Source of the DNA: a virus
Strand: one strand, 5' to 3'
IMG/VR virus record: IMGVR_UViG_3300050821_002777
Coordinates: 1 to 47,294 of that record
DNA: 47,294 nucleotides
Shown: in pieces, positions 1 to 47,294 of the stretch
Layout: the number at the start of each line of letters is the position of its first letter
How positions within the stretch are numbered: the stretch's first letter is position 1
Notes under the pieces: model-generated
The model's database searches: none
The model's input: only the letters and a program-made list of their open reading frames with translations
What the model was told of the DNA's origin: nothing
Position numbers and translations under genes: made by a program

Positions 1-468
1 AGATGCGTAATCGGCGAGGAGAGAGCCACCGAGACCGCAAGGGACAAGGACCACGTTGGCGTAGATCGAATTGGTGATCAGGGAATCCGCAACGTTGGTG
101 AAGAAGTTCCCGTTGAGGCCAGCGAAGCCAGTGTTCCAATTGCAACCGAAGAGCGGCTCAACGGTTTTATACAGGCCGCCATTGTAAACGTTGTAGTTAA
201 AGTTATTAGCTTGTGCCGCGGCTTGGGTAGAGTTGACTACGTTGGAACAAACGCTGTCCCCGGCGATGACGATGCAGCCAACGGTGCCGGAGAGCGACCG
301 AGGGTCCACCTGCGTCCGCGCTGGGACCATGAAGTTCCAGCCGACGACTTGATTAGGCAACTGCGGAAGGGTGTATGGGTCAGGATTGCCCCCGCCGCCA
401 AGGGCAAAGCTTCGCCGGGGCAAGATCAATGCCGGGGTTGCCAGAAGAAGCTTTCGACGGGTGAGCAT
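1..468 (-). CDS. SGNH-type hydrolase, probable tail protein (3' part missing)
   Basis: Only the first 156 residues lie in the window; the gene runs off base 1. The start overlaps the stop of the upstream fibre gene (TAATG). The N-terminus, MLTRRKLLLATPAL, has a twin arginine followed by a hydrophobic stretch and an S-F-A site near residue 22, like a Tat signal. At residues 70-72 the GDS triplet, within IVIAGDSVCSN, follows a hydrophobic strand, as in block I of SGNH/GDSL esterases with Ser71 as nucleophile. CGLGGS at 144-149 follows a second hydrophobic strand, as in a later block. Such enzymes on phage tails typically remove acetyl groups from surface polysaccharide, so a receptor-modifying role is inferred. 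The catalytic Asp/His block would be beyond the window, so activity is unproven. Confidence 0.7.
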   Translation of the reverse strand, partial: MLTRRKLLLATPALILPRRSFALGGGGNPDPYTLPQLPNQVVGWNFMVPARTQVDPRSLSGTVGCIVIAGDSVCSNVVNSTQAAAQANNFNYNVYNGGLYKTVEPLFGCNWNTGFAGLNGNFFTNVADSLITNSIYANVVLVPCGLGGSLLADYAS

Positions 469-1916
469 TAGAACAACAAGGTCCCTGTTATACCGGATTG
501 GACATAGATGATACCGGAGCCGGATTGGACACCTTCGTAGTTGTTAGTGCCACTGGCGATACCTGCTGCTTCGATCCAGACGATATTGGTAAGCCCAAGC
601 CCGGGATAGGTCTTGAGCGTTGCGGATACCGGACAGCGGTTGGTGCAGTTGGTGGTCTGGTGGGTGTCTGAGCTATCGGCATTGGCGACGTTGATCCCGA
701 CACCAACCGCGACGAAGGAGCCCGCGGCAGAGGTATCGCCAGTGGCATCTACACGAGCTTCGAGAAGGGTTCCGGGGAAACCGGCGAATATCGAAAGCTG
801 GTTCGCGGTGTTAGCGTTGGCTTGCCGCCATGTGGTTAGGGTATAGGACCAAGAGGCTGTGCCTTCGACAACCTTCATCTTGCGGATGGATTGGTTGTAT
901 TGGTTGTAGGTGTAGCGCTTGGCTTGGCTATCTTCAGTAAGCCCAGCACCAGTCATCAGCGTCGAGCCGAGGTAGGTGCATTGGTTCACAGCGCAGGTGA
1001 AGGTCGTGGTGTTGTTGAATCGACAGGTCATGGAGACTGCGTTGGTCCAGATACCGTTCAGCATTTGAAGCTGAGTGGTGCCAGCGCCAGTGCCCCGGGC
1101 AGATGTGCCTGCACCGGAGTTCGACCATGCAGGGCCAGAGCAGAGCGTAGGGGTACCAGCGTTCAGTCCTTCGAACCAATCGTATCCGGAGCCTGAAGCC
1201 CAGTTAGAGCCAAGGGTTACTGATTGCCCGACTGTGTCATTGGCAGAAGAGGTGATCGTGACGTTTACGAAGGCTGCGCCGTTCCAAACCGGGACTGTGT
1301 TAGTCGCCCCAGCGCCTCCGGATAGCGGGGCGTAGAAGACAACCGTCGCACCGACTACGTCTGTGGTGGTGATTGGGGTTCCGGAGGTGAGGGTAAGCCT
1401 ACCGCCGAAGTTGAAGCTGGTGCTAGAGCCACCACAGACGCCGAGACTGTCGACGAAGTTGCCGTTGACATCGATCTTGACACAGTCGCCATTGGTGAGC
1501 GTGCCAGTAGAGGTGGCGAATTTGCTGGTGTTGCCAGTGGCCGTGCCGTTGGTGAACGGGGCCGGGAGTTGCCCGGTGAGGACGGAGGACTGGGTTGCGA
1601 GAGAACCGAAGGCAACGCCACCGGTTTTCAGGCAGGTGTAGGTGAACAGCCCGGTGTTGTTAAGGGTGAACGTGCAATCGCCGGTGCTGGTCGGAGCTAC
1701 CGCCGCGGCTTTGTTGCTGGAGTTGCCGAGGAAGATATCGCCATTGGGCAGAGGGAGAATCCCAACGATCGAAGCGTTGGGGACTTGCCCCGGGGCACCG
1801 CCATTGACCGAGCCGCAGACAGACCCAGCTGAGAACACCCCCGAGCATTGGGCCACAGCAGGAGAGGCCGAGAAGATAAGACCAAGCAGCGCCAGCGCTA
1901 TGAGGGGCTTTTTCAT
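468..1916 (-). CDS. Tail fibre-like protein with signal peptide
   Basis: A 482-residue protein rich in Gly, Ser, Thr and Asn, as in phage fibres. It begins with a lysine pair, a hydrophobic core and an A-V-A-Q cleavage site near residue 22, so it looks exported. The mature end starts QCSGVFSAGSVCG, a form I associate with fibre proteins of rhizobial phages and prophages (recalled, not searched). Many Cys residues in the second half (for example TCRF, TCAV, QCTY) could form disulfides, fitting an extracytoplasmic protein. It overlaps the upstream gene by ATGA and the SGNH hydrolase downstream by TAATG, so the three are probably co-translated adsorption genes. The function is inferred from position and composition. 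Confidence 0.7.
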   Translation of the reverse strand: MKKPLIALALLGLIFSASPAVAQCSGVFSAGSVCGSVNGGAPGQVPNASIVGILPLPNGDIFLGNSSNKAAAVAPTSTGDCTFTLNNTGLFTYTCLKTGGVAFGSLATQSSVLTGQLPAPFTNGTATGNTSKFATSTGTLTNGDCVKIDVNGNFVDSLGVCGGSSTSFNFGGRLTLTSGTPITTTDVVGATVVFYAPLSGGAGATNTVPVWNGAAFVNVTITSSANDTVGQSVTLGSNWASGSGYDWFEGLNAGTPTLCSGPAWSNSGAGTSARGTGAGTTQLQMLNGIWTNAVSMTCRFNNTTTFTCAVNQCTYLGSTLMTGAGLTEDSQAKRYTYNQYNQSIRKMKVVEGTASWSYTLTTWRQANANTANQLSIFAGFPGTLLEARVDATGDTSAAGSFVAVGVGINVANADSSDTHQTTNCTNRCPVSATLKTYPGLGLTNIVWIEAAGIASGTNNYEGVQSGSGIIYVQSGITGTLLF

Positions 1917-2344
1917 TGGTTTGAATTCGTCCAGCCGTGGAGTACATTGGATGGGGAAAGGGTGAAGGCGCCGAATGGGGAGTTGATCTGGATCGATGCA
2001 AGGCCCATTATGTTCTCAGCGCCGGAAGCTGGTTGGATCGTGATCGGGTTGGCCCCGGCGAAGCCACCGATGTCGACGATGGTGATCGGGGTCCTTGCGG
2101 CTAGGGCCGGTTGGGCCACAGCCGGGGATGCCGGGTCGATTGCTGTTGGCAGGGTCAGGATGACCGCGCCGTTTACATTCACCCGGACCAGCGAGGTGTC
2201 GGGGGAGATTACGAAAGTCCCCGCGGAGGTTATCTCCAGCGGGTTTCTTCCGGGGAGAAATACCCAGCCAATCGTCGGGCCAAGGTAGGTCTTCACCCAC
2301 TGACGAGCCGTGCCTCCTTGGTCGAGATCGAGTTGGCTGGTCAT
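1913..2344 (-). CDS. Small beta-rich virion protein
   Basis: A 143-residue protein, MTSQLDLDQGG start, that I do not recognise as a named family. It has alternating hydrophobic strands (TFVISPDTSLVRVNV, ITIVDIGGF, ITIQPA) and no signal peptide. Such short beta-rich proteins next to fibre genes are often fibre subunits or baseplate-type accessory proteins. It overlaps the fibre gene by four bases and starts 1 base after the stop of the next gene upstream, so it is part of the same transcript. Confidence 0.6.
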   Translation of the reverse strand: MTSQLDLDQGGTARQWVKTYLGPTIGWVFLPGRNPLEITSAGTFVISPDTSLVRVNVNGAVILTLPTAIDPASPAVAQPALAARTPITIVDIGGFAGANPITIQPASGAENIMGLASIQINSPFGAFTLSPSNVLHGWTNSNQ

Positions 2345-2345
2345 T

Positions 2346-3011
2346 TCAACGCCTCATGGTGGAGCGTGGACGATCGACGTGGATCGGTGGTGGGGCCGGG
2401 AGAGCGTCGGGGTCGATATCGACAAGTGGCTCCGCGGTGTCCTTGCGAGTGTCGAGATCGGCGAGGTCTTGGGCAGGCTCTGGAGCCGTTGCGGATTTCG
2501 GAGCCGCGCCGGACATCAGCTGCTCGATCATCTTTTGCTGCTGGGCGACCATTGCCTTCAACGCTTCGATGTCGCTATCGGAAGTCCCGCGGAGGGATAC
2601 CGCTTGCCGCTGGCCTGCCATGTCGACTTGACGGTTCAAGGCTTCGAGGAGTTGTTTGCCGAACTCTTGGCCGATCTCGGGCGCGAGGGAGTCGATCGGG
2701 TTGACCCACTTGTGCTTTTCCGAATCCGTCTCGGCCTGAGCCTCGTCATCCATCGGTTCCATATCCGGTGTCGGTGGACCGAAGAAGACAATATCCCCGG
2801 GCTTCTCGGTGCCCTTGCGGGCGACCACGCAGATGCCTTCGTGTTTGTTAACGCAGAAGCGATCGTCGGGGTCGATCAACAGCGGGACCCGATAGGACTT
2901 CCGGAACATCCGCCCGGTGTCTTGGTTCGTCTCCTGCCGTTCCCATTCGGTCGGCTGGCCGTATTGCTCCGCATGGAGGTAGTGCTTTGCTGTGACTTTC
3001 CATCTTGCCAT
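2346..3011 (-). CDS. Hypothetical virion-region protein
   Basis: A 221-residue protein with two parts. The N-terminal 90 residues (MARWKVTAKHYL...) contain a compact mixed segment ending near IVFFGPPTPDME. The rest is acidic and helical (IEALKAMVAQQQKMIEQLM, coiled-coil-like), with a Pro/Ala/Asp-rich tail ending in STMRR. The composition suggests an assembly or linker protein. No catalytic motif is visible. It sits between signal-peptide-bearing tail proteins and the fibre genes on one transcript. Confidence 0.6.
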   Translation of the reverse strand: MARWKVTAKHYLHAEQYGQPTEWERQETNQDTGRMFRKSYRVPLLIDPDDRFCVNKHEGICVVARKGTEKPGDIVFFGPPTPDMEPMDDEAQAETDSEKHKWVNPIDSLAPEIGQEFGKQLLEALNRQVDMAGQRQAVSLRGTSDSDIEALKAMVAQQQKMIEQLMSGAAPKSATAPEPAQDLADLDTRKDTAEPLVDIDPDALPAPPPIHVDRPRSTMRR

Positions 3012-3021
3012 GGCTGGCCTC

Positions 3022-3447
3022 CTAGAGTTGCACGTACCAGATCACCGCGGCGATCGTGGCTACGCTTGGGGTAATGCAAAGGGCCGAGCCGAGCGGGAGT
3101 TGGATCGTGGCGTATTGCTGACGATCGACCGACGGCGCGGTGTTGGTGATGTTGAGTGGTGGGACGATGGTGGCAGGGTTGGTAGCACAGTTGACCCCGG
3201 TGCCGGATTGGAACGAGAAGGTCCCGGTGGCACCAGTGTTGGTGATTTCCCACCCGCAGAGGATAATGGTTTGACCAACGACCGCAGCGATCAATTGCGT
3301 GATCGTCAGCGGCCCTGCTGCCATCGTGGCGATTTTATTGCAGAGGATCAGGTTGGTCGGGCCAACGGAATTCTCTGCCCGGGCAGCCCAAGGCAAGCAT
3401 AGGCCTAGAGCCGCGACGAGGGATAGAACTAGACCTAGCTTGCGCAT
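3022..3447 (-). CDS. Exported beta-sandwich-like virion protein
   Basis: A 141-residue protein. A signal peptide is clear: MRK, a hydrophobic core, then A-A-R-A before ENSVGP at about residue 25. The rest is small beta strands with five Cys residues (LILCNK, IILCGW, GVNCAT, ALCITP), which could form disulfides outside the cytoplasm. The end, TIAAVIWYVQL, is strand-like. Its place after the decoration protein genes suggests a surface or adhesion role, but a structural role in the particle is inferred only from the gene neighbourhood. Confidence 0.6.
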   Translation of the reverse strand: MRKLGLVLSLVAALGLCLPWAARAENSVGPTNLILCNKIATMAAGPLTITQLIAAVVGQTIILCGWEITNTGATGTFSFQSGTGVNCATNPATIVPPLNITNTAPSVDRQQYATIQLPLGSALCITPSVATIAAVIWYVQL

Positions 3448-3453
3448 GGGGGT

Positions 3454-3939
3454 TTACCTTATTCTGTACCAAGAATTGGTTGCGATGAGATAACGGAACT
3501 CGACCGAAGAACCAGCGCCGAGGGTGGCGAAGGTGGTGTTGTTGACCAAGGTCGAACCGTCGGTGGTGGTAACGGTGGCACCGGTAAATGCGCCGCCAGA
3601 GCCATTGACCCACTCGAAGATTTCACCATCGAATGGAAGCGATGGAAGGGTAACGGCGAGGGAGGCAGAAGCAGCGGTGGACACAAGAGTCGCTGTGTTC
3701 GTGGTCAGGACTAGAGACCCGGAAGTCAAGGCGGTGTTGAGAACGCCTTGGGAGTTTCGGGATTGCGCCGTGGTGATAAACAGCGACGGGCCTTGCGGTC
3801 CACCGATGCCTACAGCCCAAGCCTCGTTACCGGTTAGGGTTCGAGAAGTGAGTTGCTGGGAAAGGGCGATCCCAGCAAATAGGCCAAGGGCGGCAATGAC
3901 CGCCCCCGCCAGAAGTGCACGAAGTTTGGTCATTGCCAT
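3454..3939 (-). CDS. Exported or anchored virion protein
   Basis: A 161-residue protein starting MAMTKLR followed by about 20 hydrophobic residues and ALSQQ, so it has a signal peptide or an N-terminal anchor; a start at the third residue is equally possible. The mature part is Thr/Ser/Gly-rich with a C-terminal block (FDGEIFEWVNGSGGAFTG ... SSVEFRYL ... NSWYRIR) typical of small beta-sandwich phage fibre or decoration domains. It lies 14 bases after the cement protein gene in the same direction. No enzyme motif is seen. Confidence 0.6.
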   Translation of the reverse strand: MAMTKLRALLAGAVIAALGLFAGIALSQQLTSRTLTGNEAWAVGIGGPQGPSLFITTAQSRNSQGVLNTALTSGSLVLTTNTATLVSTAASASLAVTLPSLPFDGEIFEWVNGSGGAFTGATVTTTDGSTLVNNTTFATLGAGSSVEFRYLIATNSWYRIR

Positions 3940-3944
3940 TTTCC

Positions 3945-4481
3945 TTAGTTCGCCACAGTGATGCCAGCGGGGTAACCGCCGAGCGTCGCGTTGGCTTGTT
4001 CCGGGAGATCGTGCCGGTCGAGGACGAGGAAGCCTTTGAGGACCCCCGCGCCATGGGTGCCGACGGAGACGTAGCCGAGTTGCAGGAACCGCGGAAGTGG
4101 TTGCGCGGGTGCAGGTCGGGGCATGTCGGAGTCGAACAGCCGGGCACCAGCGATCAGTGAAGCTTCGGCGACCACCGGCCCGGAGGCCATGACGGTGAAA
4201 GCACCTGCTGCGCCAGAGCCGTTGTCCGGAGCGCCTTGGATGTTGACTTGGAGCGAGGTGCCGCCTGTGAACGCCGTGGTGACGATCACAAGGATTTTCA
4301 TCGCCGGGTCATCGCCGATGCCAATATCCCGCGCGCCACCGCCTTGGGCAGAAAGCGGGAGCCCGACGATGCCAAGATCGAGGGACGAGGTGGAAGTCTG
4401 CGAACCCGTCGTGGGGGAGTCACCGGTGCCGGTGCCACCGCCAGAAGGGTTGGAGAACATTAAGAGGCCATCGAGAATCAT
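3945..4481 (-). CDS. Capsid cement/decoration protein, Bbp16-like
   Basis: A 178-residue protein encoded directly after the capsid gene. The MILDGLL start, a Ser/Thr/Gly linker, a DLG..LSAQGGGARDIG block and the central strand pair (MKILVIVTTAFTGGTSLQV) match my memory of the Bbp16 family, the cement protein of Bordetella phage BPP-1. Cement proteins sit on the outside of the shell and stabilise it after expansion. A strong ribosome site (AAAGGAG) precedes the start. Family assignment is by recognition of pattern and position, not by alignment. Confidence 0.75.
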   Translation of the reverse strand: MILDGLLMFSNPSGGGTGTGDSPTTGSQTSTSSLDLGIVGLPLSAQGGGARDIGIGDDPAMKILVIVTTAFTGGTSLQVNIQGAPDNGSGAAGAFTVMASGPVVAEASLIAGARLFDSDMPRPAPAQPLPRFLQLGYVSVGTHGAGVLKGFLVLDRHDLPEQANATLGGYPAGITVAN

Positions 4482-4492
4482 ATCTGGCTCCT

Positions 4493-5536
4493 TTAAACGA
4501 CCTGAGCTTCGTTGCTCAAGATGGCGTCCACAGTGCGGACAGGGATACCACGGAACGTGGTAATGGGTTTGCCGTTGAATTCCTCGATCCGGAGGAGAAC
4601 GTTGGTTTTGTTCATCGCTTGGAGATCGAGGTAGGTGCGGATGATACGGTTGCAGTAGATAACCGTACGGCCCATGTCCGCGCGAACCATCGGGGTGTCA
4701 GAGGTTTGGATGGTGGTCGCGGAGACGGGAGCGGTGGGGAGGCGGTAGAGAGCGCGAACGAGGAAGTTGATCAAGTTCGCAGCGGAGACGCCGGTAAGCT
4801 GGGTGACGTCGACGTTCGCGATACGGGCGACATAGCGCCAGTCGCGATTGACGAGGCCGATTTCCCACTTGAAGTGTTCACGATAGGCTTGGTAGGTGTT
4901 GCCGTTGGAATCGGTCACCGGCCACTCGCCCATGTCCCGCTGCTGGAGACCGGTGAGTTTGCCCTTCGGGAACGTGGCGAAGTTGGTATCGGAACCCCAA
5001 GTCATCACCCAGATCGAGGTGTTGGTGTTCGACACACCGCCACCGTCGAGGACGTTCGCCGCGGTGTTGGAGTTCGCGGTGGTCTTCGTCGAGTAGCGCG
5101 GGGCGAGGCCGGTGAACCGCTCCGGGTTGATGAACTGGTTGCCGTAGATCAGCGTCGAAGCAACCTGTTGCGACATGCCTTCGAGGAACGCGCGGGACTC
5201 CGAGAGCCGGAACTCCGGGGTGTTGCCGTTCAGGTCAGCGATGTCCTTGTCGATGACGGAGTAGGTTTCGAGGTTCCCGCAGGTGTCAACGATCTGCGCG
5301 GTGGTCGACTTCGCGTTCGGCACGCCGGTGTTCAGCAAGCGCCATGTGGCTTGCGGAAGTCCGGTGCGGACGGTGGTCTTGTGACCCGTTGGGAGGTTGC
5401 CCTCGACGACCATCATGTCGTCAAGGATTTCGTTCGTTTGGGAAAGAAGCTCAATGATCGCGGCGACTTTGTAGCCGTCGTCCATGCGCTTCGCCCAGTC
5501 GGCGTAGGTTAACGCCGTAGAGCCAATGGCAGCCAT
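4493..5536 (-). CDS. Major capsid protein, Bbp17-like
   Basis: A 347-residue shell protein. The N-terminal half carries the blocks TNEILDDMM, EGNLPTGHKTTVRTGLP and DIADLNGNTPEFRLSE, then GLAPRYST and SIWVMTWG, all of which I recognise from the BPP-1 (Bbp17) type of HK97-fold capsid proteins. The second half (KWEIGLVNRDWRYVARIAN, ADMGRTVIYCN, FRGIPVRTVDAIL) is equally typical. Order with scaffold upstream and Bbp16-like cement protein downstream supports it. The start is immediately preceded by a perfect hairpin that covers its ribosome site. Confidence 0.93.
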   Translation of the reverse strand: MAAIGSTALTYADWAKRMDDGYKVAAIIELLSQTNEILDDMMVVEGNLPTGHKTTVRTGLPQATWRLLNTGVPNAKSTTAQIVDTCGNLETYSVIDKDIADLNGNTPEFRLSESRAFLEGMSQQVASTLIYGNQFINPERFTGLAPRYSTKTTANSNTAANVLDGGGVSNTNTSIWVMTWGSDTNFATFPKGKLTGLQQRDMGEWPVTDSNGNTYQAYREHFKWEIGLVNRDWRYVARIANVDVTQLTGVSAANLINFLVRALYRLPTAPVSATTIQTSDTPMVRADMGRTVIYCNRIIRTYLDLQAMNKTNVLLRIEEFNGKPITTFRGIPVRTVDAILSNEAQVV

Positions 5537-5549
5537 AGGATGCTATCCT
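5537..5549 (-). promoter_or_regulatory. Hairpin covering the capsid ribosome-binding site
   Basis: On the minus strand the bases just before the capsid ATG are AGGAT-AGC-ATCCT, a perfect 5-bp inverted repeat with a 3-base loop. The first arm contains the only Shine-Dalgarno-like AGGA, 8 bases before the start. Pairing would hide it, so capsid translation may depend on ribosome arrival or unfolding. The stem is short, so the effect may be modest. Confidence 0.45.
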
Positions 5550-5630
5550 GTGTTTGGGTTAAGTTTCACTTCGTGACATCCTAAGTACCTCTGGGCTCAG
5601 CCGTTCGTCCCCTCTGGGGCGGACGTAGGA

Positions 5631-6377
5631 TTACTTTCGCAGGTGGCCGTATAGCGCGTCTGCGATCGAAGGCGGACCGGAGCCGGGGGCTTTTTGACCT
5701 TCAGGGGAAGGCCCGTTGCCACGGACTGGTTTGCCTTCGGAAAGGGGTCGGAGGAGAATGTTCAGGGCCTCGACGACATCGGGGTGCGAACCGGCACCGG
5801 TGATGTCAAGGGCCGCACGGACATTCTTCGCAAGGGTCGGGGAGAGAACGGTGTCGAGGACGTTGGAGATCATGGATTGGACCTCGCGGCCTTTGTCCCC
5901 CGGGAAGCGGTTGCCGATCTCGGTGGTCCATTCTTTCTGCAAATCGGCCCAAGCTTTGTATGGCGCTGCGGCGGCTTCGAGGGCGTTTTTGCCATAGAGG
6001 TCGACGAGCTTCTGGGCTTGGTCTTGCGACAGCCCGAGTTCTTTAAACGTGGTCTGGACTTCCTTCAGCACCGGCTCGTCGAACTTGAACCCGTCGGGGA
6101 CTTTGAAATCCTCGTACTTCTCCGGAGCGCCTACAGGTGCTTTGGGATCGCCCTTCGGATCACCGTCCTTCGGTGGGTCAGCAGGCGGGTCCTTAGCAGG
6201 AACCTTTGGATCGGGCTCCTTGGGGGTCTTGGTGAGAAACGAATCGCCTTCAGGCTTCGGTTCCGGCGTAGGGGTCGTACTCGGTGACGGGGTCACGTCC
6301 TTCAACGTCCCGTCCGGGGTCCTCGCTTCCGGTGTGTTCGGCTGCGGGGGATCGGTCGTCACTGTAGCGTCGCTCAT
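5631..6377 (-). CDS. Capsid scaffolding protein
   Basis: A 248-residue protein with the usual scaffold make-up: a long disordered Pro/Asp/Lys/Thr-rich N-terminal half (repeated PKD, DPP, DPK), then a helical region from about residue 90 (FDEPVLKEVQTTFKELGLS, AQKLVDLYGKNALEAA, WADLQKEW) and a short C-terminal end (SIADALYGHLRK) like the shell-binding tails of other scaffolds. It lies between the Bbp19-like gene and the capsid gene. Its 5' end overlaps the Bbp19-like gene by 128 bases in another frame. It would direct procapsid assembly and leave before packaging. Confidence 0.85.
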   Translation of the reverse strand: MSDATVTTDPPQPNTPEARTPDGTLKDVTPSPSTTPTPEPKPEGDSFLTKTPKEPDPKVPAKDPPADPPKDGDPKGDPKAPVGAPEKYEDFKVPDGFKFDEPVLKEVQTTFKELGLSQDQAQKLVDLYGKNALEAAAAPYKAWADLQKEWTTEIGNRFPGDKGREVQSMISNVLDTVLSPTLAKNVRAALDITGAGSHPDVVEALNILLRPLSEGKPVRGNGPSPEGQKAPGSGPPSIADALYGHLRK

Positions 6378-6684
6378 GGACTAGTTCCTTCTCGCTGGCT
6401 TCTGACATCATTTGAACGTATTCGGCTGGTGCGGCATTGACGACGTCGGAGAAGATGGAAAGGCCGACGTCTTGGTATCCGCAGTTGCGGGCAGTTACGT
6501 CCGGGGCTCCCGCAACGAATGGGGTTTGGAAGATGCAGCATTTCTCAAGCAGGTCGTGCATCCATTTTCGACCGGGCTTGTCTTGCATGATTCGGCGAAC
6601 ATAGGCATGCCGGTTCGCCTCGGCGAGTTTAAGTTCCTTCTCGCGTTCACGGACTTGCTTACGGTTTGAGCCGTCGAAGGTCAT
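6250..6684 (-). CDS. Bbp19-like head-region protein
   Basis: A 144-residue protein. The core RRIMQDKPGRKWMHDLLEK, CCIFQTPFVAGAPD, TARNCGYQDVGLSIFSDV and PAEYVQMM matches my memory of the Bbp19 family, small proteins coded between portal and scaffold in BPP-1-like phages. Their role is not well defined. The last 45 residues (DDRSPAAEHTGSEDPG...) overlap the scaffold gene in another frame, so this charged tail may be shaped by the scaffold coding constraint. It overlaps the portal gene by ATGA. Confidence 0.75.
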   Translation of the reverse strand: MTFDGSNRKQVREREKELKLAEANRHAYVRRIMQDKPGRKWMHDLLEKCCIFQTPFVAGAPDVTARNCGYQDVGLSIFSDVVNAAPAEYVQMMSEASEKELVHERRYSDDRSPAAEHTGSEDPGRDVEGRDPVTEYDPYAGTEA

Positions 6685-8435
6685 CCGGCGAGCATCCTTT
6701 GCATCAGGTTCTGGCCGCCGCCAACGTCGATGGCCGAGGCGTTAGCACCGGCCTTGGAGAGGGTCTCGGCGGTTTGAAGTTGTTGCTGTTGTGCCTGCTG
6801 CTGGGCGCGCTGTTGTCGGATCATGACAAGCTGCTGCGGCGACCGGATCATCCGCGGGTCGTTGTTCAGCAGGTTCGAGTAGAGATCGAGAGCCATGTCG
6901 AAGTCGATGTTGTCGATGATGGCTGGGTCGATCCCGCCGAGTTGCCCAGCGATCTGCAGCATGCGTTCGATCGAACCAGCCTGAGCAGCGCGTTGGGAGA
7001 TCGCGAGCATCGAGGTGTATTCGATGTTGAGTTCGCGCCCTGCGATCTCCGCTGGGGGTGGTGGGAGGATGCGGGCACGGGCCATGATGCCCCAAGCACG
7101 ATCGATGATCGGGGCAAGGACTTCGGTCTGGAGACGCTCGATGACTGGGGTGAGCATCATCAGCGATTCGGACTTCCGCATGTCCCATTCGACTGCGGTA
7201 ATGTTCGACCGGGTTTCGAATTGCGAGGCGACTTGGAACAGGGAGTTGAAGAAGGTTTCTTTGATCCGCCCGCGGACTTCTTGCAGGTCCTCGGTGATCG
7301 CTGCGATATCTGGTTTCCAATTGCCGTAGGCGGGTTTCATCCCGTCGTTGCCGGTGGACATCATTCCTTGCAGGAAGGTGATACCGCCCGGGAGGAGGGA
7401 TGCTGGTTGGTTCTTCAGTTGAACGTCGGCTACGAGCGGCGGGTTGATGCCCTTGTCGATGCCTTGCGCCTTACGCCGGGTTTCCTGCTGGAGTTGCTTG
7501 ATATCAGGCAACGCGTCCATACCGGGGGAACGCCCGTAAGGATCGTTAGCGATAAGATCCCATCGGCCAATAATGGCCATGCGCTCGTTAAATCCCCGCT
7601 TGCGTAGGAAGCCTTTAGCCGCCGTACCGCCTTGAGGATTCGTCGCGCCTCCCCATTCCCAATAGGTCTCACGGTATTTGAAGTGAGAGGGGACGCCGTA
7701 TTTTTCCGGGTCGGTGTTGGGCTCGATCGCATGGGCGATGATTATCTCGCGGGTTAGGTTCGCACCGTCTTGGAGATCGTAGAAATTGCGAACCATGTCG
7801 GAGCAGTTTTCCCAGCCGAACTCATCGACGGTCTGGGCGATGGTGTAGGTGTATTCGCGGTAGAAGATCGTCGGGCGATACTTGCCGTCGATGTCGACGT
7901 AGTACTCGCCGAAGGCTGGGTTGATGCAGTTGATGACGTTGTCGTAGTCTTCGTACATCAGCATCGCGGCGGTGCCGAAGACGATCAGGTCGAAGTAGAA
8001 TACCGCCATGGCGGTGTAGAAGTTGCTCTCGCTGAAGACGAGATACATCAACCGTTCGCACTCAGCCAGCCATAATGAAACCGGGGAGGTTTGGGTCGAA
8101 TCTAAACGACCAATCTTGAGCTTGAACCAAGGGCGCGTCGGGGAAGAGATGCCGGACATCATACCAGCAGCTAAGTTTCTTGCTGCAAGGGTCCCAGTGG
8201 AATCTAATATATGCTGATTGATCGGCGAGCCGCGGTTTTGTTGGTTCTGTGTGATAAGCCATTTGTACCTCCGGGGGAGGATGTAGTCGGCGAGTTCGCG
8301 AGCGTGGGTCCACCATGAGTAGCGGTTGTTGCGAAGGCCAAGGAGACGGCCTTGTTGAAACCGGCGAAGGTGAAGGTCCTGCTCGGTGACGGCTGCGACT
8401 CGCCGAGGGAGATAGGCTTGGGCGTACAGGCTCAT
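6681..8435 (-). CDS. Portal (head-tail connector) protein
   Basis: A 584-residue portal of the podovirus type. Marker blocks are WWTHARELADYILPRR near residue 40, ILDSTGTLAARNLAAGMMSG and SPTRPWFKL near 75-110, then GRSPGMDALPDIKQLQQ and LLPGGITFLQG, and a Gln-rich C-terminus (RQQRAQQQAQQQQLQ) as in many connectors. Twelve copies are expected to form the ring through which DNA is packed and ejected. Upstream are two short linker genes and large terminase; downstream is the Bbp19-like gene. Confidence 0.93.
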   Translation of the reverse strand: MSLYAQAYLPRRVAAVTEQDLHLRRFQQGRLLGLRNNRYSWWTHARELADYILPRRYKWLITQNQQNRGSPINQHILDSTGTLAARNLAAGMMSGISSPTRPWFKLKIGRLDSTQTSPVSLWLAECERLMYLVFSESNFYTAMAVFYFDLIVFGTAAMLMYEDYDNVINCINPAFGEYYVDIDGKYRPTIFYREYTYTIAQTVDEFGWENCSDMVRNFYDLQDGANLTREIIIAHAIEPNTDPEKYGVPSHFKYRETYWEWGGATNPQGGTAAKGFLRKRGFNERMAIIGRWDLIANDPYGRSPGMDALPDIKQLQQETRRKAQGIDKGINPPLVADVQLKNQPASLLPGGITFLQGMMSTGNDGMKPAYGNWKPDIAAITEDLQEVRGRIKETFFNSLFQVASQFETRSNITAVEWDMRKSESLMMLTPVIERLQTEVLAPIIDRAWGIMARARILPPPPAEIAGRELNIEYTSMLAISQRAAQAGSIERMLQIAGQLGGIDPAIIDNIDFDMALDLYSNLLNNDPRMIRSPQQLVMIRQQRAQQQAQQQQLQTAETLSKAGANASAIDVGGGQNLMQRMLAG

Positions 8436-8629
8436 TTGACCACCTGCATGCGCTTACGAGGCTGCTTGCCAGCACGGGCAAGAGGGTCATTGGTCGGGCC
8501 AGACGGGGCCGAGAGTTGGCCGGAGGAGTGAAGGTCCGCAGCGGCGATCAGGAAGTTCGCCGGGTTCACCCCGGCCGTTGCTTGGGCCTTGGCCATTTCA
8601 TCCGCGGGAAGCAGGGGGGCTGTGGGCAT
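8432..8629 (-). CDS. Short hypothetical protein between portal and terminase
   Basis: A 65-residue protein, MPTAPLLPADEM start, that overlaps the portal start by ATGA and begins one base after the stop of the next small gene. It has one helix-like segment (ANFLIAAADLHSSG) and a basic end (KQPRKRMQVVK). The coupling on both sides supports it as a real gene. I do not recognise a family. Confidence 0.6.
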   Translation of the reverse strand: MPTAPLLPADEMAKAQATAGVNPANFLIAAADLHSSGQLSAPSGPTNDPLARAGKQPRKRMQVVK

Positions 8630-8815
8630 TTACTGGCCGATCAATTGCTTGCCACCGAGGTTACCCGGGGAGGGGAGTGCCCCGGAACCGAGGAAGGTTG
8701 GCTGGGAAGACTTCGGCTTGGGCTTGGAGCCTTGCGGGGCCGAGCCGAATACTGGAGCCGCAGCGGGTGCGTTGGGTAGCTGCGGGAGCGGTGCTGACGG
8801 TGTGCTGGGGGTCAT
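8630..8815 (-). CDS. Pro/Ala-rich short protein
   Basis: A 61-residue low-complexity protein (MTPSTPSAPLPQLPN...), with about one quarter proline and a lysine-rich middle (GSKPKPKSSQP). It overlaps the terminase stop by ATGA and abuts the next gene, which supports expression. Likely disordered; function unknown. Confidence 0.55.
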   Translation of the reverse strand: MTPSTPSAPLPQLPNAPAAAPVFGSAPQGSKPKPKSSQPTFLGSGALPSPGNLGGKQLIGQ

Positions 8816-10389
8816 GCGGCTTCCATGTATTTCGGATCGAATGGATCGTATTCGGTCTTGTGGATTTCTTCCTTCGGGCCCTCTCGGCCAGCGCCATCGT
8901 GTGGGGCCAAGGGTCCGCCGAAGGTAAGGGCAAGGGCATCGAGATCGTCGAGGACGAGGCCGGAGTTTTCTTCCATCAGGTCTTCTTTGGAGACCAGAAG
9001 GATTTCATCGTTCTTGTTGAAGGTATAGCGGATCGCGAGCATGGCGGTGCGGAGATCGGAGTCTTTGGGAAGCATCCCGCCCTTGAGCCAAGAGCGAAGG
9101 GCGCCGTACATCGCGGCCCGCATGTTGGCGTATTTCTCGCCGGTATTGTCATTGGTCGTGCCGGTGATTGAGTCCTTCGCCCCGAATTGGATTTCCCATA
9201 CGTGTAGATGCTTCGCCCGGCAATTATCGACGACACCACCACCGACACCACCGCCGTCGATGAATATGCCGTCGGGGTGCCACTGGGTCCAGCAGTCAAA
9301 GACCCAGTTAGCGAGTTCAACGGTGTTGATGCCGTTGAAAACCTTGCGGGTGATTGAACGAGCATCGCGGCCCTTTCGTGGGAAGATCACCGAGTTGTTG
9401 CGCCCGTAGCGCGCAACGTCAACGCCCATTGCAAGCGGCGTTTGTGGGTCGGTGTACACCTCTCGATCGTCGGCCATCGCAGCGTCGATTTCCGCAGCGG
9501 AGAAGAATTCCATCAAGCCTTGCCGTGGGAACTGGCCAAGGATGCGGATGCGGACGTAGTCGGAATCTTCTCCGTAGGCTTTGATATAGCGCTCGGCCCG
9601 GGACTTGTTGAAGATCGGAACGGTGCGGGAGTCGATCTGGGTCGTGTGCCAGAAGTCATGGTGCTGACCGCCGTCGAAGCACTCGCGGAACCGGCCGAAG
9701 TTCCGGGTCGGGTTGCCGCAGACGAGCCAGATGAGTTGGGTGTCGCGATCGGAGAACGCGCCCTCGGCGGTTTCCCAAATAATGTCTTCGATCTCGGAAG
9801 CTTCGTCGAAGATCATCAGCATTCGCTTGCCTTTGTTGTGAAGGCCTGCGAAGGCTTGGGGATTGGTTTTGGACCATGGGATCATATCGATCCGCCAAGT
9901 GCGTTCTCGCTCAGGGTCCTTGGAGACGAGGGAGGTTGCGTTGAGGGTGAAGAACTCGCGGGCGAACCAGCAAAGGTTGAACCACTTGCCGAGTTCGGCC
10001 CATGTTTTTGTTTTCAGCTGGGTCTCGGTATTGGCAGTGACGACCCCGCGGCAGTCTGGGAAGGTGAACATGGCCCAGATGACGATCATCGAGACGGTGG
10101 CGGATTTGGCGATACCGTGGCCGGATGCGACGGCTTCTTGGATTGCCTCTTGGGGATTCAGGAGACCTTTCTCGATCCGCAGCATCAGGTCCTTAGCCCA
10201 AGGCATAGGCCCGTCATAGGCTTCGAGTGGTGACCCGGGCTCGCCCCAAGGGAACGCGCCCATGCAGAAGTCGTAGGGGGAGTCGCGGACTTCGACCAGC
10301 CACTCGAGAATGGCCTCGTGAGGATTCGAGGGGGCAGAGCGCTCGGAGACCGAAGAGCCATGCTGAGCGTTTCGATCGAGCATCCCCAC
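8812..10389 (-). CDS. terL: Large terminase subunit
   Basis: A 525-residue packaging motor with ATPase and nuclease parts. The ATPase has a variant Walker A, SGHGIAKSA at about 89-97, Walker B LMIFDE at 191-196 and coupling motif VCGNPT at 223-228. The RNase H-like nuclease has GVDVARYG with Asp324, IFIDGG with Asp378 and a distal DDLDAL block. It cuts concatemers and pumps DNA into the procapsid through the portal encoded downstream. It follows the small terminase gene with a 5-base gap. The acronym is used as a general name. Confidence 0.95.
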   Translation of the reverse strand: MGMLDRNAQHGSSVSERSAPSNPHEAILEWLVEVRDSPYDFCMGAFPWGEPGSPLEAYDGPMPWAKDLMLRIEKGLLNPQEAIQEAVASGHGIAKSATVSMIVIWAMFTFPDCRGVVTANTETQLKTKTWAELGKWFNLCWFAREFFTLNATSLVSKDPERERTWRIDMIPWSKTNPQAFAGLHNKGKRMLMIFDEASEIEDIIWETAEGAFSDRDTQLIWLVCGNPTRNFGRFRECFDGGQHHDFWHTTQIDSRTVPIFNKSRAERYIKAYGEDSDYVRIRILGQFPRQGLMEFFSAAEIDAAMADDREVYTDPQTPLAMGVDVARYGRNNSVIFPRKGRDARSITRKVFNGINTVELANWVFDCWTQWHPDGIFIDGGGVGGGVVDNCRAKHLHVWEIQFGAKDSITGTTNDNTGEKYANMRAAMYGALRSWLKGGMLPKDSDLRTAMLAIRYTFNKNDEILLVSKEDLMEENSGLVLDDLDALALTFGGPLAPHDGAGREGPKEEIHKTEYDPFDPKYMEAA

Positions 10390-10394
10390 CCCCT

Positions 10395-11075
10395 CTACAT
10401 CCGCCGCCGGAAGCCAGCCGGGACCGCGGCGGATTGGTTGGGATCAGGAACTTCACGGGAGGGCGTGGGTTCCTGATCCCTCGGTGCTAAAGCAGGACTT
10501 GGGGATACAACTCTTGCCCCAGCATCGATTACCGTTGTGGTGCCTCGTTTCTTGTTCATCGCTTCGAGCTTCGAGGCGAAGTCGATGTTGACGTTGGTCT
10601 GGGTCGTGCGCTTGCCATAGCCGAAGCGATCGGCCCGGTCGGAAGTGAGGGACATTAGGGTCTTCAGCGGGATCAGTTCGTCCTCTTCATCCGCCCGATC
10701 GAGATGTGCTTCGATTTGCCGCTCGGCCCGGAGCATGTTGGAAACCGAGGTTTCGTAGAACTCATCCTGCGACTCCACGAAAGCCTCGTTCACCCGCTCG
10801 CGGTAGCCAGCGACGAGTTCTTGGAACGCGGGGTCAAGCCGAAGACTGCTGAGCCGGGAATAGGCATAGCCGGTGATCCGGAGGATTTCTTCGTTCCGAA
10901 GACCGGCAGCGACCAGCCGTGCAAGGCGATGGTGGCTATCGCGAAAGCCCTTCAACCGTGTGGTCACCCGCTTCTCACCCTGCCGAAGGCAAGCAAGATC
11001 GTCCCGGGTCAAGACTCGCACGGCGAGTATCCGGGGCGGCGAAGCAAGCTTTCCGCGGTGAAGTTCGGGTTTCAC
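10395..11075 (-). CDS. Small terminase subunit (probable)
   Basis: A 226-residue protein directly upstream of large terminase. Residues 45-90 hold a helix-turn-helix-like stretch (LARLVAAGLRNEEILRITGYAYSR...). The middle is a helical pair (NEAFVESQDEFYETSVSNML, then IEAHLDRADEED) as in oligomerising small terminases, followed by DRADRFGYGKR and NIDFASKLEAM. The C-terminal 40 residues are disordered and end in FRRRM. It would bind the packaging site and activate the motor. The call rests on position, size and HTH rather than on a sequence match. Confidence 0.75.
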   Translation of the reverse strand: MKPELHRGKLASPPRILAVRVLTRDDLACLRQGEKRVTTRLKGFRDSHHRLARLVAAGLRNEEILRITGYAYSRLSSLRLDPAFQELVAGYRERVNEAFVESQDEFYETSVSNMLRAERQIEAHLDRADEEDELIPLKTLMSLTSDRADRFGYGKRTTQTNVNIDFASKLEAMNKKRGTTTVIDAGARVVSPSPALAPRDQEPTPSREVPDPNQSAAVPAGFRRRM

Positions 11076-11470
11076 AATCGTCTCCAGTTAGCGAAAGCCC
11101 GCGGTTCTGGCGCGGGCGGTAAGCATGGGGCGGGCATTAGGTCGATGAGCATGTCCAAGCTCATCACCGGGACTGGCTTTTGTTTCACGTTATACTTCGG
11201 CTGATACCTCTGGATCAGCTCTTTCTCCGTTCGATCCAATTCCCCAAGGGCGCAAGGCATAACCATCACCCGGTCGAAGAACATCGCCACCGAGTTCTTC
11301 CCCCGCTTCCGGCCCCGCTGCGCAGCATGCGTCGCAACCCTCGGCGCGAGCTTCACACTCTGGCCAACATAAACAATCTCGTCCTTCTTCATCAGCAGGT
11401 AAATCCCGCTTCGAAGCAAGAACGAAACATCCGCAAACCCCTCCGGAACCACGGCACAATTCTCCATCAT
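11072..11470 (-). CDS. GIY-YIG nuclease, single domain
   Basis: A 132-residue GIY-YIG endonuclease. Visible are GIY at 22-24, YVG at 34-36, the Arg44-x3-His48 pair and the metal-binding Glu82 in TEKELIQRYQPKYN. No DNA-binding extension is present beyond about 30 residues. It is the first gene of the virion transcript, just before the terminase genes, a position often held by HNH nucleases that assist terminase; it could serve packaging or be a free-standing homing-type nuclease. A consensus promoter ends only eight bases before the first ATG, so the message may be leaderless; the second ATG is the next codon. Confidence 0.88.
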   Translation of the reverse strand: MMENCAVVPEGFADVSFLLRSGIYLLMKKDEIVYVGQSVKLAPRVATHAAQRGRKRGKNSVAMFFDRVMVMPCALGELDRTEKELIQRYQPKYNVKQKPVPVMSLDMLIDLMPAPCLPPAPEPRAFANWRRL

Positions 11471-11478
11471 CTACTTCC

Positions 11479-11507
11479 AGTATACCCTCCGGCTTTCAAA
11501 AAGTCAA
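11479..11507 (-). promoter_or_regulatory. Sigma-70-type promoter for the virion module
   Basis: On the minus strand: TTGACT (11507-11502), a 17-base spacer, TATACT (11484-11479). This is one mismatch per box from consensus. The expected start of transcription, near 11472, is at or next to the start codon of the GIY-YIG gene. No other strong minus-strand promoter was seen in the virion half, so it may drive the whole leftward module. Confidence 0.85.
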
Positions 11508-11701
11508 CTCCCCTGCCCTCACCCTTGTGAAGAGTATGGCTCCTTCGTTCGAGGAAAAAATATTAGATATGGCTAGTTGAAAAATGGAAACTTTTGCGCG
11601 GGGCATAATGGGGGCCCCGCGCAAGACAAAATTTTGGCCCCCGGGGCTTGCGCCGCGAGGGCCTTGGATGGTGTGGGCTCTGGTATGCCAGATGCCAGTG
11701 G
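11508..11701. other. Intergenic stretch without a gene
   Basis: This part holds an A/T-rich segment around 11552-11590, the GC-rich hairpin listed separately at 11594-11624 and a GGCCCCCGGGGC palindrome near 11636. Reading frames here look like noise. Confidence 0.5.
11594..11624 (-). terminator. Strong GC hairpin, possible terminator
   Basis: TTGCGCGGGGC (11594-11604) pairs perfectly with GCCCCGCGCAA (11614-11624), an 11-bp stem with a 9-base loop. In the minus direction it follows the gene at 11702-11959 and is followed by an A/T-rich run (AAGTTTCCATTTTTC), though the T run is not directly at the stem. It may end the small leftward transcript before the virion promoter. It could instead be a replication or processing structure. 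Confidence 0.45.
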
Positions 11702-11959
11702 CTAGTCCTTGGTGGCCAGCAGGGTCTTGTTGGTCTCGATGAACGAGGCGATCTGCTGGCGACAGGCGAAGAGGCGTTCCCATTGGCCGCGATAGAGGGT
11801 GACGGGGAAGCGGCCTAGGCCATAGACGGAGAGCGCGCCCTTTTCGGAGACTTTCAGGGTGATGGCCTTCGGCTTGTTAGCTTCTTCAAGCTTGGCGAGC
11901 AAGGCGGGGATAAGGTTAGCCATTTCTTCAGCGGTCATCTTTGAGACATCGATGTTCAT
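11702..11959 (-). CDS. Small conserved phage protein
   Basis: An 85-residue protein. The N-terminal half is helical (MTAEEMANLIPALLAKLEE), the C-terminal half has two strands and a helix (LKVSEKGALSVYGLGRFPVT, YRGQWERLFACRQQIASFI). The block GLGRFPVTLYRGQWERL is one I recall from small proteins of many tailed phages of unknown role. The start is preceded by GGAG at 8 bases. It is the only leftward gene in the divergent region and lies outside the strong virion promoter, so it may be separately regulated. Confidence 0.7.
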   Translation of the reverse strand: MNIDVSKMTAEEMANLIPALLAKLEEANKPKAITLKVSEKGALSVYGLGRFPVTLYRGQWERLFACRQQIASFIETNKTLLATKD

Positions 11960-11971
11960 GGTCTTGGCTCC

Positions 11972-12108
11972 GTTGCAGCGTCGCAGCGTGATTGCGGCGA
12001 CAGGGGCAATATGCGCCTCGATTGTGGCGCGAATAAGGCGGGTCGATCACAAAGGCGTGATGTTGCAGCGCAAGGAGTGCGGCGCAGCGAAGGACAGTGG
12101 TTGCAGCG
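11972..12108. repeat. Three copies of GTTGCAGCG
   Basis: Exact 9-mers GTTGCAGCG lie at 11972-11980, 12062-12070 and 12100-12108, with related CGCAGCG words between them. They are in the non-coding region between the divergent modules, left of the inverted repeat, and could be binding sites for a regulator or initiator. Confidence 0.5.
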
Positions 12109-12165
12109 CAGCATTGGCCGGGGCAAAGGGCCGGGTGCCTGCTCGAATCCCCACCTGCACGCCCC

Positions 12166-12390
12166 GATACTACCCCGATTATCCCGCGATTAGTCCTCGA
12201 TGGTCTCATTGGCAAACCACCTATACCCGTGCCCCTGTCTCCCTCGGTCTATGGCCCTCCTCCGTCGGCCTTCTATCTACCACCACTCACACACACACTA
12301 CACACAGAGACAGATAGGGGTATAGGGCTTCCTGTTTCTGGAATGAGACCACCGGGGTAGTATCGCGGTATTATCGGGGGATAATCGGGG
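12166..12390. repeat. Long imperfect inverted repeat
   Basis: Blocks of the left arm recur in reverse complement and in mirrored order on the right: GATACTACCCC (12166-12176) with GGGGTAGTATC (12354-12364); TGGTCTCATT (12201-12210) with AATGAGACCA (12342-12351); CTATACCC (12221-12228) with GGGTATAG (12318-12325); TGTCTC (12236-12241) with GAGACA (12307-12312). A further pair, CCCCGATTATCCC (12173-12185) and GGGATAATCGGGG (12378-12390), extends the right arm. The arms are about 75 and 60-85 bases with an AC-rich centre. Confidence 0.8.
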
Positions 12391-12412
12391 AGGCTGCGCC
12401 AGCAAATTGGTG

Positions 12413-12441
12413 TTGACAATTGGTGTGGTTTGGTGTATACT
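12413..12441 (+). promoter_or_regulatory. Sigma-70-type early promoter with direct repeats
   Basis: TTGACA (12413-12418), a 17-base spacer, TATACT (12436-12441). The word TTGGTGT occurs three times across the core (12407-12413, 12420-12426, 12430-12436), touching both boxes, so a repressor bound to them would block polymerase. It would drive the rightward module from 12.6 kb. Confidence 0.9.
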
Positions 12442-12447
12442 GAAGGG

Positions 12448-12622
12448 ATGATGAGACATTGCGCCTCACACGATTGTGATCGGGAACTCGAATGTTCCCG
12501 GAACGTCCCGTGAACGCGGTCGTTTTTTCGCCACAATTGCGGCGCATACTAGCGGCATGGGGTGGATACACCACTCCGGCAGGGTCGGATGGCCCTTGCG
12601 AAACCTAATGGAGTTCGGCTCT
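12448..12622 (+). promoter_or_regulatory. Untranslated early leader with hairpins
   Basis: About 175 bases lie between the early promoter and the first supported start codon. CGGGAAC (12481-12487) and GTTCCCG (12494-12500) form a perfect 7-bp hairpin. A weaker CCG/CGG stem is followed by a run of six T at 12532-12537, which could act as an attenuator. One copy of the ACTCCGGCA repeat is at 12564-12581. Confidence 0.5.
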
Positions 12623-12910
12623 ATGAATACCAAAGACAAGCGAAGGAAGTATCCGGAGAGGTATCTGCGGAAGGATGCGAGGACTAGGGTTTATGCGGCC
12701 CTTTACGGCCCGGCTAATAACGCTGGGGTCCATGCGGGTAATGATCCTACCATTGCCGAAGGCCGCAGGCTGCCGTTTTATTGGGAATGGGAAACGGCTA
12801 GTGCTGAGTTTAGGGGGAATATTGACGCTGCGCAGTTCTCCCCGGCTCGTAGAGCAATGCTAGAGGCGAAGTTGGAGGGCTTGAAGCATGCCAAGCCGAA
12901 GGGGGGATAG
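12623..12910 (+). CDS. First early protein, hypothetical
   Basis: A 95-residue protein. The start MNTKDKRRKYP is chosen for a GGAG at 9 bases; an in-frame ATG five codons upstream lacks a ribosome site. The sequence is basic at both ends, with PFYWEWETASAEF in the middle and a helical C-terminal part (ARRAMLEAKLEGLKHAK). First gene after the early promoter, where host-takeover proteins are common. No family recognised. Confidence 0.65.
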   Translation: MNTKDKRRKYPERYLRKDARTRVYAALYGPANNAGVHAGNDPTIAEGRRLPFYWEWETASAEFRGNIDAAQFSPARRAMLEAKLEGLKHAKPKGG

Positions 12911-12912
12911 TG

Positions 12913-13131
12913 ATGCAACGCAAGCACACTTATCACAGGCAATTCACAGACCTTGGTGATGCCCAGCAGAAGCTTATCGCTCAGGGCTATACCCAGCCAG
13001 TTGCAGATTATGGCATCTGGGTGCAGAACATGACAGGCGATGGTGGCGGGGTTGAGTATGCCCAGATCGAAAGCCATTCGAATTGTTATTTCATCCGCCA
13101 TTGGTATGTGCCAGAGGGGGATGGGCAATGA
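12913..13131 (+). CDS. Small early protein
   Basis: A 72-residue protein (MQRKHTYHRQFTDL...) with alternating polar and aromatic residues and no clear motif. ATG at 12913 is preferred because a GGGGGG run lies 6 bases before it; the GTG at 12910 is the alternative. It overlaps the next gene by ATGA. Function unknown. Confidence 0.6.
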   Translation: MQRKHTYHRQFTDLGDAQQKLIAQGYTQPVADYGIWVQNMTGDGGGVEYAQIESHSNCYFIRHWYVPEGDGQ

Positions 13132-13370
13132 CTGATCCATCAACCTATCAAGCATTGGCTATTCGAGCAGGGTTGAAGCTCTATGCCAAGACAGGGATGA
13201 AGCCGAACTCAGCATGGACGCCGGGGAATATGCTGCGGACTGCGGGCAGGATTACCGGCAAGACCTATAGCCAAAGGCAATACGAGCAAGCCGCTGCGGA
13301 CCTGTTGGAATGGGTGGCGCAGCGGACGGTGGAACGGGCTTTGGATATACAACTCCGGCAGGGAGATTAG
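13128..13370 (+). CDS. Small early helical protein
   Basis: An 80-residue protein, MTDPSTYQALA start, with three predicted helices (QALAIRAGLKLYAKTG, TPGNMLRTAGRITG, QYEQAAADLLEWVAQRTVERAL). The middle block resembles small proteins of other phages that I remember but cannot name. It is coupled to the gene before it by ATGA. The last codons lie in one of the ACTCCGGCA repeats. Confidence 0.65.
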   Translation: MTDPSTYQALAIRAGLKLYAKTGMKPNSAWTPGNMLRTAGRITGKTYSQRQYEQAAADLLEWVAQRTVERALDIQLRQGD

Positions 13371-13373
13371 CCT

Positions 13374-13523
13374 ATGGATAAATTCATCCTCAGCTATGTC
13401 AACTTGCCCGAGACTGACGTGCGACTTGACATGCAGTTCGATACTATTGATCTGTTGATAGTCTTTGTGAACAAATCGTTCCCAACTCGCACTAGCTATC
13501 AGATTATCGTGGTTCGGAAGTAA
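13374..13523 (+). CDS. Very small early protein
   Basis: A 49-residue protein, MDKFILSYVNLPETDV start and IIVVRK end. GGGAG lies 8 bases before the ATG and overlaps the end of the ACTCCGGCA repeat region. It looks like a strand-helix-strand fold (FILSYVNL, IDLLIVFVN, SYQIIVV). It is too short for a confident family call, but the ribosome site and spacing support translation. Confidence 0.6.
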   Translation: MDKFILSYVNLPETDVRLDMQFDTIDLLIVFVNKSFPTRTSYQIIVVRK

Positions 13524-13568
13524 CATACACAACTCCAGCAATCAATCCAACCCAAACGGAGGACTAAC

Positions 13569-13730
13569 ATGATCCAATCTTCCTTTACCAAAGCCTGCAA
13601 GGAATATTTCGGATTCAAGCCGGGGCAGAACCTCACGGAGTTCATGGGTGAGATCAAGGCCCTGACTGGCGAGGATCGGGAGTGGTTCAAGCGGGAGTTT
13701 GTCAAGGTCGGGATTGAGATTATCAATTAG
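13569..13730 (+). CDS. Very small early protein
   Basis: A 53-residue protein, MIQSSFTKACKEYFG start, EIIN end. A strong GGAGGA is 5 bases before the ATG. It is amphipathic and charged (EFMGEIKALTGEDREWFKREF), likely helical. A copy of the ACTCCGGCA repeat lies 28 bases upstream. Function unknown; small acidic-helical early proteins often bind host enzymes, which is only a possibility here. Confidence 0.65.
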   Translation: MIQSSFTKACKEYFGFKPGQNLTEFMGEIKALTGEDREWFKREFVKVGIEIIN

Positions 13731-13778
13731 GATTTCGATACACAACTCCGGCATCCATTCCGGCATTCGATGCCTTAC

Positions 13779-13893
13779 GGCGGGCGGACTTCGGTCCTAC
13801 CCGCCTTAGGGCGTTAGGAGAGGGAAGCCTCTCCCCTGTTGCGGACCATAGAAGCCGGGCAATAAGGCACTTGCTGCCTTCGCTGACGGGCTT
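13779..13893 (+). ncRNA. Cluster of stable hairpins in an untranslated gap
   Basis: Within a 213-base gene-free gap lie three stems. GGCGGG/CCCGCC with an inner GGAC-TTCG-GTCC tetraloop covers 13779-13805. GGAGAGG-GAAG-CCTCTCC covers 13817-13834. AAGGCA-CTTGC-TGCCTT (13864-13880) is enclosed by AAGCC/GGCTT (13852-13893). The UUCG loop and lack of coding sense suggest a functional RNA or leader for the gene at 13944. Confidence 0.55.
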
Positions 13894-13943
13894 AGTGTTC
13901 GGGGCAGAACCCATAGACGTCACTGTAACCAAGGTACCATACG

Positions 13944-14639
13944 ATGACTGACGTATCGGTTGAAACTACTGTGGATGGCCCAGCCCCCGCAGATTTTATT
14001 GCCCAAATCGAGCTTAAAGGCGGTGCGGGCAGTATTGAACTGAACTTCTCGGCCCTGCCTGATGAAACCTACCGCGCTATCATGATTGCTGGCGCAGAGG
14101 CTTTCCTCAGCAAAGCCAACGGTGCGACGAAGTCCCTTGCGGGGATTACGAAGCTCGAAGGCAAGGAGTTGGAAGATCGGAAGAAGGAAGTCCGAGAGGC
14201 AGCGGAAAAGACAGCCCAGCAGCTACGCGATGGGATTGTCCCCGGTGCCAAGAAGGCTAAAGCTTCCGGTGCGGAGGCGACTGAAGCCATGCGTCTTGCG
14301 AAGAACATGGTCAAGGACCTTATCCGCAACTCCGGCCAGAAGATCGGGGCCTATTCGGCCAAGGAACTCACCGCGGCTGCCAAGGTCGTCTTGGAGCGGA
14401 ACCCGCATCTTATGGAGTTGGCTCGCAAGAACCTCTCCGAGCGGGCTCAAGAGGCTAAGGGCTCGAAGGCCCTTGATCTGAAAGGCCTCTTCGGTGCCAA
14501 GGCTGAGTCGGACGATGTGAAGGCAAAGCCCAAGGTCGCGCCGAAGCGTAAGGAGAAGGGCGAAAAGGCTCCTCTCTCTGCAACGCAGGCCGGCAAGGCT
14601 GCGCCGAGGCAGAAGCCAACGCATGGCACTGCCCACTAA
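13944..14639 (+). CDS. Lys/Ala-rich early protein
   Basis: A 231-residue protein. The first 60 residues are mixed strand/helix (DFIAQIELKGGAGSIELNFSALPDET), the middle is helical and Lys-rich (GKELEDRKKEVREAAEKTAQ), and the last 45 residues are a very basic disordered tail (KPKVAPKRKEKGEKAP...). Such a tail suggests nucleic acid binding. The ribosome site is weak (AAGG at 9 bases), and the gene lies between two structured RNA regions, so its expression may be RNA-controlled. No family recognised. Confidence 0.75.
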   Translation: MTDVSVETTVDGPAPADFIAQIELKGGAGSIELNFSALPDETYRAIMIAGAEAFLSKANGATKSLAGITKLEGKELEDRKKEVREAAEKTAQQLRDGIVPGAKKAKASGAEATEAMRLAKNMVKDLIRNSGQKIGAYSAKELTAAAKVVLERNPHLMELARKNLSERAQEAKGSKALDLKGLFGAKAESDDVKAKPKVAPKRKEKGEKAPLSATQAGKAAPRQKPTHGTAH

Positions 14640-14709
14640 CGCCTGAACGGACCGAGCAATAGGCACGCTGAAGCCAGCCAGAAAAGCCTAGGATCGGCCG
14701 AGGAGACAA

Positions 14710-14819
14710 GGGGCCAGATGCCCCAAGCAGGGGAAGCAATGAGAACGGGTCAGAGGTTGAACTCTTAGGGAGGTTGAACTCCCAGCCCAATACAATCTCA
14801 GGATTCCCCTGCCCTTTTT
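14710..14819 (+). ncRNA. Multi-branched leader RNA ending in a T run
   Basis: An outer stem, GCAGGGGAA (14727-14735) with TTCCCCTGC (14804-14812), continues as TGAGA (14740-14744) with TCTCA (14796-14800). It encloses two similar hairpins built on the repeated word GAGGTTGAACTC: 14753-14764 and the stronger GGGAG-GTTGAA-CTCCC at 14768-14783. GGGGC-CAGAT-GCCCC (14710-14724) lies just before. Five T follow the outer stem at 14815-14819, so it could act as a terminator or attenuator upstream of the gene at 14858. Confidence 0.6.
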
Positions 14820-14857
14820 AAGCGATGGAAAAGCAAGTCCACTCGAAAGGAAATGTC

Positions 14858-15772
14858 ATGAGTCCACATGCAGCGAATAGTTTAGTTCATGACCTTGTGC
14901 AAATGGCACAAGCGATGGAACAACTCCCGCAGGTCCGCGAAGAACTCCAGCAGGCACAGCAGAGGATCACTCTGCAAGCGGATCACGTCCAGAACCTCGA
15001 ATTGTCCATAATGAACTACAAGCAGGAGATCGAAAGGCTCCATGGGTCAATTCGTGATCTGGAGGTAGCCCGTGACAACGCGGAGTTGAACTTTCTCGAA
15101 GCTGAGGATCGCACTGAGAAAGCCTTGGCGTTTGTTCGCACTGTTTTCGGCAATGCAGGGCAACTGCTCCAAGCCCTAGAGCCGGTGAAGCCGGAACCAC
15201 AGCCTGAGCCAATGAAGGTCGATGCTGATCGCCCTTTAGAGTCATCTGTCCCCCCTGTGGCCGCGGAGGGCTTTATTGGATCGGAGAGCTTGCAGCCGGT
15301 AGGTGGTGAGAGTGCAAGCCCTCCTATCGCTGCGTCACTGGAGACCCAGCCTGCGGCCTCTGTGTGGCAGCCGGAGACTGCATTCTCGCGGTCCTCAACG
15401 GAGACTGGAAGGTGGACCGCGCCCGGTCAAGAGTTCGGGCAGGTCAATGCACCATTGACGGAGGCCCCCTCTGTGTTCTCGCCGAGTGGGTCTGGGGAGT
15501 CGGAACATGCTCCAAGCGAGGACAGTGTCACTTCGCAGGGTCAGAGTGAATCGGGCCCTACTGTCAATACGGTATCCCCAATCAGCCCTGCCGAGACTGT
15601 GGCTACTGGCGATGCCGCGAGTACGACTGCTGCGCCCCGGCCGGAGGGCAAGTATTCCGGTAAGCGATACTACGACTGGGAATACTACGTTCCATTGACC
15701 CAGTGGCTTGCTGGTGGTGGGACGGAAGAATCCTACCTCTGGCGACCGGAAAGCAACAAGGCCGCTAGCTAA
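14858..15772 (+). CDS. Coiled-coil protein with long disordered middle
   Basis: A 304-residue protein. ATG at 14858 is chosen because AAAGGAAA precedes it; an in-frame ATG at 14825 has no ribosome site. Residues 5-100 form a coiled coil (LVQMAQAMEQLPQVREEL, NYKQEIERLHGSIRDLEVA). The middle 150 residues are Pro/Ser/Glu-rich and disordered. The last 40 residues are ordered and aromatic (GKRYYDWEYYVPLTQWLAG). The layout suggests a scaffold or adaptor. It is the last gene before a strong terminator. Unknown function. Confidence 0.75.
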   Translation: MSPHAANSLVHDLVQMAQAMEQLPQVREELQQAQQRITLQADHVQNLELSIMNYKQEIERLHGSIRDLEVARDNAELNFLEAEDRTEKALAFVRTVFGNAGQLLQALEPVKPEPQPEPMKVDADRPLESSVPPVAAEGFIGSESLQPVGGESASPPIAASLETQPAASVWQPETAFSRSSTETGRWTAPGQEFGQVNAPLTEAPSVFSPSGSGESEHAPSEDSVTSQGQSESGPTVNTVSPISPAETVATGDAASTTAAPRPEGKYSGKRYYDWEYYVPLTQWLAGGGTEESYLWRPESNKAAS

Positions 15773-15790
15773 CACTTCCCAACCCTACCT

Positions 15791-15825
15791 AGGCCCGAGG
15801 CTAATCCCCTCGGGCCTTTTCTTTT
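15791..15825 (+). terminator. Rho-independent terminator
   Basis: AGGCCCGAGG (15791-15800) pairs perfectly with CCTCGGGCCT (15808-15817) around a 7-base loop, followed by TTTTCTTTT. It ends the first early transcript; a new promoter starts 24 bases later. Confidence 0.93.
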
Positions 15826-15848
15826 GTCCAAATCAGGACAAATCGGGA

Positions 15849-15877
15849 TTGACTTTCACAGCCTGTTGTGGTATAAT
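15849..15877 (+). promoter_or_regulatory. Sigma-70-type promoter
   Basis: TTGACT (15849-15854), 17-base spacer, TATAAT (15872-15877). It directly follows a terminator and precedes the gene at 15903 by about 19 bases of leader, so it begins a separate transcript of small genes. Confidence 0.92.
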
Positions 15878-15902
15878 GGTAGTTACAATGGAGGATTGTG
15901 CT

Positions 15903-16133
15903 ATGCAGATCGACCAAGACGAACAATCCAAGCAACTCGCCGCACTTCGCCAATGGTTGGTATCGCAAGATATCCCAATGCCGCAATGGACGCCGCTGTG
16001 TATGGCTCTGGTAGGGCAGGACATCGCTATGTTGGGAGGCAAAGACATCGCTGTGATCTTCGAGGGCTTGCAACTGGCCACGTGTTTGCTCGTGAGCCAA
16101 ACCCAAAGGGCAATGCGAAATGCGCAAGTCTAA
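15903..16133 (+). CDS. Small protein, first gene of second early unit
   Basis: A 76-residue protein, MQIDQDEQSKQLAALRQWL start. GGAGG lies 8 bases upstream and the promoter TATAAT 25 bases upstream. It seems helical, with a hydrophobic stretch (MALVGQDIAMLGGKDIAVIFEGLQLATCLLV) that is not a clear membrane segment. As the first gene under a strong promoter it is probably highly expressed. Function unknown. Confidence 0.7.
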   Translation: MQIDQDEQSKQLAALRQWLVSQDIPMPQWTPLCMALVGQDIAMLGGKDIAVIFEGLQLATCLLVSQTQRAMRNAQV

Positions 16134-16308
16134 GCTCGATCCAAACCAATCCGCCCGTGTCCTCGGCTACGCCTCGCAACGTGCCTCGGACCTACCGGAG
16201 GCAATCCGCGTGATCCGCGGCTCTGCCGGTGCGCTCACTTCCAAACGCAAACCCAGCCTGCCACCAATGCCTTGGGATAAGGAAACGTCCGATGACAAAG
16301 CGAAGTGA
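16120..16308 (+). CDS. Small basic protein
   Basis: A 62-residue protein, MRKSKLDPNQSARVLGYAS start, overlapping the gene before it by 14 bases and the next by 17. It is basic, with a helix-like centre (ASDLPEAIRVIRG) and a Pro-rich end. The ribosome site is weak, so translation probably depends on coupling. No family recognised. Confidence 0.55.
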   Translation: MRKSKLDPNQSARVLGYASQRASDLPEAIRVIRGSAGALTSKRKPSLPPMPWDKETSDDKAK

Positions 16309-16465
16309 GTCTTACGAGGTTTATTGCAAATGGTGCCGAGACCACCTGCGGCCGGAGCCTACGCGGGAATGGTGGGAGATGGCGATCCACCAGCCGAAGA
16401 CTGTTTCGTTTGAACCGGACTTCGACATCGACACCGAGCGCCGGGAAGGGTGGACGTACCAATGA
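16292..16465 (+). CDS. Small protein with CxxC
   Basis: A 57-residue protein, MTKRSESYEVYCKWCRDHL start; a longer form would begin at 16229 but AAGGA lies before 16292. The CKWC...H pattern could bind a metal, though only one CxxC is present. The end is acidic (FEPDFDIDTERREG). It overlaps the next gene by ATGA. Confidence 0.6.
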   Translation: MTKRSESYEVYCKWCRDHLRPEPTREWWEMAIHQPKTVSFEPDFDIDTERREGWTYQ

Positions 16466-16629
16466 TCAACAAAGCTTTGATCCTTCTCACCGGCTACCTG
16501 CTGTTGGTAGGCAACGTCGCCACGTTTTACGCAATGCTTCATGATAGCTTTTGGCTCGGGCTGCTTTCGCTCCCGGTATTTATCATCCTCGACTACGTCT
16601 ATCTCGCCGCTGCAAGGAGGGATTGGTAA
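16462..16629 (+). CDS. Two-helix membrane protein
   Basis: A 55-residue protein with two membrane segments, about residues 4-24 (KALILLTGYLLLVGNVA) and 31-50 (WLGLLSLPVFIILDYVYL), separated by a short polar loop, and a basic end ARRDW. The size and shape would fit a small holin-like or host-membrane-modifying protein, but it lies in the early module away from the lysis genes. It overlaps both neighbours (ATGA and TAATG), so it is made with the secreted protein that follows. Confidence 0.7.
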   Translation: MINKALILLTGYLLLVGNVATFYAMLHDSFWLGLLSLPVFIILDYVYLAAARRDW

Positions 16630-16871
16630 TGCGCCACCTCCTCCTCGCAGCCACCTTGCTCGCGCATGATTGGTACCCAAAGGAATGCTGTTCTGACCAC
16701 GACTGCCGCCCTGTGTCTTGCACTGAAGTCGTCGAACACGAATGGCAAGGGCATCGGTTCAACTCCAGCAGACCTTCGCCAGATGGCAAATGCCACGTTT
16801 GCATCTACCAGCCCTCGGGTTACCCATCCCCGAGATATCTCTGCATCTTCACCCCGGAGGGGATATCATGA
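16629..16871 (+). CDS. Secreted Cys-rich protein (WYPxxCC type)
   Basis: An 80-residue protein with a short signal peptide (MRHLLLAATLLAHD) and then WYPKECCSDHDCRPV and three more Cys-containing segments (VSCTEV, KCHVCIY, YLCIF). I recall this WYPxxCCxxxDC form from small periplasmic proteins of Bradyrhizobium and relatives, so it may be host-acquired. Location would be periplasmic with disulfides. Why an early phage operon exports it is unknown. It overlaps the next gene by ATGA. Confidence 0.75.
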   Translation: MRHLLLAATLLAHDWYPKECCSDHDCRPVSCTEVVEHEWQGHRFNSSRPSPDGKCHVCIYQPSGYPSPRYLCIFTPEGIS

Positions 16872-17215
16872 TCCTCTACAACTGCAAACACGATGGCGAT
16901 CAGTTCCGAATCTCGAAGTTCGACGAACACATGGACGTGATCGCGTCGTATCTCTGCACCGAGGACGAATGCGATTGCCCTGCTGGCGTTCGCCCCACCT
17001 GCCGCCATCGCCAGATGCTTCCGCTATTCATCCGCCGCAAGGCCATCGGCTCTGGCTGGATGCTGGATTTCGATCGCGGCGGATGGGTTCAAGTCTGGGA
17101 CGATCCGGAGCCTCATGGTCCAACGGTTACGACGGCGGAATTTGACTCCGCAAATGCAGGTTCGATTCCTGCTGAGGTTGCCACCCTACCGCGAAAGTCA
17201 TGGAGGCGATTTTGA
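16868..17215 (+). CDS. SWIM zinc-finger protein whose 3' end contains a tRNA
   Basis: A 115-residue protein. Cys35-x-Cys37 ... Cys45-x-His47 fits the SWIM zinc-finger pattern CxCxnCxH; such fingers bind DNA or proteins. The first 35 residues (MILYNCKHDG, KFDEHMDVIASYLC) form the strand part that precedes a SWIM finger. The final third, from about codon 81, is read through a complete tRNA-Gln gene (17109-17183) in the same strand, so the tail sequence is probably incidental. The original stop may have been lost when the tRNA was inserted. Confidence 0.7.
   Translation: MILYNCKHDGDQFRISKFDEHMDVIASYLCTEDECDCPAGVRPTCRHRQMLPLFIRRKAIGSGWMLDFDRGGWVQVWDDPEPHGPTVTTAEFDSANAGSIPAEVATLPRKSWRRF
17109..17183 (+). 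tRNA. tRNA-Gln (anticodon TTG)
   Basis: Full cloverleaf. The acceptor AGCCTCA pairs with TGAGGTT (one G-T). The D stem is GTC/GAC with GG in the loop. The anticodon stem GCGGA/TCCGC holds the loop ATTTGAC, with TTG as anticodon. A 4-base variable loop follows. The T stem GCAGG/CCTGC holds TTCGATT. The discriminator is G and CCA is encoded. G73 and a weak first pair fit glutaminyl-tRNA synthetase preferences. It would read CAA codons. It lies inside the 3' end of a coding frame. Confidence 0.92.
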
Positions 17216-17400
17216 CCGATCTTGACCCAGACATCCGCAAGGTTCTCGAACGCACCGGGATCGATCCCCGCAAGGCCACCGACGAGCAGATCACCCTCGC
17301 GGATCGGATGATCCAAATCTACACCATGGCCGATGGTCGACCGCGGATCGATGCCGCATCCAACGCGCTCTGGCGAAGGCTCTATGGAGGACAAGCATGA
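17200..17400 (+). CDS. Small acidic helical protein
   Basis: A 66-residue protein if begun at the ATG (MEAILTDLDPDIRK). A likelier start is TTG at 17212: it has GGAGG 5 bases before it and forms a TTGA overlap with the previous stop, the same arrangement as at 22795. The protein is helical (PDIRKVLERTG, EQITLADRMIQIYTM). Unknown function. Confidence 0.6.
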   Translation: MEAILTDLDPDIRKVLERTGIDPRKATDEQITLADRMIQIYTMADGRPRIDAASNALWRRLYGGQA

Positions 17401-17549
17401 CCACCGAAGAATTCAACAAACTCCGCGAATGGATCATTGCGATCATCGACGAAAAGCTCGCCTGCAACACCAGCGACGGCGGGCTGATTGAATCCGTTCG
17501 GCTTTCGGCGGTCGAAGCCGAGACCCGGAAGCTTTTGATAAAGGACTAA
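17397..17549 (+). CDS. Very small helical protein
   Basis: A 50-residue protein, MTTEEFNKLREWIIAIIDEK start, IKD end. GGAGG lies 6 bases before the ATG, and the start overlaps the previous stop (ATGA). One long amphipathic helix, then a short second helix (AVEAETRKLL). Function unknown. Confidence 0.65.
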   Translation: MTTEEFNKLREWIIAIIDEKLACNTSDGGLIESVRLSAVEAETRKLLIKD

Positions 17550-17552
17550 CCC

Positions 17553-17768
17553 ATGGCTACTTTAAAAATCGAACGCCATCCCGGCCCATGGACTGGCCCC
17601 GACGCCGAACTTGCTCGCGCTTGTGCAATGGCTGCGATCATTGATTACGGTAATGATGATCCTGTTACCCACCAGCGTATTCTTAAAAATGGTATATGGA
17701 ATGACCATGTGGCAGTGCAAGCTGCCTTAGCCGCAATCCATTACATTCGTACACAGGAGCGAAAGTGA
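17553..17768 (+). CDS. Small hypothetical protein
   Basis: A 71-residue protein, MATLKIERHPGPWTGPDAE start, with helices ARACAMAAIIDYG and AVQAALAAIHYIRTQ. AAAGGA lies before the start. It ends just before the next gene (GTGATG junction). No family recognised. Confidence 0.65.
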   Translation: MATLKIERHPGPWTGPDAELARACAMAAIIDYGNDDPVTHQRILKNGIWNDHVAVQAALAAIHYIRTQERK

Positions 17769-18070
17769 TGGCCGAAATCCTCCCATCCGCAGCCCCGGCT
17801 TGGGCCGTCAAGTGCTGGTCCGACGATGTCAACGTCTACGCGGAACTGCCGTCGATCAACGGGCCTTGTGTAGTCGCATACCCCCGGTCCGAAGGCGGCA
17901 TGTCCCGGTGCCTATCCACCCTCGGGGCCTACCACACCGCGGAAGGCTCTGGCCAGCCATACCTACGCCCAGCGGTGATCGCGAAGAAACTAATGGCCGA
18001 CGGGATAACCCAAAACGATCTCGACGCAGCACACGCGGCTCTCCTCGAATGCGGGATACTCAAGCGATGA
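17768..18070 (+). CDS. Small hypothetical protein
   Basis: A 100-residue protein, MAEILPSAAPAWAVKCW start; ATG 17768 is preferred over GTG 17765 because AGGAG is 8 bases before it. A beta-rich first half (VKCWSDDVNVYAELPSI, GPCVVAYP) is followed by a helical end (GITQNDLDAAHAALLECGIL). Overlaps the next gene by ATGA. Unknown function. Confidence 0.65.
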   Translation: MAEILPSAAPAWAVKCWSDDVNVYAELPSINGPCVVAYPRSEGGMSRCLSTLGAYHTAEGSGQPYLRPAVIAKKLMADGITQNDLDAAHAALLECGILKR

Positions 18071-18279
18071 CCAGCGAAGAAATCATGAAATGCGCTTCCG
18101 AAGCCTTTTCCTTCATGCGGGCCCAGACCAAACGGCCGAGTGAGGTGGCTGAAATCCTCTGCGCGGTCCATCTGATTCTTTGGATCAACTGCAAAGACGA
18201 ATCCGCCACGGTGGATCAAATGCTTGAGGACTACGCAAACAACTTCAAGCGGAACTATAGGAACAACCTCGATGCATAA
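18067..18279 (+). CDS. Small helical protein
   Basis: A 70-residue protein, MTSEEIMKCASEAFSFM start, with two to three helices (EVAEILCAVHLILWINC, ATVDQMLEDYANNFKRN). It overlaps the preceding stop (ATGA) and the following gene by 8 bases. No motif seen. Confidence 0.6.
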   Translation: MTSEEIMKCASEAFSFMRAQTKRPSEVAEILCAVHLILWINCKDESATVDQMLEDYANNFKRNYRNNLDA

Positions 18280-19102
18280 CCCCGTGTTCTGGAAGAACCG
18301 GCAGGTCGTCTCCATCAAGCTTCGTCGAAAGACGGAGACGGTGGTGCTATTCGGCCCCGATGGTATCGTGGTCGATGAAGTCTCTGAACTCACCTATCAA
18401 TGCAACGCGAAACTGAAAGGACTTCCCCATGGCCGACATCGGCGATCCTATAAGGCGTATAACGGTGGTGCCATTGACCCAACCAGTCCACAGTCCGACG
18501 ACGACACCTACGGAACCATGCCACCCCTCACACCCTTCGCCTTCAACCTCACCCCCGGTGGAATCACCCCAATTGGACCCCGTACCCACATAGGAAGCTG
18601 GCGTGGGATGCAGGTGTATATTCATGAGACTATGGAGAAACCTCCACTCAAGCGTGAAGAGATCGTCGCCGGGGAAATCATCGGCTATCGTTGCTGGCGA
18701 GTCGAGGGCGGCTTGCTCCGTTCGGTCTATCAACGAGACTTCTGGCACCCGGGAAAGCCACTAATCGCTCGCGAGATCGAAGATTGGAACCAACGCGGGA
18801 TTCATGCTTGGAAAGATGCGGGCGGTGAAGGGTATCACGAATACCTTCGGGCTTATCTAAACAAGCACGATGATCCATTCACGCAAGTCCTGATGTTTGG
18901 GTATGTCGATAAGTGTGAAAACCTCCGCCCCGCAATGGTCACTGGAACCGTCTACCTTTGGGGCGACGTTGTCGAACACCAGCGTGGCTGGCGCGGGGAA
19001 TTCGCCCGGGTCCGGTCGATCGACTGGCTTTACCCGGATGAACACATGATGGGGTTTGAGGAGCAATGCCTCGCTAGCCTACGGAGTAGGTATAATGTCT
19101 GA
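18272..19102 (+). CDS. Hypothetical protein with C-terminal conserved domain
   Basis: A 276-residue protein. ATG 18272 is taken as start; AGGA is 10 bases upstream. The first 115 residues include a strand-rich piece (KLRRKTETVVLFGPDG) and a Thr/Pro-rich linker. The second half (GEIIGYRCWRVEGGLLRS, MVTGTVYLWGDVVEHQRGWRGEFARV) has the G.V.LWG.VVEH.RG.RAE form that I recall from unnamed proteins of rhizobial phages and actinobacteria. Function of that domain is not known to me. Confidence 0.7.
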   Translation: MHNPVFWKNRQVVSIKLRRKTETVVLFGPDGIVVDEVSELTYQCNAKLKGLPHGRHRRSYKAYNGGAIDPTSPQSDDDTYGTMPPLTPFAFNLTPGGITPIGPRTHIGSWRGMQVYIHETMEKPPLKREEIVAGEIIGYRCWRVEGGLLRSVYQRDFWHPGKPLIAREIEDWNQRGIHAWKDAGGEGYHEYLRAYLNKHDDPFTQVLMFGYVDKCENLRPAMVTGTVYLWGDVVEHQRGWRGEFARVRSIDWLYPDEHMMGFEEQCLASLRSRYNV

Positions 19103-19466
19103 GCTATACCTGATCGCCCATAAGGTCTCTGGCGAACCGGCCTTCGATGTCGCCACGCGGATCGAATGCCCTCTCTGCCATGGTTGGACCGTCTCTAATG
19201 CTAAATCCAAGGACCTTATATGCCACGAATGCGACTCCCTTGGCTACTGGTGGATCATCCACACCAGCGGCCATCGGGCATATCCATATTGGAACGAATC
19301 AATGGATTGGTATTTAAGTGAATTGTGTAATGTGCCCCCTATGCCCGAAGGCCTCCCCGACCACTACCTCCACTCCGCATCGCCAGCCGAAACCCGTTCC
19401 CGGCTGGAAGCCCTGCTTGCCAAACTCCCACCTGCGCCTTCGACCCCTTTCAAACGGAGGTTCTAA
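19095..19466 (+). CDS. Zinc-ribbon-like protein with KRRF tail
   Basis: A 123-residue protein, MSELYLIAHKVSG start, with GGAG 7 bases before. ECPLC and ICHEC, 22 residues apart, make a four-Cys zinc ribbon. The C-terminal part is Pro-rich and ends PSTPFKRRF, nearly the same as the end of the unrelated protein at 22795-23037. Zinc ribbons in small phage proteins often contact nucleic acids or RNA polymerase. The start overlaps the upstream gene by 8 bases. Confidence 0.65.
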   Translation: MSELYLIAHKVSGEPAFDVATRIECPLCHGWTVSNAKSKDLICHECDSLGYWWIIHTSGHRAYPYWNESMDWYLSELCNVPPMPEGLPDHYLHSASPAETRSRLEALLAKLPPAPSTPFKRRF

Positions 19467-19720
19467 TGTCCCGGGCTTCGATCCTTCGCCAAACCATCGC
19501 CCGTCGCCGCCGGAAACTCCCACCTGCGCCGCAAGGGGACCCGAATGGCACATGGCTTCCGGATCATGAGAACCGTAGCGAAGTCTTTGTTCCCTTCGAA
19601 GACCTTCAATTCATGTGCCGGGATATCATGAACCCGGCCAACGCCGATGCTGTTGAATCCTACTTCGGCAAGATGAACTGGCGGGACGATCCAACCTACA
19701 ACCTTAGGAGGAAGAAGTAA
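19466..19720 (+). CDS. Small hypothetical protein
   Basis: An 84-residue protein with a very basic N-terminus (ILRQTIARRRRKLP) and an acidic to mixed remainder (FVPFEDLQFMCRDIMNP). GGAGG precedes the start and the start overlaps the previous stop (TAATG). Unknown function. Confidence 0.65.
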   Translation: MSRASILRQTIARRRRKLPPAPQGDPNGTWLPDHENRSEVFVPFEDLQFMCRDIMNPANADAVESYFGKMNWRDDPTYNLRRKK

Positions 19721-19953
19721 TGGTAACCAAGTTCGAAACCGAAGGCGGGACGGTATCCCGCGGCATCACCTATTCCAAACTCCTCGACCATCTTCGCGAA
19801 GCCGAAGACTGCGCCTACACCCTTGCCCATCTCCACAACACCGAAGGCAACGATAAGGACAAACTCCTCGCAAACGCTTGGTTGCTGGTCGGGGAGCTCT
19901 TCAAGCAGCACCGGGCGAAAATCACCCAACTTGCAATGGGGAAACTGCACTAA
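19720..19953 (+). CDS. Small helical protein
   Basis: A 77-residue protein, MVTKFETEGGTVSRG start. It is helical (SKLLDHLREAEDCAYTLAHL, KLLANAWLLVGELFKQHRAKI), resembling a two-helix bundle. AGGAGG lies ahead of the start, which overlaps the preceding stop (TAATG). Last gene before the promoter at 19958. No family recognised. Confidence 0.65.
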   Translation: MVTKFETEGGTVSRGITYSKLLDHLREAEDCAYTLAHLHNTEGNDKDKLLANAWLLVGELFKQHRAKITQLAMGKLH

Positions 19954-19957
19954 ACCC

Positions 19958-19986
19958 TTGACAAATCAGGGAATATCGGATATAAT
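19958..19986 (+). promoter_or_regulatory. Consensus sigma-70-type promoter
   Basis: TTGACA (19958-19963), 17-base spacer, TATAAT (19981-19986): both boxes match consensus exactly. Transcription should start near 19993, leaving a leader of about 16 bases to the ATG at 20009. It drives the helicase and downstream replication genes. Confidence 0.95.
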
Positions 19987-20008
19987 AGAATATAAAATGG
20001 AGCCATGC

Positions 20009-20242
20009 ATGTCAACCTCAGCCGTTGTAATCTACCAAACCGGCCTGTCCTACTGTTCCGTCTGCGCACCGAACCGATACACGGCAGAAATGGTCGCAGA
20101 GGCGGTTAACAAAGAAATGCCTACCGGGATCGACCATCCTTGGAAGGTTTCAGCCGAGGAGACATTCAAAACCGGCGAGTCCAACCCTTGCCCGTGCAAC
20201 GACTCCGCAGCCGACCGTCAACACTGGCTTTTGGTGTGCTAA
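20009..20242 (+). CDS. Small Cys-containing protein
   Basis: A 77-residue protein, MSTSAVVIYQTGLSYCSVC start. ATG 20009 has GGAG 6 bases before it; the ATG at 19997 would leave almost no leader. CSVC and PCPC could make one metal site. First gene behind the strongest promoter, coupled to the helicase gene by TAATG. Unknown function. Confidence 0.65.
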   Translation: MSTSAVVIYQTGLSYCSVCAPNRYTAEMVAEAVNKEMPTGIDHPWKVSAEETFKTGESNPCPCNDSAADRQHWLLVC

Positions 20243-21669
20243 TGGACGCCCCAGCACACACCGACGAACAACTCGACATCCTCACCGCCGCATCGACGAC
20301 GAAGGATAACCTGATGATCTCAGCCCTCGCAGGCTGCGGGAAAACATCAACCCTCGAAGCTATCGAATCGGTCCTCCCACGGGGTCCGATTCTTTACCTT
20401 GTCTTCAATCGAAAGAACGCCGATGAAGCCGAAAAGCGAATGCTCTCTACAACAACTGTACGAACGTTCAATTCTATCGGCCATCGAATTTGGGCAGCGT
20501 CCCAGTCGAGACAACTTAAAGTCGATGCAAAGAAGTCAGGTACTATTCTTAAAGCAATTATCGATGACGCCCCAAAGGGACATCGAGACGCTGTATGGTC
20601 TGTTTTTGGCGAAGTCACTTCGGGTGTCGGATTAGCTAAAAGCCTCGGCTACGTCCCAGACGGGGTCTACCCAAACGCTAAACGGCTTGTAACCAAGAAC
20701 CAATTCTTCTCCTACCTCGACGAGGTACCAGATGACCTTACAGCCGATCTCATCGACGCTGTTCTTACCCGCTCCATCAAGCAAGCCTACGATGGCGTTA
20801 TCGACTATAACGATCAAGTTTACATGCCCGCATTGTTCGGCGGAATATTCCCAAAGTATCCCACATGTCTGGTTGACGAGTACCAAGACCTGTCACCAGT
20901 TAACCATACCCTGCTCGAAAGACTCGCGAAAGGGCGTCTCATTGGGGTTGGCGATCCGTATCAGAACATATACGGATTTCGTGGTGCGAAAGCTGGAGGC
21001 ATGACCACAGCCACCGAACACTACAAATGCCAATCCTTCCCGCTTTCGATCTCATTCCGCTGCCCTAGCGAAATCGTCCGCAATGTCCACTGGCGCGTCC
21101 CGCATTTCCGTTGGCTCTCCGAAGGAGGCTCCGTTGAAATCCCGCAATCGATACGTCTTGACGATATCCCTGATGAATGCACAGTCATCTGTCGAAATAA
21201 CGCACCGCTGTTTCGATTTGCAATGCAGTGCTTGGCACGCGGGCGTTCTATCTCGTTGGCTGGAAGCGACATTGGACCTCGCCTTATCTCGATTATGCGG
21301 AAGCTCGGTCCCGAAAGCCTTACGAAGACAGGCGTCTACGCTGCTATCGAAGAATGGCTCGAAGCCAAGCTTGAGAAAGAATCCAAAACCGCCGAAGACA
21401 CCGCTGAGTGTATGAAAGTCTTCGCCGAACGTGGGGCGAACCTAGGACAAGCCATTGCGTATGTCGAACACCTCTTCCGCCAAACTGGCCAGATGCATCT
21501 CACTACCGGCCATAAGGCCAAGGGCCTTGAATGGTCCACGGTGTTCTTCCTTGACCCATGGCTCGTCCGAAAGCACGCTGGGGAACAAGAGAAAAACCTC
21601 GACTATGTGATCTCCACTCGATCCCGTGATCGGCTGGTCGAGATTGATTCGGAGACCATCGAATGGTAG
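20242..21669 (+). CDS. SF1 DNA helicase, UvrD/Rep-like
   Basis: A 475-residue superfamily 1A helicase. Motif I is ALAGCGKTS at 28-36, motif II VDEYQD at 211-216, motif III GVGDPYQNIYGFRGA around 235-249, then LSISFRCPSEIV (IV), GHKAKGLEW at 423-431 (V) and YVISTRSRDRL at 455-465 (VI). It should unwind DNA 3'-5' using ATP. It is shorter than UvrD (about 720), lacking large insert domains. With polymerase, nuclease and annealing ATPase downstream it belongs to the replication/recombination set; replicative or repair use cannot be told apart. Confidence 0.92.
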   Translation: MDAPAHTDEQLDILTAASTTKDNLMISALAGCGKTSTLEAIESVLPRGPILYLVFNRKNADEAEKRMLSTTTVRTFNSIGHRIWAASQSRQLKVDAKKSGTILKAIIDDAPKGHRDAVWSVFGEVTSGVGLAKSLGYVPDGVYPNAKRLVTKNQFFSYLDEVPDDLTADLIDAVLTRSIKQAYDGVIDYNDQVYMPALFGGIFPKYPTCLVDEYQDLSPVNHTLLERLAKGRLIGVGDPYQNIYGFRGAKAGGMTTATEHYKCQSFPLSISFRCPSEIVRNVHWRVPHFRWLSEGGSVEIPQSIRLDDIPDECTVICRNNAPLFRFAMQCLARGRSISLAGSDIGPRLISIMRKLGPESLTKTGVYAAIEEWLEAKLEKESKTAEDTAECMKVFAERGANLGQAIAYVEHLFRQTGQMHLTTGHKAKGLEWSTVFFLDPWLVRKHAGEQEKNLDYVISTRSRDRLVEIDSETIEW

Positions 21670-22016
21670 CCCACACCTGCCGCTATTGCGGAAGCACGAC
21701 GGAAATCCCGGCTTACTTTTCGCTCGCGCGGCAGAGGCTATTCGAATACATCTGGAAGCATCCGGGTTGCACCATAGCCGACATGTGCCGGGATGTCTAC
21801 GGAACTAACATGGCCTGTACGGTGATCAGTGTTCACCTAGCGCATATTCGCAAAGGGCTTCTCAGCTTCCGCGAGTATACCTTGACCATGACTACCACGA
21901 AATCTACCAAACCTCGCACCGGCCGCCAGCCCCGCCGGTTCTTTATCAAGCCCTCGGTCAGGACGGAAAAGACCGGCGAACAACCAACCGAAGGAATATC
22001 CAATGGCCCTGTCTAG
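21663..22016 (+). CDS. Winged-helix protein with zinc knuckle
   Basis: A 117-residue protein. HTCRYCG at 4-10 is a lone CxxC pair. Residues 20-67 (QRLFEYIWKHPGCTIADMCRDVYG, then CTVISVHLAHIRKGL) form a winged helix-turn-helix, including the wing-like FREYTL. The tail is basic and disordered. It probably binds DNA and may regulate phage genes. It overlaps the helicase end by 7 bases and the next gene by 14. Confidence 0.72.
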   Translation: MVAHTCRYCGSTTEIPAYFSLARQRLFEYIWKHPGCTIADMCRDVYGTNMACTVISVHLAHIRKGLLSFREYTLTMTTTKSTKPRTGRQPRRFFIKPSVRTEKTGEQPTEGISNGPV

Positions 22017-22395
22017 CTCTCGTCTCGCGTACAAAGACTGTGAGGAGTTTCTAGAACTCGCACTCGATGCACCAAATGGCAAGCGTATCGCGTTCACCAC
22101 TTCTGCGGACGCAGAATACTGGCGCATGCGGTGTAATCAATTCCGATCGATCGATCGTCAGGATAACAAATCGATCCATGAGATCGGAATGCCGCTGCAC
22201 GGGAAGTCGGTCTACGACGAAATCACCATGACCCTGAAGCATTCTCCGGATGGGCTGTTCTGGGTCTATGCGCAGGTGAGAAAACTGAACCCCGAAGCTG
22301 TCGAGGACATCCCGAATGACGAGGGGTCTTTGCTGGCGGAGTGGGAGGAGATAAAACTCTTGGAGGACCACAATGGCGACGAAACTCCCACCTGA
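22003..22395 (+). CDS. Hypothetical early protein
   Basis: A 130-residue protein, MALSSSRLAYKDCEEFLEL start. The pattern (GKRIAFTTSADAEYWRMRCNQFRSID, YDEITMTLKHSPDGLFWVYAQV) suggests a small alpha/beta fold. Its acidic end overlaps the next gene by 23 bases. No family recognised. Confidence 0.65.
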   Translation: MALSSSRLAYKDCEEFLELALDAPNGKRIAFTTSADAEYWRMRCNQFRSIDRQDNKSIHEIGMPLHGKSVYDEITMTLKHSPDGLFWVYAQVRKLNPEAVEDIPNDEGSLLAEWEEIKLLEDHNGDETPT

Positions 22396-22600
22396 GAACT
22401 ATCTGCAGCTTTGGGAACGGGCTGCGGAGCAGGAGATCGGGCTTTGTATAAACGTAGTTCCGGAAGATCAGCAAAAGCTGGTCTTGGCCCTGTACGACTG
22501 CCGGAAGACCTTCGGCGGGTTTGAGGAATTAATGATCTTTCAGCCAAAGCCCGAAGGCACCGTTTTCATCGCGAGAAAGACAGTGGAGCTACCGGAATGA
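22373..22600 (+). CDS. Small hypothetical protein
   Basis: A 75-residue protein, MATKLPPENYLQLWERAAE start, with a good GGAGG ribosome site inside the end of the gene before it. Mixed fold: a helix, ILCINVVP-like strand, a helix (QQKLVLALYDCRK) and strands (ELMIFQPK, TVFIARK). Unknown function. Confidence 0.65.
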   Translation: MATKLPPENYLQLWERAAEQEIGLCINVVPEDQQKLVLALYDCRKTFGGFEELMIFQPKPEGTVFIARKTVELPE

Positions 22601-22609
22601 GGAAGTCAC

Positions 22610-22798
22610 ATGCCCAACCCCGGTAGCGATAAGCCCTTGCGAAAGGTCACACTGAACCTCTACGCCGATGACGTAACCGCTGCGGAGAATTACTACGGCC
22701 GCGGGTGGACCGAGGAACTCCGCAAGCTCTGGCAGGACCATATGCGAAACACGACGGGGTTTCATAAGCTGAGAAAAACCTTGGGAGATTTGCCTTGA
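22610..22798 (+). CDS. Possible ribbon-helix-helix protein
   Basis: A 62-residue protein. RKVTLNLYADDVTAAENYYG then GWTEELRKLWQDHMR resembles a strand followed by two helices, as in MetJ/Arc-type DNA-binding dimers. It may be a small repressor. It ends in a TTGA overlap with the next gene. Confidence 0.55.
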   Translation: MPNPGSDKPLRKVTLNLYADDVTAAENYYGRGWTEELRKLWQDHMRNTTGFHKLRKTLGDLP

Positions 22799-23037
22799 GC
22801 GATACCGACGACCATAACGATATCGATGCCCTTATGGCACTCGATCCGATGGAATACACAAAGATGGACCTCGACCGGATCATCGCCTACCAGCGCAAGC
22901 AGCGGGTGGCGAGGGAAGCCGGGGTCCGGACGAAGAAGCCGAAAGGTGAAGCCCCACCTGCGGTTTCGTTAGAAGCCCTACTCGGGGCGATACCGAAGCC
23001 AGCACCGGGGCCGTCGACGATAAAGAGGAGGTTCTGA
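22795..23037 (+). CDS. Small protein with KRRF tail, TTG start
   Basis: An 80-residue protein, MSDTDDHNDIDALMALDP start. It begins with TTG, GGGAG 7 bases upstream, overlapping the previous stop (TTGA). An acidic N-terminus is followed by a basic helix (DLDRIIAYQRKQRVAREAG) and a Pro-rich end, PGPSTIKRRF. The last residues echo the end of the zinc-ribbon protein at 19095-19466. Unknown function. Confidence 0.62.
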   Translation: MSDTDDHNDIDALMALDPMEYTKMDLDRIIAYQRKQRVAREAGVRTKKPKGEAPPAVSLEALLGAIPKPAPGPSTIKRRF

Positions 23038-23264
23038 TGCCGAAGATAACCGAGTGCCCGAAGTGCGGAGAGGATATCAGCCATACCTATGAAGGCTATG
23101 ACCCATCCGTCGGCATCATGTCTGCGGGATGGTATTGCGAAGCCTGTGACCTGCCAGTTATCGACGACGAGGAGCCATACGACGAGCCCGACTACGATGC
23201 CAAGCCATTCCGAGAGACCTACCTCGAAGCATGGAACGAACATCAAAAGGCCCACCGCCGATGA
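23037..23264 (+). CDS. Zinc-ribbon protein
   Basis: A 75-residue protein with CPKC at 7-10 and CEAC near 34-37, a four-Cys ribbon (MPKITECPKCGED...GWYCEACDLPV). The rest is acidic (IDDEEPYDEPDYD). GAGGAGG precedes the start. It could be an adaptor for nucleic acid or polymerase. It overlaps the nuclease gene by ATGA. Confidence 0.65.
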   Translation: MPKITECPKCGEDISHTYEGYDPSVGIMSAGWYCEACDLPVIDDEEPYDEPDYDAKPFRETYLEAWNEHQKAHRR

Positions 23265-24250
23265 CCGAAATGCCAGCCAGCCCGTTCCTGCCGGGAACGA
23301 AGATACAATACGCTTGGGACTCTACGTCCCTTGGATATCTCAAAACCTGCCCCAGACTTTATCAATACCACATGATCGAAGGCTGGGTGCCGAAGGACGA
23401 ATCGATCCATCTTCGGTTCGGGCAAGAGTACCATGCTGCGATACAGGATTACGAGGGCTATCGCGCCGGGGGAATGACCTTCGCCGACGCGGTTCGGGCC
23501 ACGGTCCAGCAACTCCTGATCCGCATTCGTGATTGGGACCCGGACCCGATGCTAAAGGCATTCGCGAACAAGAACAAAGACCAGCTACTCCACCTCGTCA
23601 TCGCTTATCTCGATGAATACCACGATGACGCTTGCAAGACCCTGATCCTCGACAACGGGTTCCCGGCGGTCGAACTCAGCTTCCGGTTCCAACTCGACTG
23701 GGGGCCGAGCGCAAGCAAGGAGCCAGTTGATAATGACGAAGAGACTATATGGCCTTCGCCTCAACCCTACCTCCTCTGCGGGCATCTTGACCGCGTTGTC
23801 AACTTCGCGGACTCCCTATTCGTCCTTGACCACAAAACCGCAACCAATACCCCCACCGATTACTACTTCGCCCAGTTCTCCCCGAACAATCAAATGACCC
23901 TCTATTCCTTCGCGGGCAAAGTCGTCCTCGATGCACCAATCGCGGGGGTCATTATCGAAGCCGCGCAGGTGACGATCGACAAGCCGATGAAGTTCGAACG
24001 GCGGCCGACTTATCGATCCGACGAAGTCATCGACGAATGGCTGGATGATCTCGAATACCATCTCGCTAACGCCGAAGCCTTCGCGCAGGCAAACTACTGG
24101 CCGATGAACGATACCGCATGCGGGAACTACGGCGGGTGCCGGTTTCGCGAAGTCTGCTCTCGGCCCAAGGCCGTGCGGGAGAAGTTTCTCAAATCTGACT
24201 TTACTCAGCTTCCGGAGGGCGAGCGATGGAATCCACTGAAATCACGATAA
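23261..24250 (+). CDS. Cas4/RecB-like PD-(D/E)XK nuclease with Fe-S Cys
   Basis: A 329-residue nuclease. Visible are His58 in GQEYHAA, Asp177 in GHLDRVV, Asp190-His-Lys192 in FVLDHKTA, and Gln211-x3-Tyr215 in NNQMTLYSF, the RecB/Cas4 signature. Cys30 (KTCPRLY) with Cys287, Cys293 and Cys299 (CGNYGGCRFREVC) form the usual four-Cys iron-sulfur set. Phage members act as 5'-3' or end-processing exonucleases in replication and recombination. Close to the Sak4-like ATPase, it may supply single-stranded DNA for annealing. Confidence 0.88.
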   Translation: MTEMPASPFLPGTKIQYAWDSTSLGYLKTCPRLYQYHMIEGWVPKDESIHLRFGQEYHAAIQDYEGYRAGGMTFADAVRATVQQLLIRIRDWDPDPMLKAFANKNKDQLLHLVIAYLDEYHDDACKTLILDNGFPAVELSFRFQLDWGPSASKEPVDNDEETIWPSPQPYLLCGHLDRVVNFADSLFVLDHKTATNTPTDYYFAQFSPNNQMTLYSFAGKVVLDAPIAGVIIEAAQVTIDKPMKFERRPTYRSDEVIDEWLDDLEYHLANAEAFAQANYWPMNDTACGNYGGCRFREVCSRPKAVREKFLKSDFTQLPEGERWNPLKSR

Positions 24251-24498
24251 GCACCAAATACCACTTCATGCCTTTGGATCAGGCTAGTAAACCAAAAGGT
24301 CATATCGTCTATAACATTCAAAACTCATGGTGGGTGGTGCATCCAGAGAAAGGCTTAGCCTTCTTTGGCAAAGGATATAGCTCGCCACAATGTAACACTA
24401 ACGAATCGATTTCACGCCACCTATGCCCACTCTGGGGCGAAGTGAAATTCATTGAACAAGTGTTCGCGCCATGCAACGTGAGTGATTACTGTGACTGA
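24226..24498 (+). CDS. Small hypothetical protein
   Basis: A 90-residue protein, MESTEITISTKYHFMPLDQ start; GGAGG lies just before. Beta-rich first half (HIVYNIQNSWWVVHPEKGLAFFGKG) and Cys-containing end (HLCPLW, APCNVSDYC). Overlaps the nuclease by 25 bases. Unknown function. Confidence 0.62.
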   Translation: MESTEITISTKYHFMPLDQASKPKGHIVYNIQNSWWVVHPEKGLAFFGKGYSSPQCNTNESISRHLCPLWGEVKFIEQVFAPCNVSDYCD

Positions 24499-24703
24499 CA
24501 AAAAGCAAGTAAGGGCGGTCCTTCCGCTGCTCAAGGCCCGGATCACTGCCCGAACCGAGTCCAGCTTCACCATTTCCTTCGGGGCCGAACACGGTTCGCC
24601 GACTACGATCAAAATCTTCGCCGACACGCGGATGTATGATCTGCGAGACGGGGACCTGCTAACCCTTTACACTGAGGTTCTACTAGCCCCACCACAAGGA
24701 TAA
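24482..24703 (+). CDS. Small hypothetical protein, GTG start
   Basis: A 73-residue protein (MITVTDKKQVRAV...) from GTG 24482; GTG 24491 is an alternative nearer the upstream stop. It is a compact alpha/beta piece (AVLPLLKARITA, SSFTISFG, TIKIFADTRMYDL). No strong ribosome site is seen, so coupling is likely. Unknown function. Confidence 0.55.
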   Translation: MITVTDKKQVRAVLPLLKARITARTESSFTISFGAEHGSPTTIKIFADTRMYDLRDGDLLTLYTEVLLAPPQG

Positions 24704-24707
24704 AGCC

Positions 24708-24959
24708 ATGCCAGCCGAGACTGATAAGAAACTTGACTCGATCAACGCGCTCAAGAACGCCAACAAGCATCTTGCTGATATATTCAACGATCTTGCCAAG
24801 AAAGACCTAACCCTTAAAACATGCGCGGATGATCTCCAACGTGCCGCTGCGCAATGTGGCGATCTGAAGGTCGTGGTCTGGGTTGCTAATACCCAGAAAG
24901 ACGTCAGCCTGAAGCAATACCTCGGCACAATTGCCAACACACTCAACGAGGCCCGGTGA
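24708..24959 (+). CDS. Small helical protein
   Basis: An 83-residue protein, MPAETDKKLDSINALK start, mostly helical (ANKHLADIFNDLAKKDL, TCADDLQRAAAQCGDL, QYLGTIANTLNEA). AAGGA lies before the start. Unknown function. Confidence 0.65.
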   Translation: MPAETDKKLDSINALKNANKHLADIFNDLAKKDLTLKTCADDLQRAAAQCGDLKVVVWVANTQKDVSLKQYLGTIANTLNEAR

Positions 24960-25351
24960 TGAAACCGACCATCTGCATCGACTTCGACGGCGTCATCCAT
25001 TCCTACGAAAAAGGCTGGCAGGAAGGTGTGATCTACGGCACCGTCACCGAAGGCTTCTTCTCATGGGCTTCGGTCATGAAGGACCATTTCACCCTCGTAG
25101 TCTACTCCTCCCGAAGCAAGCAACCAGCCATGCTTGCGGATATGAAAACATGGCTTAGCCATCAATGGTACAAATGGTACCACTTCGGACCGGAACCACT
25201 AAACGCGGTATTGATGGATCATTTCGAATTCGCCTCGCAGAAGCCCTCTGCGTTTATCACGATCGACGATCGGTGTATCTGCTTCGACGGCGATTGGAGC
25301 AAGATCACGCCAAGTGCGATCTATGACTTCAAACCATGGAACAAACGCTGA
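24959..25351 (+). CDS. HAD-like phosphatase
   Basis: A 130-residue protein. CIDFDGVIHSY gives the DxDG motif (Asp8, Asp10), LVVYSSRS the motif II Ser, and ITIDDRCICFDGDW the terminal acidic pair. The size, with a minimal cap, resembles phage HAD proteins such as 3'-phosphatase or nucleotidase types. Substrate cannot be inferred. ATG 24959 (after GTG 24956) overlaps the preceding stop. It is coupled to the Sak4-like gene by TGATG. Confidence 0.8.
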   Translation: MKPTICIDFDGVIHSYEKGWQEGVIYGTVTEGFFSWASVMKDHFTLVVYSSRSKQPAMLADMKTWLSHQWYKWYHFGPEPLNAVLMDHFEFASQKPSAFITIDDRCICFDGDWSKITPSAIYDFKPWNKR

Positions 25352-26208
25352 TGCCATCCATAGCCAACCATCAATCGAACAACTTCACCAAGCTACTTCT
25401 CCTTGGTGACTCAAAGGCAGGCAAGACCACTTCTCTCGCCTCCCTTGTCAACGCCGGATACATGCTTCGTATCCTTGACCTCGACAATCTCCTCGATGGG
25501 CTGAAGGATCGTATCTTTGCCGAATGCGCTGATATGGCAAAGAATGTCGAATTCCGTACCCTTCGGGATAAGTACAAAACCGGCCCACTCGGCCCCATGG
25601 TCGACGGCACGCCTAAGGCCTTTATCGATGCGATGAAGATGCTGGACGATTGGAAATACGACGATATCAACCTCGGCAAGCCCAACGCTTGGGGGCCGGA
25701 TTGTATCCTCGTTCTCGACTCCCTCACCCGGCTCTGCGATGCGGCGTATGCCTACCACGTTGCCCTCGCTGGCCCCAAGGCCGATGGTCGCGCGGTGTTC
25801 TTCGCGGCACAGCGAGCAGTGGAGATGGTCCTTGCAAATCTCACTTCTGAACATTTTGAAACGAACGTCATTGTCATTTGCCATGGCATATACCAAGACC
25901 TACCGGACGGCACGACGAAGATATTCCCCTCAGGGCTTGGTCAGAAACTATCGCCAAAGATTCCATCCTATTTCCCCGTCTACGTTCGTTACAAAAATGT
26001 GGCGGGAAAGCGATCGGTCCAAATCGAGTCCGATGTGATGATCGATCTCGCGATGCCGAAACTCGGGGCTTTCGCCGGGAAATCCCTCCCGATCGAAACT
26101 GGCCTCGCGACGATTTTCGAAACCCTACGTGGCGAATCGAAGCCCAAGACCGACGCTCCGAAACCCACGCCAACGAAGCCCAAGTCGGTCATTCTGAGGA
26201 GAGCTTAA
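25351..26208 (+). CDS. RecA-like ATPase, Sak4-type
   Basis: A 285-residue ATPase. Walker A is GDSKAGKTT at 19-27 (LLLLGDSKAGKTTSL) and Walker B CILVLDSLT near 118-126. The fold, length and place beside a Cas4-like nuclease and a DUF669-like protein fit the Sak4 group, RecA-core proteins that help anneal single strands in phages. The last 30 residues are a Lys/Pro-rich tail. ATG 25351 (TGATG) is preferred; ATG 25336 is possible. Confidence 0.8.
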   Translation: MPSIANHQSNNFTKLLLLGDSKAGKTTSLASLVNAGYMLRILDLDNLLDGLKDRIFAECADMAKNVEFRTLRDKYKTGPLGPMVDGTPKAFIDAMKMLDDWKYDDINLGKPNAWGPDCILVLDSLTRLCDAAYAYHVALAGPKADGRAVFFAAQRAVEMVLANLTSEHFETNVIVICHGIYQDLPDGTTKIFPSGLGQKLSPKIPSYFPVYVRYKNVAGKRSVQIESDVMIDLAMPKLGAFAGKSLPIETGLATIFETLRGESKPKTDAPKPTPTKPKSVILRRA

Positions 26209-26474
26209 TGCCTGAGATGCAAGAAGGCCTGCCCGTTGCAGGCTACCAGCCGCAGACGGGTATGGCGGTACACACCGTCAATCTCAACAAGCGGTTGGAA
26301 GAGCAAGTCCTGCGGCAGTTGGATTCGCTAAAGGTCGATCCTGCTATCGACCAACGCTGGCTCGCCATAGGCCGGACTGCGATCGAAAACGGCTTCATGG
26401 CCGTGAACCGATCCGTGTTCAAGCCGTCGCGGGTGGTTCTGCCGGGTGATGCGGAAGAGGAGAAGCCGCGATGA
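26208..26474 (+). CDS. Acb2-like anti-CBASS cyclic-nucleotide sponge (probable)
   Basis: An 88-residue protein. Two helices, about 23-42 (TVNLNKRLEEQVLRQLDSL) and 47-71 (IDQRWLAIGRTAIENGFMAVNRSVF), with DQRWLAIGRT and GFMAVNR, match my memory of the Acb2/Tad1-hairpin family. Acb2 proteins bind the cyclic di- and trinucleotides made by CBASS defence enzymes and so keep effectors inactive. The start is coupled to the Sak4-like gene by TAATG; the RyR-domain gene follows by ATGA. Ligand choice cannot be read from sequence. Confidence 0.75.
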   Translation: MPEMQEGLPVAGYQPQTGMAVHTVNLNKRLEEQVLRQLDSLKVDPAIDQRWLAIGRTAIENGFMAVNRSVFKPSRVVLPGDAEEEKPR

Positions 26475-26818
26475 ACCATCACTCAATCGCAAAGGTCTGC
26501 CACGAAGCCAATCGAGCTTACTGTGCCACACTTGGTGACCATTCCCAACCATCATGGGAAGACGCCCCAGATTGGCAACGGTCTTCAGCCCTCAACGGGG
26601 TACAGTTCCATATCAGCAATCCCAACGCTGGCGATGCGGCTTCGCATGAAAGCTGGCTCGGTGAAAAGGAAGCTGCTGGCTGGAAGTACGGTCCAGTGAA
26701 GAACCCAGAAACAAAGGAACACCCTTGCTTCGTTCCTTTCGATCAACTTCCGCCGGAACAGCAAGCCAAAGACCGCTTGTTCCGATCGATCGTCCACGCC
26801 ATGGCATCCAATGCCTGA
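26471..26818 (+). CDS. RyR-domain protein
   Basis: A 115-residue protein. IAKVCHEANRAYCATLGD, PSWEDAPDWQRSS, ESWLGEKEAAGWKYG and KEHPCFVPFDQLPPEQQAKDRLF are the standard blocks of the prokaryotic ryanodine-receptor (RyR) domain, found alone in many phages. The domain is thought to bind a small ligand or signal; its phage role is unsettled. It overlaps the Acb2-like gene, which suggests a joint counter-defence or signalling role. Confidence 0.85.
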   Translation: MNHHSIAKVCHEANRAYCATLGDHSQPSWEDAPDWQRSSALNGVQFHISNPNAGDAASHESWLGEKEAAGWKYGPVKNPETKEHPCFVPFDQLPPEQQAKDRLFRSIVHAMASNA

Positions 26819-27014
26819 TGTCACGCTACGAATCAAGAACCTTTCCATTTCCCTTGAAGCGTTATCTCGAATCAATACCGAAGGCTCCGGCAGCCTTTAC
26901 GTTGAAATCGAAACGCTTCTTAGGGAAGCCATTAAAGAAGCCGAAGAGGAGAACAAAAGGCCCCCACCAGTCCGGCCAACTGGAACTGCCAATGATAATG
27001 ACATCCCATTCTAA
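26811..27014 (+). CDS. Small protein with SSB-like C-terminal tip
   Basis: A 67-residue protein, MPDVTLRIKNLSISLEAL start. A strand-helix part of about 45 residues is followed by a Pro-rich linker and the end NDNDIPF, which closely resembles the acidic tip DDDIPF of bacterial SSB. No OB fold is evident, so it is not an SSB itself. It might bind the host proteins that recognise the SSB tip. Overlaps the RyR gene by 8 bases. Confidence 0.7.
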   Translation: MPDVTLRIKNLSISLEALSRINTEGSGSLYVEIETLLREAIKEAEEENKRPPPVRPTGTANDNDIPF

Positions 27015-27024
27015 AGGAACCCCT

Positions 27025-27471
27025 ATGACAAACTTTGCAGACATCCTTGACCAACCCGCTGCTGATGTAAAACCGCCCCCGTTGCTGCCTGCTGGAACCT
27101 ACCACACCGTCATCTCTGGTCTGCCAGAAGCGGGGAAATCCTCGAAGAAGCAAACGGATTTCTTCAAGTTCACCCATCGTATCGTCGCCGCTCTTGACGA
27201 CGTTGACGCGGATGAACTCGCGGAATCCTTTCCCGACGGCATTCAAGGCAAGACCATCGACAACACTCTCTATCTCACCGAGAAGTCGTTGTTCATGCTT
27301 ACCGACATGCTGAAGAACTGCGGCATCGACTTCTCGGATGGCAAGTCCGTCCGTGCAGCGATCGACGAAACGCCGAATGCGGAAGTCGGCGTCGTGATCA
27401 AACACGAACCGTCCGAAGACGGGCAACGAATCTTCGCCAAAGTCGCGCGGACTGTAGCCCTCGGCGAGTAG
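27025..27471 (+). CDS. DUF669-like protein, candidate ssDNA-binding protein
   Basis: A 148-residue protein. MTNFADILDQPAADV, PLLPAGTYHTVISGLPE, GKSSKKQTDFFKFTHRI and a KTIDNTLYLTEKSLFMLTDML block resemble proteins that occupy the single-strand-binding slot beside Sak4-type ATPases in many phages. AAAGGA precedes ATG 27025. A terminator follows at once, which may set the level of this protein above that of the polymerase genes downstream. Confidence 0.7.
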   Translation: MTNFADILDQPAADVKPPPLLPAGTYHTVISGLPEAGKSSKKQTDFFKFTHRIVAALDDVDADELAESFPDGIQGKTIDNTLYLTEKSLFMLTDMLKNCGIDFSDGKSVRAAIDETPNAEVGVVIKHEPSEDGQRIFAKVARTVALGE

Positions 27472-27486
27472 TCTTTCTCCCAGACT

Positions 27487-27516
27487 GGGTGGGGGTAGCG
27501 CCCCACCCGATTTTTT
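27487..27516 (+). terminator. Rho-independent terminator
   Basis: GGGTGGGG (27487-27494) pairs with CCCCACCC (27501-27508) around a 6-base loop, followed by GA and six T. It lies between the DUF669-like gene and the next gene, 14 bases before its start, with no new promoter seen, so the polymerase genes may depend on read-through. Confidence 0.85.
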
Positions 27517-27529
27517 GAAAGGAGTATCC

Positions 27530-27853
27530 ATGCAACGAAACAGAAACATCACTGAAATGCTACAAGCGATTGATACCGATCTCAGCACCGAAGCCGCCCA
27601 GACCCGACTGCCGTTGCTCGAAGAGCGACAAGTGACCCACGGGTCTTTCGAAGACAATGCGATTATATCCCAAGCGCTCAAAGCGTCCTTCCGCTCCTGC
27701 CCCGGTTGGAACAAGCTGAAGGACATTGAGAAAGAATCGATGGATATGATCGCGTTGAAGTTCTCGCGGATTCTTTCCGGCCGGTCCTTGTCCAAGGCGC
27801 ACTGGGAAGACGTCGTGGGGTACGCGAAGCTCGTCGAAGAGAAGTGCTTCTGA
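27530..27853 (+). CDS. DUF6378-like phage protein
   Basis: A 107-residue protein. FEDNAIISQALKASFRSCPGW, KESMDMIALKFSRILSG and AHWEDVVGYAKLVEEKC follow the pattern of a small helical phage family I recall as DUF6378, whose role is unknown. GGAG lies 5 bases before ATG 27530. Coupled to the next gene by TGATG. Confidence 0.72.
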   Translation: MQRNRNITEMLQAIDTDLSTEAAQTRLPLLEERQVTHGSFEDNAIISQALKASFRSCPGWNKLKDIEKESMDMIALKFSRILSGRSLSKAHWEDVVGYAKLVEEKCF

Positions 27854-28047
27854 TGCCTGACGAACCCACAGTCCACGTCGACTCGTCAGAAATCCGTGAG
27901 GGCATTCTCGATTACGAAGTCGAGAATTGTCCTACCTGCAATAGCGAACTAGTCCAAGGCTTTGGCCTTGCTGGCGGTGGGTTCGGAGCCTATGGCATCT
28001 GCCCCAAGTGCGAACGTGTCATCTGGAAATGCTCGGTGGAAGAATGA
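27853..28047 (+). CDS. Zinc-ribbon protein
   Basis: A 64-residue protein with CPTC and CPKC, about 20 residues apart (ENCPTCNSEL, YGICPKCERV), a four-Cys ribbon. The N-terminus is acidic. It overlaps the UDG-exonuclease gene by ATGA. It could be an accessory factor for the replication proteins that follow; this is only positional. Confidence 0.68.
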   Translation: MPDEPTVHVDSSEIREGILDYEVENCPTCNSELVQGFGLAGGGFGAYGICPKCERVIWKCSVEE

Positions 28048-29144
28048 AGCCCGTCTTCCTCCTCGGGGAAGCCCAAGGCGAAGCCGAAGCCAAGATAGGC
28101 CGAGGCTTCGTCGGGACTTCCGGTGCCGAGCTTCTGCGGATGCTTCACGAAGCCGGGGTGATCACCTTCACCTCGGCGGACCGGGATTTCATGTCCCGGT
28201 ACTACCGGACCTACGACCCATGGTGCCTAGACGCAATCTGGGAACTCCATCCCGAAGTCTACCGCACTAACGTCTTCCAACAACACCCACCGAGGAACGA
28301 ACTCAAACACTTCTGCGGACCCCGGGCCACCGGCCTCCCCCATTTCCCAGCCTTGATCAAATCCGGCTACGTGCGAAAGGAATTTGCTCATGAAATGGAC
28401 CGACTTGGAGATGAAATTCTTGCGCAGGACCCTAATATCATTATCGCTCTGGGCAACTCTGCTCTTTGGGCTCTATGCGGTCGGACTGGTGTTACTAAAC
28501 TCCGCGGTACGACTTGTGTTAGCACTCATACTGTTTCTGGCTATAAGCTGCTTGTTACTTACCATCCCGCAGCGGTCTGTAGACAATGGGAACTCAGACC
28601 CACAACCGTAGCGGACCTTTCGAAAATCAATCGCGAGAAGGAGTTTCCAGATGTTAGAAGGCCAGCCTGTGAGATATGGACCGAGCCCGCTCTTGAAGAC
28701 ATCGAAGTATTCATCCGCGACGCTATTGCGCCTTGCGAGATTCTTTCGGTCGACATTGAGACTAGCGGATCGCAGATTACCTGCATTGGCTTCGCACCGA
28801 GATCAGACCTTGCTATTGTTATTCCAATCCATGACTCCCGTGGAAAGAGCGGGAGTTATTGGCCAACTCAAGCGGACGAGCGACGCTGCTGGGAGCTTAT
28901 ACGTTCAGTGCTTGAGGATAAACGGATACGTAAAGTCTTCCAAAACGGGCTCTACGACATTGCCTTTCTGTGGCGTGCATATGGCATCCGGACATTTGGT
29001 GCCCTGCACGACACCATGCTCTTGCACCACGCTTTGCAGCCGGAAAGTCTGAAGGGGCTTGGGTATTTGGGGAGTATCTATACGGATCATGGTCCTTGGA
29101 AAGTTGAGAGAAAAGGGACGGATACAATCAAGAGGGACGAGTGA
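28044..29144 (+). CDS. Uracil-DNA glycosylase fused to first part of a 3'-5' exonuclease
   Basis: A 366-residue protein. Residues 1-195 look like a family 4/5-type uracil-DNA glycosylase: GEAQGEAE at 8-15, GRGFVGTSG at 19-27, RTNVF at 74-78, IIALGNSALWAL and TYHPAAVCR with His174. From about 230 a DEDDy exonuclease begins: Asp237-x-Glu239 (SVDIET) and Asn301-x3-Asp305 (QNGLYD), then LHDTMLLHHA. The third exonuclease motif is missing here and lies at the start of the next gene. Together they would remove uracil and proofread during replication. Confidence 0.82.
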   Translation: MKPVFLLGEAQGEAEAKIGRGFVGTSGAELLRMLHEAGVITFTSADRDFMSRYYRTYDPWCLDAIWELHPEVYRTNVFQQHPPRNELKHFCGPRATGLPHFPALIKSGYVRKEFAHEMDRLGDEILAQDPNIIIALGNSALWALCGRTGVTKLRGTTCVSTHTVSGYKLLVTYHPAAVCRQWELRPTTVADLSKINREKEFPDVRRPACEIWTEPALEDIEVFIRDAIAPCEILSVDIETSGSQITCIGFAPRSDLAIVIPIHDSRGKSGSYWPTQADERRCWELIRSVLEDKRIRKVFQNGLYDIAFLWRAYGIRTFGALHDTMLLHHALQPESLKGLGYLGSIYTDHGPWKVERKGTDTIKRDE

Positions 29145-30667
29145 AAATCATCCACACAGACACGACGCAGCCAGATGATATCAAAGATCAATGGGAACGG
29201 GATCAAATCTACAACGGACTCGACTGCTGCGTTACCGCCGAGGTACTCGCCGCGATATTTCCACAGCTGGATAACGATACCGATCGGACGTATGAGTTTA
29301 GTCGGTCCCTTCAAGGGCCTGCTTTGGAGATGCGCCTACGAGGAATCCTCGTTGACCAAACCCGGAAGTCCGAAGTTATCAACGAGTTCTACGACCATAT
29401 CGACCGGCTTGAAACGCAGCTAGAACAAATCGTCCTCGACGGAGTCGGGCTCCATACCTTCTCTTGGCGAAGCAATCAGGACCTGCAGAACCTTTTCTAC
29501 AACCACTTGCAAATCCCGGTGATTAAAAAACAAGGCCGCCCGACTTGCAACCGGGATGCCTTGGAGAAAATGGAGTCCTACCTCGTAGCTCGACCAATCG
29601 TAGCACACCTCATGGCCATCCGCGATATCGATGGCAAGATCAAAATGCTCAAGACAGGGATTGATCCAGATGGGCGCATGCGAACTTCTTATAACATTGC
29701 TGGTACTTCTACAGGTCGCTTCTCTAGCAGTTTTAGCGAATTCGGTACGGGTGGAAACCTCCAGAACATTGAAGAAAGCCTCCGAAGCGTCTTTATCTCG
29801 GACCCGGGGTATAAGTTCGCAAAGTTCGATGCGAAGTCGGGAGAGAGTTTCTGCGTCGGGGCGATCGAGTGGAACCTTTTCCAAGACGGGAGATATCTAG
29901 ATGCTGTCGAGTCGGGAGATGTGCATACAGCTGTTGCAAGAATTTGTTGGCCTAAGCTTGGATGGACCGGTGACCTCAAGCGAGATAAAGATATCGCCGA
30001 GCAAGTCTACTATCGACATTACACTTACCGTTTCATGTGCAAGAAACTCGGACACGGAAGCAACTACCTCGGACAGCCAAAAACCCTCGCCGCCCAAGCA
30101 AAGCTGCCCGAGACCGTTGTCCGAGACTTTCAGCCCAAATACTTCCTTGCATTCCCAGCCCACACTCGATGGCACGCTTGGACTGATAGCCAACTACGAA
30201 CTGCAGGGTGGCTTAAAACACTTACTGGCCGAAAAAGGTGGTTTTTTGGACGTAGGAACGATCCAGCTACCTTTAGGGAAGCGATTGCGTATGATCCTCA
30301 AGGAAGCCTAGCGGATATAGTGAACGGAGCGATGCTCCGTATCTGGCGTAAACGCACGGCGATCTTAATGATGCAAGACCACGACGCGTTGACCTTTATG
30401 TATCCCGAAGAGATGGAAGATGAAATCATCCCTCAGCTACAAAAGGACCTTGTTCAAACTATCCCGTTGCAACACGGGCGAGAGTTAAAAATACCATACG
30501 ATTGCAAGACGGGGTGGAATAAAGGTGACTACAACCAAAGCAACCCAGATGGGCTCAAAGACTACAAAGGTCACGACAAACGGAAGCGCACTCCGCAAGT
30601 GTCCCTCTTGGATCGAGTCATTCGTGGAGGCAACGGCAGGGCTCGAATCTCCGATATTGTTTCGTAA
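29141..30667 (+). CDS. Family A DNA polymerase with end of the exonuclease
   Basis: A 508-residue protein from GTG 29141 (GTGA overlap with the gene before). Tyr24-x3-Asp28 (YNGLD) is exonuclease motif III. Polymerase blocks follow: STGRFSSS and GGNLQNI at 190-210, motif A FDAKSGES with Asp230, motif B from Arg297 through KKLGHGSNYLG, and motif C His414-Asp415-Ala416 (MQDHDALTF), where HDE is usual. GRKRWFF is also typical. It is shorter than T7 polymerase since the exonuclease front is in the other gene. Its tail overlaps the next gene by 143 bases. Confidence 0.88.
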   Translation: MKIIHTDTTQPDDIKDQWERDQIYNGLDCCVTAEVLAAIFPQLDNDTDRTYEFSRSLQGPALEMRLRGILVDQTRKSEVINEFYDHIDRLETQLEQIVLDGVGLHTFSWRSNQDLQNLFYNHLQIPVIKKQGRPTCNRDALEKMESYLVARPIVAHLMAIRDIDGKIKMLKTGIDPDGRMRTSYNIAGTSTGRFSSSFSEFGTGGNLQNIEESLRSVFISDPGYKFAKFDAKSGESFCVGAIEWNLFQDGRYLDAVESGDVHTAVARICWPKLGWTGDLKRDKDIAEQVYYRHYTYRFMCKKLGHGSNYLGQPKTLAAQAKLPETVVRDFQPKYFLAFPAHTRWHAWTDSQLRTAGWLKTLTGRKRWFFGRRNDPATFREAIAYDPQGSLADIVNGAMLRIWRKRTAILMMQDHDALTFMYPEEMEDEIIPQLQKDLVQTIPLQHGRELKIPYDCKTGWNKGDYNQSNPDGLKDYKGHDKRKRTPQVSLLDRVIRGGNGRARISDIVS

Positions 30668-31805
30668 GTGGGCTGCGATATCTACCATCGCTGCGGCGGT
30701 GGAGCAGCGCGTGCATGTGGTTTCGGGGAATGAGCGATTGCATCCGAATATTTATTGCTTTCTGGTGGGCCATCCCGGGGTGGGGAAAACCCGGTCGATC
30801 CGCGCAGCGAAGCGGTACTATCTCGAAATGCCCGATCCGCGGAACGCGCCGACGTCAATGAGCGCGTCGAGTATGATTGACGCAGTGGCGAAATCGAAAC
30901 GAAACGTGGTGGTGACTAATGGCAAGGAAATGGATCAGCTGGAATACAACACGCTCTATATTACTGCCGACGAGCTATCTGCGTTTATGCACAAGTACGA
31001 CGACGAAGCCATCGGAGTCATGTCCGATTTCTACGATCCGCAACCCTACGGGCAAACCCGGCGAGGTAATGATCTTAACATTAAGATTAAATCCCCTCAA
31101 CTTAACATTATCTGTGGTACTACTCCGTCGAACCTAATGAAGTACATGCCAGAGACTGCGTGGGAGCAAGGCTTTACCTCTCGCGTGATCATGCTTTTCT
31201 CAGACGAAAGGACTATTGGTGATGACTTTGAACAGAAAAATGATCCCGGACTTAATAGTGATCTTGTGCATGATCTTAATAGCATCTCTGGTCTTGTGGG
31301 TCGTTTTGAAGTCACCACCGAATACCGTAACGCAGTCAATAACTGGCGCCAAGCTGGGGAACCCGACGTCCCAAGCCACCCGAAGCTCATCCACTACGCC
31401 ACGCGACGGCGTGTACATTTGTACAAGCTGTCAATGGTTTCCGCTATCGACCGTAGCGATGTGCTTCTGCTCACCGTCGATGACTTTAACCGAGCGCTGG
31501 GATGGCTCCTTGAAGCTGAGCAGACGATGCCTGACATCTTCAAGGCCGGAGCAGGAAACGCAGACGCCCGGGCAATGGACGAAATCTACCATTATGTGCT
31601 TACCCTCGGTGCCAGAGGACCGGTCCCGGAAAGGAAGATCATCAACTTCGCCAGAGAACACATCCCCCTCCATTCCATCGAGCGAGTGATTGGGATTATG
31701 GAACGGGCCGGGATGATTGCGGCGGTGAGGTTGGATAAGCAAGGGTTTAAGACGTTCAAGGCCGTCGTGCCGGAGATTGATATGGACGGGAATTTGCTAC
31801 AATAG
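30525..31805 (+). CDS. DUF3987-like ATPase, candidate replicative helicase
   Basis: A 426-residue protein. Walker A is VGHPGVGKTR at 81-90 and Walker B LYITADE near 144-150; PQLNIICGTTP and EQGFTSRVIMLFSDE are further blocks typical of DUF3987-type phage ATPases. Lacking a DnaB-like gene in the window, it is the likeliest replicative motor. It starts at GTG 30525 inside the polymerase gene; recognisable sequence (CPSWIESFVEA) begins near 30600, so the overlap is real. It ends directly against the convergent gene. Confidence 0.8.
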   Translation: MTTTKATQMGSKTTKVTTNGSALRKCPSWIESFVEATAGLESPILFRKWAAISTIAAAVEQRVHVVSGNERLHPNIYCFLVGHPGVGKTRSIRAAKRYYLEMPDPRNAPTSMSASSMIDAVAKSKRNVVVTNGKEMDQLEYNTLYITADELSAFMHKYDDEAIGVMSDFYDPQPYGQTRRGNDLNIKIKSPQLNIICGTTPSNLMKYMPETAWEQGFTSRVIMLFSDERTIGDDFEQKNDPGLNSDLVHDLNSISGLVGRFEVTTEYRNAVNNWRQAGEPDVPSHPKLIHYATRRRVHLYKLSMVSAIDRSDVLLLTVDDFNRALGWLLEAEQTMPDIFKAGAGNADARAMDEIYHYVLTLGARGPVPERKIINFAREHIPLHSIERVIGIMERAGMIAAVRLDKQGFKTFKAVVPEIDMDGNLLQ

Positions 31806-32228
31806 CTATTCCGGATGGCCCGGATGGTATCCGTTCTTGGCCGAGAACAACTCCAGCTGTCGAACGCGATCGTCTGTCTTTTCTATCTTCCCCATCGCGG
31901 TGTTATGCCGCATATCCATCGAGCCGGTGAGGGTATGCCGGGTCTCTGCGATTTGATCGCGGACCCAGAGTTCAACCTCGCCGACCTTCTCACGGATCGC
32001 TAAGATCGTCTCCCCGAATTCCTTGCGGGAGATCGATGCGACTTCGCCGATTTCCTTCCGCAGGGTCTTGTATTCCTCAAACGCTGCCATCCGCAGCGCA
32101 TGGAGTTCTTGATCAAGTTCTTCTTTATTCTTGCTGATCTTTGACAGGATTACCGAAGTAGTGGTAACCGTCGTTACAAGGATGGTGACCACCAACCCTG
32201 CTAGTGCTACCCAAGCTTCGCCTGACAT
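31806..32228 (-). CDS. Membrane-anchored coiled-coil protein
   Basis: A 140-residue protein. ATG 32228 is chosen: GGAG lies 5 bases before it, and a longer form to 32294 would span a terminator. One membrane segment (WVALAGLVVTILVTTVTTTSVIL) is followed by a long helical region (KNKEELDQELHALRMAAFEEY, KVGEVELWVRDQIAETRH). It is the last gene of the virion transcript, in the lysis region, where a spanin- or holin-like role is possible. Its stop is adjacent to that of the convergent gene. Confidence 0.68.
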   Translation of the reverse strand: MSGEAWVALAGLVVTILVTTVTTTSVILSKISKNKEELDQELHALRMAAFEEYKTLRKEIGEVASISRKEFGETILAIREKVGEVELWVRDQIAETRHTLTGSMDMRHNTAMGKIEKTDDRVRQLELFSAKNGYHPGHPE

Positions 32229-32256
32229 GTGAACTCCGAGCATTCGCTGCCCTGTT

Positions 32257-32285
32257 AAAAAGGATGGGGGGTTGATCCCCCCACC
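32257..32285 (-). terminator. Minus-strand terminator
   Basis: In the minus direction: GGTGGGGGG, loop ATCAA, CCCCCCATCC, then five T (32261-32257). It follows the outer-membrane-like gene and precedes the coiled-coil gene, so the last gene is probably expressed by read-through. Confidence 0.8.
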
Positions 32286-32300
32286 AAGTTTCACGCGGTA

Positions 32301-32912
32301 CTAAAGGTGCTTTTGGACCATGATCCGGAACACGTTCTCGTCGGCTTGGCCGCGGACCGATGGAGCGTTGTAGTATTGGAACGCAGTGGACCAGCCAGCG
32401 GCTATCACGCTGTCGATTTCCAAGCCCACGCAACCTTTCTCGATTCCATGGCCAAGGCAGCCACCGGCGATCACAGCCGGGGTGGAGTTGGCAAGGAGGT
32501 TCGCGGGGACAAAGCCTACGAACGGGTTCTGCGCTGGAGCAGGGGCCGCAGATTGCTGGGCCGGGAAGAAGTTATAGCCCAGCTTGATGAACTGCGTGGA
32601 GGTTGCGGTGCCGGTTGATCCAGCGGTGCCGAATTGGTAGCCCCCGGTGACTTCAAACCCAGCGATGACTTGGCCTTGCCAGTATTGGTAGCCGCCACCG
32701 AAGTTCAGGCCCATACCGTTATCGGCCCCACCGGTCAGCACCCCACCGAGATTGGCGTTGTTAGAAAGACCGAAGGTAGCATAGGCCCCAGAGCAGTTGC
32801 CACCGGCAAGGCAGCTACCGAGTAACGACGGGGTTGCCTTAACCGGCAAATCCGCCGCGATTGCCGCGTTCCCCAACGCGAGCAAGGCTAGTATTGGAAG
32901 GTACTTTCGCAT
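32301..32912 (-). CDS. Outer-membrane-type protein of host style
   Basis: A 203-residue protein with a signal peptide (MRKYLPILALLALGNAAIA) and a mature start ADLPVKA, which I associate with Bradyrhizobium and related outer-membrane barrels. Following are short Gly-rich, aromatic-ended strands (YATFGLSNNANLGG, GLNFGGGYQYWQG, GFEVTGGYQFG, FIKLGYNFF), as in an 8-strand barrel, and a terminal strand VFRIMVQKHL. GGAG precedes the start. A role in blocking other phages or altering the surface late in infection is inferred. Confidence 0.7.
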   Translation of the reverse strand: MRKYLPILALLALGNAAIAADLPVKATPSLLGSCLAGGNCSGAYATFGLSNNANLGGVLTGGADNGMGLNFGGGYQYWQGQVIAGFEVTGGYQFGTAGSTGTATSTQFIKLGYNFFPAQQSAAPAPAQNPFVGFVPANLLANSTPAVIAGGCLGHGIEKGCVGLEIDSVIAAGWSTAFQYYNAPSVRGQADENVFRIMVQKHL

Positions 32913-32927
32913 ATCACTTCTCCTTGT

Positions 32928-33293
32928 TTAGACTGCGGCCGCAGTCTTGGTTACCGCGGCATCAGCTGCCGGGGTTGGTTCGACCTTAGCGAGAGCCGGG
33001 TCCGCGGAGACCGCGATCTGTGCTAGGGTCGTGTTAGCTTGTGAATTGACCTTGATCGACTCGACCCCGGGCATAGCTGCCACGTTGCGGATTTGTGCCC
33101 CTTGGCCGGAGAACATGGTGATCAAACCGCCGACGAAGGAGTTGCCAAGTGAGGCGATCGAGACGATGTGCTTGGTAATCCCGGCGCCGAAGAGATCAGT
33201 GAGTTCGTTCACCCCGCCGGTGAGGACACCGTTGGCAAGGATCGCGACACCCATCCATTGCAGCGGGGTGACGTTCTTAAGAAACTGTAGCAT
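32928..33293 (-). CDS. Holin candidate
   Basis: A 121-residue protein. A first hydrophobic segment (LQWMGVAILANGVLTGGV) and a second (IVSIASLGNSFVGGLITMF) suggest two membrane helices; the rest is Ala-rich and soluble. It overlaps the endolysin end by 17 bases. The pair endolysin-holin next to each other and the lack of a signal on the endolysin support the role, but the family is not firmly recognised. Confidence 0.65.
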   Translation of the reverse strand: MLQFLKNVTPLQWMGVAILANGVLTGGVNELTDLFGAGITKHIVSIASLGNSFVGGLITMFSGQGAQIRNVAAMPGVESIKVNSQANTTLAQIAVSADPALAKVEPTPAADAAVTKTAAAV

Positions 33294-33966
33294 CGGAATC
33301 TCCTTTCATTTCATCAAGTCCCTTTTGAAAGAGGGCGGCTTCGCGGAGCCTGCGGTTGTGGACGCCCCCGGTCCACAAGCGGGCCATAGACCGGAACTGC
33401 GCTGGGATGTTGGCGAAGTTCTGGGTGAGCATATCGGCACGGATCGCCCGCATCTCGCGGTAGCGGTCACCGGCGAGGGTGAAGGAAGCTCCGCGGTTGT
33501 AGGCAAGGGAGACGAGGATGCCTTTGCAAGTTGGGCCGAGCTTGTCGAAGTTCGGAAGGACCTTGGCACAGGTGGCGATCCAAAGCGGGATGTCGCGTTT
33601 TAGAAACACCGTCAGGGCCACCGCCCATGGGATCGCGATATGCGGACGGACCTTTAGCATCGCGTCATGCGCAGCGGTACCGCGGACGCCTACAACAGAA
33701 ACCAACGCAAGGACCATACTGGCCGGGATCAGGTCGTCGAAGTCCATATGAACCTTCATCGCCGTGGAGTAGCCGAGATCGTAACCAAGGGCAATGGTGA
33801 CACCGGATTGTCCACCGGGCCATTCTGGCTGTTCGTAGTGTTTTACGTAGTACTGCTCGCTTGAATCCTCTTCGAAGATAATCTCTTCAATCGCTTCGAG
33901 CGATATCGGTAGGTTTGCTGACTTCACAATTGCGATAGATGCATCGTCGAGAATCTTATCTGCCAT
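33277..33966 (-). CDS. Endolysin (peptidoglycan hydrolase)
   Basis: A 229-residue protein. EQPEWPGGQSGVTIALGYDLGY near 45-66 and TCKGILVSLAYNRGASF, with GDRYREMRAIRADM, match a phage/prophage lysozyme-like family of Rhizobiales that I recall. It presumably cuts the glycan chain; the Glu before WPGG is a plausible catalytic residue. There is no signal peptide, so release would need the holin candidate encoded next. The gene ends 17 bases inside that gene. Confidence 0.78.
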   Translation of the reverse strand: MADKILDDASIAIVKSANLPISLEAIEEIIFEEDSSEQYYVKHYEQPEWPGGQSGVTIALGYDLGYSTAMKVHMDFDDLIPASMVLALVSVVGVRGTAAHDAMLKVRPHIAIPWAVALTVFLKRDIPLWIATCAKVLPNFDKLGPTCKGILVSLAYNRGASFTLAGDRYREMRAIRADMLTQNFANIPAQFRSMARLWTGGVHNRRLREAALFQKGLDEMKGDSDATVS

Positions 33967-33967
33967 G

Positions 33968-36900
33968 TTATTTCTCTACCCTCTTTTTCTCCGTGCCTCG
34001 GGTAACGCCTTGGAATACATCGCGAAGGTTCTTCGGATGGGCTTGCTTGTTCACCAGATCGATCCCGAACCGGATCGCGTTGTCGATCGTCTTCGGCGCG
34101 AGCCCGGTTAGATCGCCGAAGGTGGTCAGGGTGTGTTGAACGGTCTTGCCTGCGTTCTGGCGATCGAGGGCTTGGCGGCCTTTTTTGAAGTCCCGCATGG
34201 TGTTGGCGATGTCGTGGAGCGGGGACCCGATCAGGCCCGCGCTAGGGTCTTGGCCGGTGACGAACGCGTGCATCATATCGCGGAGGTAGAGGACGGAGGA
34301 CGACAGGCCCATGAAGGCCCCAGCGGCTAGATGTGTCCCCCACCCGCGGCGGTCGTCAGTGGTGAGCCCGGTAACCCATTCCTCAACGATCGTAGGCCAG
34401 ATGACGTAGGTGAAGATGTTCTGGGCAATCCCCGGAACCTTAGCGGCTGCGGAGTTGATCTCGCGGTCCTTTACCAGCTGATACGCATCGTTTAGATCAT
34501 GCGCGATCTCAATCCTTCGTTGCATCGCGGTGCCGAAGAATCCGTAAACCGACGTCAACCACCCATGCAGCGGTCCGCCTCCACGCACCAACGACGGCTG
34601 ATTAGTAGTCGCTGTTGATCCGTGCGCTCTACGTACAGCACGATCAGCAAGATCAACAGAGTCACCGTGGCTAAGACCATCACTAATTGACTTTTCATAT
34701 TGCGCCAGCCATGTTGGTTTCGCGGATAGCATATCGGATTGGGCAACCAGCCAAGAGCCTGCTTGGACCACTCGGGCACGGGCACCGACGTCTTGGCCGA
34801 GGAGTTGGTTTTCGCCTGCAATTGTGTCCTGCCAATGGCGTTCGCGGCGCTGGAGTTCCTCGGACCATTTCATCGCGAACTCGTGGTTCTTCAGGCCGAT
34901 CTCCGGGGACTTGCCGTAGAGGGAGGTGACGGCTGAAAGAAAGTCCTTGCCCCCGACTTCTCGCATGGACATGACCCAAGCGGTTGGCCCATGTTTGAGG
35001 GCGGTGTAGGGATTGAATCCGATCAGGGTCGAGATCACGTTCTGGCGGAAGTACTCGCTGACCTTGGCGGCCATGGACTGGGCTCGGGAGTTGATCGATT
35101 CGGCTCCCGCGATGCCGCGGAGGTAGGGCATTAGCAGATCGGTGTAGATCGGCCCGTAGTGCTTTGTAACCTCAGCTTGGAACGCCCGGTTGTCGAAGAC
35201 CTTTTGGGTTTCGAGTACCGTCTCGCGGAAGGCGATATCGTGGATCATCTGGCGAATCCGCGCAGGGACCACGTCGAAGTTTAGGTCCAGCGGATAGGTC
35301 GCCCCCGTGCGTTTCTTGGTATACCCGTTCGCGGTGGACGCATGGAAGAAGTCGTCATCGTAAACCGACGTTTTCTTCCCGGTCGGTCGCCGTTCCCATT
35401 CGCCAGTATCCGGATGCTGCTCCCAGACTTCCTTCCGGATCGGGTCCGCGATCAGCGGATGGTACCACCCTTTGTATTCCCCGAATGGGGTTTGGATGAG
35501 CTCCAAGGGAATCTTCTCAATGGTAGCTCCAGTGAGGCGCTCATAAACCCGATCCGCAGTAGATACCAGCGATTTAAACACGCTATCGCCCATGGCTTGG
35601 GCCCGGTCCCAGTCCTCTTTAGTCGTATTCCGGTGCAGCCATTGCATGAGGGCTTCAGGGTCAGCGCCATAACCTCGGGCCAAGACAGTCCAGTTTGATT
35701 TATTCCCTGCATTTTGTAGCATCGCCATGACGTTGTTTCGAGTGAACCCGGACCATTGGCTGCCATTGGGGTTTTCCTCTGTGCGGGAAAGGGGGTCGAC
35801 GAACGGAGCATCGACAAGCTTCTGGCGATCGGGGATTGGGCCGAGATCGCGGAGGGCTTTGTCGTACTGGCGTTGGAGGACGTTTTTGTAATTCGAGGCC
35901 TTTGCTAGCGGATAGGCGATGTAGCGGTTGAATACCCCATTCGGGTCTGCCCGGTCCCAGCGGTTGAGAAGGGTTTCGATATTGGTCATCCCGGCAATGA
36001 AGGCTTTGGGGTAATCCACGGCCTTGGAAAGCCCCCCGCGGGTTGCGGGGAATTCCTTCATCGGGAAGGTTTTGAGCTTATCGCGCATCTCGGACAGGAC
36101 GGTAGCCCGATCTGCGGCCTCGCCCTCGCGGTAGATTTTCGACTCGTCGCGTCCAGCTTTGATCAGAACATCGATCGAAGACTTCAGCCCGATGAAGTCC
36201 CGGTGCGACAGGTCGTCGACTTTGGAACGGAATGCTGGATCGAGCAAGAAGTCCGCAATGGGCAAGTCTCGCAGGCCCATCCAATCAGCTTCCTTAGCCG
36301 CGGCGAAGTCTTCGAGCGTCGTCTCCGATTGCCGCGCGATGTTTTCTCCAAGGTCCTGAATCGAACGGTTAATGGGATATCCAACCCGTTGTAGGATATC
36401 ATGGACCCAGTTCGTGTACTCCGCTGGGACATTCGGAACCTCACGTTTGCGGAACTGCTTCGCGGTGCGATCGAGGGTCGCCCGGGATCGTTCGTAGTCT
36501 CGGGCGAGCTTGGCAGCGATTACAGCATGGTTGCGTTGTTGGGAAAGCCGGTAGGCCTCGTCCCATTTGCCCCTCGCCCCGGCCTCTTCGATCTTCTTCC
36601 CGACCTTGCCAGCGGTTTGCAGCAGCCGATCGGATGAAATCTGCCCTACCGGGGTTTCATCGAAAACCTTCTTCACCATCGCCCGGACTTCGTCTTTGCC
36701 GAACTGTGGCTCGACCCCGGCCTTTAAGGCGTAGGCAAGGGTCTCCTCATGGGTCAGGTTGATCTGTGTCTCGCTAAGAGCCTGATCCTTGGCCTCATCG
36801 AGTATCGTCTGCTGTCGGTCCCCGAATTCGGCATTAAGTCTTCGATCGGTTTCCACATCGACCAGTCGGTTGAAGTAGTCCCGTGCAGACATACCAGATC

Positions 36901-39900
36901 GCCGCCGGTCTTCTGTAAGCATTCCGAGACGTTCAACCAAGGCGTCACCAGAGGTATAACCAAAATAGGGTGCAAGTTCATCTGGGTTTACTCCGTTTTT
37001 CTTCTGGACGTAGTCCTTTGGAAGTCTAGAGCGTTGGTCTTCGGATAGGGTAGCTGGGTCGAGTTTGATCTTTTGCTTGGAGAATAGATCGTCCATCGCG
37101 AGGTCAGGACGGTTGGAAAGGTTCTCGCGGACTTCATCGCGGAGGGTAGTCCGCCGGGCTTTCCATTCAGCATTGGACCGGCGGCGTTGACGGACTTCGG
37201 CTCGGCGCTGGGCACCTTCGAGGTCTTCTTTGTTTCGTTTATCGATCAGGCGCAGCATCCGGTCCATGTGGGACTGGGTGACGCCGAGGGCCTTGGCCCG
37301 GTCGTAGAGCCCGGGGCCTTCTGGCGCGTCTTCGACTTCCATTGCAGGTTCAGCAAGTGCTGGGCGTTCACGTTCTTCCCGGGAGCCGATCTCTCCGGAG
37401 TCGATCTTCTTAAAGATTTCCTCCCAAGACAGATCATGGCCGAGGAGTTCCGCAAGGCTCTGACGGATGCCTTCGAAGAAAGCTTTGATCTTCTCAAAGA
37501 TCGGATGAACGTCCTTCGCTGTAGCGCTGCCCGAATGCCAATCGCGGAAAGCCTCAGCGACGGATTCTTCGACAAGGTCTGCCTTAGGAAAGTTCTTCCA
37601 TCGTTCGGCTACGTCGTATTTCCCCATCCAGTCTTCGGAGTAGACAGCCTTTTCGAGGGTGGCCCATTCCTTATCCGACAGCAATCCCATCCGCCGTAGG
37701 CCATGGATCGACTCATGCCGGGCTGTGCCGATCGGGTCCGGCGAAGTCAGCGAGACGATGATCTGCCGCATGTTCGGGATATAGACCCCGCGGACTTCCC
37801 CACCCGGGGCTTTTAGCTGATGCGCGACATCGGCTTCGGCTTCGGGCACCAGCCGACGGAGTTCGGACATCACCATTTGCCCCATCGGCGAGTCCGCAGC
37901 AAGGCCTTTGCCTTCGGTGTGGAACAGGCCGAGGAGGCCTTGGCCGAGTTCTTCCCAATTCTGCGTCAGCAGGGATTTGAAATACTCATGCTGGCGATAG
38001 TCCAAAGCTTCGCCGGGTTGGACTTTGATCCAAGCTTCTTTGGCCACCCCAGCCTTCTCCCGGGCACCAGAGATTCGGAACCCGCCGATTTGTTCCACCT
38101 GCGGGTATTGTTCCTTCAGCTGCTGGATCAGGCTGCGGGTCAGTGAGGGCCCGAAGGCATTTGGGCCGTAGCCGAGGTGTTCGAATCCACCGATGTTGTC
38201 GATGTAGAGCTTCTTCCCACCTTCGTACGGGACAACCTCGAGCCAGCCGACCTTCTTCCCGGTTTCGTCATGGATGCGGAATTCATCCGCGGGGAATTCG
38301 TCTTTGTAGGTTCGTTCACTTGGCGGGCGCCGACGGAGTTCGAGCTTGCGATCGCCAACGGCGAAGAGCGGTTCGAGCCCTGCGGCTCCACGGGTGGTTT
38401 GGAGTGGTTCGGCGATGGTGGACTTGGGTTCAGGACGTGGATGTAATTGCTTGGTCTCAGCACCTAGATTATCGTTCGTCGTTTGCCCAATGATCCCGGG
38501 GCGCTGGCCTGAAGTCTTGCCAGACTGTCGGTCGATATAGTTCTGTGCATCCTGTGGATGGCCAAAGGCATTATCTATCTGCCCATCACCATAAACATTG
38601 TACATCCCATCTTCTTTACGTACTTCCCATTTGATTGGTTCAGTACGCGGAACACTAGGCCCAAGTGGCTGTTGTGTTGGGTCGTTCTCACCCCAAGGAA
38701 CCTGCCGTAATTGATCGGGGTGGGAAAGCACTTGGGCCGAAGGCTTATCGATCTCCGATCCGATCTTCGTATCGTTTACCGTCAGCCCCCCATCCCTCAC
38801 CCGAATATCATCATGAAGCTCCTTCGCCACCTCCGGATCAACCTTCGCCAGCCAATCCGCAATCGGTACCTGCACGTCCCCGCCGACGCCTTCCGCCGCT
38901 GCGAGCTTTTTATCAAGATCGGGTATCCATCCCAGTAGATTATCATCCACTGCTGGCGGCTTGTCGCCGTAGATACGACGGATTGCAGCGGCGTCAATTC
39001 CGATTTCGCGTTCGCCGACGTGGGACCGGATGAAGTTGGAGAAGAAATCAGCCGCGCGTTCTCTGGTTGCGGATTGCTGGGAGGATTTAAGAGCTTCATC
39101 GAGGACATCTAAGTCCTCCTTGGTTTGAAGTTTCTTCGCGTCGTCGAGAAGAGGGTGGATGCCTGCGGGGGGCTCGTGGCCTGCGGGGGTGTAGATGTCG
39201 GAAGCTTCGATGCCAGAACGGATTTGACCAAGGAGTTCGGCGTTCTTTTCGAGGATGGTCAAGGGCCCACCTGCGCCCCCACCGCCGCCCTTGACGCCGA
39301 GATCGCCCCGCATCATGCCCCATTCGGCCATTGCGGCCATGTCGCGGGCAAAGGGCTCGCCGAACATCTTGGAAAGGTTTTCGTATCCGAGGTTCAGCAG
39401 GCCCGAGGTGGTTCGGGCCATTGCTTCCACCGGCATCGAGGCCGCGCCAGCGATCGCTGCGGCTTCTGGATGCGACGAGGCCCATTCGATATCACTGGGC
39501 CGTTGGAATAGCTGTTGCCCCATCGGCTGGGAGCCAAAGCCCTCGGTGAATTCCTTCGGCGGGGTGATCAGCGCCTTCGCGGAGCTTACAAACGTCCGTG
39601 CAAGGCTATCGCTTTTAAGCCATTTCTGCAACCGGCTTTCGTCACCAACAGGAGCCAGAGACCGGCTAACATCGTCAAGTGCACCGAGGTCGTCGTGGCT
39701 AATACGAGGAGCCATAGGGTGAGAATTGAGGTAATCAGCAATGTGTTCGTTATCGCTGATAATCCCTGCACCAAGCGCGGCTTTATGCTGACGTTCGAAC
39801 CCATCGACGTCTCCGTAGATTGCGGAAGCCGGTACGCCGGTTGCGTCGGAGAGATCAACCGCGCGGGCAGCGGTTTCCGGGTCCTCGCCTAGCGCAGCGG

Positions 39901-39958
39901 TGTTCGCCTGACGAGCCATCAGCTGGGAGTTTTGGAAATAGTCGTCGACTTCGCTCAT
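33968..39958 (-). CDS. Giant ejected polyvalent protein with metallopeptidase motif
   Basis: A 1996-residue protein, about one eighth of the window. N-terminal 330 residues resemble internal virion proteins (DDYFQNSQLMARQANTAALG). Residues 555-632 (FRIHDETGKKVGWLEV ... FGPSLTRSLIQQL ... GGFRISG) look GNAT-like. His748-Glu-x2-His752 (HESIH) with Glu797/Glu798 (VEESVAEAF) is a zinc metallopeptidase pattern. A long charged helical region follows. Near 1848-1898 are hydrophobic segments (IFTYVIWPTIVEEW, AGAFMGLSSSVLYL). It probably enters the host with the DNA, forming part of the ejection channel and bringing enzymes. Confidence 0.82.
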   Translation of the reverse strand: MSEVDDYFQNSQLMARQANTAALGEDPETAARAVDLSDATGVPASAIYGDVDGFERQHKAALGAGIISDNEHIADYLNSHPMAPRISHDDLGALDDVSRSLAPVGDESRLQKWLKSDSLARTFVSSAKALITPPKEFTEGFGSQPMGQQLFQRPSDIEWASSHPEAAAIAGAASMPVEAMARTTSGLLNLGYENLSKMFGEPFARDMAAMAEWGMMRGDLGVKGGGGGAGGPLTILEKNAELLGQIRSGIEASDIYTPAGHEPPAGIHPLLDDAKKLQTKEDLDVLDEALKSSQQSATRERAADFFSNFIRSHVGEREIGIDAAAIRRIYGDKPPAVDDNLLGWIPDLDKKLAAAEGVGGDVQVPIADWLAKVDPEVAKELHDDIRVRDGGLTVNDTKIGSEIDKPSAQVLSHPDQLRQVPWGENDPTQQPLGPSVPRTEPIKWEVRKEDGMYNVYGDGQIDNAFGHPQDAQNYIDRQSGKTSGQRPGIIGQTTNDNLGAETKQLHPRPEPKSTIAEPLQTTRGAAGLEPLFAVGDRKLELRRRPPSERTYKDEFPADEFRIHDETGKKVGWLEVVPYEGGKKLYIDNIGGFEHLGYGPNAFGPSLTRSLIQQLKEQYPQVEQIGGFRISGAREKAGVAKEAWIKVQPGEALDYRQHEYFKSLLTQNWEELGQGLLGLFHTEGKGLAADSPMGQMVMSELRRLVPEAEADVAHQLKAPGGEVRGVYIPNMRQIIVSLTSPDPIGTARHESIHGLRRMGLLSDKEWATLEKAVYSEDWMGKYDVAERWKNFPKADLVEESVAEAFRDWHSGSATAKDVHPIFEKIKAFFEGIRQSLAELLGHDLSWEEIFKKIDSGEIGSREERERPALAEPAMEVEDAPEGPGLYDRAKALGVTQSHMDRMLRLIDKRNKEDLEGAQRRAEVRQRRRSNAEWKARRTTLRDEVRENLSNRPDLAMDDLFSKQKIKLDPATLSEDQRSRLPKDYVQKKNGVNPDELAPYFGYTSGDALVERLGMLTEDRRRSGMSARDYFNRLVDVETDRRLNAEFGDRQQTILDEAKDQALSETQINLTHEETLAYALKAGVEPQFGKDEVRAMVKKVFDETPVGQISSDRLLQTAGKVGKKIEEAGARGKWDEAYRLSQQRNHAVIAAKLARDYERSRATLDRTAKQFRKREVPNVPAEYTNWVHDILQRVGYPINRSIQDLGENIARQSETTLEDFAAAKEADWMGLRDLPIADFLLDPAFRSKVDDLSHRDFIGLKSSIDVLIKAGRDESKIYREGEAADRATVLSEMRDKLKTFPMKEFPATRGGLSKAVDYPKAFIAGMTNIETLLNRWDRADPNGVFNRYIAYPLAKASNYKNVLQRQYDKALRDLGPIPDRQKLVDAPFVDPLSRTEENPNGSQWSGFTRNNVMAMLQNAGNKSNWTVLARGYGADPEALMQWLHRNTTKEDWDRAQAMGDSVFKSLVSTADRVYERLTGATIEKIPLELIQTPFGEYKGWYHPLIADPIRKEVWEQHPDTGEWERRPTGKKTSVYDDDFFHASTANGYTKKRTGATYPLDLNFDVVPARIRQMIHDIAFRETVLETQKVFDNRAFQAEVTKHYGPIYTDLLMPYLRGIAGAESINSRAQSMAAKVSEYFRQNVISTLIGFNPYTALKHGPTAWVMSMREVGGKDFLSAVTSLYGKSPEIGLKNHEFAMKWSEELQRRERHWQDTIAGENQLLGQDVGARARVVQAGSWLVAQSDMLSAKPTWLAQYEKSISDGLSHGDSVDLADRAVRRAHGSTATTNQPSLVRGGGPLHGWLTSVYGFFGTAMQRRIEIAHDLNDAYQLVKDREINSAAAKVPGIAQNIFTYVIWPTIVEEWVTGLTTDDRRGWGTHLAAGAFMGLSSSVLYLRDMMHAFVTGQDPSAGLIGSPLHDIANTMRDFKKGRQALDRQNAGKTVQHTLTTFGDLTGLAPKTIDNAIRFGIDLVNKQAHPKNLRDVFQGVTRGTEKKRVEK

Positions 39959-41772
39959 TGGGCCTCAGGGGCGTTCGGCGGGAATGCGGCGTCTGCGGGC
40001 TTCTTGGCTGCACCACCGTATTTTTCTTTAAACTGCTGCGCGCGGTAGATACGGCCGATCATGCCGTCGTTAGGGACGACCCCGCGTTTGGCCCAATACG
40101 GGTCCTGACGGATACGCTTGGCTTCGTCCTCTGGGACAGCCATTTTGAACGTGGGTTCTTTGGTATCCCAGAAGATGCCTTTGGCGGTGACTTGTTCTTG
40201 CATCAGCTGGGCACCGATGGTTTTGAGTTCTTCGTGGGAGGGTACCTTGCCCGGGTGGTCTTTGTGGTATTGGTCAAGTTGGTCTTGCAGGGCTCCGGTG
40301 AAGGCGTAGTAGTCCTTACGAGCGTCCTCGCCACCGCGGGGGTCGATGCCAGCAGCGATCATATCGGGCCTGAGAAATTGCAAGGCGCGGGACACCCGGG
40401 GGTCATCGGCGGCTGAGATCGCAGCACGGTGCTGGAGGTTGGTCTGCAGGTCCATCAGCTGCTTGCGTTGGGACAGGGTCAGCTGGCCTTCGGTCCCGAA
40501 GTTCTTCGCCATGAACGAAGCGCGTTCTTCATCGTTGCCGTTCAGGGCCTGTCCACGGTAGGTCTGGTAGGCTTGGAGGTTCTGGGGGTTCACGACGACT
40601 TTGGCCCCACCTGCATTGTTTTGCAGCTGGGTCAAGACCGCTTGTTGTTTCTTCGGGTCCCGCGAGATCGCGTCCCAAGCAGGGCCGACTGCGGGATCGA
40701 TGGCTTTTAGTTCTTCGATCGAAGACGGGAGGATGCCTTCCTTGTTGCCTTTGATCAAGGCTTGGCCGATGGTCCGGACGTTTTGGTTATCCGCGTCGGT
40801 TTCAACCGCTCGCTGGCGATTGTAGTCCGCGATGACCCGCTGGCGAACGTAGTCAGGGAACAGCGGGTCCTTAACGCCATATTTCTTTGCTTCGTCCATC
40901 GCAGCGTCGATGTATTCTTGAACAGGTTTGTTTTCCTCATCGCCATTGCGGCGGTCGGCGAGGACCTTGTCGGAAATGAACCGGGAGCCTTGATCGCGGA
41001 ACTGGGTTTGAACAGTGGCTTGGAGTTTGTTCGCCGTGTTCTCGGTGATCATTTGTTTTTCCACTGCCTCGTCCAGCATCCGCTGGGCACGCGGGGCGTT
41101 GGTCTTAGCAACGGCGAGGATGGTGTTAGCGTAGCCGGTTGAGACAGCATCGCGTTTAGTGGCTGCGATCTGATCCTCGGTCCAGCCGGAATTGCGGCCC
41201 TTGGCTTCGACTTCGGATTCAATCTGTCGGACTGAGCGTTGTTGGGTGATGGGATCGTCGGCATAGACCCCCATGTTATCCTGCGCCAAGCCGATGCGGG
41301 AGTCCGCAGCGCCGTTGGCTGCGACTTTCATCTGCTGGCCCGAGTGGCCCGCAGCGTTGAAGATATTCCGTCCCATGAACCCGAGCGACGATGCGTCGTA
41401 CATCTTCGCGGCCATCGGGTTGCTGATGTTATCCCGGATGTTCGTCCGCAGGTCTTGGAGTTCTTGAATATGCGCCGAGAGGGCTTCAGGCCCCGCGTTG
41501 ATTCCTTCTTTGTTGATGAAATCCGCATGAAGCTTTCCGGATTCCATCATGTATTTAGCGTCTGCGTTCTTCGCCTCCGTTTCGTTCTGGAGGTTCTGCA
41601 TGTTGATAGCTTGGGCCCAGATTTTATCCGAGGCGCTTTCGATAGAGGACCCAAGGCCCTCAAGGGCATGGCCGACCGCGCCACCGAAGGCATCAGCCGG
41701 AACGCCAAGGCCGATCTCTGGCGCGTAGCCAGAGGGATCAGCGGTGGGGGTTAAACCCGGGACTTGCGGCAT
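39955..41772 (-). CDS. Internal virion/ejection protein (gp15-like)
   Basis: A 605-residue protein, largely helical and Gln/Asn/Lys-rich (LEGLGSSIESASDKIWAQAINMQNLQNETEAKNADAKY in sections; AQRMLDEAVEKQMI; NKLQATVQTQF). It has the place and make-up of the second core protein of T7-like phages, between the small core protein and the giant protein, with ATGA coupling to the latter. It likely forms a tube during ejection. Its end is Pro/Ala-rich. Confidence 0.72.
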   Translation of the reverse strand: MPQVPGLTPTADPSGYAPEIGLGVPADAFGGAVGHALEGLGSSIESASDKIWAQAINMQNLQNETEAKNADAKYMMESGKLHADFINKEGINAGPEALSAHIQELQDLRTNIRDNISNPMAAKMYDASSLGFMGRNIFNAAGHSGQQMKVAANGAADSRIGLAQDNMGVYADDPITQQRSVRQIESEVEAKGRNSGWTEDQIAATKRDAVSTGYANTILAVAKTNAPRAQRMLDEAVEKQMITENTANKLQATVQTQFRDQGSRFISDKVLADRRNGDEENKPVQEYIDAAMDEAKKYGVKDPLFPDYVRQRVIADYNRQRAVETDADNQNVRTIGQALIKGNKEGILPSSIEELKAIDPAVGPAWDAISRDPKKQQAVLTQLQNNAGGAKVVVNPQNLQAYQTYRGQALNGNDEERASFMAKNFGTEGQLTLSQRKQLMDLQTNLQHRAAISAADDPRVSRALQFLRPDMIAAGIDPRGGEDARKDYYAFTGALQDQLDQYHKDHPGKVPSHEELKTIGAQLMQEQVTAKGIFWDTKEPTFKMAVPEDEAKRIRQDPYWAKRGVVPNDGMIGRIYRAQQFKEKYGGAAKKPADAAFPPNAPEAQ

Positions 41773-41773
41773 T

Positions 41774-42364
41774 TTACTTCCCTAACCCTACAGATTGGCC
41801 TTGGTACCATTTGCCAGCGACGGAGCCTCCAGCGGAGATAAACGATCCGATTGCGGCGATATCTCCAGCGGTCTTTGCACTGGACGAGGCCATCATGTCA
41901 AGATTGGACTCGGCCTGATCCGTTGCGGCTTTTGACTCAAACCCCCACGCGGTCTTCGCGGCGTCCCAAGAGATCACGTTTTGATCAAACTGCGCGACCT
42001 TGGTTTGAGTATCGCGGACTGCTACGTTCGAGCCCGAGTTCACGTCAAGGCCCGAAGCAGCCTGCATGACCTTGGTCTTGGCTTGATCCTGCCCGGCCTT
42101 AAGCCCTGCTTCTTCGCCTTTGATATCGCCGGATTCGAGGGACCAGTTGGCGTTTTGGAGATTGATTTGTTTGTTGAGTAAGGCCACCCCGGCTTTGTAT
42201 TGGTACGCTGCCGCATTGGCATTGCCAGAGATCATCGAGCCGATGCCCGAGACGACCCCGCCGATGCCGGTGCCGACAGCGCCGATGGTGCCCAACGTGC
42301 CCGCGGTACCGCTGGTAGCGCCTACAGCCGCAACCCCTGCCGTTGCTGAAATCGGATCAACCAT
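41774..42364 (-). CDS. Small internal core protein (gp14-like)
   Basis: A 196-residue protein. The first 50 residues are Gly/Ala/Ile-rich and hydrophobic (GTIGAVGTGIGGVVSGIGSMISG), suited to membrane insertion. The remainder is helical (AYQYKAGVALLNKQINLQNANW, SNLDMMASSSAKTAG), with VNSGSNVAVRDTQ as in gp14-type proteins. It is thought to form the outer-membrane part of the ejection channel. It overlaps the gp13-like gene by 8 bases. Confidence 0.75.
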   Translation of the reverse strand: MVDPISATAGVAAVGATSGTAGTLGTIGAVGTGIGGVVSGIGSMISGNANAAAYQYKAGVALLNKQINLQNANWSLESGDIKGEEAGLKAGQDQAKTKVMQAASGLDVNSGSNVAVRDTQTKVAQFDQNVISWDAAKTAWGFESKAATDQAESNLDMMASSSAKTAGDIAAIGSFISAGGSVAGKWYQGQSVGLGK

Positions 42365-42773
42365 TGGTCTTCCTTATCGTGAAAGGGATCAAGTTCCCTT
42401 GCGGATATTCGAACTCGGCCCCAAGCCAACGAAGCCAACGCTGGGCTGATCCGTTTGAACGAATGCATTGGCCGACGATCGTATCGTATCGTTCGAGCAT
42501 CTTTCGGACTTGAATCTGCGACTGGCGAATGAAGACGAACTGGTGCTTCATCGGCTCCGGGGCCCACATCCAGAGGTAGGCTTGGTTGGAAAGGAACGAT
42601 GGCGGGATCAAGCCCCAGCAGCAGACAAAGTCTCCATCGACGAACCCGGTGTAGACTTGGCCAAGGGTTTGGCAATAGTCGAACATGTCCAGCTGGCGTT
42701 TGTCGAGGTTGCAAAACATCGAGACGAGAGAAGAGACTGGGCTGTTGAATAATGGTTCGACGATTACCCTCAT
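42357..42773 (-). CDS. gp13-like GNAT-fold protein
   Basis: A 138-residue protein. The ATG at 42773 overlaps the preceding stop (ATGA); a longer in-frame start is unlikely. MRVIVEPLFNS, GQVYTGFVDGDFVCCWGLIPP, AYLWMWAPEPMKHQFVFIRQS and WLRWLGAEFEYPQG follow the pattern of GNAT-like small virion proteins coded beside core proteins in T7-like phages. Whether it transfers acyl groups is unknown. Confidence 0.7.
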   Translation of the reverse strand: MRVIVEPLFNSPVSSLVSMFCNLDKRQLDMFDYCQTLGQVYTGFVDGDFVCCWGLIPPSFLSNQAYLWMWAPEPMKHQFVFIRQSQIQVRKMLERYDTIVGQCIRSNGSAQRWLRWLGAEFEYPQGNLIPFTIRKTNG

Positions 42774-45628
42774 TTCGCTGTATCTCCGATCTCGATCTCT
42801 GGGATCACACCGAGGACAGTGCCGGGGTATGGCAGCGGCTGCTGGATGACGTATTGCCCGGGCACGTCCCATTGCGGATCGGAGTACCCACGGGCATCGC
42901 CGGTGACGAGGTTGGTGACGAGTTGGTTTGTCATCGAGCCGACGTTGCCAACGATTAGATCAGCCATGGGGACGGCCGTCGCTGCCGATCGGCCCATGTT
43001 AAGCCCAAGGCAGTCCTTGACCCGAACGGTGACCCCGGCGATTTTCTTCCGCTTGCCTTGGACAGTGGGCTCGCCGAGGTCGAGCGGTAGGGTTTGTAAC
43101 GTCGGGGTATAGGCAAGGCCGACTACGACATGGGTGTAGCCAGTTGCGCCATTGGTCGGGGCCGGGAGAGTGAAGGAACCGTTGGCCCCCATGGTCAGCG
43201 GGGTGATCGCGGAGGTGTTGCCGAGATTGTCGGTCGCGATGCCAACGACCGGAGTGTTAGCAAGATGCTGTGCGCCGGAGAAGTTCAGCGATGCGGCCCC
43301 GAAGAAACTAATGCCTGCATCTACGGCCCAAGCAGAGTCGAGTCCGTTGACGTAGTTGATCTCGGTTACGCGTTCGACGTATTGGACTGTGTGGCCGTTG
43401 ATCACGCGTTGAACCACGGTATAGACTGCGTCGACGTTGCCAGCGGTGACGGTGGATTCGACAACGGTCGCGACGGATTTGAACTGGCCTTGGGTTGTGG
43501 AGTGGGCCCAAGCAATTAGTTCTTGTTCTTTGAGGAAGGTCAGGTTCAGCATCGTGCCATCGTTACGTACGGCCCAGACGAGTTTGAACGGCTCCTCGGC
43601 CCAAGCCCACTCGAGGACTTGGAAGCCGTAGAAGAGATGCGAGGAGAGGACGGAGATGTCGGTCCCGGTGTAGACTTGCGTGTAGAAGTTGAACACCAGA
43701 TCGCGAACGATGGAGCCTTTGGATTGGACGTAGAGGATGTTGTCGGTCGCGACGATTGGCGGGACGTCACTCGCGCCGCTGTAGGCTTGTGGGTTCGCAA
43801 CGAGCGCGGTTGCGTCAAATGCAGCCCCGGGCGATCCGCCGTTCAGCAGCCATGCTTGCTTGTCCGAAAGCATGATCAGGCCTTGCGGCTGCGGGATCAT
43901 GGATTTGATCGTGTTCAGCTGGCCGGAGACAAGAACGTCTTGGATCGCGTTATCGGGCTGCGCCGGGACGGTGGTGTTGAAGTTGTAATAAGCCCCGGGC
44001 TGGGACATGTTGAACTGCTGCGGCGAGGCGATCGGGCCAGCGAGGACGAGTCGTTGCTGCGCGAAGGCCGGGACCGAAGGGTTGCCCGCAGCAGGGGCGC
44101 CGATAGTGGCAGTCGCTGCGGCGGTGCCTACTGTGAAGGAAATCGTAGGCGTGGAGAGATAGCCCGTGCCGGGGTTGGTGAGGGTTATCGAAGCAACGCC
44201 CCAAGTGAAATCGAACGAGGCCCCGGTTCCAACGCCGTTAAAGGACACGCCCGGTTGCGGATTGGTTGGCAAGGCCGAACCAGCTGAACCGCCAATTGCG
44301 GTAAATTGATTTACCTGCGCTGTGAGGACCGCGCCGAATGGATGGGTTACGGTGAGTACCTGTAAGACCATCCCGAGCCCGGGGATGGAAATGCCATCGC
44401 CAACGCTCCAGTTAGTGCCGCCGCTGTCGACTACAACCGTGAGGGGCTTAAGCAAAAGCGATGCGGTTGCATTGGTCCCGCCGGGAGGTGCAGCGGTTAG
44501 GCTGATGCCCGGTACCACAGGTACGGCACCGCCTTGATTGGTCAGGGTAATGCTTTGCACACCGGAGCCGGAGAATGGGCTCTGCGGAACCGGGGCGGGT
44601 TGGGAGAAGTCCGGTACGACGTTTGAATCGAAGAAAGTGGTCTGGGTTACGTTGCCAACGAAGCCGAATAGAGACCCCGTAGGGACACCTGCGCCGTAGC
44701 GGGGATTGGCGCGGTAGACGTTGTAGCTAACCGCGCCGGTCACCGCGGTCCATGTGACGGTGTTGGTGCCGCCAACGGAACGGATGTCGGATGTTAGACC
44801 TATGGTACCGAAGGCCGACGGGCCGGATTCCTGTCCGTTGCCATCGACAGAAGTCACGACGTAGGCGTAGCCGATTGTGGTGCCGCTGGTGAGGGTGCTG
44901 GTAACGGTGGGGGTTGCTGGTGGTTGAATCGTCGGACCGAAGATGATCGAGGTCAAGGACCAATTGGTCGCGGTGGTTAGTATCAACTGCTGTGGCGGGT
45001 GGTTCGGATGGCAGAGGATCATCTGGTTCACGTTTTGCGTGAACTTGACCAATGAGAGTTCTGTGGCAAGGAACGGGGATGCGATGGTGTACACCCGCTG
45101 CGCTGTACCACCGGAGGTATAGGCGCCGGTAAGGACGATCGCGGTGCCGTTGAGATCGGTGAGGGTGTAGGTGTTGGTGGTCGCCCCAGCGATTATGTAA
45201 TAGTTGCCGTTTAGCTGCTGGCCTACGGTACCGACGATGTTGTTCAGCAAAACCCAATCGCCGTTGGCATAGCCATGGGCGGTGTCGGTGATGGTGCTGG
45301 TGCCGATGTTGATCGCGGAGATCGTTGTGGGGTTCTCGAGAACCGGTGCGCCGTTGTTGTGGAACCGAAGGTATTGATCGCCGAATTCGAGAACGTAAGA
45401 GACGGTGAAGCTGGCTTGGAACGGGATCAGGCGAACCTGCGTGGCGGATTTGAAGCATTGGAGAATGTACTTCGTCCCCGCCCGGATCGTTGCCCCGCCA
45501 CGGTAGTCGACGAAGAAGTTCTCCAGCAACGATGCGCCGGAGTGATATTTTTGCAGATCAACCCGGGCATAGAGCGACGGCGCCCATTCACCAGCGTTGA
45601 AGGAAGTTTGGATTACTGGCTGCCCCAT
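42770..45628 (-). CDS. Tail tubular protein B-like (nozzle)
   Basis: A 952-residue protein. The start QTSFNAGEWAPSLYARVDLQKYHSG, with LENFFVDYRGGATIRAGT, is the hallmark of large podovirus tail-tube/nozzle proteins. Internal Gly/Thr-rich segments (VDSGGTNWSVGDGISIP, LTNPGTGYLSTPTISF) resemble inserted beta domains, also seen in the tail tubular A-like protein. The C-terminal part (VGNVGSMTNQLVTNLVTG) is also beta-rich. It extends the portal channel and connects to fibres. Confidence 0.85.
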   Translation of the reverse strand: MGQPVIQTSFNAGEWAPSLYARVDLQKYHSGASLLENFFVDYRGGATIRAGTKYILQCFKSATQVRLIPFQASFTVSYVLEFGDQYLRFHNNGAPVLENPTTISAINIGTSTITDTAHGYANGDWVLLNNIVGTVGQQLNGNYYIIAGATTNTYTLTDLNGTAIVLTGAYTSGGTAQRVYTIASPFLATELSLVKFTQNVNQMILCHPNHPPQQLILTTATNWSLTSIIFGPTIQPPATPTVTSTLTSGTTIGYAYVVTSVDGNGQESGPSAFGTIGLTSDIRSVGGTNTVTWTAVTGAVSYNVYRANPRYGAGVPTGSLFGFVGNVTQTTFFDSNVVPDFSQPAPVPQSPFSGSGVQSITLTNQGGAVPVVPGISLTAAPPGGTNATASLLLKPLTVVVDSGGTNWSVGDGISIPGLGMVLQVLTVTHPFGAVLTAQVNQFTAIGGSAGSALPTNPQPGVSFNGVGTGASFDFTWGVASITLTNPGTGYLSTPTISFTVGTAAATATIGAPAAGNPSVPAFAQQRLVLAGPIASPQQFNMSQPGAYYNFNTTVPAQPDNAIQDVLVSGQLNTIKSMIPQPQGLIMLSDKQAWLLNGGSPGAAFDATALVANPQAYSGASDVPPIVATDNILYVQSKGSIVRDLVFNFYTQVYTGTDISVLSSHLFYGFQVLEWAWAEEPFKLVWAVRNDGTMLNLTFLKEQELIAWAHSTTQGQFKSVATVVESTVTAGNVDAVYTVVQRVINGHTVQYVERVTEINYVNGLDSAWAVDAGISFFGAASLNFSGAQHLANTPVVGIATDNLGNTSAITPLTMGANGSFTLPAPTNGATGYTHVVVGLAYTPTLQTLPLDLGEPTVQGKRKKIAGVTVRVKDCLGLNMGRSAATAVPMADLIVGNVGSMTNQLVTNLVTGDARGYSDPQWDVPGQYVIQQPLPYPGTVLGVIPEIEIGDTAK

Positions 45629-46764
45629 TAAGAATACCCCGGCCAGATGGCTCCCCAGTTGAACCCGGTGTTGTACGGGCCAGAATAGTCTTCTACGTAA
45701 TCGATCCCACGGATGCGGAGCCAGTCTGGGGTTACGTCGTTGACCTTTAAGCCTTCGTTCGCATCGGTCCCCCGGGCTTCGATTATCATCGCGTTGGCTT
45801 CGGCGATTTTGAGATTCGCGAGTTGCTTATCGCCAGACAGGGCGATGCAAAGGCGGGCACCGAGGATCAACGCGAAGGCTTCTTGGAAGTCATCGTCGAA
45901 GATGTTCTCGTCGGTGACATCGCGGACGTAGTTGAGGATTGCGAATTCTTGGTTGGTGAGGATCACCCGCTGATCGGCTGGGGTCGCGGAGAAGACCGGG
46001 GTGCATGTGAAGCCGGTGCCAGCGCCAGTGGTGGAGCCTTGGACGACTGGAGTGGTAGCGTATTGGTAGAGATAGCTGCCAGTGAACGGGGTGTTTTCGC
46101 CGCGGGTCACGGCAACGACAGAGACGCCGGTGACTACGCCAGCGGCAACGGAGGTGACTTTTAGCACCGCCGCGGCGCCTTGAGGCGAGCCGACTTGGAA
46201 TGTGCCAATGGCGTTGTTGAGGACTGAGGCTGCTGGCTGGAGGGCAAGGATGATGGTATCGTTGACCGCGTATCCGGTACCGCCATTGTTTATGGCTACG
46301 CTGGTGACGTTGAAGAATTGGTCAACCCCGACAGAGTATTTGACCGGTGGTCCTTGCCAGAATGTCGGCGCACCACCGGTAACGGCAGTGGTGATTGGAA
46401 TGCCCGAGGCGAAGCCCGTGGCGGTCTGTGGGGTCACCCAGCACGCGCGGAGGCAGTCGACGGGGTATTGGTATTCATAAGCCCACGGCGGTGCTGGCTG
46501 GCCCTTGCCCCAGATTTGTGCCGCGGCCGATGTGTTTTCCGGAGTGCCCGGAACGGAGGTTATGTAAGTCATATTCGCCGTGTTGAACGCACAGGCCCAC
46601 GGAGCCATCCGAAGCAAACGTCGCCGGAAAGGAACATAGACGATGTTTGCTTGGATGACTTCGTTAGACTGAGGCGGATTCGCGGCGAGTTGCGCAGCGG
46701 TTATGGTCGTGCGAGACCCGAAGGTCTGCAGGGCTCGGTTGATCATACCCGCTTGGTCGGTCAT
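45628..46764 (-). CDS. Tail tubular protein A-like (gatekeeper)
   Basis: A 378-residue protein. MINRALQTFGS, EVIQANIVYVPFRRRLLRMAPWACA at the start and YVRDVTDENIFDDDFQEAFALILGARLCIALSG near the end are typical of T7 gp11-like adaptor proteins under the portal. Between them, residues about 150-260 hold an inserted beta piece (INNGGTGYAVNDTIIL, TGVSVVAVTRG), making it nearly twice the usual 200 residues. The insert resembles segments of the tail tubular B-like protein. Confidence 0.82.
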   Translation of the reverse strand: MTDQAGMINRALQTFGSRTTITAAQLAANPPQSNEVIQANIVYVPFRRRLLRMAPWACAFNTANMTYITSVPGTPENTSAAAQIWGKGQPAPPWAYEYQYPVDCLRACWVTPQTATGFASGIPITTAVTGGAPTFWQGPPVKYSVGVDQFFNVTSVAINNGGTGYAVNDTIILALQPAASVLNNAIGTFQVGSPQGAAAVLKVTSVAAGVVTGVSVVAVTRGENTPFTGSYLYQYATTPVVQGSTTGAGTGFTCTPVFSATPADQRVILTNQEFAILNYVRDVTDENIFDDDFQEAFALILGARLCIALSGDKQLANLKIAEANAMIIEARGTDANEGLKVNDVTPDWLRIRGIDYVEDYSGPYNTGFNWGAIWPGYS

Positions 46765-47039
46765 TAGTATTTCCCTTGCGAACCGGAATTGCCACGATTG
46801 GTCCCGCCGATACCGGGGCGGCCGGAATGGGACCCGCCACGGTCAGGACCGTTGGTGATGCCGTAGTTGGCCCCATGGAGCCCGGGGGACTTCGGGTCCA
46901 TGATGTTCTTCGGCCCTTGCGGAGCGGCGTAGTTGTTCACGTCGATGGTATCGCCCGGGCAGATGCCGCCGCATTTGGCAGGGGCCGCCTGCGGCTGGGA
47001 CGAATCGCGGCCGAAGCCGCCGAGGATGTCACGAGCCAT
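46764..47039 (-). CDS. Gly/Asn-rich short protein
   Basis: A 91-residue low-complexity protein (MARDILGGFGRDSSQPQ...) rich in Gly, Pro, Asn and Ser, with one Cys pair (KCGGICPG). Likely disordered. It overlaps both neighbours at stop/start bases, which supports it as a gene. Function unknown. Confidence 0.6.
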   Translation of the reverse strand: MARDILGGFGRDSSQPQAAPAKCGGICPGDTIDVNNYAAPQGPKNIMDPKSPGLHGANYGITNGPDRGGSHSGRPGIGGTNRGNSGSQGKY

Positions 47040-47294
47040 TAGACCCTCCGCTTAAGTTGCGACGGTTGATCAGGTTCGGCCGGGGGATCATCGTCACCGT
47101 CACCGTCCGGATCGCCTTCTTCCCTTGGCTCTACCGCCGGATCGTGTTCGATCGCTGCGAGCCTATCCGCTTCATCCGCCGCGGCCTTTTCGTTCTTGGC
47201 CTTGCGCTTAGCTTCGACAACGTCTTTCAGCTGAGCGTTTTCTTCGATCTGCAGGTCATAGGCGTAGTCCCTGATATGCGACAGGGTTGATCCC
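47039..47294 (-). CDS. Acidic protein, 5' part missing
   Basis: Only the last 84 codons are inside the window. The visible part begins with a helix (SHIRDYAYDLQIEENAQLKDVVEAKRKAKNEKA) and turns into an acidic, Pro/Asp/Gly-rich tail (GDPDGDGDDDPP) ending QLKRRV. It overlaps the next start (TAATG). The frame does not join the cut gene at the other window end. Confidence 0.6.
   Translation of the reverse strand, partial: GSTLSHIRDYAYDLQIEENAQLKDVVEAKRKAKNEKAAADEADRLAAIEHDPAVEPREEGDPDGDGDDDPPAEPDQPSQLKRRV

Follow-up and report, generated by a model that had tools for sequence, protein, structure and literature searches.

The locus raises the question of whether one proofreading exonuclease can be encoded in two pieces, with part of its active site on a uracil-DNA glycosylase (UDG) fusion and the rest on the DNA polymerase. 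The stretch of DNA analysed here (the window) is the IMG/VR virus record IMGVR_UViG_3300050821_002777, which is 47,294 bases long and carries tailed-phage genes for a head-tail adaptor, major head protein, terminase and tail. ORF1 (28044-29144, plus strand) starts with ATG and encodes 366 aa, with a UDG domain at approximately residues 1-200 followed by exonuclease motifs I and II. ORF2 (29141-30667, plus strand) starts with GTG and encodes 508 aa, consisting of an N-terminal extension, exonuclease motif III and a family A polymerase. The frame of ORF2 is -1 relative to that of ORF1, and a GTGA start/stop overlap is common to both ORFs (29141-29144, plus strand). An earlier note had placed motifs I and II in the C-terminal part of a UDG fusion and YNGLD at the start of the polymerase gene, with the genes overlapping by GTGA in different frames; the coordinates bear out both statements, and the individual residues have now been located. 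Elsewhere in the window, a small minus-strand ORF (32301-32912) resembles an outer-membrane protein in its glycine-rich stretches and in a start like that of a signal peptide (ALGNAAIAADLPVKA); it has no match in Pfam.

Profile searches were consistent with this layout. ORF1 matched UDG (PF03167, 1.3e-13) and DNA_pol_A_exo1 (PF01612, 2.3e-7), the latter only over model positions 19-123 of 173, and ORF2 matched DNA_pol_A (PF00476, 3.2e-30). Both ORFs matched the same phrog_17 profile consecutively, ORF1 at positions 549-787 and ORF2 at positions 803-1238, indicating that the two genes together encode what was a single ancestral protein. The polymerase domain and the motif A and motif C aspartates of a Klenow-type family A polymerase with 3'-5' exonuclease (phrog_17) are present, and so are the DxE, NxxxD and YxxxD exonuclease motifs, but the latter are divided over two chains. 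ORF1 does not qualify as a stand-alone DnaQ-type exonuclease subunit of the Kuravirus kind, as its exo1 match is incomplete and lacks motif III.

The earlier note had proposed comparison with related phages as a check, and this comparison recovered the same split widely. Among 178 distinct loci, defined by the presence of both chains after removal of duplicates, the break was at the same position in all 178 and the exonuclease and polymerase were never fused on one polypeptide; the arrangement is therefore not due to chance. The ORFs were less than 30 bp apart in 69 of the 178 loci (33 of these overlap by 4 nt and 13 by 1 nt), and in the other 109 the halves were separated by 30-1,702 bp, often with other genes between them, in relative frames 0, 1 and 2 in 37, 48 and 24 loci. 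The split clade is a large one of soil and freshwater phages; a bacterial genome collection yielded two MAG contigs only and no firm host. The clade includes an isolate, Caulobacter phage Kuura (OQ067476; PMC9959647), in which a UDG-exonuclease gene (Kuura_029) is followed by a polymerase gene (Kuura_026) with the break between motifs II and III, as in the window; Kuura differs in having two small ORFs between the halves and shares about 35% identity. A term search of the Kuura paper (PMC9959647) did not find mention of a split polymerase in the text covered, and the upstream half is easily missed because Kuura_029 is annotated as a 'hypothetical protein'.

The residues expected of both activities are conserved across these loci (all coordinates on the plus strand). 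In motif I (SVDIETSG, 28746-28769), D237 and E239 are present in 173 of the 173 loci that cover the column; in motif II (QNGLYDIAF, 28941-28967), N301 is present in 176/176 and D305 in 177/177; and in motif III (YNGLD, 29210-29224), Y24 is present in 178/178 and D28 in 177/178, the one deviating locus being cut off by the end of its contig. The polymerase motif A aspartate (D230, 29828-29830) is conserved in 85/85 and the motif C His-Asp pair (H414 and D415, 30380-30385) in 84/84. Conservation of the catalytic residues is just as strong where other DNA separates the two genes. Between close pairs, dN/dS was approximately 0.17-0.21 in the exonuclease I-II region and 0.11 in UDG, and fell to 0.07 in the polymerase and 0.05 in the motif III segment, values calculated with synonymous sites near saturation, and both chains are under purifying selection. 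At the end of ORF2, the polymerase codons at 30525-30667 overlap the next gene (DUF3987/primase-like) by approximately 143 nt; a long ORF overlaps the polymerase 3' end in 138 related loci (median overlap 126 nt), and synonymous change in this overlap is about halved, as expected for double-coding DNA. Raw mutual information was enriched between motif III plus the N-terminal extension and the exonuclease core, and between the ORF1 tail and the ORF2 extension, including in loci with at least 100 bp between the genes. After allowing for generally more coupled columns, inter-chain covariation was only 1.4-2.2 fold above the separate-column expectation, and mutual information is therefore not used as proof.

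The UDG domain (28044-28643) has the GEAPG-type motif and C-terminal HP motif of family 4-like UDGs, judged by conservation of G8 (87/87), H174 (87/88) and P175 (88/88); the N-terminal CxxC that iron-sulphur enzymes of family 4 should have is absent. The same three domains occur in the same order in single-chain phrog_17 polymerases, which differ from the window in being one chain of 790-810 aa with exonuclease motifs I-III together; these include Microcystis phage Mel-JY34 (810 aa), ctMlz233, a Desulfofustis phage and many IMG/VR contigs. The exo1 match in such relatives reaches model position 164-165, compared to only 123 in the split chain. Because single-chain UDG-exonuclease-polymerase relatives exist, the UDG fusion is ancestral to the polymerase family, and by sequence comparison only the fission is special to the split clade. 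Thus, of the earlier description of a split exonuclease fused to UDG, the arrangement stands, whereas the UDG fusion is not a novelty.

Structure models were used to examine the break. In one relative (L071), the TAG stop of the UDG-exonuclease gene directly precedes an in-frame ATG, so that the TAG alone separates the halves; translating this codon as an amino acid yields a natural fusion of 868 aa. This fusion was modelled with AlphaFold2 from 23 rows, including fused relatives (pLDDT 83, pTM 0.78); an alignment that combined the fused protein with separate chains was left out, as polymerase chains were misaligned onto the UDG half. Junction residues 353-367 had pLDDT below 50 and formed a loop that coincides with the break; the helix carrying motif III (384-409) was continuous and confident. 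The ORF1 C-terminal tail after WK (29103-29141, plus strand), the natural break point in the window, corresponds to this low-confidence loop. The best Foldseek match of the fusion in the PDB was the E. coli Klenow fragment (1kfs; TM 0.71 by target, 668 alignment columns for a 601-residue target). When the window polymerase was modelled alone (51 rows), residues 1-40 had pLDDT 55-75 and the motif III helix was broken at 27-30, with pLDDT below 50 next to and including the motif III aspartate; in this comparison the fused model has the covalent link present and an alignment of 23 rather than 51 rows. The best matches of the polymerase alone were large fragments of Taq-type polymerases. In the polymerase of Thermus phage G20c, the late part of the exonuclease domain holds an additional structural motif (PMC9629493), suggesting that this part of the fold tolerates change.

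Sequence comparison and modelling together make it likely that an old fission of a UDG-exonuclease-polymerase gene left two chains that rebuild one proofreading domain. A single gene would have been split long ago in the phage clade, the cut falling between motifs II and III in a loop at the protein surface. Each of the resulting genes would be translated on its own, and coupled re-initiation at GTGA is the probable route in the window; a Shine-Dalgarno-like AAGAGGGA (29130-29137, plus strand) lies inside the last ORF1 codons (IKRD), where it is placed to serve the polymerase start and fits coupled translation of the second protein, and related patterns are found in many abutting loci. The UDG-exonuclease chain would bring the metal ligands D237, E239 and D305, and the polymerase chain would bring Y24 and D28 at its N-terminus. 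The chains would then associate, with the motif III helix of the polymerase completing a DnaQ-fold proofreading site in trans, and the product would resemble Klenow enzyme, built from two chains and carrying a UDG domain. Physical assembly and proofreading activity of the pair are predictions from these data, and the two proteins probably must meet before the phage corrects copying errors. A stricter form, which we put forward tentatively as the less likely case, is that proofreading is obligately two-subunit, with the last ligand supplied by the polymerase chain, so that free polymerase would not proofread and free UDG-exonuclease would be unable to cut, and that the fission point is a landing site of several unrelated homing endonuclease families. 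If proofreading were obligately two-subunit, the ratio of the chains could set fidelity.

It is also conceivable, at low probability, that the halves do not cooperate: the polymerase would be effectively without proofreading, the UDG-exonuclease would have another role, and motif III would be kept for fold stability only. Binding of the halves is indeed a prediction, the UDG-exonuclease chain alone lacks the motif III ligand, and phage polymerases seemingly without proofreading exist, such as divPolA1 (PMC11348598); however, all three catalytic aspartates are replaced in divPolA1, where the exonuclease has seemingly been lost (PMC11348598), whereas D237, E239 and D305 are invariant here and the motif III residues are conserved as given above. 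Far less probable is programmed -1 frameshifting at the overlap to make a fused polymerase of about 870 residues. The window would allow it, as the two ORFs share 4 nt, ORF2 is in the -1 frame, and no stop interrupts the polymerase frame over the 11 codons before its start. Across the clade, however, the 109 gapped loci occur in all three relative frames; of 53 -1-frame junctions that overlap or abut, just one has a slippery heptamer, and in 11 the polymerase frame offers not a single open codon ahead of the start. Neither a conserved slippery site nor consistent room in the new frame was thus found, and on these sequences frameshifting is refuted for the clade; of the two alternatives first proposed, reconstitution by two chains is favoured by comparison and modelling, and the frameshifted fusion falls to the gaps, frames and heptamers. 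An assembly or sequencing error, which the earlier note had named as what would overturn its reading and which a one-base change in a metagenome contig could produce, has a negligible chance of explaining an identical break in 178 distinct loci on contigs from many metagenomes, some with whole genes between the halves, and in isolate Kuura with its two intervening small genes; the gapped loci in all frames and the Kuura split put both error and frameshifting out as general explanations. A split intein joining the chains post-translationally, as reported for the split PolB of jumbo phage MIJ3 (PMC6892783), is equally remote, as ORF1 ends 13 residues past the conserved WK and ORF2 starts 23 residues before motif III, chain ends too short for usual intein halves, and alignment with single-chain relatives reveals no extra domain.

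In a tree of the polymerase part, a branch with SH-aLRT 96 separates the split rows from the others (99 for the window clade alone), which, with the existence of single-chain relatives, is the pattern of a split gene ('genes in pieces'). The join of Kuura carries a long-branch warning, and its group may share the window clade's fission or stem from a second one. Homing endonuclease ORFs of four families were found at the junction in some members: Endonuclease_7 (L004, L019, L055, L273), HNH_3 (L042, L066, L090, L091, L107, L175, L202, L298; weak in L174 and L266), LAGLIDADG (L072; weak in L006) and GIY-YIG (L291, just under the cut-off). In the single-chain branch, an HNH_3 gene is newly inserted between UDG and exonuclease in L148 (3001-5666) and L142, and their sister L127 is unsplit; by sequence, L148 and L142 represent a recent fission by an HNH_3 endonuclease gene. 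The junction endonucleases together with L148 and L142 make homing endonuclease insertion a plausible cause of the original fission; the endonucleases may instead have arrived later, at a position where insertion was already neutral, a scenario considered for phage 25 (PMC2988022). Other arrangements were also seen. Three family members (L124, L144 and L150, the latter at 2989-6364) are split just before polymerase motif A, and one ORF inserted in L150 appears methyltransferase-like by eye. The junctions of L268 (1471-2025) and L151 (3657-4175) hold a deoxynucleotide kinase-like and an RNase H-like gene, respectively. In L019, a 64-aa ORF after the UDG-exonuclease gene (4373-4567) ends in GTDTIKRDE, like the UDG-exonuclease C-terminus, and is perhaps a duplicated flank left by recombination.

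Split phage polymerases, and split enzymes working as two chains, are documented (PMC2988022, PMC10580990, PMC6892783). In Aeromonas phage 25, too, the replicative polymerase is divided over two genes, accompanied by a homing endonuclease, and the gp43A and gp43B halves co-purify and have polymerase activity (PMC2988022); however, that enzyme is family B (T4-type), with an unrelated gene and break. OM43 phages MEP401 and MEP402 have a split family A polymerase with a small ORF between the halves, but the break is inside the polymerase domain and the exonuclease domain stays on the first gene (PMC10580990). Proofreading is also encoded apart from the polymerase in Kuravirus-type phages (PMC9965538), where the 3'-5' exonuclease is reported as a separately encoded subunit, whereas in the window motif III stays on the polymerase. 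NrdA of Aeromonas phage Aeh1, a ribonucleotide reductase, remains active although a homing endonuclease has divided it into two chains (PMC2988022). In the open-access literature searched, no break separating motif III from motifs I and II was found; a split phage polymerase is thus known, but a cut through the proofreading active site was not found there.

Taken together with L148, freshly split by an HNH endonuclease, the clade illustrates how a selfish element may make two subunits out of one protein. Its polymerases lend themselves to testing if, and for what reason, such an enzyme withstands being cut through a catalytic domain, and they supply a natural model for proofreading polymerases that are split or can be switched. 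For the phages themselves, it presents a natural case in which a proofreading active site is divided between two proteins and fixed over a large clade.
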